From the NCBI RefSeq assembly GCF_021155765.1, contig NC_060114.1, positions 9,446,001 through 9,510,000 of the forward strand: 64,000 nt of DNA, written 5' to 3'. The translations under genes and the position numbers were made by a program. Below the pieces are notes generated by a model. That model ran no database searches, was not told the origin of the DNA, and was given only the letters and a program-made list of their open reading frames with translations. Position 1 is the first letter of the stretch, and each line of letters opens with the position of its first letter. Below are positions 1-64,000 of the stretch, in pieces. This stretch comes from Diprion similis. Its lineage: Eukaryota > Arthropoda > Insecta > Hymenoptera > Diprionidae.

Positions 1-1308
1 AACAGTGAACATACGATTACTCGGTTATTTCTATTGTTTCACAAACTGTGGAAAGCGGTGTGAAGTGGGAAATTATCGGCCGGGGTCAGAGGCCGTGGAC
101 CGTGATTATCGTAAGTATGTTTATTGTTCAAACATTAGCGCTCGCAGTGGTTATAAAAGAAAGAAAAAAAAAACAATTTATGGCAACTGGTCAAGTTTTT
201 ACGGCTGAGATTGGGGTGAACATTCAAATGGCGTTTATGATCAATGAGTGAACATGCGCGATTTTTGTACTTTTCGAGTTTGAGTTATCGTGGTAAAACT
301 AATAAAAACCGTTATTTTGAGACAAATTCTTGTAAATATACCGACATACTACGCCCGAACTTTAGACGCGCAATATATCCGTTAATTATTAATATGTTTT
401 TTATAAGTACCATTGATTTTCATCGATAAAAATGTGAAAAACAACTTAAGAATGTATTAAATTTCTTATGTTCTTTCAATTGGACATAAACGTGAATCGA
501 ATTCTCACCCCATTTTCAGCTATCAAAGCCTTCCTAGTTCCCCTGAGCTCAAGTCGGCTAATTTTTCAATTGTCTTTGTGACAAAATGTTCGTAGAATAT
601 TGCACTTATAGGATAGGCCGATACAAAAAATTCTTTTTTGGAGATTTTAAGCCTTCCTAGTTCTTTTAACATTATTTTCTTCCTAAGCTGCTGCTGATCA
701 GTTTGATATATTACGTTTGACGGCCAGAGCACATTTATGCGATATATTTACCGTTGACGAACGATTCAATTATGCCGCCCGAAACCGGAAGTAGACGCTA
801 GTAGCGCCTCAACGGTAATAAGGCGGCGCATAATTACGGGGAGTTGCCTATGGTCCGGAGGCGAAACAGTGATCTGCAATTATTACCAACTAGCTGACCG
901 GTCTCGGCTTCGCACGGATAGACAAATCTTAGTTGAATGTCCATTATTTTCACGTATATCCAACCATTTGGTTAGCGCACGCCGATAAAGCAGCCAAGCT
1001 GTGCTTTTTCTTCTGACTTAATTTACAAATATTGAGAATTCAAACTAAAAACTTATTCTCATCAAAATGAATTACATCTTACATTACACTGGGATGGTTT
1101 AGCTTTTTGTTAGTGAAAGAATATTCAAAATCGGTCTAGTAATTCCAGAGATTACCCCTTACATACGTACAACCGTGGCGGATTCCGTCCCACTGAAATT
1201 GAACCGAAGTTGCACTGAGATTTCACTTCGATTACACTTAAACTTCACGGTGTAGTTAAAAAATTTTACATTGTACTTTCACTGTAGTGCATTAAGGGGA
1301 CTTGAAAC

Positions 1309-1730
1309 TAATGAATTCGAGGTCATTTTCAAAGGAACGCAGTTGATAGGAGAATAAATTTGATTTATTGTAGTTTCAACCTAGTTTAGGGTCATCTTTG
1401 GGGATTATTTCCCTGGTTAAACAAATATCCTAACTATATTACGAATAGCGGTTCAGCCCTGGAGAGGTGCCGTCGCGTTTTTGTTGCTACATCACATTGT
1501 GCATGACTGCAATGCCATCTTTCATCAGAAATAATTGGGGTTTTGCATGAATAAGGTAAACAGTTAGGCACTTCTCCAGGGCTGAACCGCTCTTCGTAAT
1601 GTAGTTAGAATATTTGTTTAACCAGAGAAATAATCCCTAAAGATGACCCTAAATTAGGGTGAAACTACAATAAATAAAATTTATTCTGCTATCAATACTG
1701 TGTTCCTTTGAAAATGACCTCGAATTTATT
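1309..1730. mobile_element. Foldback/MITE-like element with about 163-bp inverted arms
   Basis: The left arm (about 1309-1471) is the imperfect reverse complement of the right arm (about 1567-1730). Matching blocks include AATTCGAGGTCATTTTC, the AAACAAATAT region and GCGGTTCAGCCCTGGAGA with its complement TCCAGGGCTGAACCGC. The arms enclose only about 95 bp and there is no open frame for a transposase. This is the form of a non-autonomous foldback or long-TIR MITE. The arms differ by scattered substitutions and small indels, so the insertion is not recent. Target-site duplications are unclear; TTAAGG/CCTTAA lies just outside on both sides and may belong to the arms. Confidence 0.75.
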
Positions 1731-1879
1731 ACCTTAAGGTATATACGTCGCCTTAAAAGCTTAGCAATATCACACTGAAAAATCGCTGAAGGAAGAATTT
1801 GCTTTGTAAAATAAAAATATGTGTTTACTTTTAATTACTCCTTATTGATAATTTAAACTAAAATTTAAAAATGAAAAAC

Positions 1880-1945
1880 GGCGATACTTCGACTCGGGCC
1901 GCCAGCGTGCCAGTCCTTACCCACTGCACCACGCTCGCTTGCTTG
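1880..1945 (-). repeat. tRNA-derived relic (SINE-like promoter boxes)
   Basis: Read on the minus strand, a segment like GTGGTGCAGTGGGTAAGGA resembles a Pol III A box, followed about 25 bases later by GGCCCGAGTCGAAGT, which resembles a degenerate B box. The acceptor stem does not pair convincingly, so it is not a functional tRNA. The most likely source is a tRNA-derived SINE head or a tRNA pseudogene. Confidence 0.35.
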
Positions 1946-3191
1946 CCAAGTTACAAATGACAACGGTACATCCAGTGTGAAAGGGAGTCTCCCGAAAATT
2001 TTCTCCGAAGCTAGGGCTTATTGAACAAAATAGCGTTAGCCTAGTACTCAGAAAGAGTCCCTCTTCAATATACCTGAGACCCACCAAACCTCTTGTTAGT
2101 CAAATTTGTAATTATTGGACTTATAATTTGGAAATCGCCAGTAGATGAAATAAGTAATATTATGCAATGGTGGTACCAGAGTGGATTTTTCGAGTATAAT
2201 TTTTGTAAAACCGCAGGGGTCAAATTTCACATTTACACCAAAGAATGGAGTGGAATTACTAGAATATTACTCTGATATCACTGATTTTATGGTCCACCAA
2301 AAATCACTCTAATAACACGTTGGGACCAAATCCGCCAAGAATACAGTTTTACCTCTTTATAATATTAGTATAGATAAGACGCTGTGCATTGAGATCGGTA
2401 ACGGACACGGTGTAAGATAAGAGGTGGTCCGATTTGCGCTGGACTTTGTGATTATTTTACTAATGTAAAGTTCACCAGTCGAATCCAAGTGTCGCATGCG
2501 CCGGAAAGCCACCGCAAGCGAAAATTTAAACTGTCTTTCGGAACATTTTGTATCCACGCAAAAATTAACGTCATCGTACAATCTGTCATGACCGCTTTCT
2601 AAATAAATTATGGTTTCTGGGAGCGCCCAACAACGATACTGATGTTTCCGAATGTCGAAACTCGTGCTGGCAGTCGGATACACAGTAGCATTTTCTCATT
2701 TTATTATATTATAACAACGAGACAATCGAGAATTACACCTGGAAAAATAAACAGGTTCGTGAGCAGAAACCAAGTGATCAAACAGCTATAAAATAAAGAT
2801 ACAGGAAAAACGCGTTTTCGTAACCACTTATTCTTACACTGTGCGAAGCATTCAGTAAAGCGACGCTATTATTGTTTGGACGCCTTTTCGTCTCGTTCAG
2901 CGTAGATCATATTTGGCTGTGAGGCCAACGGAAGCCACCTTGAAAATGTACGACGCTATCAACGCTGAACCGTTGAACTGAGCATATACCATGTGAATAT
3001 TTCCACACTTTAAAATGTGCGCCAAATGATCTCGCATGCGATTGGTTTAAAATTCAAGATGGCTCTCTAGGTGCGGGGCACGCGATTGCGTGGTGGCGTA
3101 ATTAGTTTTTAATGATGGCTGCGCAAGAACACACATGTCATCGACACATTGTATCTGTGTATTTCGAAACGTGTACTAAGTAGCTGCATTT

Positions 3192-3289
3192 GGTATTTAC
3201 ATCTGATTCCTCGATCACCTCTAGCGAGTCGCAAGGAGAGAGAAAAAACATCGCGTTTCGAGGTAATCGAGGGATCAGATGTAAACACC
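3192..3289. repeat. Imperfect inverted repeat, about 30-bp arms
   Basis: Positions 3192-3221 (containing TTACATCTGATTCCTCGAT) pair with 3260-3289 (containing ATCGAGGGATCAGATGTAA) with only about three mismatches across a 38-base loop. No gene lies nearby. It may be a small MITE remnant or a structured transcript; the sequence alone does not decide. Confidence 0.6.
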
Positions 3290-3825
3290 GAACGCACTAG
3301 ATAATGGTCAAATGACAGTCAACACCAGTAGTTCACTATTTTTTTGGGATGAAAACTGTTTCGAGAAACCGAGTTTCCTTTCTAGGCGTATCTTATGTGC
3401 CAATGAATAGCGACTAATGCTAGCGACGCAAGTGTCAGGAAAAACAAACGATACGTTGGTCATAGACTTATCAAATTTCCACAGAAAGAGAGCTTGTTTC
3501 AGTTTTGATTCTAAAAAAATAGCGAGCCACTGTAAGCGGCGCGGGAGATATATCATATCGGAATGGGCGTTCCGAAGTGAAAGAATAGAATATATGTCGA
3601 ATTGCTTCACCGGTATCAGTGTCCAGATTGTGGAGATTTTTTAACATTGGAAACGTTAGCGTATTTTGGACTTCAACCTTCTTATACATATTTTGTCAAA
3701 AAACCGAGAAGTACAATGAGATAACCGTTTTTAAGAATCGGATGTAAATTATCATTTCCGTTACGTCTGTTCCGAAATGACGAATCGCGCCTATTCATTC
3801 AGATAATTCATTCTAGTTATGGAAC

Positions 3826-3873
3826 GACCTTTCCGAAATGTCGCACGTGTTAGCACACATTTCGGAATAGGTC
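3826..3873. repeat. Short hairpin
   Basis: GACCTTTCCGAAATGT at 3826-3841 is nearly the reverse complement of ACATTTCGGAATAGGTC at 3857-3873, with a 15-base loop. Function is unknown. The related string TTCCGAAATG also occurs about 60 bases upstream, near 3770. Confidence 0.5.
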
Positions 3874-6800
3874 CCTCATTTTTTCCCATTATGAGACTAG
3901 CAGTCTTTATAGATCTTCGAAGCCTCCTCAATATAAAAAAAAAAAATTGTAATTCGGAGCTTTGACCTTGACGCAAATGATACGTTATACATAACGCGTT
4001 ATAGCGTGTAAAATGGCTCGTATACATTCCATTCTCATAGAGGAACCCATGTCATAAAATTAGGTTTGAGCACGCGGGAGAAAAAAAATAAGTATACGGA
4101 TCTTTCGGACCTCGTCGCAATCCCTCAGGTCCATCGCCTCTCCGACGATCGGACGACAGTTCAGTTTCAGCGCGATCACAGTGCGGAACTGCTCGGTGAT
4201 CAATCGACATCGGACCGTCGACCTCGTGGTTGTTCTCGTCACTACGCGGCAAACAGATGTATAACCCTATAGCCTATAGTATACTTATATTATACAGTGA
4301 ATACCCTGTGTTCAGGATCGACGAGCCGGCAGCCGCAGAGCGTGGGATTCGAGCGTTATAGATAGTTACATCACAGCCGTGCAACCTAGTGCTAACTTTC
4401 TCACTTATCCTCTGTACACCTAGGTATGTAGAAATACACCCATTACTTATCGCTGCGTCGGATTCGAGCACCCTGATAAATCCCGCTCTGCTCTTCGTTA
4501 GAGTAGATCTTACCGCGTTGACGTGGAAGTATGAATGTATGTATGTATGTACATCCATGACACGTATTCCAATGCGTAAGAATACACATTGCGGGTATTC
4601 GCGTGAACAATATCTGATCAGCTTAGCATTCTCGCCTTTAAATCCTAGCCTGCAATATAATTGACAGTTGATTTTGATGAGCACCTTTCAACGCGATATG
4701 TCTTCCTCGGTATCGATATACTAGTTCGTGTTTGTGCGTCTATTTGCGATAATTAGCGTGAAAAATTAATGTATGAATGTATGAATGTATGTATGTACGT
4801 ACGTACGTGTTGGTGCATTGATTATACTTAATTAATTTCGTTACTGTACTCTTATCGTATAGATAGATAAAGTTGTCGTCGGGATTGTACCCGCTGTCGT
4901 CGAGTACGACTTAAGTTACATTACATTTACGATTACTTTTATGAAGGTAAAGCAAATTGTTATGGTTGTATATTGTTATCATAGTAACACGCTCAGCGCT
5001 ACTCGTGCGTCTATACAATTTACGTGACAGTTAAACGCGGGCACGCGTTAAAGTAGTTGAGTAGTCGTAGCGGCTCGATTGAATTACGTATATTGAATCG
5101 CAACTCTCGCGTTTGAATATATAATCATGCAGTTTGCACACACGGATCTGAGTTGATATTGATATTGGCACCGCGTGGAGGTGTATGTACTTCTGTTCGT
5201 TTAATCGATCACATTCAATGATGGTTTAAAAATAGACTACTGTATCGTATACTTTTCTGTTAGATTAATTTATTTTTATATACTTTTTTCACTATACATC
5301 AGGGGTAACAGGCGAAATGCGAGCCTCTCGAATGTCGCACGTCGCGTGCCGAGTGGAAATTTTACAGCCTCGATATGTCCTTGTCATTCTAGACTAACGA
5401 TAAATTGTTTGACGACGAATTCTTGAACCTGAAATCAGCGTAAAGATGTATAAATACACGAAACGAAACACATCACCCCTCCCCCATTCCTCTTTGATAC
5501 CTTTATTGCAGCGTATTCTTACATCACGCTACGTATTATCGTAAATTGAGGGCGCAATTATCGCGTCACGCCTCAGCTTCACCGGCATCAAAAGCTCGGA
5601 ATATGTATAAGTATAGTTTTCTGACAGTCAAACAGATTGTCTGTTCGATTGAGGAAGTGACTCGATATATTATTTGACGGAGTTCGAGTATACGTAGAAA
5701 GATTATGGCGCTTGTGATTTTATATTTATTTACTTTGCTCATTCCGTAAACAGTAAAATGCGGCTGGAGTAACCTGTCGAATTCTACTTTCAGGTACACG
5801 AGGTACATACACTACATACGTGACGTCTTGAAACAGGTAGCAATGACTTGCAATTGTTTCGTCATTGGCAAATGATACACTGTCGAGTAATAGCTCCGTA
5901 ACGAAGGTCGGCACCGTTTCTCAAATTGTATTTCAGCGTCCGTTACTAATAGTATAATGGTTACTGAACGGTGCGAATGAGTGTATGTATATAGTATGTA
6001 TATGTGCACATAAGCAGAGTCGCGTGCATGTGGAATTTTGGCCTTGACAGGTTAGGTTAAACAGAGATTCAGTTAATGTTATTCCTCTCGTTTTCGGATC
6101 GTTCCGCACATGTCAACAGTTATTTATCCCCACTAATGCACGCTGGCCGATATAACTCTGCTTCAGAATTAACCTGGTCGCGTCGCTTCGCTACAATTTT
6201 TTCTTATCGTTCGTATGTCCTGCTACATTCTTGAATTCAATTACTCACCGCGTCCGCGTACTTTGTTCATTTTAATGATGCCTATACATCTGCAAACAAT
6301 GATCGATCAGTTGGCCTTGTCAGCTGGGAGCTATCCGTCCAGTCTTTACCAGTTTTTGATTAATTAACTCTGGTGAGCGGCGATCATTGAAAGGTTAATC
6401 CCATAATGTGTCCTAGTCCCATATTTTAATTACTTCCTGCCTACATCTACACAAAAAGGTACCGCGAGTCGTTGTGGCTCTAATGGAAAATATTATGTCA
6501 ACAGGGAAACTTGCAGGTGTCAAATACATTACATTGTATCTCGAAACGAGTTGAAGACTGAAAGAGGAATGACTCGAAATTGTCTCACCATTGTCCGGGG
6601 AGATCGACATATTTCAATTGGGATGCTGGTTGGTATTATTGCTTTCTTAACAAGCTTTGATTAAATGTTATTGTAATGCTGATTGTTCACCCAAGTCGGA
6701 ACACTGTATGAAGAATGTCGCAAGTCAATACACATATCAATTATCAAAAACAAGATTGGGGCCCTTCTGTTTAGTTGAGCTTGTCGAGTTTGCTTCTTCG

Positions 6801-7720
6801 TTATAGCAATTACTTAAAATGAATGCAAGTCATCGTTGCTTGAACAATGTACCTGCTACGTAAGAGCTCCTTTTTTGTCGTATACCCGGTTGTTTAAAAC
6901 CTGCTTGCTCATGTCTGCGAATCTAGGCATTACTTGAAACTATTTTTCTCAGCCTGGCACCAGCGTGGTACATCTAATTTTATTCGGATAACATTGCGTG
7001 TGCTTGTAAAGTTTCCATTGCTTGGGGAACTTGTATTTTTTTGCTTTGCTCGGATTTTGAATCATATTACTTATTGTTTTGCTATAGAATTCATGCGCCT
7101 TTAAGACTTTTTCCAATACATCTAAGGCATGCCAGCAGACGCCAGATTTCATTGAACAAAAGAAGTGCTTCTGTGATTGCCAAGAATCCGAGCAAACAAG
7201 AAGTGAAACATTTGAGATAACACTTGTTGTTATAAATGTACTTGCCGTCATACTGATTCTATTACAGCTCTGAGACTTCGAGGAACATCAACGGTGATAG
7301 TCAAGCTGAGAAACTTCAAATAAATTTTCTCTTTAAACTTATTCTTTAAACAGTACAGTCGATCAAGAGTAACGCTCTTGTATAAATTCTGTACACTTTG
7401 GGTGGTTGTTGGAAATATTTATCAACCAGCTGAAGAAATATCCGTGTTTACTGAGACGTACGAAAGTGGTTCGAAGTGGTTCATACAATAACTATAAAGT
7501 GTTTCGTTTTGTATAATGAAGCTTAATTAATGAACATACGATAAACGAAGAACTGACAATAGAAATCAATATTGTTAAAATTAATTTCCTTTTGTGCAAG
7601 AATAATTTTACTGATAAATTATTTTTGTCCCATTACCTGCACATGTATAATATCTTCAACGTATTATACTTGTGGTAATTTGTTTATACAAACACTGAGT
7701 GGGAATGCTACAATTGAGAC

Positions 7721-13735
<6,015 letters not shown>

Positions 13736-14726
13736 TTAATCTAACAATTGGTAGGGTTTCATTTTTAATTGTAGTTATGATATTACCTGGCGGAATGAGA
13801 AAAGGTATGTTTGTTCATGAGTGAACATACCACGAAAGTAGTTAGAATTCCGGATATCCAATATAGTTCAAATATTCGTGCTTTATGAAATATACTTTTT
13901 ATCAAATTTTGAATTTGGTTCACAGGTTTTCTCAACAAGATCTTAATCATTTCTCAATTCAGGTATCTTTAAACAAATTATCGCACTCATTGATCTGCAA
14001 CGGTGTAGTTTAGTTTTATTTTATTTTTTCATCTATCCATCCATGTATAGCTTTTGCAACATTTACGTCTATCACTGACGTCAAAAAGGTGACGGAATAT
14101 GTAGTGGCTGTAAAGATTCCAAAGGGAAAATAGTGATGATTATAGCGTTGCAAATGGTACCTGTACCTACGGGGTAGTTAATGTGGATATCTGATTGTTA
14201 GGAGTTCATTTTTACGAATATATTTGCACGTGCTGGTCAGTTGCAATATGGTTATCAGAACGGTTACTAGAGCGAAAGATGATGTAACTATGAATCGATC
14301 GTCTCGCACAGCTGTAGATGAATGGTAGTTGGGTGATAGGCAAGTCTGTACATTACGTAAGCAGGCATATTTTATAGTGATGGACACTAAAAAAAAAATT
14401 TCTCAAATAATTGTCGTAATATCGATTTCGGGTAATTCGAACCATCGTGCCTTTGTTACTTGTTAAATAATCTGTGGCTGTCATTAATTTACCCGGCTGT
14501 ATTACCGACTGCGGTACATATTTTCTTATTACGATCTTGTGTGATGTACTTGTAGTTACTATTACCATTGTACGTACTTTAATAATGTATTTTTTACTCA
14601 TTATATAATATTAGTATTCATCCAGCAGTTACTGATCCCTAATCCTGGTAACTGTTGTGAAACTTCCATGTATAGGAAAAACAAACATGTCTAACATTGT
14701 TCAATATAATGAATTACGGCTCTGTG

Positions 14727-14815
14727 TACAGTGATCCGAAAAACTTCTCAAAGGGTATGAACCCTTAGCGCTCCACATACACTTAAAAGAAAGACTTGTC
14801 AACTGGATCACTGTA
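14727..14815. mobile_element. 89-bp Tc1/mariner-type MITE
   Basis: TACAGTGATCC (14727-14737) is a perfect 11-bp inverted match to GGATCACTGTA (14805-14815). The outermost bases are TA on both sides and the next are CAGTG/CACTG, which is the usual end form and TA target of Tc1/mariner elements. Only about 67 bases lie between the repeats, so it can only be a non-autonomous deletion derivative. Confidence 0.6.
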
Positions 14816-15218
14816 TGTACTTATAATTAGTGATTGACTACTGCCGCTGTATAATTGTATGTATGTACATTATTACCCATTTAAATTATTTATATAATAT
14901 TATATATATCATATGTATACACACATATATATATTATATGCATCTTATACGTTATTGTACATTACTGAAACGTTGAAATAGTAATTGGTCACATCTCCTC
15001 AAATTTTATTCGGCGTAATGAACGTTTTTAATGAAACCATACAATATTCTGCTGAAATACGTACGGGTTTCGGACAGGACGCGGGAGGTGAAAACTCACC
15101 TTATCAGGTCGCGCGTTTATTGTAGTATACTATTAAATAATGTGAAAACCTTGAAACAGTTTATAAAGAAGTAGTTCAAATGGAATAAGGAAAATACTAG
15201 TCCCTCTTCGATCGCACT

Positions 15219-15224
15219 TTTATT
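15219..15224 (-). promoter_or_regulatory. Candidate poly(A) signal for XPG
   Basis: TTTATT on the plus strand reads AATAAA on the minus strand, about 245 bases after the XPG stop codon. A second AATAAA on that strand lies at 15116-15121. Either would end the transcript before the ABCC coding region. Confidence 0.4.
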
Positions 15225-15467
15225 CAACATCATAACGAAAACAAAAATTCATCGATCCACGTAATCGCGGTGGGATAATACAAGAATAATTATACCGTAC
15301 AAAACGTTAGACTAAAATCTGTATACGTTAAAAAAATCTGCTGGCACAGCCAGTGGCCATGAAATTAAATAACTAATGTTTCATGTCACAATAAATATTA
15401 CATGCAATATGCATAATTAACTTCGTAGAGGTCGAGTTTTGGGAATAGAATTATCTTATCTTTGGCT

Positions 15468-18400
15468 CTATGAACTGTCACTGCTCTCCGAGAGCTCGGC
15501 CTCGTTCTTGATTTTGCGAGCAGTCCGTTTGGATCTCTTCGCGTATCCTGGGCCCTTCTTTGATTTCCGAAAGACCTCGATAGCTCGTAGCTTGTTCTTC
15601 AAAGCGTTCGCCTTGTCCTTTTCCCGTTGCGGTATGCACTCCGGCTTGGTAATAGGTAGCTTTGTAGCTATTTCCGTTGAGGGAGTTATCTTAGCAACGC
15701 CGACGGCGGATGATTCCTCTTTTTCCTCGATTATGGGTTTTAGAAGGTTCGGCTCGCTGGACTTCGGTTTACTTTTTCTAGCACGTTTTTGCGGCACCTC
15801 GACGTCGGCGGATTCCTCCTCGTGTTCGTTTCCACCCCCCAATCGCTCGACCGCCTTTTGAACTCGCTTGCTAAGCGTTCCTTCTATGCCTTTCTTCGAA
15901 ATCTGCACCTGGAAATAGTCGTCGATCCCTTTCTGCTTCTTAGACTCTGCCTGTCGCTTCATTATCGGATTGAATATAACTTCGAACTTGCTTTTCGTCC
16001 ATCCGAATTTATCTCTCGTGAAATCGGCCAGCAGCGTTGTGTTCGGCTCATTCCAGGTGAATCCTTCTTTAGATTCGTCGACGGTCGGGGCGAGATACGC
16101 TTGGACCACAGCCTCGCTGGGGAAACCTGAAAATAGGAAGCAACAACGCGTTCGTGACTTGAAGATTGAAAGTCAGTGCGGCGAATGCTCACCTTTCTCG
16201 ACGCGAACATTCTTCAACTTCGTACGTAGCGATGCTTTTCCGGGACCCGCTGCTCTCCCGGAATTTACCCAGTAGCGGAAATTGATCAAGCCTCGCAGCA
16301 GGTTGCTCTCTTCGGCTGGAAAAGCAGCGAGAATTTCAAGCCCGGTGACGGGACCGATTCCCGTCACTCCTACGGTGTAGTCACTGCCAACTAGAAGTGC
16401 AAGCTGCACCATTTGCTCTCTGGTGAGATCTGAAAAGTGGAGAGAAAGCACAAAAAATTGTCGGTGACCTTCTACGGAGATGAAAAACGAAGACACCGTC
16501 ATCCGGTGACGCGCTTACTGAAATGGTGGCGAATTTCGCTGGAGCGGAATTGCATGACGTGTTTGTTCAGGTTGAAAAAGTTCTTGTACACGCAGCGACC
16601 GCCGAATAACCATATATCTGAATCGTCTGTTATTGTGCCGTCGGTCAGGTTTATTGTTTCCAAGTAAGCACACTGAGCTTCCGCTTCCATTGGCGCGATC
16701 ACGTATGGAATTCCGAAAAAACGTAGTAGCTCCTGAGACACAAATTCGACCTTAATTAGGCGCGTATAGAGTGGCAGCGAAGAACGTTCACATATTTTGC
16801 GTGGAATAATTTTAAAAGTATTCCTTAGACATGAAAATGTGGGTTCAGAGTTAAACAAATGATCTTATTAATCATACTGAAGATCGGTAACACACTTGAG
16901 CTTCCATACGCATCTGCTCCGTAATATCAGTCGCCTGTCTCTCTAGGCGACCGAGATTTCCGCTTAGCTCTTTCTCCTCGGTCTCTAATTGCTCCTGCAT
17001 CGTGATGAGTTCGTCTCTCCGAGTAGGAAACTGAAAAGCTTTCTTCTTATCCTCATCCACGACGCTTGGTGTAGGTTGGTGACCATCTTCAGCTTCGTCG
17101 TTGACATTCGATGCCTCAACGTTGTCGGCTTTTTTGTCGATTTGAGGCGAACTTATCGAATCAGCCGCCGTGTATTCATCTTCCTTTCTGTTCTCCTCGC
17201 TTGTACTTTGAACCGACGATTCTAGTAGTGTTTTGTATCCATTTTCATCCACTTTTGATTGCTCTGGCGACGGTACTTTAATTTGGCTACACCGCTCGTC
17301 TGCGAGATCGACACCGCGCTGCGTTTCATGTACTGCAGGCCGTGTAACTTGAACCGGGCTCGCATTTTCGGTAAAAATATCGGCAAACATGTCGTCTTCG
17401 GACTGTAAATTTTGCTCGATTGCTATTTCGAGCACGGGTTTCTTTTCCTTCATTGCCGAATATGAGATATTCGGTACAGGCACATCTGCAACCTCGACAA
17501 AGTCATCTGATTCCGAACTTGACGTTGTGGCTGCTTCTTCGTTAGTCGTCACATTCTCGCTTGCTTGATGAGAAGCGGGTTCAGGGCTTCTGTTGTTTGT
17601 GGATTCGGAAAAGTCCGTAGCCGTAAAATCGGGACACTCGATGGGAACATCGACCGGCGAGTTGCTGCGAGAATTCATACTCGCGGGCACATTATCAGTA
17701 CCTGGTTGTGATTTTTCATCTTCGCTATCGGCGGGTTCGGATTTAATGATGAAATCCAAAGCTTTCGAACATCGCTTAGAATCTCGAGGTCGATTGCGGC
17801 CTGACGACTCTGTAGACTTGTTTTTACTTTGCTCAATGATACAGAAAATTTCCTCTTGACTTAGGCCGCTATGTTCCAGCATATACATCATCGCGGGATT
17901 AACGTCGCTGGATTTCATCAGCTTTTTTAATTTTGTCGACTTCATCACTGTGACTTCTGGCTCGTCGCTGGATTCCCAGTCACTCTCCCAGTCTTCGTCA
18001 AGCTCGTATTCCTTCAAATTTTCAATTATCTCCACGTCATCATCCTCTGAAGGATTGCCGTTATCCTCCGACTTTTTATTCAATGAACTGACTTTGGTAA
18101 TGTCAGTTTTTTTGGCTGTCAGGACGTCTTTATTCGCACCTGAAAGTCACAAACGATAGTAGCGACTGTTCAATATGAGAAAAATATGGTTAAGTATTTA
18201 CCATTAATATACACAAATCGTGTCAAGTTGTCAGCTGCAATGCGGCTTGCGTTATCAATCTTTGTAGTTGTAGCAATGCCCTGTTCGGTGAGAAGGACAT
18301 CCAATTCTTCCAGAGTCATGGTCTTGCCTCCCATTTCTCGCTCAGCTTCCTCGAGACATTCCTGAACATTCCTCCGCTTAAGCAAACGTTTCATTTGGTA

Positions 18401-19615
18401 GTTTGAAAAGTCGTGAGTATCCTGAAAAGATTTTTCAACCATTCATAAAACCATCCCTATCTCTAAATATTTCATTTATACAGTCAAGAGCAGAACAAAC
18501 CTCAGGCATTTCATGAAGACATCCCCAAGAGTTTTCCTTCCTCGTTGCCTTGAGATCGGTCAGTATGTCGTGACGGACATCCGGTGGCAATTCCTTGAAC
18601 TCTGTGCTGCTGACATCCACGTTGTGAATATTTCCCTTCCATTTGGCCTGTTTCCTCGGACTTAGTTGAACAGACGATTCAGTTTCCGTCTCCGGGTCAT
18701 CTTCGTCCTCCGAAAGAAACTCGCTGCCACTGGGAATGACGGGTAGCTTGAATAAGTTCAGGGACGAATGTACGGAGGACCGATCGACTTTTCCACTGGT
18801 TTCCTCCTTTTCCTCCTGCTTCTCAGTACTCCCATTACCCAGGGCTCCCTTGACTACCGTACGTTTGAGCAAATTATTTATCAAGTCGGTCTTCATTTTT
18901 TGCGCCTTACTAGATGCCATAGATTTCTGCTTTCTGCGAGAAGCCTGGACAGGGGGATAAGACAATAGAATAATTAACTCCATTTTCTCACTACCTTATT
19001 CCCACGCTTAGCCTAATTGCATTTTTACACACTTGCATTAAAATCAAGATAACAAACTATATTCTGCATATGAAATATCATGTGAACGTTTGTATGTTAT
19101 ATTTGTTTTAGGTCATACAAAATAGAAATTTGAAACCCTAATTTTGCCATACGAAATGCAGAAGACAAGGTTTCTTACGTGTAGTTATATTTACTAAAAA
19201 AACATGAAAGTCTGCACCATCTATCCCTGATAAAACTTACAATTGTATTCTTCTTGAGCAGAGGTACACCACCATCAAATACAAACACAGGTTTGATCTT
19301 GTAATACAGTAATTTACATATTCTATTGAATAACCCAAGAAGATGAGCATTGGGTAGAGGACTTCCATGCCCATCCTGATATCCTTGCATCACTTGATGC
19401 AACCAAATGGATACATCTGAAGGTTTGAGTTAGGGTTAACGTAGAATGCAGGTGTGGGTATATGAGTATCACTGCCATTGATGTAACCAATGACGAGTTT
19501 GGTTGATATTGAACATTGAAAGGATACCGACGGCGAGGACTTTTCCCTCCAGTGTTTCTAAAGCCACAGGTTTTCCAGCAGCGTCCAGCAGTCGCCACAG
19601 ACCATGAACGCCCAT
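15468..19615 (-). CDS. mus201: DNA repair endonuclease XPG/ERCC5 (mus201 orthologue; 8 exons, 1093 aa)
   Basis: Structure-specific nuclease that makes the 3-prime incision in nucleotide excision repair, in the nucleus with TFIIH. Exons in transcript order: 19528-19615, 19241-19416, 18501-18944, 18202-18421, 16896-18139, 16519-16732, 16193-16429, 15468-16126 (3282 nt). The N domain starts [15 protein letters not shown] and carries metal ligands D30 and D77. The I domain has E740/E742 (APMEAEAQ), D761/D763 (ITDDSDIW) and D812 (GSDYTVG) followed by the helix-hairpin-helix [14 protein letters not shown]. The long acidic spacer (about 240-720) is typical of XPG and absent in FEN1; it includes a ubiquitin-interacting-like stretch near [11 protein letters not shown]. 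Near the C-terminus, QKGIDDYF (939-946) matches a PCNA-interaction box, followed by basic nuclear signals ([18 protein letters not shown]). All catalytic acids are present. Human XPG is slightly longer (1186 aa). Confidence 0.95.
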
Positions 19616-20435
19616 GGTGAATAATTATGTATCATTAATTCTGATGAAAAAAATTTCATATAATATATGTCAGAAACATTCAGACCAGTTGTAAGTTGTT
19701 GCTTTCACGGTTTTAATATAACATAACCTCAATTATTGACGTTACTGACGCGGCGTTATGGTCGTTATTCACGATTGGCGGTACTCACCGAACGACGAGA
19801 CACATCTTCGCTAATCGTCGCTCTGCGTGATACATAAAACTACTTGCGGTTAAAAAAATATAAACTCGTGTGCGAATATACCATTTCAGCAGTCTATGTC
19901 GCCACAGCGCGGTGCACAGAGAAGAAGCGGGATTCAATTTATGGAAACGGAGGATTGAGTGCGATCTCTTCATAAACGAATGCATATTACTCAAACCTGG
20001 GTACATATTCAAAAGCTGGGGATGAAACGTACACACCAGTCGGAAGATGCGATGAAGCGATTATCCGACAAATGTGGCTCACGCAAGCTTTACATGGATA
20101 CAGGTACACAGTGTAGGCAACTTTGATGTACTATACTGCCCAGTATACATATGAATAATGGAATTTTCTAGCATAATTATCATCTTATGTATTACGGTTC
20201 GTCAGCGAATTTATAGTCAGGTTTACTCGAGTTGGGGAGCGCGTTATATCTTACATGATAGTATTAAGCGAGCTGCAGATGGGGCGCGTTGGTACGCATA
20301 CACACGTCACACAGTAAATACTGTTCATATGAATGTACATCGCACACCTATACGTGGTAATGCATGTCATAGGCGTATAGGACATAACGCCGCTCGTGTG
20401 CGTGAAACGTGGTCGTCATAACCACGCAGCTAGAA

Positions 20436-20465
20436 GCGGAATGGAGCGGAGCGGAGTGGAGTGGA
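20436..20465 (+). repeat. GYGGA pentamer run
   Basis: Six consecutive five-base units of the form GCGGA/ATGGA/GTGGA in a purine-rich, G-rich strand, inside the likely promoter area. It is short and imperfect. Confidence 0.6.
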
Positions 20466-20499
20466 GTGAGTGAGGGAGTTGAGGCCACCCACCCACTCT

Positions 20500-20523
20500 T
20501 TCCCACAGCAGGTTTTTCCCACG
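20500..20523 (-). promoter_or_regulatory. Pair of CSL/Su(H) binding sites
   Basis: TTCCCACA (20500-20507) and TTCCCACG (20516-20523) read TGTGGGAA and CGTGGGAA on the minus strand, both exact matches to the high-affinity Su(H)/CSL consensus YGTGGGAA. They have the same orientation and start 16 bases apart. They lie about 0.9 kb upstream of the XPG start and 1.7 kb upstream of the Su(H) start codon. Whether they are bound is inference. Confidence 0.5.
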
Positions 20524-21811
20524 CCCTCGAGGGTAACCCCAACATCCTTTAGCGGCAGCAATTCCAGGCGTCGTAGCTGGGAAGCGGGGCCGGCGGGGAC
20601 GGAGTAGAGTGGGAGACGAATGCCCAGGCCAGACCGGGGCATTGTAGAACAGTAAAACAATAGAAACTGCAGCCACTTACGGCAGAATAATAACTCTACG
20701 CCGTCGCGGGGGATTGTTTAGTTCCATCCCAGACTCTGACATTGAACCATCATTGTCCGGCATGCATACGCCCGTATGTATGTAGCATACAGGCGATAAA
20801 ATGTTACACACGGCTCGGACCACTTTTAACTAATAAAACCTATCGTCGCTGCCGCGGGGCGACGGTGGCGAGTCTCGCGAACTCCGTTTTTAATTGCCGT
20901 TCAGCGCATTGCTCGTCGTCCCCTTGTACCTAAGTAATTGTTCTCTGTCAAAAGTTCTTCGAGTCGGAGTGTTCGGTGCAGATTTCCTCACCATAGAACC
21001 GGCGACGCATGCACATACTTGCATAGCTCATAGATACGCTCGTAGGGCCAATCGACGTCGGATGGTGCGGTGAGTTTGCGCGAGCGTTGGCAGAACTGTC
21101 GGAAAATTCGTAAAGTGAACAGGTGTTTTTTGAATGGATTAATTGTTAGCAAAAGACAGGCAGGCAAGTAGGCTACAGTTGTGTGCAGTGTATTGCAGTT
21201 AGTTATTCTCGGGACCGCCGCGATGCTCCCGAAGTAATAAAAGCTAACGAATTGAGCTATGGATGCCAAAGCGGGCGTCTGTACCGAAAACATTTCTCAA
21301 CCTCGTATATACCGAATCGAAAGAACCGACGAAACACGGCTGGACATGGATAAAGCCGTTCGCAGCAGTGAAAAATAAGGTAGGCCTGTTTGTCACCCGT
21401 GCGTTTCACCCTGTCTGCTATGCAACCTTTCGTAACCTCGCCGTAATTCAGCACAATATATTAGTAAACAAATGTCTCGTATGTGAGTACGCATATAAAT
21501 ACGTAAATACATAGATCGGATACGTGCGGAGTGATATATGCATTCACGTGTATATTTGATACAATTGAAAGGGTGTTTTTTCGGAGTGATCCTGTTTGTT
21601 TACTATTTTGCAATGTTTGGACGATATGTTAGATTGAACATAAAATTTGCAGGTACGCATGAGAACTGAAATAATGAAAAATATTGCGTTGTCATTACCG
21701 ACAGCGTGGTCCTTAGGGCCGGTAGAGCAAACGTAGCTAAACCTGCTCCATCTAGGCTGAAGCGAGAAAAGCTGGCAGTGTCTCGGATTGTTTGACAACA
21801 AGTGACAGTCG

Positions 21812-21819
21812 CGTGGGAA
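21812..21819 (+). promoter_or_regulatory. CSL/Su(H) binding site upstream of Su(H)
   Basis: CGTGGGAA, an exact match to the CSL consensus, about 250 bases before the coding exon of Su(H) and probably in its first intron. It is the third such site in this 2.5-kb interval. Confidence 0.4.
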
Positions 21820-22071
21820 GATTCGTTTATTCGCATGAATGCTATTTCCTTGATTTAATTAAGATGGTTTCAACGGTTTCTACCGCCAGATCAGATGTCA
21901 GACGCGTATTGCCGAGTGATGGTTTCTACCGGGTGTGATATGCACGTCTTGCCTTTTTACATAGTACGTTTTTAAAAAGTGAGGTTATGTAGGTTTAAAT
22001 CGTACAAAAAAAATAAGAAAAATGAAGATGAAGCAGCTGTATCTGTGTCTCTAACACGTATTGTTTTCCAG

Positions 22072-23799
<1,728 letters not shown>

Positions 23800-24104
23800 T
23801 GTATCGCGCACTGCCAGAATCTGAGCAGTGGATCGGCTTCTATTGACAGCTATAGTGACAGTGACGGTGAGAATAGCTGTAGTGGTGAAAGTTTTTTGCG
23901 GCAAACTGACGAGACTCTTAGGAGGTGGGTGTGATATATGCAGCGACAATTTTAGGTGACACCGAATTATAGAAATGGTTATTATCTATAAAATTTGTAT
24001 GAATCTGGGTCACTGAGTACAGTGCTGCTGTTCGTGAGAAAGATATAGAAAGAGAGGAAACAATAATTATGAAGAGAAGAAAAAAAAAAAAAATAGAAAA
24101 GGTG

Positions 24105-24110
24105 AATAAA
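24105..24110 (+). promoter_or_regulatory. Candidate poly(A) signal for Su(H)
   Basis: AATAAA 306 bases after the Su(H) stop, followed by a T/C-rich stretch. It is the nearest canonical signal and gives a moderate 3-prime UTR. Confidence 0.5.
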
Positions 24111-25279
24111 CTTTATCCTCTTCTTCAGCTCCATTGTTCTCCCTTATACTCGATCTGATTTCTAATGTGTAATTTTAGAATCTGAATTGTATGAAAACTA
24201 TTATTTATAATAATTCCCCCCCTGCCATTGAAGTAAACGGCGGTGACAGACCGGAAAAAACCAGGGATAATTGGAGAACTTTGTTAGTCTAAGAAAGTCC
24301 AGGAATTTAATATCAGCCGGTCACTTGTTGCCACCCTGATTATGGTCCCTGTAAGAGATTGGAGTAACGGAAACTCGTATGTACAAGGAATAATACCAAG
24401 AAGACATTTTGTAATATTTTTCTTACCATATTTATAATCTTTTAACTAAAAATGTGAATATCTGTTATTTCTTTTACACACGAATCGAGAAAAAGGCGAT
24501 ACAAAATTATTCCTTCTCGTAATTTATCGTAGATGTAATATGTACGATATACAGTAATAATATGAAAAAATTTGAACCCTGGCTGAGAAAATACATGTAT
24601 AAAAATACCTCAAGGGAAATGTCCATTAGTGTATACATGTGGTATTAAGTGGGACATCCTTGTTTCAATTATTTTTTACGTCTTGGAAAGAAATTGAGAA
24701 AAAAATATCCAATTAAAACACTTCTTTGAATTTTAAACGTATAATTGTAGATATAAACAATGCATATAATATGTATATGTTTGCATAATGGAACAGCACC
24801 ATTTATAACAATAATACAATGATGAATACAAATAATATTTCAGTATATCGCAGTTTATGCTTAAATGTATATGTATGTATGTACATATATGTATACGTAC
24901 CGACACCTCCGCGAATTTCCACAACACTTTACGTTGCAAGATTTCATGTATGTATATACATATATATTGGAGGTTTAAAAATTTTTCCCAAGGCATATTT
25001 CCGTTTTTTGAGCAGGTATGTATTGTATATTAGTGGTGAGGAAACGAGATAAGATCGACTGGAGTCTGCCTGTCTCCATGTGATATGCTCTATTGTTACC
25101 AAGGAATGGAAATGTGGCATCCTATGGGAATTTACCCACAATTAACATTCTCGTTGCCTCACAGTGTCAGATACTCGACAACAGCAGTGAGGTACGTTTA
25201 TCTTTCTTATTCGCAACACGGTAAAATCCGAGTTTACAATAATTACATCCTCCTTGTGTTTATATAATTGTGCTTAATT

Positions 25280-25344
25280 CTCTCTCTCTCTTTCTCTCCC
25301 TTTATATATCCATACATGCATGTATGTATATATATATATATATA
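25280..25344. repeat. Pyrimidine run plus (TA)n microsatellite
   Basis: A CT-rich run leads into TATG units and a perfect (TA) stretch near 25327-25344. Confidence 0.8.
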
Positions 25345-25581
25345 GATGTATGTATGCATTCATTTATTTATGCATAATAACCCGAGACTGGACGGATAAA
25401 ATTCGTATGGGAAAACCTTAGAGCATTGTATATTCTCCAAGGGGAAGACTTGGATGGGAAGTATGACTGCTTGCCCTAATCAGCTGATTTTCATGTTTTC
25501 TCGTTTTCCTTTCCATGTTGTATGATTAATATATTAAATATACTATATTTTAGTTGCATAATCGAAATAGATTAAAATTCT

Positions 25582-25606
25582 AAATAATAATAATAATAAT
25601 AATAAC
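25582..25606. repeat. (AAT)n microsatellite
   Basis: About eight perfect AAT units. Confidence 0.85.
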
Positions 25607-25774
25607 AACAGACCATGGTAGAAAAAAATAATTGCACTTAATAATACGATCGGTTTATATCGAGATATAGTATGGAAAATAACATTCACAAAAATGCGTT
25701 GTTATACATCGTACGATCGGTAATATTTCGTTTTGGAATGAATTTTTGCGAACCATAAACTTCTCAACCAAACG

Positions 25775-28700
25775 TTATTTTATTCTCATTGTACGTTGCT
25801 TATTCATATTTGTTAGCATTAATGATATGTACGATGTCAATAGGTCGTCCATTTTGTAGCCAAGAGAGGTTTCGCACAGCAATTTCGACCCTCTTACCAG
25901 GTTACCGATGGTCATGTGAAAGTATGTGTTACCTGACGACCAGTTAGAGATTCTGGTGAACGGATGTGTAACTAGGATATCCTGGAAGGTGGTGGCCAAA
26001 CAAAACTAGCGTTAGTCTGCGAAATTAATTACCATACTTTGCGGACATGTTGAGAAACTTAATAAATCGACATAACGAACCTTCGTCTGCGGATGTATCA
26101 AGCTCACTCCGTGTTTATTGATAGCAATCAGCAACATTTCTGGGTAATTTGGTTCAGTGCTTTGCTTCACTTCGAAAAATGCAGATCCGAAAGTCGGCCA
26201 GCGGTATACGATCTTCAGAAATGTTATTTTCGCGTCCTCTGGACTCATTCCTGCAACGTGTATCGTCATTCATGAATCACCGGTGCTTAAATGGTACAAT
26301 TTTAAAACTGAACTATCAATCTTATGCCATATAATTACCCGCGTCTTGATTGTACGACCCGACGATCGATCTCTTCCAATCATTAGAACTCTGAATCTTT
26401 ACCAAATCCGCGGGCACCAATTCTCGTAGCATTTGCCTGAAACGGTATTATGATTATTATTATTATTGCTGTTATTATTTTTGTTGTTGTTCGTATATTA
26501 TTAATACTGTGTACTCGAAGAAACACTTACGGAATTGCTTGTAATTCTTGTTTACTTTCTCCAAATCTTACTCTGTAGACGAGAGCCGCAAGTCGCGAGG
26601 CTTCCTCCTTAGTACATTTATGATATCCTGTAACATTCGAGTATATATGGTTTTATCTGGACTTCGATAAAATGATAAATCAATATCTGCTAAGTATTTT
26701 CTTAGCCGTACAAGTAATTGAACAATTTTCCAGACTCACCTCTCAGGAGCTTTGGTAGTTCTTGATGAAAGTGAAATATCAAATCGGCGTTTCTGTCCTT
26801 CCCAGGTACCGTGTTCGTCCATAACTTTTTCATGAAGAACACTTGATACGTGAATTGGGGAGATACACCTGTTCATTAAAAGTTGAAATATTAGGCAACT
26901 CCGGGAGAAACAGTTTCCTTAACTCATTTATATCGTCATCAATACTGACATAAACATTTGCTAACAAACAGAATGTAACCAACCGTCTCGCGATGGTCGG
27001 GCTTTTCTTATCCAGTCGGTCAAATGCCTGACGAAATCGAAGAAAAAGTCACCCTCGGGCACGGAGATCACTTTGTCGGCAATTTTGACGAACAGGCTGA
27101 ATCCTTCCCCCGAGCGTAGGTTCAAACGTTGCGCTATGTTCTGGCAGAAGTCTTTCGCTCTTGTCGACGAATCCACCTCAAACGCCTGGGCGTCAAAATT
27201 TAAGCAAGGCCAAATTTCCATTATAATTATACTTTTATGCATAGTTTATTAATTTGTACGACAATAACGTGACTCACCTCGTCCGTATCGTCAGGGAAAT
27301 AAACTTTGTGAAATATCTGCGTCGTCTTGTGCTGGATTGCTTCCACCTCAACCTGATGAGGGGGATATTTTCTCTGACCGTTTCGCAATGTCTTTTGCAG
27401 CCTCTGCAGGGAGTCTTGAGATATCGGATGGCGTCGTGTCCGCAGAAACAGGGTCAATTCCTTGAAGGTAATAAAATGTCATCTGCTATTCGCGGGACAA
27501 AATAATTCCGTGGTGAATAACAGATTGCTTTGAATACCTTGAGAAGGCTTTGACTGCAGGTGAATAATCCGGTGGCAAGCCACATCAGCTCCCAGCCACG
27601 TTCCTCGCTGAGTCTGTTTCTGTTGTCCGTCAATTGCTTCATTATCTGGCAGTATATCTCGTCGCGAAGTATCTCATTCTTTAGCGGACCGTCGAAAATG
27701 TGGTCTGTATACTCGTTGCCTATGCGCGGTCTCTTCGTCGGTAAATCACCCATGTATTTGAGTATGGCGTTGAAGGCAAAGCACGCCTCCTCCGCGAGCT
27801 CCTCCTTCGATATCAGCTTCTTCAGCAGTGGCTGTTTTATCGGATCCCTCGAATGTCGCCACAACTCGTCGACGTGACCACGGCGAGCGGTCGTCAACGT
27901 TAATGCCTTCGACATCGTCCGCTTTGGCGGTGTTCTGAAGAAATAAATTTACTAATCAACCTTATTCGGAAGTGTCGCGTTGAGTGGCATTACCGTATCG
28001 TTGCAGGATTTTCTGGGACGATATACGGCACGTACCTGAAATGATCTATTGCGTATTCGGCCAGAGTATGCAGCTTCTCCCGAGATTCTACTCCATTCAT
28101 TTGCTGTGGGTAAAGACGGCGCCCGTGTTCCGGCCCTTCGATGCTAAATAGTGCCTGCAGCGATAGGAAGAAATTCAATGAAATTAGAAAGCTAATTTCT
28201 ACTATAATGAAAATACACCTGATCCAATACGTTCTTGCATGTGGTATGTATTACCAGGATATCATTCGGCGGTTTAGTCAGGGATGGCAAAACGTAAACC
28301 GTTTCGGCAGGAAAGTCTCCCTTCTCGCCGGTCCTCTCACAGCAGCCGATGCACCATCCGGAATTGAGAACAGTCTCGCCCGTACTCTCTTCCTCGAGTA
28401 CGATTAGATCGCCTTTTTGGAAACTGAGGAAAGACGTGGCGTCCCCGGGGGCCTTATAGTCCTGCAGTGCAATTACGTACTTGCTGCGTTTCTTCAAACC
28501 TTCGAGGAAATAAACCACCAGATCACGGATATCTTCCGCGTTGGGACTCTGGAATGTGAATTCTTCTCCTCGCACCGTTGATAAACTAAACGTCTGGGTG
28601 AAGACCTTGTTTGTTCTAAAAAAACAAAGGACAAATTGTAAGTAAATAATCCGTATCGTTGGATAGAGATGCCATATGTTGACGTCGCTGAATTCTATAG

Positions 28701-31700
28701 GGCAGATAATTTACTTTTGACTAGATACGGTGGTGATTTCGGGAAAGGATAACTCCAGGAGCACTTTTTCTTGATCGTCAACCACGTAGACACCGGTCCA
28801 GTTAACGGCTATGATAACGTCGTTTTTGGGTAAGTTTGGTCCGGAATTTCGATAGGCCTCGTAAAATCGTGAGAAGAGTAGCGGCCACTTGAACTTGGCG
28901 TAGCTGACGACGTCCTCCTTCACGCGAATCGAGGGTACCTTCTCCTTCAAGTAATAACTCTGACGAAAAAAAAAAAAATGCTAGGATTAATTTCTCCGTA
29001 AACGAAGGAAATAAAGCAAAATTATCACCACCAACGAAACGAACGTTACCTTTTTATACGCTTGAACGACGAGGTGGCCCCACCTGTCTATAGCCTTGTC
29101 GACACCCGTAAGACAGTAATCCGGTATATAGTTTGGTAGCAGGGTGAAAAGTCTGTCGACGTTCATGTCGGTGAAGTATTCGATGTAGTATTGCTGGGCA
29201 GCTATCATGGCGAGGTCTTCCTCCTTGTCGCATCTGTATTCACCGAATTTCACGCCTCTAACGACCTGTTGATATATCAGATTGGTGGCGACCTGATCCT
29301 CGGTGGGTTCGTGCCACGGGGCGAATATCTCTTTCCTGAAAAAAAGCCTCCAAGGCGCGTTTCTCTCCTGCGCCCCCTGCTCCTTGGCGTATTGTTCGCA
29401 TTGAGATATCGCGTCCATTACGTGATCCCCTCCGCTACCGAGGGACGAGACTTTGTCAAACAACGCGATGTATAGAGAAAAGCCGAACTGATCCCTCAGA
29501 GATATTTTGTCGGAAAGCTGATTGCATAGTTCCCTGGCGGTTGTTGCAGAGTCGGCGAGCAACGTCTTGGTATTGCCGTCCATAAAGGTGATCGGCAACA
29601 TTATCGGTTTTTTCGACTTCGTCGCCTGGAGTTCGAGCCAGCTCGGTGGCTGGTTCCTGGTCCCGTTGTTGAATGTTCTCTTCAGCCTGTCTTCGCAGTA
29701 GGGCGCGTATCCGGGTGGCCCCTCTCTGATGAACGCGCGTAAATAGCTCACAAACTTTTCTGATGGCGCGAAGCAACCGACGCAGAGAGACAAGAGGATC
29801 CAACCCCTGGCGTGCGACGATTTTGACGGGTTATTGGAAAGCTGCTTGCATATCTGACAGTAAATTTCGTCTCTCAATTCGGCGCGCAGGATACCGTGAC
29901 CTATTATAAAGTGGAGTTTTTCAAGGTTCGACGTCGGCCTCGCCTCGAGCCAAGACTGATAGCTGTCCGCCGTGTACTCGTCGTCCTGCAAACGCCGACG
30001 CACGTCCTCGCCGAGCTTGTTTTTTCGCTTCAGGGTCAGTGACACAAGCTTGTGCCGAATCGAACGAGGCTTCTGCTTTAGGAACGTCTCCTAGAGAAGG
30101 GATATACGTTAGGGCTTGTTGTTAGAATTCGAGACAGTTTTGAAATACGGTGTGCCGCCATATTAGAGCCCCATCGCCGATAACGAAGAATTATACAACT
30201 CACGGGATCCATTCCGATCATTTGCGCTTCCTGGAACTCCTTACTGCGTATGAAATTACGCCCCAACGTGGCCGTCACCTTTGACATAACAGATGTATTG
30301 TCCCTGTCCATCGTGTGGTAACGGGGCTCGGGCAGGTCTCCGGTGAATCGCAATATCGTTATCCACAGAGCTTGAGCAGCCTGGAGGAAATAATCAAGGT
30401 TATATTTTGTTCACTGAGGATCGTCGAGTTATTGCTTACCAATTGATCTCCTTGCGTATGCAGCGGAAGCAACGGATGCTTAAGCGGCTTCCGGGAGTAC
30501 TGATGAGTGATGTTTCCCTGGAAGTAGGTGGCGGCGAACTTCTGGAACTTGTATTCCGAGAGATCCTCTTCATCCTCGGACGGCATTTGGATAGGGCTGA
30601 TCACTTCGTGCTGATCGGCTTTCGGGACTGGTAAATCCTGGGTAAGAAATCATTGTTAATTCAGAGTAAACAATTGTTACTCTTGTCCGATTTTGTTCCA
30701 CTTGGTGTAACCTTCACTTTCAACGCATCTTGTGTCGCACTTTTTTTACTGTAAATCGTATTCGCTATTATAGAATCAGTCTCACGTTAAACACAGAGGT
30801 TTCCCTGGCCGGAGTCGGGGCCTCGCTACTCGAGTCTGGAAGAAAATCGAACATGGCTTCAACTAGTTTGCTGTCATCGACCGGCTCGTCCTGCTTCTTC
30901 GCCGCGTCGTTTATGAGGTTTTTCTTAATCTCCATTCGTCGCCTGTCCTCTATCTCCATCTCCATCTCCTTTCTCTCCAGCTCCTGCATTCTCTCCTGCG
31001 CAATCGAAATCGGGGTTCAATAGATCGCCCTTCGTATCGGGCCCACACTGAAGAGGAGGAAAATATAACATTACCCTGTAGTTCTGCTCGGCAATTTCCT
31101 TGGCCCTTTTGTTCCCCTGGTCCTTAAGCTCCTTTTCCTCCTTCTTGCGGAGTCTCAGCACTTCAATATGATGCCTATAGTCGTATTTGAGCTTCTTGAA
31201 CCTCCGTTGCGCTATCATCCGTCTGACGTGAGCTTGGATCTTAACGATAGCCCACATCTTCTTGCCGTACATTCTGCGCGTCAAGTAACCCCTTGCGTGG
31301 GCCTGCAGCCCGACGATGTGCCCCCTGAGGTGTCGGAACCTGTGTGATAGAACCCTCGACCGAATGAGAGCCTGAAGCCGCATGTACCCGATGCGCATTC
31401 GCTTGTATCTCTGCCGCTGGGCGTATCCTCTCCAACACTTTTGGATCTTGACAGCCGCAGCCCGCATCCGCAGGAATCTCCGCCTATACACCCAGCCACG
31501 AATGTTCCTTTGTAGAATTAGTATTTTGCGCGTGAGTACGCGGTCCCGTTCCTGCTCGAGGAACAAGTCGTGCGCGTCCTTCAGGAAGACTTTGGTGTGC
31601 CCCAGCTGGTAGTCGGATCTCCCAAGCACCGCCTGACATATCCTATATGTTGCAGCTCGGCACTCGGTCTGAAATCAGTTAAAGATGTTCGCGGGAATTC

Positions 31701-34700
31701 GAGAGCTATATTCTTCGATGGGGCCATTCAAGAATATACGTTCTCAACTACTCGTTTACGATCGTACCAACCTTGTGAGCCGGAGGGATGCCGGCTATGA
31801 GAAACCTGTATCTTTCGACAAATTCGTTGAAGGAATGTCTGATTGGGTAGCCGGCTCTTCGTATTCTGATGGTCTCCATCATGCCCGAGTATCTCAATTG
31901 ACGACAGCAAAGACCTCGATCAAACATCTGCAAAATACGCAGGGTTGAGAGTAACTTGTTCGTATTTGGTCAAATAATAGAGCATGGAAGAATCGTCTTG
32001 TTAATCACCATTGGCTTTTTGTACTCATTCGGCTTGATACACCTTATGAAAAACGGTTGGCAACTGCACAGGGTTTTCATTAGAGCATCCAGGGACTTTT
32101 TGAACTGGGTCGATAGTGTTGGAGCCCTCTTGCGCGTCTCTGAACCCATTCCGATGTCCTCGGCAAAACAGATTTGCAAAAATTTGTTTGTTGATATGTG
32201 AATAAGCTGGAGTAAATCGGCACTAAAAGTATCTCTGTTCTTCTCCAGGAAACCTCGAGTATCGTAGAAAACGACGCCAGCAAAGTGGTTCAGACCAAAC
32301 GACGTGTTTATGTCCGATTTTGGCTTCAAATAGTTACGATGGCTGCCGTGAGTTTTGTGAATCTTGGCCAGCATCGTTTGGTCGGTTCCCTGAAATTTAG
32401 CACGGGTATACAATTGGTAAGCTGCCATGTCCGTTTTGAAGAAGAAACGCGAATGAGCCGATCCATGTGCCTTACCTTGGGAAATTTTGACTCCTCGTCT
32501 ATCAGGGCCATGATATTGAGCTGTTTGATGGCTATCAGATCGAGAGCATCCTGATTATCAACAAACTCGATGTGCTGCCAGTTAATGCCCTCGTGGTTGT
32601 ATTCCTCTTGCTCGAGCTTGAATATGTGCTGTACGAAAAATTGCTGAAGATTCTCGTTGGCATAATTTATGCAGAATTGTTCGAAGCTGTTATGATTAAA
32701 GTTTTCAAAACCAAATATATCCAGCACTCCGATTGCGCTTCTCGCCATATTTTTCGGCCTGTATATTGCCTCGTTTATCTTCTTCACTATCAAAACGAAC
32801 AATCGGCCATAAATGCCTTTCACAAAAGCATCGCGGATGTCGACTGACTGATCTCTCGATAACGTGGAAACCTGTTGATCAGAAAATTATCGTCGATGTA
32901 CTTGGGATATTCGCTCGGTAAATATTGACAACAACAACAATAACAACAAAAACCAACGGAGGGTATATATTAGATGGGGTACATCCCCATGAGCCGTTAG
33001 GCTTGTGTGGGCCAAGGGAGGGAATGGATTAGTGACCATAATTACGTGAATGCAGCCGTCTTAAGATGTCATCTTCGACTTGGGCCAAACTTTACTGATT
33101 ATAGGTATAACGTACCACTGTTTCTCCATGTGCGAATATCGTACGCCTCGTCAGTGCAGCGATCAGAGGTTGGACAGGAACTCCTAAAAGGCTCGCAACT
33201 CGCTGGACGTTGGTTTGCTCCGGTATTTCCGTAGCGTCAAGGTTATCTACAAAAACGTAAAAAGTAACGGGCGTTAACGAGAATCCTACGCAAGTTTTTT
33301 CTGAAATAATATAGGTCATTTTTGTATTATTACGAACCTACTACAGTTGCTTTATATTTTATGTTCCCGGTATGCAACAACGCGGCCAGGAGTTTGAGTA
33401 TTTCCCATATTTCAGCGTCGGTGAACAGCAAGACTTTCATCGCCGATCTAATGTCCGCAAATTCGGCAGCATCATCTCGTCCTTCGCAGGTGATGCTTCC
33501 CCCCTTCCAAAGCCCAAAATTGTCAGATTATTATTAAATAGATAATAATTTGATTTCTATAACATTTCGCATGGCAATTAATTATCCACATTCGTATGAC
33601 AAAATGTTACGGTGGGAGAGGGAGATCATCAATGTTAATATACTATATTCACCCCTGTCAAGTATTTGTACGTAGAAGCGTCGTCCAGTTCCAACTTTTT
33701 CTTCTCTTCTCTGGAAAGCCCGGCGAGTATGCAGTAGAATATATGGTAATTCCTTTCATCGGTGCTCTGCGATACGATGCGTGACTTTTCAAGGAGGTAC
33801 TGCTCTATCTTGGCTCCCTCGATCACCCCGAGCTCGTTGAAGTGGATGTCAATGTATTTGCCAAATCTCGACGAATTGTCGTTTCTTACCGTTTTCGCGT
33901 TTCCGAATGCTGAAGACAGCGATTAAGGTTGATCGGGTGAGCGTTTGATTAACAGAATAGTTTAAGCATGATAATATGTAAAGAAATAGCATATGCGGAA
34001 TCTCCTTGCCTTCCAGAATGGGATTAGCCTCGAGTATCTGTTGCTCTATCCAAGAATGTTTGCCGCTAATCGCAGCAAGGTATTGGAGTATTAACTTGGT
34101 GCTCTCAGTTTTTCCGGCCCCGCTCTCTCCGCTGGATGAAAAAAAAAGAAATGAAAGAACACGGACTGAATAATTTTTTTCCAATTCAGCGAGCCCGGGC
34201 TTCGTGATCTCGTTTAATTGTCAGTTTTTGAAAGTACCTGATCACGATGCACTGGTCCTGCCCATATCGTTTCATGTGCGTATAGCTATTGTCTCCTATG
34301 GCGAATATGTGAGGTGGAAGTTCGCCGATTTTTCGATCTTTGTAGAGTTTTATTTGCTCCGCGGTGTAGATCGGTAATATTTGATAGGGGTTCACTGCGA
34401 CCAGAATCGACCCAGTGTAAGTCTATAAAAGAAAGTGAGGATCATTCGGGTGCAGCGAAACGATGAATTGAGCCCCACCGGATACTCTAGAATTTGATAC
34501 TCCACAGCGTTAGTTTATTATTTAGTTTATTATCAGCGACACTGCGCAGGGAGAGGGAATATTTAAGTAATAGTAAAGACTCGCTCCCAGTATATAATCG
34601 TCTCGAGCATTGAGCAAAGATACGTGTTTGCTTTACGAAACGAGTGATAAAGTTATAAGTAAATCGCACCGTTATGTCTTACTCGGAGCTTCGTCTAACG

Positions 34701-35622
34701 TGGAAACCTGCGGAATGTTTTATGTCACAGATGGGTCTAGACTAATGAAAACTGCTTACGTATATGAGATTCTCGTTGTAGCGGATGAGAAGATTTCTCA
34801 GAATACCAGCTTCGTGAAGGTCTCCGAGGCTGATCATGTCTTCTACGCCCTGGACGGATGTAGCGTGCATCGCCTTTATCCTCCGCTCTGGAGTCAGCCA
34901 TTGTTCCTACAACAAGGATAACTAATGAGTATGAATAACTGATCAACGCTTACCACCAGCAATATTTCGGTGTCCTATGAATACCTTATTGTCGTCGTCT
35001 TTGACCTGGATTCTTCTACCCTCGGCCGATACGACGCGAGCCCCGATCGCTACGTCGAACTCCCTTCCAGATACGGGCTCGATCCATATGTAATCTCCCT
35101 ATGGAATGAAGAATTTTTAAGGTTTCGCGCGAGCACCGATCGAGAAGGTAATCGATCGATCGGTGTTACTTAATAATCAATGGAGCAGGTTGCAAGTAGC
35201 TGATACACATCATATCTATCTCCATAGCATCGCATCATAATAGTTTATCAATAGTGGCATGTAAACAGATCTTGGTAGCAGTCCGAGCAGCGAAAGATTC
35301 TCGTTAATTCCTCGGCCCATTTACTCAGCCACCGGAACATCGGAAGAGCACTTCCGCACTCGGAACTGCTGCAGAGGTCGCCGCCACGGCCGACGCCCCT
35401 TCGGTATTCACCGTTTACGAATTCGGTTGATCACCGTTTAACTTATTTTTTTTATTTTTTCCTCTGAACAGGCCGATAATTCACGGAAGTCAATGTTCTA
35501 ATGTACATATATAGTTGCATGATTATAATGCATAGAACGGAGCGAATCAGAGCTGAGTAAATAAATGGAGTGAATAATTTGTGCCCAACGTCGGGTCAAC
35601 CTACCCGCGTGACGATGACCAT
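25775..35622 (-). CDS. ck: Unconventional myosin VIIa (crinkled; 27 coding exons, 2166 aa)
   Basis: Actin motor required in insects for bristle and hair shape and for the hearing organ. Coding exons in order: 35605-35622, 34985-35098, 34760-34906, 34238-34422, 34010-34131, 33653-33909, 33338-33503, 33116-33246, 32476-32871, 32009-32389, 31772-31927, 31075-31668, 30786-30995, 30440-30637, 30204-30380, 29050-30090, 28715-28959, 28255-28615, 28036-28154, 27538-27934, 27278-27460, 26984-27185, 26740-26868, 26531-26627, 26339-26436, 26081-26250, 25775-25981. They total 6501 nt. Start [14 protein letters not shown]. Motor: P-loop GESGAGKT (156-163), switch [10 protein letters not shown] (205-213), switch II DIFGFE (431-436). 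IQ repeats cover about 740-860, then a charged single helix, MyTH4-FERM 1 (about 985-1500), SH3 (about 1558-1625) and MyTH4-FERM 2 (about 1700-2160), ending [11 protein letters not shown]. Length nearly equals Drosophila ck. The intron after 34010 has a GC donor. Myosin VIIb is less likely on sequence. Confidence 0.96.
26450..26491. repeat. (TTA)n/(TTG)n microsatellite in a crinkled intron
   Basis: TTA units grade into TTG units in the intron between the exons 26339-26436 and 26531-26627. Confidence 0.75.
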
Positions 35623-35651
35623 CTCTCAAATCTTGGCCGCTGTCCCGCCAC
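35623..35651 (-). other. Non-coding part of the crinkled start exon
   Basis: The start codon lies in a 47-base exon (35605-35651) with acceptor TTGTTTCAG immediately upstream and donor GTAGGT after the CGG codon. The acceptor shows that at least one further 5-prime exon exists upstream. Confidence 0.75.
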
Positions 35652-36169
35652 CTGAAACAATAATCTATGAAGTTATTTCACGATGATCGGCACACGATTG
35701 ATCTTTCATCATCCCCGAGTGCGTGAAAATGCGTACACTATACCTGTGTATTATAATAATACGCGCAGTAAAACGACATTCATGGCACAAGCGTATGTAA
35801 CGCGACAAGGCTGTTTATCAGGCAGCCTTCGAGTATCATAAAAATCTATCATCATTACATAGATCCCGCATTCCCGCGGCACGTCTTACAGCCTACAGCG
35901 ACTTGTAACGGCACGGGTTTAATTCAAGATGCGCGTGCACTGTAAGCCTGTAACTTCGCCGAGGTGAAGAGGAGGAGGGAGGGGTCGATACACGCACGTA
36001 TTATACGTTATACACGTAACATGCATACGAGCCCGGAGAACTCTATTCGGCCTCGTACGCAAAACAATCACCGGCCACGAGGTGCAACGAGTTTCAGTGT
36101 CGGGCGTCGGGGATGTAATTACCATAAGCAATTATGGCGCGATGCTGCACCGGTACTTACAACAGTAGG

Positions 36170-36200
36170 TTGCTGCTGCTGTTGCTGCTGCCGCTGCAGC
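36170..36200. repeat. (GCT)n-like imperfect trinucleotide run
   Basis: TTGCTGCTGCTGTTGCTGC followed by CGCTGC, in non-coding sequence. Confidence 0.75.
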
Positions 36201-37861
36201 ATACCTAGATCGAACCTAGATATTTTATTCATTTAACGCGCGCAAACGGGCCCCTTTCCGTTTCTCATACCGATGCTGTTCTTCGAGACCCGTCGCGCCG
36301 CGACGAGACAGAGAAGTTGTTATCCTGGTCAATCACCGTTAACGCTCGCGGTATAAGAGCCAACTTTAAACCTGTTTGCGAAGTGGGTTAGATATTCTGC
36401 TTGTATACACTTATACATGTACAGTAAGTGTGTACACAGCCGCGCAACCCGGCTGTACAAGACCATCGTCGTCGGCTATATCCGCTTACGCGTTTATACG
36501 TATAAGACTCGATAGTCGATAATTCGCGTCAACTGATACCTATACTGCAAAATGAAGCGTACACCCGCTTCTCTCACGACTATGTCTACTTACGTATGTA
36601 CGTTACGTCTAGTGCACCGGACTAAATTGCTGATCTTTTCTTTACCTTGCTCTCCTTCGTTTCTCTTCCTCGACCGCGGTTCATTTCGATACAGCTAATT
36701 ATCACCAATCTTCATGGTGCGTGACTCTGCACGTCGAAAGAGGGATGGCGAGAGTTCGTTGTATTGTTTACACAACGCGGAGGTATTTCCGAGTGCGTAC
36801 GCTCATATTTCCGTGCACTGGTTTATCGGATATGTCTTGTCTCTGCGTGATGGCTGTGTTTGCAGGAGGGTATGTACTAATGAGACTGAAGTTAGTTGCG
36901 TTAACGCAACGAAACATTGCGGGGGAAAAAAGACTATTTTGCAAGTTTATAGTGACTTTGAAGTAGCAAAGTTTTCAAAATATGAATCCGTATTGTCTCA
37001 TTTTAATTTATTGCATTTTCGACATTTCTGCAATTGTGAAATAGCGATTTTTTCGAAAAGTAAATCATTACAATAACGTTACCAACTTCAGGTTCATATG
37101 TACTATGTAACGCCGCGCGCACGTGCGCGACCCCAGTTAAGCACGACTGCGACTCGTAGATGTGTATGTATAATTCATACCTAAGACGGGAACATAGATA
37201 CATACACATCGAAACTTGGATTTCGAGAATATCAGGCATTCAAATCACATTCGGAGCTCAAAAAAATGTAATTAAACATACAGCCAACAGGTCTCAAACT
37301 GAATCGCGATGGTTGAAACGGTCAACCAGTACATCGGGTGGGGCGTTCCGTCGCTGTTATAAAAACATGGAAAATCTCAGTACTATTTTGCTGCAAGGAT
37401 GGTATACTTGTATGTGCATTATTAGCACACGCGCAACTGTGCTAACATTGATAATATGACGATGAGCTGATCTGACCGAATGCCTTGTTTCCTGGGTACC
37501 TTATAAGTCATACCTGATGCATAATATCATATGTACCTACATGCTTACATCACAGTATAGATGCGTATATTGAAATCACACAATGTTTAATTATTACGTT
37601 TCTCAGGTGTGTATGATTCATACGAAATTTCCCCGCAACTGTATATACACCATTTAGTACTGCAGGGAGGAAAGAAAAAGGCGTCTACCGCGGAGAAACC
37701 GGAGTCCGAAAAAATTGTTATCCAAGCGTAGTTGGTGCGAGAGTCTACCGAGCCTCCTGATACGCCCGATCGGGAATCCCGTACAACAGTCAAGGTATTA
37801 AGCAGCAGCAGCAGCACAGCAGTCGTTGACTGCAAAAATATATGGGGAATCCACGATGAAG

Positions 37862-37920
37862 GAAGGAACGGTCAGTGGTAACGGTAGGTCTTACAGAGTT
37901 CGATTCCTGCTAGACGCGGC
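37862..37920 (+). repeat. tRNA-like A/B box pair (SINE-like relic)
   Basis: ACGGTCAGTGGTAACGG resembles an A box and GAGTTCGATTCCTGCT matches a B box (GTTCGATTC). Spacing is short for a tRNA and no acceptor stem is evident. A tRNA-derived SINE fragment is the likeliest reading. Confidence 0.3.
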
Positions 37921-38835
37921 GGAGCGTGATAGAGATGAGAAATATCATATTTTCTATACACACCGACGTGTATGTAGGTAAAACAATTGAAAAAGTAATT
38001 GACCGAGCTTCAAAAATCGCGCGTGTCAGTGCATAATCGCTACATTAAATATAGATCGCCGTCGTAATTTTCCAGCGCCTCGTACAGAGATCAAGGTCTC
38101 TGTCGCGTCCCATAATATTATATACACACGCGTGCACATAGGAGGCATTCGTGTATGTATAATAGACGATATGTGCGTAATAGATGCTTAGCTCACCTTG
38201 TTGAATATGCGTAGGTAATTGCGGGTGTATTAATCGGCTAAATCCCAAGACTCCATAAGGCGGCACACTGCAGAACACTGATCGGTACTCGGCGACCTTT
38301 CATTCCCAAAATATTCACCGTCTATTACAGGTGTGGAAGATCGAGTCGTTAAAGTCGCGGCGATTTACGTAAAAGTACAGCGTCGAGACGGCGCGCGTCG
38401 CGTCTCGAGACCGAGGCTTCTCCGATAACGAGACAATTGTAATAAAACAAGGGTAAAGGAACGATCGAGAATAATATCTGAACAGTTTTTAACGCCGGAG
38501 TCTACCTTTAACCGCTTATACGGCTACAACGCACCGTACGGGGTACGCGGTGACCGGCACATTAACACCACACTCGCTCGGGGAGGTTCGGTTTAGATCG
38601 GAAAGTGACTGTGGCTGTCGCCTGGCTTATGCCTACCTGTAGCCAGGTGGAAGTGGCGGCGTGCTGCTCGCTATGCTAGGCGAGGCGCGCCAAGGTAAAT
38701 AGCTGACTGAATGTTGACTGAATGGAGAGCGCGAGTCACGACTCGACGACCGCACCGCGTGACGGCAGGTGAGCGAGAGCAGGGACGATACTTCGAGGAC
38801 GGGGGGCCCCACCTGTCGTCCCGGTTTGAACTCAC

Positions 38836-38960
38836 CAGGAGAAGAAATCCGGAGAAGGAAAGAGGATGCAACGACTACCTGCCTGACCTACAGTCTGAAG
38901 ACTCTGAAGATCTCCGCTCTCTCACAAGGACCACGAGGCGGATTCCCGATGATGATGATG
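38836..38960 (-). other. Candidate 5-prime non-coding exon of crinkled
   Basis: On the minus strand CTCCTG|GTGAGT at 38836/38835 is a strong donor consensus, in a locally GC- and CpG-rich stretch, with no protein-coding frame continuing to crinkled. The upper limit is a guess. Transcript data would be needed to confirm it. Confidence 0.25.
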
Positions 38961-39292
38961 ATAATTGATTCGAGGTGAAAGATAAGGAGGAAGGCGAAGA
39001 AATGGAAGACGGATCGGGTGGCAGCGTTCAGTTTAGACACGTTTCTTTCTTTCCGTTCGTGCTATTTATGTATCACACTTATTCCGTATACGACTGCGGA
39101 AAACTTTCTACCACATGCAGCTTCTTGCGAGATATAGATTCGCTGCGAATTGTAATCAAAGACGATCTTCAGGAATCGGAGCTTAGTGTTAGTCAAAACG
39201 ATGTCGATTATTCAATAAACCCAAGCTGTAATAATTGGAATGACGGCGAAACCTTACCTAGGCCTAATAATTTTTGTACATTGTGTGTAGGT

Positions 39293-40167
39293 ATCGACAT
39301 AATTTTGCGGGAGGAATCGATTGCGCCCAGTTTGAATTCGCTGCAAGCAAGAGATCGAGAGTTACAGCTTAAATGCCAGACATCGTTTTCGCAATACTCT
39401 CTTTACGCTGCGTGTTCTAAATTCCCGGGGGTCGAATTAATTAAGATATGCTGACAAATCAATTCCGAGACAAAGAATTTTTGTCTCCAAAAATGGTAAG
39501 GCTAACTCCTTTGGATTTTTCGCGAAAATTTTGACGATTTAGAAAATGCTGGGATCAATGCTTTGTCGCACTACATCGACGTAATATTGCGAAAGGAATC
39601 GATTGCGCAATCTTGACTCGGCGCAAACCACAGATTGAGAGAAACGGCCCTAAAGCACGAAATTTGCACCAGGTTGTGAGACAGGTATGGGACGGATATA
39701 TCAAATTCGTAGCTAAAAAGTTTCGTTTCGGTGTATTTTCAGTATATTCATCACGCCTTAATCCTAATACAAGTGTTCAAGTGTCAGTGTATATTACGTG
39801 GACAAGTTGATTAATGATATCAAAGTACATCAAAATGTTTGAAAATGATCGAACATTTCGTAACAGAACTGAAAATTATCTTACGATGTAAGCGTACGAT
39901 ACATATTCCCTTGAGCAGCATACAGAAAATAGTACATGAGACAGTGATTCATGTAGTTTAAAAATATACCTATATTAGTAGACATGTATAACATTGTATT
40001 GTCACATGCAACTTGAATTAAAATAAATGATGAACAACTTTCTGTGTGTTTTCTTGTCATTTCTTCAACGTTTGGGACGTCGCTATATTCATATCTTTGT
40101 TGCGTTGCTCAAAGACGCATTCGTCGGATAAGAGTCATAGGAATTATTCTGAAAAGAAAGATTTTCG
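39293..40167 (+). repeat. Left edge of the satellite: diverged units, one with a long insertion
   Basis: From 39293 to about 39460 there is a partial monomer: CGACATAATTTTGCGGGAGG aligns with CGACGTAATTTTTCGAGAG of the array. A second unit begins near 39470 (GGTAAGGCTAACTCCTTTGG) but is interrupted at about 39680-40080 by roughly 400-450 bp not found in the array, containing AATAAATGA and TTTCTGTGTGTTTTCTT. The same insertion recurs on the far side of the array (about 56090-56500). These units are much more diverged than array units, so they are older. A 159-codon open frame (38975-39454) runs into this unit by chance. Confidence 0.8.
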
Positions 40168-40544
40168 ATGCCGGAAACAAAAAAAAACTAACGCCTTTGA
40201 ATTTTTGGCGAAATTTTTGACGACTTTGGAGTGTGCTGCAGACCATTCTTTCAAGCTCTATTCCGACGTACTTTGGCGTGAGAGATCGATTAAACGCAAT
40301 CCGATTACGCTGCCGGCGACAAGAACAGAGTTACAGCCGAAAAACGAGACATCCTTTTCGTAATATATCTGCGGCAGGTCTTTCCTCCGACGTTTCTGTA
40401 CTGTTGGTCCTACGCTCCTTTTGCTGCCTTTCTGAGTTCCTGGGCGTCCAATAAGTTAAGTAAGGGTCATGAAAATCCATTCTGAAACGACGAATTTTCG
40501 GCTCCGCAAATGACCAAAAAAGTAAGGCTAACCCCGTTGGATTT
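40168..40544 (+). repeat. Diverged monomer with an extra segment
   Basis: One unit of about 355 bp related to the array monomer. It retains a segment around TTTCCTCCGACGTTTCTGTA before the shared GTTGGTCCTACGCT, which array monomers lack and which is also present in the right flank near 56730-56780. The array monomer therefore looks like a deletion derivative of this longer form. Confidence 0.75.
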
Positions 40545-41480
40545 TTGACGAAAATTTCGACGATTCTGAAAAGCGCTGCAATCAATTCTTTGAGGCACTA
40601 TTCCGACATCATTTTGGGAGAGAAATCGATGAAGCGCAGTCCCAAAACGCTGCGAGCAACGGATCGAAAGTTACAGCCAAAAAACTGGAGATTTTTATCG
40701 CCATTTCTCTGCTATTGGTCCGACGCTCTTTTTCATGTGTTTTTTGAGTTTCTGGGGGTCCAATTACTCTGGAGATGGTCATACAAATCGATTCCGAGAC
40801 GAGAAATTTTCGGCTCCGAAAATGACCAAAAAAGTAAGGCTAACCCCTTTGGATTTTTGACAAGAATTTCGACGATTCTGAAAAGCGCTGCAATCAATTC
40901 TTTGCGGCACTATTCCGACGTGATTTTGCGAGAGGAATCGATAAAGCGCAGTCCCAATACGCTGCGAGCAACGGATCAAAAGTTACAGCCAAAAAACTGG
41001 AGATTTTTACCGCCATTTCTCTGCTGTTGGTCCGACGCTCTTTTTCATGTGTTTTCCGAGTTCCTGGGGGTCCAATTACTCTGGAGATGGTCATACAAAT
41101 CGATTCCGAGACCAGAAATTTTCGGCTCCGAAAATGACCAAAAAAGTAAGGCTAACCCCTTTGGATTTTTGACGAAAATTTCGACGATTCTGAAAAGCGC
41201 TGCAATCAATTCTTTGAGGCACTATTCCGACGTAATTTTGCGAGAGGAATCGGTAAGGCGCAGTCCCAATACGCTGCGAGCAACGGATCAAAAGTTACAG
41301 CCAAATAACTGGAGATTTTCATCGCCATTTCTCTGCTATTGGTCCGACGCTCTTTTCAATGTGTTTTCCGAGTTCCTGGGGGTCCAATTACTCTAGAGAT
41401 GGTCATACAAATCGATTCTGAGACGAGCAATTTCCGGCTCCGAAAATGACCAAAAAAGTAAGGCTAACCCCTTTGGATTT
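40545..41480 (+). repeat. Three satellite units of 312 bp (class A)
   Basis: Units begin at 40545, 40857 and 41169. They share GGGGGTCCAATTACTCT and GGCTCCGAAAATGACC, which the main class lacks. Because 312 is divisible by three, one frame stays open for 283 codons (40545-41396) and encodes a 104-residue repeat. There is no splice, promoter or family signal, so I treat it as satellite and not as a gene. Confidence 0.85.
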
Positions 41481-44400
41481 TTGACGAAAATTTCGACGAC
41501 TTTGAAAAGTGCTGCAACTAATTCTTTAGAGCACTATTCCGACGTAATTTTTCGAGAGAAATCGATTGAGCGTAGTCCCAATACGCTGCGAGCAACGGAT
41601 CAAAAGTTACAGCCAAAAAACTGCAGATTTTCGTCGTCATTTCTCTGCTGTTGGTCCTACGCTTTTTTGAATGTGTATTTTGAGTTCCTGGGGTCCCAAT
41701 TAGCCAAGAAACGGTCATACAAATCAATTCGGAGACCAAAAATTTCCGTCTCCAAAATTCGCAAAAAAAAGTAAGGCTAACCCCTTTGGATTTTTGGCGA
41801 AAATTTCGACGACTTTGAAAAGTGCTGCAATTACTTCTTTAATGCACTATTCCGACGTAATTTTTCGAGAGAAATCGATTGAGCGTAGTCCCAATACGCT
41901 GCGAGCAACGGATCAAAAGTTACAGCCAAAAAACTGCAGATTTTCGTCGTCATTTCTCTGCTGTTGGTCCTACGCTTTTTTTAATGTGTATTTTGAGTTC
42001 CTGGGGTCCCAATTAGCCAAGAAACGGTCATACAAATCAATTCGGAGACCAAAAATTTCCGTCTCCAAAATTCGCAAAAAAAAGTAAGGCTAACCCCTTT
42101 GGATTTTTGGCGAAAATTTCGACGACTTTGAAAAGTGCTGCAATTACTTCTTTAATGCACTATTCCGACGTGATTTTTCGAGAGAAATCGATTGAGCGTA
42201 GTCCCAATACGCTGCGAGCAGCGGATCAAAAGTTACAGCCAAAAAACTGCAGATTTTCGTCGTCATTTCTCTGCTGTTGGTCCTACGCTTTTTTTAATGT
42301 GTTCTTTGAGTTCCTGAGGTCCCAATTAGCCAAGAAACGGTCATAACAATCAATTCGGAGACCAAAAATTTTCGGCTTCAAAATTCGCAAAAAAAAGTAA
42401 GGCTAACCCCTTTGGATTTTTTGCGAAAATTTCGACGACTTTGAAAAGTGCTGCAATTAATTCTTTAGAGCACTATTCCGACGTAATTTTTCGAGAGAAA
42501 TCGATTGAGCGTAGTCCCAATACGCTGCGAGCAACGGGTCAAAAGTTACAGCCAAAAAACTGCAGATTTTCGTCGTCATTTCTCTGCTGTTGGTCCTACG
42601 CTTTTTTTAATGTGTATTTTGAGTTCCTGAGGTCCCAATTAGCCAAGAAACGGTCATACCAATCAATTCGGAGACCAAAAATTTTCGGCTTCAAAATTCG
42701 CAGAAAAAAGTAAGGCTAACCCCTTTGGATTTTTGGCGAAAATTTCGGCGACTTTGAAAAGTGCTGCAATCAATTCTTTAGAGCACTATTCCGACGTAAT
42801 TTTTCGAGAGAAATCGATTGAGCGTAGTCCCAATACGCTGCGAGCAACGGATCAAAAGTAACAGCTAAAAAACTGCAGATTTTCGTCGTCATTTCTCTGC
42901 TGTTGGTCCTACGCTTATTTTAATGTGTTCTTTGAGTTCCTGGGGTCCCAATTAGCCTAGAAACGGTCATACAAATCAATTCGGGGACCAAAAATTTTCG
43001 GCTCCAAAATTCGCAAAAAAAAGTAAGGCTAACGCCTTTGGATTTTTTGCGAAAATTTCGACGACTTTGAAAAGTGCTGTCATTAATTCTTTAGAGCACT
43101 ATTCCGACGTAATTTTTCGAGAGAAATCGATTGAGCGTAGTCCCAATACGCTGCGAGCAACGGGTCAAAAGTTACAGCCAAAAAACTGCAGATTTTCGTC
43201 GTCATTTCTCTGCTGTTGGTCCTACGCTTTTTTTAATGTGTATTTTGAGTTCCTGAGGTCCCAATTAGCCAAGAAACGGTCAAACCAATCAATTCGGAGA
43301 CCAAAAATTTTCGGCTTCAAAATTCGCAAAAAAAAGTAAGGCTAACCCCTTTGGATTTTTGGCGAAAATTTCGGCGACTTTGAAAAGTGCTGCAATCAAT
43401 TCTTTAGAGCACTATTCCGACGTAATTTTTCGAGAGAAATCGATTGAGCGTAGTCCCAATACGCTGCGAGCAACGGATCAAAAGTTACAGCTAAAAAACT
43501 GCAGATTTTCGTCGTCATTTCTCTGCTGTTGGTCCTACGCTTTTTTTAATGTGTTCTTTGAGTTCCTGGGGTCCCAATTAGCCTAGAAACGGTCATACAA
43601 ATCAATTCGGAGACCAAAAATTTTCGGCTATAATATTCGCAAAAAAAAGTAAGGCTAACCCCTTTGGATTTTTGGCGAAAATTTCGACGACTTTGAAAAG
43701 TGCTGCAATCAATTCTTTAGAGCACTATTCCGACGTAATTTTTCGAGAGAAATCGATTGAGCGTAGTCCCAATACGCTGCGAGCAACGGGTCAAAAGTGA
43801 CAGCCAAAAAACTGCAGATTTTCGTCGTCATTTCTCTGCTGTTGGTCCTACGCTTTTTTTAATGTGTATTTTGAGTTCCTGGGGTCCCAATTAGCCAAGA
43901 AACGGTCATACAAATCAATTCGGAGACCAAAAATTTCCGGCTTCAAAATTCGCAAAAACAAGTAAGGCTAACCCCTTTGGATTTTTGGCGAAAATTTCGA
44001 CGACTTTGAAAAGTGCTGCAAATAATTCTTCAGAGCACTATTCCGACGTAATTTTTCGAGAGAAATCGATTGAGCGTAGTCCCAATACGCTGCGAGCAGC
44101 GGATCAAAAGTTACAGCCAAAAAACTGCAGATTTTCGTCGTCATTTCTCTGCTGTTGGTCCTACGCTTTTTTTAATGTGTATTTTGAGTTCCTGGGGTCC
44201 CAATTAGCCAAGAAACGGTCATACAAATCAATTCGGAGACCAAAAATTTCCGTCTCCAAAATTCGCAAAAAAAAGTAAGGCTAACCCCTTTGGATTTTTG
44301 GCGAAAATTTCGACGACTTTGAAAAGTGCTGCAATTACTTCTTTAATGCACTATTCCGACGTAATTTTTCGAGAGAAATCGATTGAGCGTAGTCCCAATA

Positions 44401-46164
44401 CGCTGCGAGCAGCGGATCAAAAGTTACAGCCAAAAAACTACAGATTTTCGTCGTCATTTCTCTGCTGTTGGTCCTACGCTTTTTTTAATGTGTTTTTTGA
44501 GTTCCTGAGGTCCCAATTAGCCAAGAAACGGTCATAACAATCAATTCGGAGACCAAAAATTTTCGGCTTCAAAATTCGCAAAAAAAAGTAAGGCTAACCC
44601 CTTTGGATTTTTGGCAAAAATTTCGACGACTTTGAAAAGTGCTGCAATCAATTCTTTAGAGCACTATTCCGACGTAATTTTTCGTGAGAAATCGATTGAG
44701 CGTAGTCCCAATACGCTGCGAGCAACGGATCAAAAGATACAGCCAAAAAACTGCAGATTTTCGTCGTCATTTCTCTGCTGTTGGTCCTACGCTTTTTTTA
44801 ATGTGTTCTTTGAGTTCCTGAGGTCCCAATTAGCCAAGAAACGGTCATAACAATCAATTCGGAGACCAAAAATTTTCGGCTTCAAAATTCGCAAAAAAAA
44901 GTAAGGCTAACCCCTTTGGATTTTTTGCGAAAATTTCGACGACTTTGAAAAGTGCTGCAATTACTTCTTTAATGCACTATTCCGACGTAATTTTTCGAGA
45001 GAAATCGATTGAGCGTAGTCCCAATACGCTGCGAGCAGCGGATCAAAAGTTACGGCCAAAAAACTACAGATTTTCGTCGTCATTTCTCTGCTGTTGGTCC
45101 TACGCTTTTTTTAATGTGTTCTTTGAGTTCCTGAGGTCCCAATTAGCCAAGAAACGGTCATAACAATCAATTCGGAGACCAAAAATTTTCGGCTTCAAAA
45201 TTCGCAAAAAAAAGTAAGGCTAACCCCTTTGGATTTTTGGCAAAAATTTCGACGACTTTGAAAAGTGCTGCAATCAATTCTTTAGAGCACTATTCCGACG
45301 TAATTTTTCGTGAGAAATCGATTGAGCGTAGTCCCAATACGCTGCGAGCAGCGGATCAAAAGTTACAGCCAAAAAACTGCAGATTTTCGTCGTCATTTCT
45401 CTGCTGTTGGTCCTACGCTTTTTTTAATGTGTTCTTTGAGTTCCTGAGGTCCCAATTAGCCAAGAAACGGTCATAACAATCAATTCGGAGACCAAAAATT
45501 TTCGGCTTCAAAATTCGCAAAAAAAAGTAAGGCTAACCCCTTCGGATTTTTTGCGAAAATTTCGACGACTTTGAAAAGTGCTGCAATTAATTCTTTAGAG
45601 CACTATTCCGACGTAATTTTTCGCGAGAAATCGATTGAGCGTAGTCCCAATACGCTGCGAGCAACGGATCAAAAGATACAGCTAAAAAACTGCAGATTTT
45701 CGTCGTCATTTCTCTGCTGTTGGTCCTACGCTTTTTTTAATGTGTATTTTGAGTTCCTGAGGTCCCAATTAGCCAAGAAACGGTCATAACAATCAATTCG
45801 GAGACCAAAAATTTTCGGCTTCAAAATTCGCAAAAAAAAGTAAGGCTAACCCCTTTGGATTTTTTGCGAAAATTTCGACGACTTTGAAAAGTGCTGCAAT
45901 TAATTCTTTAGAGCACTATTCCGACGTAATTTTTCGAGAGAAATCGATTGAGCGTAGTCCCAATACGCTGCGAGCAGCGGATCAAAAGTTACAGCCAAAA
46001 AACTGCAGATTTTTGTCGTCATTTCTCTGCTGTTGGTCCTACGCTTTTTTTAATGTGTTCTTTGAGTTCCTGAGGTCCCAATTAGCCAAGAAACGGTCAT
46101 AACAATCAATTCGGGGACCAAAAATTTTCGGCTTCAAAATTCGCAAAAAAAAGTAAGGCTAACC

Positions 46165-47416
46165 CCTTTGGATTTTTTGCGAAAATTTCGACGACTTTGA
46201 AAAGTGCTGCAATTAATTCTTTAGAGCACTAATCCGACGTAATTTTTCGAGAGGAATCGATTGAGCGTAGTCCCAATACGCTGCGAGCAACGGATCAAAA
46301 GTTACAGCCAAAAAACTGCAGATTTTCGTCGTCATTTCTCTGCTGTTGGTCCTACGCTTTTTTGCATGTGTATTTTGAGTTCCTGGGGTCCCAATTAGCC
46401 AAGAAACGGTCATACGAATCAATTCGCAGACCAAAAATTTTCGGCTCCAAAATTCGCAAAAAAAAGTAAGGCTAACCCCTTTGGATTTTTGGCGAAAATT
46501 TCGACGACTTCGAAAAGTGCTGCAATTAAATCTTTAGAGCACTATTTCGACGTAATTTTTCGAGAGAAATCGATTGAGCGTAGTCCCAATACGCTGCGAG
46601 CAACGGATCAAAAGTTACAGCCAAAAAACTGCAGATTTTTGTCGTCATTTCTCTGCTGTTGGTCCTACGCTTTTTTTCATGTGTATTTTGAGTTCCTGGG
46701 GTCCCAATTAGCCAAAAAACGGTCATACAAATCAATTCGGAGACCAAAAATTTCCGTCTCCAAAATTCGCAAAAAAAAGTAAGGCTAACCCCTTTGGATT
46801 TTTTGCGAAAATTTCGACGACTTTGAAAAGTGCTGCAATTAATTCTTTAGAGCACTAATCCGACGTAATTTTTCGAGAGGAATCGATTGAGCGTAGTCCC
46901 AATACGCTGCGAGCAACGGATCAAAAGTTACAGCCAAAAAACTGCAGATTTTCGTCGTCATTTCTCTGCTGTTGGTCCTACGCTTTTTTGCATGTGTATT
47001 TTGAGTTCCTGGGGTCCCAATTAGCCAAGAAACGGTCATACGAATCAATTCGCAGACCAAAAATTTTCGGCTCCAAAATTCGCAAAAAAAAGTAAGGCTA
47101 ACCCCTTTGGATTTTTGGCGAAAATTTCGACGACTTCGAAAAGTGCTGCAATTAAATCTTTAGAGCACTATTTCGACGTAATTTTTCGAGAGAAATCGAT
47201 TGAGCGTAGTCCCAATACGCTGCGAGCAACGGATCAAAAGTTACAGCCAAAAAACTGCAGATTTTCGTCGTCATTTCTCTGCTGTTGGTCCTACGCTTTT
47301 TTTCATGTGTATTTTGAGTTCCTGGGGTCCCAATTAGCCAAAAAACGGTCATACAAATCAATTCGGAGACCAAAAATTTCCGTCTCCAAAATTCGCAAAA
47401 AAAAGTAAGGCTAACC
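46165..47416 (+). repeat. 626-bp dimer duplicated in tandem
   Basis: 46165-46790 and 46791-47416 are nearly identical. Both contain the private variants GAGCACTAATCCGACG plus GAGAGGAATCG in the first unit and GCACTATTTCGACG in the second. One difference is ATTTTTGTCG against ATTTTCGTCG. Confidence 0.85.
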
Positions 47417-48979
47417 CCTTTGGATTTTTGGCGAAAATTTCGACGACTTTGAAAAGTGCTGCAATTACTTCTTTAATGCACTATTCCGACGTAATTTTTC
47501 GAGAGAAATCGATTGAGCGTAGTCCCAATACGCTGCGAGCAGCGGATCAAAAGTTACAGCCAAAAAACTGCAGATTTTCGTCGTCATTTCTCTGCTGTTG
47601 GTCCTACGCTTTTTTTAATGTGTTCTTTGAGTTCCTGAGGTCCCAATTAGCCAAGAAACGGTCATAACAATCAATTCGGAGACCAAAAATTTTCGGCTTC
47701 AAAATTCGCAAAAAAAAGTAAGGCTGACCCCTTTGGATTTTTTGCGAAAATTTCGACGACTTTGAAAAGTGCTGCAATTAATTCTTTAGAGCACTATTCC
47801 GACGTAATTTTTCGAGAGAAATCGATTGAGCGTAGTCCCAATACGCTGCGAGCAACGGATCAAAAGTTACAGCCAAAAAACTGCAGATTTTCGTCGTCAT
47901 TTCTCTGCTGTTGGTCCTACGCTTTCTTTAATGTGTATTTTGAGTTCCTGGGGTCCCAATTAGCCAAGAAACGGTCATACAAATCAATTCGGAGACCAAA
48001 AATTTTCGGCTTCAAAATTCGCAAAAAAAAGTAAGGCTAACCCCTTTGGATTTTTGGCGAAAATTTCGACGACTTTGAAAAGTGCTGCAATTACTTCTTT
48101 AATGCACTATTCCGACGTAATTTTTCGAGAGAAATCGATTGAGCGTAGTCCCAATACGCTGCGAGCAGCGGATCAAAAGTTACGGCCAAAAAACTACAGA
48201 TTTTCGTCGTCATTTCTCTGCTGTTGGTCCTACGCTTTTTTTAATGTGTTCTTTGAGTTCCTGAGGTCCCAATTAGCCAAGAAACGGTCATAACAATCAA
48301 TTCGGAGACCAAAAATTTTCGGCTTCAAAATTCGCAAAAAAAAGTAAGGCTAACCCCTTTGGATTTTTGGCAAAAATTTCGACGACTTTGAAAAGTGCTG
48401 CAATCAATTCTTTAGAGCACTATTCCGACGTAATTTTTCGTGAGAAATCGATTGAGCGTAGTCCCAATACGCTGCGAGCAGCGGATCAAAAGTTACAGCC
48501 AAAAAACTGCAGATTTTCGTCGTCATTTCTCTGCTGTTGGTCCTACGCTTTTTTTAATGTGTTCTTTGAGTTCCTGAGGTCCCAATTAGCCAAGAAACGG
48601 TCATAACAATCAATTCGGAGACCAAAAATTTTCGGCTTCAAAATTCGCAAAAAAAAGTAAGGCTAACCCCTTCGGATTTTTTGCGAAAATTTCGACGACT
48701 TTGAAAAGTGCTGCAATTAATTCTTTAGAGCACTATTCCGACGTAATTTTTCGAGAGAAATCGATTGAGCGTAGTCCCAATACGCTGCGAGCAACGGATC
48801 AAAAGTTACAGCCAAAAAACTGCAGATTTTCGTCGTCATTTCTCTGCTGTTGGTCCTACGCTTTTTTTAATGTGTATTTTGAGTTCCTGGGGTCCCAATT
48901 AGCCAAGAAACGGTCATACAAATCAATTCGGAGACCAAAAATTTCCGTCTCCAAAATTCGCAAAAAAAAGTAAGGCTAA

Positions 48980-51485
48980 CCCCTTTGGATTTTTGGCGAA
49001 AATTTCGACGACTTTGAAAAGTGCTGCAATTACTTCTTTAATGCACTAGTCCGACGTAATTTTTCGAGAGAAATCGATTGAGCGTAGTCCCAATACGCTG
49101 CGAGCAGCGGATCAAAAGTTACAGCCAAAAAACTACAGATTTTCGTGGTCATTTCTCTGCTGTTGGTCCTACGCTTTTTTTAATGTGTTCTTTGAGTTCC
49201 TGAGGTCCCAATTAGCCAAGAAACGGTCATAACAATCAATTCGGAGACCAAAAATTTTCGGCTTCAGAATTCGCAAAAAAAAGTAAGGCTAACCCCTTTG
49301 GATTTTTGGCAAAAATTTCGACGACTTTGAAAAGTGCTGCAATCAATTCTTTAGAGCACTATTCCGACGTAATTTTTCGTGAGAAATCGATTGAGCGTAG
49401 TCCCAATACGCTGCGAGCAACGGATCAAAAGATACAGCTAAAAAACTGCAGATTTTTGTCGTCATTTCTCTGCTGTTGGTCCTACGCTTTTTTTAATGTG
49501 TATTTTGAGTTCCTGAGGTCCCAATCAGCCAAGAAACGGTCATAACAATCAATTCGGAGACCAAAAATTTTCGGCTTCAAAATTCGCAAAAAAAAGTAAG
49601 GCTAACCCCTTTGGATTTTTTGCGAAAATTTCGACGACTTTGAAAAGTGCTGCAATTAATTCTTTAGAGCACTATTCCGACGTAATTTTTCGAGAGAAAT
49701 CGATTGAGCGTAGTCCCAATACGCTGCGAGCAACGGGTCAAAAGTTACAGCCAAAAAACTGCAGATTTTCGTCGTCATTTCTCTGCTGTTGGTCCTACGC
49801 TTTTTTTAATGTGTATTTTGAGTTCCTGGGGTCCCAATTAGCCAAGAAACGGTCATAACAATCAATTCGGAGACCAAAAATTTTCGGCTTCAAAATTCGC
49901 AAAAAAAAAGTAAGGCTAACCCCTTTGGATTTTTGGCGAAAATTTCGACGACTTTGAAAAGTGCTGCAATCAATTCTTTAGAGCACTATTCCGACGTAAT
50001 TTTTCGAGAGAAATCGATTGAGCGTAGTCCCAATACGCTGCGAGCAACGGATCAAAAGTTACAGCCAAAAAACTGCAGATTTTCGTCGTCATTTCTCTGC
50101 TGTTGGTCCTACGCTTTTTTTAATGTGTAGTTTGAGTTCCTGGGGTCCCAATTAGCCAAGAAACGGTCATACAAATCAATTCGGAGACCAAAAATTTCCG
50201 TCTCCAAAATTCGCAAAAAAAAGTAAGGCTAACCCCTTTGGATTTTTGGCGAAAATTTCGACGACTTTGAAAAGTGCTGCAATTACTTCTTTAATGCACT
50301 AGTCCGACGTAATTTTTCGAGAGAAATCGATTGAGCGTAGTCCCAATACGCTGCGAGCAGCGGATCAAAAGTTACAGCCAAAAAACTACAGATTTTCGTG
50401 GTCATTTCTCTGCTGTTGGTCCTACGCTTTTTTTAATGTGTTCTTTGAGTTCCTGAGGTCCCAATTAGCCAAGAAACGGTCATAACAATCAATTCGGAGA
50501 CCAAAAATTTTCAGCTTCGAAATTCGCAAAAAAAAGTAAGGCTAACCCCTTTGGATTTTTGGCAAAAATTTCGACGACTTTGAAAAGTGCTGCAATCAAT
50601 TCTTTAGAGCACTATTCCGACGTAATTTTTCGTGAGAAATCGATTGAGCGTAGTCCCAATACGCTGCGAGCAACGGATCAAAAGATACAGCTAAAAAACT
50701 GCAGATTTTCGTCGTCATTTCTCTGCTGTTGGTCCTACGCTTTTTTCAATGTGTATTTTGAGTTCCTGAGGTCCCAATTAGCCAAGAAACGGTCATAACA
50801 ATCAATTCGGAGACCAAAAATTTTCGGCTTCAAAATTCGCAAAAAAAAGTAAGGCTAACCCCTTTGGATTTTTTGCGAAAATTTCGACGACTTTGAAAAG
50901 TGCTGCAATTAATTCTTTAGAGCACTATTCCGACGTAATTTTTCGAGAGAAATCGATTGAGCGTAGTCCCAATACGCTGCGAGCAACGGGTCAAAAGTTA
51001 CAGCCAAAAAACTGCAGATTTTCGTCGTCATTTCTCTGCTGTTGGTCCTACGCTTTTTTTAATGTGTATTTTGAGTTCCTGGGGTCCCAATTAGCCAAGA
51101 AACGGTCATAACAATCAATTCGGAGACCAAAAATTTTCGGCTTCAAAATTCGCAAAAAAAAAGTAAGGCTAACCCCTTTGGATTTTTGGCGAAAATTTCG
51201 ACGACTTTGAAAAGTGCTGCAATCAATTCTTTAGAGCACTATTCCGTCGTAATTTTTCGAGAGAAATCGATTGAGCGTAGTCCCAATACGCTGCGAGCAA
51301 CGGATCAAAAGTTACAGCCAAAAAACTGCAGATTTTCGTCGTCATTTCTCTGCTATTGGTCCTACGCTTTTTTTAATGTGTAGTTTGAGTTCCTGAGGTC
51401 CCAATTAGCCAAGAAACGGTCATAACAATCAATTCGGAGACCAAAAATTTTCGGCTGCAAAATTCGCAAAAAAAAGTAAGGCTAA
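48980..51485 (+). repeat. 1253-bp tetramer duplicated in tandem
   Basis: The block from about 48980 recurs 1253 bases later, from about 50233. Both copies have GCACTAGTCCGACG with TTTTCGTGGTCATT, then CGTGAGAAATCG with AAGATACAGCTAAA, then CGGGTCAAAAG, and the same extra A in the poly-A run (near 49908 and 51161). That explains why unit spacing is 627 there instead of 626. Confidence 0.85.
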
Positions 51486-52750
51486 CCCCTTTGGATTTTT
51501 TGCGAAAATTTCGACGACTTTGAAAAGTGCTGCAATTAGTTCTTTAGAGCACTATTCCGACGTAATTTTTCGAGAGAAATCGATTGAGCGTAGTCCCAAT
51601 ACGCTGCGAGCAACGGGTCAAAAGTTACAGCCAAAAAACTGCAGATTTTCGTCGTCATTTCTCTGCTGTTGGTCCTACGCTTTTTTCAATGTGTATTTTG
51701 AGTTCCTGAGGTCCCAATTAGCCAAGAAACGGTCATACCAATCAATTCGGAGACCAAAAATTTTCAACTTCAAAATTCGCAAAAAAAAGTAAGGCTAACC
51801 CTTTTGGATTTTTTGCGAAAATTTCGATGACCTTGAAAAGTGCTGCAATTAATTCTTTAGAGCACTATTCCGACGTAATTTTTCGAGAGAAATCGATTGA
51901 GCGTAGTCCCAATACGCTGCGAGCAACGGGTCAAAAGTTACAGCCAAAAAACTGCAGATTTTCGTCGTCATTTCTCTGCTGTTGGTCCTACGCTTTTTTC
52001 AATGTGTTTTCCGAGTTCCTGGGGGTCCAATTACTGTAGAGATGGTCATACAAATCGATTCTGAGACGAGCAATTTCCGGCTCCGAAAATGACCAAAAAA
52101 GTAAGGCTAACCCCTTTGGATTTTTGACGAAAATTTCGACGACTTTGAAAAGTGCTGCAACTAATTCTTTAGAGCACTATTCCGACGTAATTTTTCGAGA
52201 GAAATCGATTGAGCGTAGTCCCAATACGCTGCGAGCAACGGATCAAAAGTTACAGCCAAAAAACTGCAGATTTTCGTCGTCATTTCTCTGCTGTTGGTCC
52301 TACGCTTTTTTGAATGTGTATTTTGAGTTCCTGGGGTCCCAATTAGCCAAGAAACGGTCATACAAATCAATTCGCAGACCAAAAATTTTCAACTCCAAAA
52401 TTCGCAAAAAAAAGTAAGGCTAACCCCTTTGGATTTTTGGCGAAAATTTCGACGACTTTGAAAAGTGCTGCAATTAAATCTTTGAAGCACTATTTCGACG
52501 TAATTTTCCGAGAGAAATCGATTGAGCGTAGTCCCAATACGCTGCGAGCAACGGATCAAAAGTTACAGCCAAAAAACTGCAGATTTTCGTCGTCATTTCT
52601 CTGCTGTTGGTCCTACGCTTTTTTTAATCTGTATTTTGAGTTCCTGGGGTCCCAATTAGCCAAGAAACGGTCATACAAATCAATTCGGAGCCCAAAAATT
52701 TTCGGCTCCAAAATTCGCAAAAAAATAGTAAGGCTAACCCCTTTGGATTT

Positions 52751-54628
52751 TTGGCGAAAATTTCGACGACTTTGAAAAGTGCTGCAATCAATTCTTTAGA
52801 GCACTATTCCGACGTAATTTTTCGAGAGAAATCGATTGAGCGTAGTCCCAATACGCTGCGAGCAACGGGTCAAAAGTTACAGCCAAAAAACTGCAGATTT
52901 TCGTCGTCATTTCTCTGCTGTTGGTCCTACGCTTTTTTTAATGTGTATTTTAAGTTCCTGGGGTCCCAATCAGCCAAGAAACGGTCCTACAAATCAATTC
53001 GGAGACCAAAAATTTCCGGCTTCAAAATTCGCAAAAACAAGTAAGGCTAACCCCTTTGGATTTTTGGCGAAAATTTCGACGACTTTGAAAAGTGCTGCAA
53101 TTAATTCTTTAGAGCACTATTCCGACGTAATTTTTCGAGAGAAATCGATTGAGCGTAGTCCCAATACGCTGCGAGCAACGGATCAAAAGTTACAGCCAAA
53201 AAACTGCAGATTTTCGTCGTCATTTCTCTGCTGTTGGTCCTACGCTTTTTTTAATGTGTATTTTGAGTTCCTGGGGTCCCAATTAGCCAAGAAACGGTCA
53301 TACAAATCAATTCGGAGACCAAAAATTTCCGTCTCCAAAATTCGCAAAAAAAAGTAAGGCTAACCCCTTTGGATTTTTGGCGAAAATTTCGACGACTTTG
53401 AAAAGTGCTGCAATTACTTCTTTAATGCACTAGTCCGACGTAATTTTTCGAGAGAAATCGATTGAGCGTAGTCCCAATACGCTGCGAGCAGCGGATCAAA
53501 AGTTACAGCCAAAAAACTACAGATTTTCGTGGTCATTTCTCTGCTGTTGGTCCTACGCTTTTTTTAATGTGTTCTTTGAGTTCCTGAGGTCCCAATTAGC
53601 CAAGAAACGGTCATAACAATCAATTCGGAGACCAAAAATTTTCGGCTTCAAAATTCGCAAAAAAAAGTAAGGCTAACCCCTTTGGATTTTTGGCAAAAAT
53701 TTCGACGACTTTGAAAAGTGCTGCAATCAATTCTTTAGAGCACTATTCCGACGTAATTTTTCGAGAGAAATCGATTGAGCGTAGTCCCTATACGCTGCGA
53801 GCAACGGGTCAAAAGTTACAGCCAAAAAACTGCAGATTTTCGTCGTCATTTCTCTGCTGTTGGTCCTACGCTTTTTTTAATGTGTATTTTAAGTTCCTGG
53901 GGTCCCAATCAGCCAAGAAACGGTCCTACAAATCAATTCGGAGACCAAAAATTTCCGGCTTCAAAATTCGCAAAAACAAGTAAGGCTAACCCCTTTGGAT
54001 TTTTGGCGAAAATTTCGACGACTTTGAAAAGTGCTGCAATTAATTCTTTAGAGCACTATTCCGACGTAATTTTTCGAGAGAAATCGATTGAGCGTAGTCC
54101 CAATACGCTGCGAGCAACGGATCAAAAGTTACAGCCAAAAAACTGCAGATTTTCGTCGTCATTTCTCTGCTGTTGGTCCTACGCTTTTTTCAATGTGTAT
54201 TTTGAGTTCCTGGGGTCCCAATTAGCCAAGAAACGGTCATACAAATCAATTCGGAGACCAAAAATTTCCGTCTCCAAAATTCGCAAAAAAAAGTAAGGCT
54301 AACCCCTTTGGATTTTTGGCGAAAATTTCGACGACTTTGAAAAGTGCTGCAATTACTTCTTTAATGCACTAGTCCGACGTAATTTTTCGAGAGAAATCGA
54401 TTGAGCGTAGTCCCAATACGCTGCGAGCAGCGGATCAAAAGTTACAGCCAAAAAACTACAGATTTTCGTGGTCATTTCTCTGCTGTTGGTCCTACGCTTT
54501 TTTTAATGTGTTCTTTGAGTTCCTGAGGTCCCAATTAGCCAAGAAACGGTCATAACAATCAATTCGGAGACCAAAAATTTTCGGCTTCAAAATTCGCAAA
54601 AAAAAGTAAGGCTAACCCCTTTGGATTT
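52751..54628 (+). repeat. 939-bp trimer duplicated in tandem
   Basis: 52751-53689 and 53690-54628 are almost identical, including the private GTATTTTAAGTTCCTG, GGTCCTACAAATC and CAAAAACAAGTAAGG variants. Each copy contains the same 173-codon chance open frame (52836-53357 and 53775-54296). Confidence 0.85.
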
Positions 54629-55568
54629 TTGGCAAAAATTTCGACGACTTTGAAAAGTGCTGCAATCAATTCTTTAGAGCACTATTCCGACGTAATTTTT
54701 CGTGAGAAATCGATTGAGCGTAGTCCCAATACGCTGCGAGCAACGGATCAAAAGATACAGCTAAAAAACTGCAGATTTTCGTCGTCATTTCTCTGCTGTT
54801 GGTCCTACGCTTTTTTTAATGTGTATTTTGAGTTCCTGAAGTCCCAATTAGCCAAGAAACGGTCATAACAATCAATTCGGAGACCAAAAATTTTCGGCTT
54901 CAAAATTCGCAAAAAAAAGTAAGGCTAACCCCTTTGGATTTTTTGCGAAAATTTGGACGACTTTGAAAAGTGCTGCAATTAATTCTTTAGAGCACTATTC
55001 CGACGTAATTTTTCGAGAGAAATCGATTGAGCGTAGTCCCAATACGCTGCGAGCAACGGGTCAAAAGTTACAGCCAAAAAACTGCAGATTTTCGTCGTCA
55101 TTTCTCTGCTGTTGGTCCTACGCTTTTTTTAATGTGTATTTTGAGTTCCTGGGGTCCCAATTAGCCAAGAAACGGTCATAACAATCAATTCGGAGACCAA
55201 AAATTTTCGGCTTCAAAATTCGCAAAAAAAAAGTAAGGCTAACCCCTTTGGATTTTTGGCGAAAATTTCGACGACTTTGAAAAGTGCTGCAATCAATTCT
55301 TTAGAGCACTATTCCGACGTAATTTTTTGAGAGAAATCGATTGAGCGTAGTCCCAATACGCTGCGAGCAACGGATCAAAAGTTACAGCTAAAAAACTGCA
55401 GATTTCCGTCGTCATTTCTCTGCTGTTGGTCCTACGCTTCTTTTAATGTGTATTTTGAGTTCCTGAGGTCCCAATTAGCCAAGAAACGGTCATAACAATC
55501 AATTCGGAGACCAAAAATTTTCGGCTTCAAAATTCGCAAAAAAAAGTAAGGCTAACCCCTTTGGATTT

Positions 55569-56935
55569 TTTGCGAAAATTTGGACGACTTTGAAAAGTGC
55601 TGCAATTATATCTTTAGAGCACTATTCCGACGTAATTTTTCGAGAGAAATCGATTGAGCGTAGTCCCAATACGCTGCGAGCAACGGATCAAAAGTTACAG
55701 CGAAAAAACGAAAGACGTGTTCCGTCTATTTTTCATTTGATGTCCGTGCGTTGTAATTCCTCTGCTGGCGGACTAACGCACTTTTTGCTGTATTCTCTGA
55801 GTTTCCTGGGCATTCAAGTAGGCTAGAAAGGGTCATACAAATCGATCCTGAGACAAACAATTTTTGGCTCAAAAACAAAGTAAGGCTAACCCCTATGGAT
55901 TTTTGACGAAAATTTCGACATTTTAAAAAATGCTGGAATCGATTCTATGATGCACTATATCGACGTAATCTTCCGAGCGAAATTGATTGGACGCAGTATC
56001 TATTCAGTGCGAACCAGAGATTTAAATGAACGGCCAAAAAACATGAATTTCGCAACATAGGTTGTTAGAGAGACGGGGAAGGGAAACCACGGATACATAG
56101 TGAGAAGTTTTATCTCAGTTTATCTTCAGTATATTTATGATGCGCTTATCCGAATACAAGTTTTCGGGTGTCAGTGTATAATACGTAAACAAGTAGCCGA
56201 ATAATATAAAAGTATACAAAAAAATATGAAAAATGATCGAACATTACATAACAAATCTGACTCTTATTCTAGGGTAAAGGAGTACAGTACACATTACCCT
56301 AAGCAGCATATGAATAGTTCCATTTCAGACAGTAATTGATGAAGTTTGTGAGTATATATTCGATTTCTCACTGCACACAGGTGCAACGCACCTCCGCAGG
56401 ACACGACATGTATAATATTTTATTGTTATATGGAATCTCAATCAAAATAAATGAATCAACAACTTTCTGTGTGTTTTCTTTGCAATTATTTAACGTTTGG
56501 TCCGTTACTATTTCAGTCTTTCCTGCGTTGCTTAGGGTCTGATTCGTCAAAAACGAATCGTAGAAATCGATTGAGCCAACAGATGTTTGGCTTAAAAAAA
56601 AGTAAGGCTAAACCATTCGGATTTTTGGCAGTATGTGCACATAATTTTGCGAGCGAAATCGATTGCCTGCAGTCTGAATATACTGCGAACAAGAGACCAA
56701 GAGTTGCAACCAAAAAACGAAACAACCTTTTCGTAATATCTCTGATGCTGGTCTTTCTCTCGTCTGTTCTGTACTGTTGGTCCTACGCTTTTCTCGCAGC
56801 GTTATGGCAATTCCCGGGGGACGAATTAGTTGCGAAAGGGATTTTTTTGTAAAATCTGTCTCTGAATTTTTTCCGAAAATATTTACAAGCTTAAAAAATG
56901 CTGAAATAAAACCTTCAATGCACTATAAGACATCA
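55569..56935 (+). repeat. Right edge of the satellite: truncated unit and diverged long-variant units
   Basis: The last array unit starts at 55569 and loses similarity after ACAGCGAAAAAACG near 55706. A diverged unit then runs from about 55835 to 56060, interrupted by the same 400-450-bp insertion seen at the left edge (here about 56090-56500, with CAAAATAAATGAATCAAC and TTTCTGTGTGTTTTCTT). It resumes with AAAGTAAGGCTAAACC near 56600, and traces of a further unit (AAAATGCTGAAATAAAACC) continue to about 56935. Orientation is the same as at the left edge. Confidence 0.8.
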
Positions 56936-57056
56936 ATGTACTAGGACAAAGAATAATCATAACAATTAAGTTAACAATCATTTCTTTACTTCTCAGTATC
57001 TAGTATACAATATAATACAATTCATTCTCCAACTTCCTAGATTCGTTTGGGAATTT

Positions 57057-57802
57057 TAGTGGACAATTATATTGGCGTAATTAAGAGATCGTTCTATTAT
57101 AAGGGGTTTAAAAATAACTGATTATCGCGATTTGTTTTCGATGGTCAAAATGCGCTAATCAGTCCAATTTTTTTTTAGTCAAGTCAAAGGACTCAGGACG
57201 AACAGGCAATAAATTTTGAAAAGCTTTTTCATTTTTTTCATATTTTTTTTCAACCGTTTTCTCGAAACGTAATTTTTCAAAACCGCGGACACGTTCAAAG
57301 GAATAGTTTCCAAGCTACCTATCTGAAATTCGGACACAACATTTTTTACGCCAAGTTTTGTCTTGCTATGGAAGCTTTTTTTGAAACTTCTATATTTTTT
57401 CGACGAAAAACTGTGGAAAAAATAGGCTCATTCGGTACTTTTTCTTAATCCACCGCCACTTTGTCAATTTCGATTTAAAAAAAAGCCTTCATAGCATACG
57501 AGCGGGTTTCATACTGCTTAATAATTTTTCTACAAATTTTTTTCAGATAATTTTTACGACCACCACCGTGTTCACCATGGGACTTCTTTTTTTCAGTCAT
57601 TCTCAACCTTATAAAATGAACTTATAAAAAAAAAATGAAATGTAAAAATTCAATTTGTTCTTCGTGAGTGCTTTGATTTGAAATAAAAAAAAAATCAAAT
57701 TGATTAGCGTATTTTAATGATCGGAAAAAAATTGCGAAAATCAGTTATTTTTTACCTGTTAATAGGATGATCCCTTGAAGAATCACGGGTAATTATCCAC
57801 TA
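57057..57802. mobile_element. Long-TIR MITE next to the AAMP 3-prime end
   Basis: The left arm (57057-57202) and right arm (about 57658-57802) are imperfect inverted repeats of about 145 bp. They share TAGTGGA at the tips, AAAAATAACTGATT, the AAAAT(A/G)CGCTAATCA block and TCAAAG(G/C)ACTCA before CGAAC. The 450-bp centre is T-rich and has no transposase frame. It inserted close to AAMP: its right tip is 87 bases past the AAMP stop. No clean target-site duplication is seen. Confidence 0.7.
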
Positions 57803-57888
57803 TCGTATGTTATTCGAAAATCGTTTTCTCAAATATGAAAACTCGCGTTTCTGGGGCCAATTAGAAATAAATCCTCTTTTGTTATGCG

Positions 57889-59756
57889 TCAATTTGGATC
57901 ACCGATATTGAATATCCGGGCAGTGGAGTCATCCGAAGTGGTTAGCATCGTCTTTCCATCGCTATAAAATCGAATCGGTCAATTAATTGATCCTGCGTTC
58001 ACGACTGTATAAATCGTTGATTGATTCTTACCGAGAGATTACCAAATCGAGAATATCCGCGCGATGTCCCGTATAGGAGCGAAGCTCTTCACCAGATCTT
58101 GCGTCAAACGATCTCACCACTCCGTCAAGACCCGACGAGTACAACCGTGTTGTATTCAGGTGCCAAACCAGCTTGCTTATGCCACTGTCCTGCTGGATCT
58201 CGTGCCGAGTCATCTGAGTCAAGAAATCCCCACATTTCGACATAGTAAACGATAAATAACTTGCAATTACCGCCTCCATCATTGAAACCTACCTGTTTTG
58301 CGATATCCCAAATGAATATCTGTCCATTTACTGTGCCTGTGGCAGCAACTGGATACTCTGGATCTTTGCAAAATGACACCGTTTCTACCCAATTTCCTGC
58401 GTTACCCTCAGCATCTTCGTCGCCACCAGCAGAGATGTTTGCTTTCAGGTCTTGAAGGACACAAGTGACCTGATATTTTTTGTTTGAACAAACAACAGAC
58501 CGTGTTTTTCAATAAGTTTGTTGAGAGTTAAACGAAATATTAAGAGCCGTTCTTACCTTGCCAGACTGCGAAGTGGAGAGAATAGTTTTTCCATCCATTC
58601 CACCTGATATTAGCAGATTATTATCAGAGTTACAGTCAAGGGCGGTTATCGTGGAGTTATGGCCAAATTCAGAGGAAATCGATGACAGTACTGCTCCGGA
58701 TTTCAGATCGAATATTCTTAGTGTACCGTCCTCATAACCAACTGTGATCCGTTTGCCTGTTATTGAACAGATTTAAGTGGGATCCCATTGCGGCGATAGA
58801 TGTCTGATATTTGATATCACCTTACCATCACGCATAACAACCCCTTGTTCAACCCGCTGACCGTGACTCTGAAATATTTTACATTCTCCGCTAGGTATTT
58901 TCCACATGTATAATTCACCGCTTAATGCTCCAGCGAATAGAATGTTAGCCATCGGGTGCCACCGCATCCACTACAAAATATGTAAAACAGAAAGAAAATT
59001 TAATTCTGAGTTTGCTTGATCACAGGAAGAACAGTAAAATCATATGTTGCGCTGTGATGCGATTGCAGAAAATTCCTATTATTTCATTTTTCAAATTCGT
59101 TCAATTAATTTCCATTCAGCAGCAATCCAATGTAAAATATCCCAGTTATTAAGATGGAAAAAATTAGGAATGTGAAAAGTAAGCCTACCGTCATATCGCC
59201 AATGTTGTAGTCCCAGATAAGAATCTTGTTGCTCATTTTCCACACCTGAATAATGCCGTTCATATCCGCAGTTGCCAGATAAAACCCATCGTGGTTGAAT
59301 TCGGTAAAGGTAACACTATCCGAATGGCCGGTGCAATCAAGTACAACTCGTCCCGAGGAAACCTCCCAGACATACGCTTTATCATCTTCCCCGCCAGTTG
59401 CAGCTAGCGTTCCATCTTTATTCAAAGCTCCACAGAACACAGACCCTGAACACCGGAGTGAAGGCTTGTGTAGACGATAATCAATGTTAGTGGAGTTCAT
59501 GGATGTAAAATCCTTGCCAAATGGCATAAGGAGACTTACCGTCATGGTTACGAAACACATAGGCGGCGTCGTCCTTGATCGGTTGTTCCTCGTAACTTTC
59601 GGCCTCTTCCTCGGAGTCTTCGTTTCTCTCGTCTCGTTCGAGGGCTTCTATAACCTCGTCAGCATCTCCGACGTATACCAGCTCATCCTCGTCCATTTCT
59701 ACTTCTACAGAAGGAGAAGACGGCGGTGTGTCTGTCAGTGTCATCTTCCTATTCAC
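57889..59756 (-). CDS. AAMP: AAMP-like WD40 repeat protein (7 exons, 416 aa)
   Basis: Orthologue of angio-associated migratory cell protein, a cytoplasmic WD40 propeller; its yeast relative Sqt1 chaperones ribosomal protein uL16, so a ribosome-assembly role is plausible. Exons in transcript order: 59540-59756, 59189-59445, 58826-58970, 58557-58756, 58293-58469, 58032-58213, 57889-57961 (1251 nt, all GT-AG). The N-terminus (MNRKMTLTDTPPSSPS) leads into an acidic region (about 20-65). Propeller blades follow, with strings such as ATGGEDDKAYVWEVSSGR, GHSDSVTFTEFNHDGFYLAT, VGYEDGTLRIFDLKSG, GTVNGQIFIWDIAKQ, SGLDGVVRSFDARSGE and the closing TTSDDSTARIFNIGD. The order and spacing match human AAMP (434 aa). 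A second in-frame ATG at 59744 is an alternative start. The only minus-strand poly(A)-like motif close by (ATTAAA, near 57712) lies inside the adjacent MITE. Confidence 0.94.
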
Positions 59757-59887
59757 CGTTCAAATGATTATGAGACCATGTGAGATTGTGCTTTACTTCA
59801 TTAGCACGCGTGTCGGTTTCGTGGAGGTTAGAATACCGCGCGACTCAAACACGGAAGGATCAGTCTAGGTTAGGTATTACTCATATA
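59757..59887 (-). promoter_or_regulatory. Short AAMP upstream region
   Basis: About 130 bases separate the AAMP start codon from a repeat-like element. The stretch contains CpG-bearing sequence (ACCGCGCGACT) and should hold the 5-prime UTR and core promoter. No TATA box is evident. Confidence 0.35.
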
Positions 59888-60760
59888 CAGGGTGGCCGGT
59901 TTAAATTGACCTGGAGATAATTTCTGGAACCACAGGAGGTGTGCATACAAACAAAAGTTTGATACAAAATTTTGAGAGTTTTAAGGGGAAAGGATGATGC
60001 TGACGTCATTTAGATTTTGTAAATAACGTCTCTAATTTCAGACAGGGAACACGTATTATGAATATAAGCAGCTCTGCTCCTCAAATCAAACTCTCGTTCA
60101 CACGCTCTGAAAAAACTTGAGTGTCAATTCATATAGAAATACATAAAATCATACAGAAACGTGCTATATTTCGGTCGCGTTTTCGCGAATTTTGATCGGA
60201 CGAAAATTGTAGCGAATACTTACAGCGGATTCAAAATTGTATAATCACAAAACTTATTTCTGTACTTATTAATCCGCTGTATTCGCTGCGATTTTTGTTC
60301 GACCAAATACTGAAAATACATCCCCGAAATATTTTTGATGTTTTCGCCCGATGACGCATATGAAAGTTTTATTGAATTTCCCCAAGTACGGCGGGAGGGG
60401 GGTAAGTGCAGAAGGGAGGACGTCGAATTTCGATAAAATCTCGAACTATTTAATCAACAAAGAAACGTCAAAAATTTCGGTATATTTTTTTCGTTTTATC
60501 CTCCTCGTTCTCCTCACCGGTGTTCTCGGCGCCTCTTTTAGTGCTCTTAGACTACTTGACCTACAGTTATGTGTCTTGGGTTGCCTTTCAGAGGCGCCTT
60601 AATCCCATACAACGATGCACGTCTAGTTCGCGAGATTTGATTGAGTAATAAAGAAAAAATTCTGGGAAAAATCGTTCGGCAAACATTGAAAATCACTAAA
60701 ATTACTCAAATTACCCCCCTCGAGTTGTACGTATTTCTAATTTCTGAGGAGGGCCACCCT
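59888..60760. mobile_element. Candidate non-autonomous DNA element with AGGGTGGCC ends
   Basis: ACAGGGTGGCCGG near 59888 faces GAGGGCCACCCT near 60749-60760, an inverted pair sharing AGGGTGGCC. An internal hairpin lies at 60196-60304: GGACGAAAATTGTAGCGAAT against ATTCGCTGCGATTTTTGTTC. A second 9-bp pair, GGCGCCTCT/AGAGGCGCC, lies at 60528 and 60590. There is no transposase frame; an 83-codon open frame (60351-60602) is not recognisable. The terminal match is short, so the boundaries are tentative. Confidence 0.4.
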
Positions 60761-63700
60761 TAAAGGGCCGAAACGTAAACCAGATTTTTTATTTCTCCCT
60801 CTGACCTACGAAACCGAAAAATATTACTAAATACCATGGAGGTCGAGATCCCTTTCCAGAACCCTTTCCTTCCCTTTACAGATCGTCGAAAAACTAGATT
60901 TAATCCCTACCGAATGTTGTCAAGGAATTTTGAGCAAGCAGGCATTCAGAAACAATCATTCAATTATACAATCTCCGTTTTTAGTCGGTCTTCCAAATAT
61001 TACTGGGGACATGTTGCAATGAATTGTTGAGGATCGGACGCCTGTTATATTTCTACGTCACGTTCAAACGTCACATCACAGCTCTTCGGTTTTGGATATG
61101 TGGGAAGGTATTTGGCGTGGTAAGACGACCATTCAATCTTTACCTCAATTTGGTTTTATTCCCAAATGATGTACAATATGTCCAAGTTTGTTTACACCGT
61201 CTTCCATAGTCCCTATTTCACGAGACGCAATATTCTCACATATCACCTTTATACAAGAAACGTAGATATTATGTATCGGTAAGGAGATTTCGAAGAAAAT
61301 CCTTCAACTCCGAATCACAATGCTCATAGATAAGGGATACGTCAGTCATTTATTTCTCAATTATTATAAGTTTGGTTTTTCTTTTTAATTATATCGTACA
61401 CAGTATTGGCAACGGCCAGACGTCAAACCTGCATCCAATGAAACAAGCACATAAGTGGCAGATGTAGCATAACAACTCGGTTTCGTGATTGACTTTCTGT
61501 TGTTTTCTGCATCCCTTCCCTTTTCTCTAACGTCTAAAAATTTTAGATTACAAACACAGAGAATATTCCGTCATTCGTCAAATCCTCCAATCGTACATAC
61601 CCCCGTGTACATTATCCGTTATTCTATAACGTACGAGATGCCCAAATTGAGAAATAAACGTAAGGTATTCGTAGTTGGTGCATTGCTGGTTGACCGATCA
61701 GCTGCACACATATACCTGTGATAGTATACGAAATTCTACGCAGGAACAAACACTTTTTCATCACTTGCACATTATACACACACGATTGCAAGTGTGTATG
61801 TGTTGCAACACACTTATTCGAGTAGTTTTTCTCAATTTCAATTCCAAGCACCTGTTCAAACGATAAATCAGCCTTTCATCCATATTATATATCATTATTA
61901 TTATCATTAATAACAATTGAGATTCGACATAACGAAGAGTAGAATTTGGTTTGATCGTTATTATTGATACTAAATATATATTTTTTTTGTTCGAGCCAAC
62001 CTCGATGTAGTATGATTAATTTGTCATATACCTATTACGTACGGCGGTGGAAGAGGTCGATCCGACTCTTGGGATAGGTACGAACACACTAATATAATAT
62101 AATATAATATAATATAATATAATATAATACAATATAATATATTAAGCTGCGTACGTTAGGTTTCTAACAGTACCGTCAATGGAAGAATCTTGCACAGATA
62201 TAAATATCGTTTACACTCGAGTCTCAGAGCAATTGTTCCCCGGGGACATACCGCCTGATTGCAGGGGTAATCAATCACATTGAAAGAAAAATCGAACTGG
62301 TTTTCGTAATTCGACAGAAAATACGAATATAGTTATTTGTTTTTCGTCGGATCTGCCGATGCCTTAAGTAAATAGGTTGGGTATGTATTAGGTACTGTAA
62401 TTGGCTTGTGCTCGACGCTGCAAGTATTCTGAGCTTGTATATACATAGTTAGTATTAATATAATATCGCATGTATATAATAATGTGTCAAGGTATATTCG
62501 TATAACACTAAAATCACAAAGAGAGTATGGAGATGACTTGTACGTAGGAAGAACATAGATACATGGCGTAATAAGTATTTTACATACAGATTCAAGAATA
62601 TATAATAAATATAGGTATGCGTATCTAATCATACGTATACGTTAATAGTGTTATCATTATATTTTCTAATTTATTCACATCGTCATCCGAATATATATAA
62701 CGTGTATAGGTGTACGCATCTCTTCTGCACATACTCACACCTGTATGCATTGCCATATTCGAATACACGGATCTTAATAAAGATTAAAATATCTTCAAAA
62801 AATGGACAGATTTCCTTACAATTAAATATTGTATTATTTTCAATGGTAATAATTAATTTCGCTCGATGTGTACGCGTATACGCATATAGATTATGTATTA
62901 TACGTATATACATATACCTATACATGATACCGTGTACGCGACTTGATTATATAATCCATCTGCAGCATATGCATACCGACTAAACTAAGAGAAAATTGTA
63001 TAGTTTGGAAGTCATACTTTCTTGTCAAAATATAGTAGTTAGTTAATGTATATACCTAATACATAACAATATATATACGTATACATAACAGTATTTCAAT
63101 TCGGCTCAGTACTTTTTGGACAACCGAGTGTACCTGGTAATTTTCCGCGATTTCATAGAACCGCCAAAACACTCGTTCCAATCAATAAATTAACAACAAA
63201 TTTGGGCAGATGTACATTTGGCACTGGGGATTCATATAATTTTCAGAAACTAACCACGTGGTTGGCGACGTCCTCGGAAGTGCGCGCGAGACAAAACAAA
63301 AAATTTATCGTTATATCGAAGACGTTTCAACAACCCGAATTCCCTATATACAACCGAAGCGAATCCGAACGAGCAAATAGATGAATAAGTAAATAGCCAA
63401 GCACACAGTGGCTTCGAAAGTCCAAGTGTGGTTATATATTATTTCACAATTTGTATCCATTATAAACTTGCGATACAGCTTGCAGCTCGATCGGTCGATC
63501 GATAGGCGCACAGGGTAAGTATACTCGTTGCCCGTCGCGTATAACGTGTATACCTACCATTCGAATAATTATTGAATAAAAATATTCTCTCTCTATTCTA
63601 GTACAGGTAAGTAACATCTGGTATATAAGACAATTCCGCTTATTTTCATTTTACACCTAACTGTATCCCTACAGGCTAACGGGCGATAATTAGTTTAATT

Positions 63701-64000
63701 TGACACAGCGATTCGCCGAATTAATTACAATAGTATTATACAATATATAACGCATAGTGGGGAATTATGGTCAACCAACGGCGTTCTGGAACTTTCCATG
63801 TTTCATAATATAGGTAGAAGAACACAGTTTCATTTTCTTTTCCGTTTAAATCACGTGGTACAACGTATGCATGTACATACATACATGTACGTACATACGC
63901 TTACTTCACGTTATACCTGCAGTGTGAAATATGTATGTAGGCGCAGCTATGCACCTGCGTACCCGTACCCATCTGTAAGATATGCCTACACATGTACGCG
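60761..64000. other. Non-coding AT-rich interval at the window end
   Basis: No gene is supported. A stretch at about 60770-61200 has broken open frames and GGGCCGAAACGTAAACC, the kind of sequence often left by decayed retroelements, but no domain can be read. From 61900 on the sequence is AT-rich with many TATG/TACG runs. An (AATAT)n microsatellite occupies 62091-62141. Confidence 0.5.
62091..62141. repeat. (AATAT)n microsatellite
   Basis: About ten consecutive AATAT units, with one ATAC interruption near 62130. Confidence 0.9.

Follow-up and report, generated by a model that had tools for sequence, protein, structure and literature searches.

An abundant, dispersed satellite family of Diprion similis with a shared edge module, probably spread inside a non-autonomous TIR transposon

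Introduction

A long array of a tandemly repeated unit of about 313 bp lies between two genes of the sawfly Diprion similis, which raises the question of what kind of repeat this is and how it came to be there. The window, i.e., the whole stretch of DNA analysed, comprises 64,000 bp (C10:9446001-9510000) of an assembly of 269,008,206 bases in 60 contigs. The array has a myosin VIIa gene on one side and a WD40 gene on the other, each encoded on the minus strand; the best PDB match of the former is unconventional myosin-VIIa, and MyTH4 and RA domains were identified in it, while the latter may be AAMP, whose stop codon would then lie some 1 kb from the locus. Su(H)-type domains were also observed at 22951-23799 of the window.

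Rouleux-Bonnin is said to have described satellite subfamilies of Diprion pini in 1996. No sawfly satellite of similar size was found in the literature searched, which was mostly open-licence, and the family may be in print.

Structure of the window array

TRF reported a single large array at 40393-55709, with a period of 313, 48.9 copies and 95% matches, and anchor slicing resolved it into 48 head-to-tail monomers running from 40401 to 55423. Both methods confirm that the array itself is real. The total of 48 units given by the original prediction stands, whereas its division into 45 units of 313 bp and three of 312 bp does not: slicing yielded 39 monomers of 313 bp, four of 312 bp, four of 314 bp and one of 311 bp. 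Mean pairwise identity reaches 95.8% for monomers 5-47 and 94.1% across all 48, so that the array has the form characteristic of satellite DNA, a long head-to-tail run of a homogenised unit. Long exact duplicates are spaced by whole numbers of monomers (697 bp at an offset of 3130, 511 bp at 939 and 505 bp at 626), the expected trace of unequal exchange of multi-monomer blocks. A search for a higher-order repeat inside the window array gave no clear peak at any multiple.

The limits proposed earlier for the locus, 39293 and 56935, agree with the HMM edges at 39294 and 56926. The description of this span as a locus of such monomers holds for the core but not for the outer ~1.0-1.5 kb on each side, which consist of a diverged monomer piece, a non-satellite module that we term X, and a further diverged monomer piece. 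Module X, the mutual homology of the two edges and the transposon that bears the family at other loci had all been overlooked. The locus is composed of the following features:

39294..39668, plus strand: left outer diverged monomer piece (M'), starting at monomer phase ~204 (HMM phases 204-610, 218.9 bits; 73% identity to the array super-consensus)
39655..40085, plus strand: left copy of edge module X (332 bits to the X profile), homologous to the right copy
40049..40400, plus strand: diverged monomer piece between the left X and the array (HMM match 40049-40371; 67% identity to the super-consensus)
40401..55422, plus strand: array core of 48 monomers (TRF, anchor slicing)
55423..56050, plus strand: last monomers, diverging towards the right X (HMM match to phase 296)
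56041..56511, plus strand: right copy of edge module X (427 bits to the X profile)
56479..56926, plus strand: right outer diverged monomer pieces (HMM matches 56479-56629 and 56639-56926; end phase ~202)

Abundance of the family in the genome

A conserved monomer 25-mer, searched with up to two mismatches, matched the genome 28,548 times (14,346 + 14,202) against one match of its control, and a second conserved 25-mer with up to three mismatches matched 41,814 times (21,885 + 19,929) against none. At 312 bp per match, the family amounts to ~8.9-13.0 Mb, or ~3.3-4.8% of the 269-Mb assembly, a copy number as high as that expected of satellite DNA, and the matches listed are spread over many contigs. 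The whole-assembly search that had been proposed as a check thus reveals an abundant dispersed satellite and no local expansion. The suggestion that the locus might be a seed copy found no support, as the arrays closest to that of the window, on C4 and C1, resemble it at 92-95% in full-length rows (15 of 1918 candidates scored).

The window array is therefore one member of an abundant, dispersed satellite family with monomers of ~304-313 bp and a shared edge module X. Three arrays (L032, L033 and L038) form a 304-bp monomer subfamily. Stop-free frames of 817-1,036 codons run through the 312-bp arrays of L040 (5627-8734), L039 and L041, since 312 is a multiple of three. A viral origin of the monomer was considered and dropped, as the exact 25-mer was absent from viral contigs (one pattern, one scan).

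Module X at the array edges

The window edges hold two copies of X (~430-470 bp), one per edge and in the same orientation, and the left flank (39454-40466) aligns with the right flank (55837-56840) over about 1 kb. A search with the right X copy found at least 43 matches in the genome when 40 of 112 candidates were scored, and two of these matches were the window copies themselves. A 25-base core of X matched 114 times and its control not at all. The profile behind the X bit scores was built from 19 sequences, the window copies among them. Each of 17 further X loci adjoins a same-strand array of this satellite. The loci were taken mostly from the best-scoring matches, not at random, and L023 and L025 represent opposite edges of a single array. 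Where a monomer piece was detected before X, its end falls between phases 285 and 301 of 312 at 13 of 18 edges, the exceptions being L025, L026, L027, L028 and L035.

At C10:19558984-19576023, the X core recurs every 2165, 2793 or 2479 bp (eight places among the matches listed), forming a higher-order array that includes X and whose steps differ by about one monomer. X is consequently not purely an edge module. Other repeats adjoin some edges as well. A simple repeat with an AAACT unit lies directly outside a truncated X at L037, beyond position 5226, and a different tandem repeat, whose matches lie 191/382 bp apart, is present to the left of 2463 in L029 and resembles the stretch 91-210 beyond the edge in the right flank of L038.

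A TIR element carries arrays at other loci

In an all-against-all BLAST comparison, which used no profile, the outer flanks of different loci matched again beyond X. A module W was common to the left edges of L023, L027, L037 and L040, and a module Y to the right edges of L026, L030, L031, L033, L035 and L036, with L039 joining by 29 bases. Profiles of both modules, partly built from the loci that they scored, detected W at four of seven left edges and Y at seven of 13 right edges, the window included, leaving three left edges without W and six right edges without Y. Genome searches returned at least 49 matches for W (40 of 197 candidates scored) and at least 48 for Y (40 of 55 candidates scored).

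Y ends sharply in TTCAGTCAACG, and W opens with its inverse (L027:3526, L047:267), so that the flanking modules end in inverted repeats, CGTTGACTGA...TCAGTCAACG. These terminal inverted repeats (TIRs) were present at both ends of all five elements read at both ends, with at most two mismatches per 10-mer. A TIR 25-mer matched the genome 97 times (control: one), and nine +/- pairs 4.4-5.7 kb apart were found among the matches listed. At other loci, the element has the order TIR - W - monomer piece - X - (array) - monomer piece - X - monomer piece - Y - inverted TIR.

The satellite content of individual copies varies widely. The copy at L044 (4,806 bp) possesses both TIRs, W and Y, contains no satellite and has no frame longer than 101 codons, and at L045 and L046 W is present and the satellite absent in the part read. 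The copy at L043 comprises W, about four monomers and Y; it is situated between two parts of another X copy (positions 149-236, a weak match with E 0.0006, and 212-435, E 3e-31), into which it appears to have inserted. The largest copy read, C6:1708825-1772499, measures 63.7 kb, and same-strand monomers run from 1712556 to 1771115 among the matches listed. The check that the interior is satellite covers this copy, the interiors of the 19-kb and 27-kb copies having been seen in part. A block at C6:1726590-1739985 is repeated at a step of 12,772 bp, or about 41 monomers, indicating a large recent block duplication. No transposase was detected by Pfam in seven frames from three W loci. Near one W copy, the frame L045:2-1807 is stop-free over 602 residues, and we take it to read like the integrase region of a BEL/Pao-type retrotransposon.

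Target-site duplications

Direct duplications flank all five elements read at both ends, each with at most one mismatch: four are 7 bp long (0, 1, 1 and 1 mismatches) and one is 8 bp long. The 63.7-kb copy is bounded by a perfect AACGTGC; C6:7107355-7126169 by TACTTGA/AACTTGA, adjoining a TIR with two mismatches; L044 by TAGGCAA/TAGGCGA; and L043 by TATTATA/TATTATG. At C3:12424744-12451926 the flanks differ at five positions over 7 bp and at one over 8 bp (ACGTCCGT/ACGCCCGT). Among 20 mismatched end pairs used as a control, none came within one mismatch at 7 bp, the closest having two; two 7-base sequences would agree to within one mismatch by chance with a probability of 0.0013. Helitrons and Helentrons are not known to produce target duplications or to have true TIRs; the TIRs and the 7-8-bp duplications speak against such an identity for the element.

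The window copy compared with the element

By profile, neither W nor Y was found near the window array; the only trace was a weak 29-bp match to Y some 35 kb distant, at 3890-3918 (E 0.0007). TIR-like words around the array occur at chance level (four found, 4.98 expected). The window copy thus lacks W, Y and recognisable TIRs of its own. We infer that it descends from an element whose W, Y and TIRs have been lost, or that it arrived as a recombined array segment together with both X copies; the argument for descent from the transposon runs through X and family membership, not through the copy's own ends.

Divergence of the frames and exchange between arrays

X copies are 77-84% identical to their consensus (18 copies, two of L029 left out), and the edge monomer pieces are 67-75% identical to the array super-consensus (11 pieces). 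Consensuses of 17 arrays, by comparison, are 83-97% identical to the super-consensus and average 87.5% with each other. The tree of 20 X copies is nearly star-shaped, and no split into left and right copies was found in it, as would follow one old burst.

In the 16 cases where an array could be paired with its X, mean identity is 87.1% for the arrays and 69.6% for X, with a weak correlation between the two (Mantel r 0.27, p 0.05). The contrast is most extreme for L033 (C5) and L038 (C13), whose array consensuses are 99.7% alike beside X copies that share 67.9%, suggesting that array contents also move between loci. Such contents appear to have travelled from one chromosome to another and left their frames behind, through conversion, circles or another route. 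Conserved columns of the monomer are clustered (p 0.008), and selection on the monomer could likewise keep arrays alike.

Origin of the arrays

The shared modules W and Y, the TIRs and the target duplications around arrays make a non-autonomous TIR transposon the probable vehicle in which the satellite spread. We consider it likely that an old burst of such a DNA transposon first placed the satellite at its many sites along the chromosomes and that the arrays changed thereafter: they would have grown and shrunk by unequal exchange of multi-monomer blocks, and exchange between loci would have replaced part of their sequence as X, W and Y degenerated. A bolder reading, which we hold only tentatively and judge somewhat doubtful, is that an old burst of the TIR element left landing pads (the 114 X cores) for live arrays that still exchange between chromosomes and so stay alike, their frames X, W and Y having decayed to ~70% between copies, and that recombination or selection maintains a network of units of tens of kb. 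The dispersed Tyba arrays of holocentric plants have a layout comparable to such a chromosome-wide satellite network.

An ordinary satellite could also have been spread by extrachromosomal circles or ectopic recombination, as has been argued for Drosophila 1.688, with X a relic long-monomer form surviving at weakly homogenised edges and the TIR elements forming a separate layer. The contrast between array and X identity in L033 and L038, on different chromosomes, the near-star X tree lacking a left/right split and the presence of X within the higher-order array on C10 are consistent with this, as are the outer monomer phases of the window, which at 204 and 202 (HMM) nearly meet, as they would after the insertion of a whole-monomer circle; such a meeting is, however, expected by chance at ~6% (a rough estimate, within +/-10 bases). 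W and Y lie outside X with sharp common ends, and TIRs and target duplications bracket X together with the array, which argues against circles as the general explanation and makes it unlikely, although a circle or ectopic route may well act in addition to transposition. That the monomer is or was a protein-coding or RNA gene, with arrays kept for their product, is very improbable. Of 11 array consensuses with a length of 312 bp, or 104 codons, four have a stop-free frame, L040 contains the 1,036-codon stretch, and the clustering of conserved columns would suit a product; yet the other seven consensuses carry one to three stops in that frame and the 313-bp unit of the window shifts frame at every repeat, and the coding reading was rejected on these grounds. 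Rfam gave no match on the window at gathering scores, nor on 39200-42600 at E 1, and no tRNA was found in the window. Most improbable of all is an assembly artefact that inflated the repeat number or misplaced arrays: exact internal duplications, such as the 697-bp block at offset 3130 or the 12,772-bp step in C6, could in principle mark collapsed or duplicated reads, but 45 of the 48 window monomers are distinct, both edges are flanked by unique sequence, the window is free of N, and many arrays on many contigs have a common layout.

Comparison with known systems

The origin of satellites from transposons has been argued mostly from short arrays or fragments. If the transposon reading is correct, the stages seem to coexist within one genome, from an element with no satellite (L044) through one with about four monomers (L043) and one of 63.7 kb (C6) to an array without element ends (the window). 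Decaying frames and homogenised contents would give each locus two clocks, making exchange between dispersed arrays directly measurable, and arrays inside a jumping element illustrate one way in which a satellite can be scattered over chromosomes. The open-licence literature searched yielded no array of about 60 kb bounded by TIRs and target duplications.

Tandem-repeat growth inside transposons is described for Tetris (PMC4079207), oyster Helentrons (PMC7492417), Xenopus MITEs (PMC12628747) and Merlin (PMC8101967), and dispersed satellites are reviewed in PMC10048060. Merlin is likewise a TIR transposon, and the tandem repeats inside it have been proposed as proto-satellites; its TIRs end in GG and its duplications measure 8-9 bp (PMC8101967), whereas the present element ends in CG, has mostly 7-bp duplications and yielded no transposase. 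The Cg_HINE Helentrons of the Pacific oyster share genome-wide central satellite-like arrays placed between the shared flank modules of a non-autonomous element, but their ends are of the Helentron type (subTIR and palindrome; PMC7492417), in contrast to the present element, which has inverted termini with target duplications of 7-8 bp, carries X twice and holds long arrays. The miDNA4/Xstir MITE satellites of Xenopus also combine a TIR element with tandem repeats, and their long arrays may lose the ends, as in the window copy; according to the review PMC12628747, miDNA4 is a Tc1/mariner-type MITE, from which the present element differs in TIR and target length. A further parallel is Tetris/TIR-220 of Drosophila virilis, also a DNA transposon of the non-autonomous kind, in which satellite arrays arise through the expansion of internal tandem repeats. 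Its structure is foldback-like: the repeats, of ~220 bp, are located within the TIRs, and the arrays, which lie in beta-heterochromatin, reach 66 copies (PMC4079207). In the present element, by contrast, the repeats occupy the centre between short TIRs, and the satellite extends over about 58 kb in at least one array.
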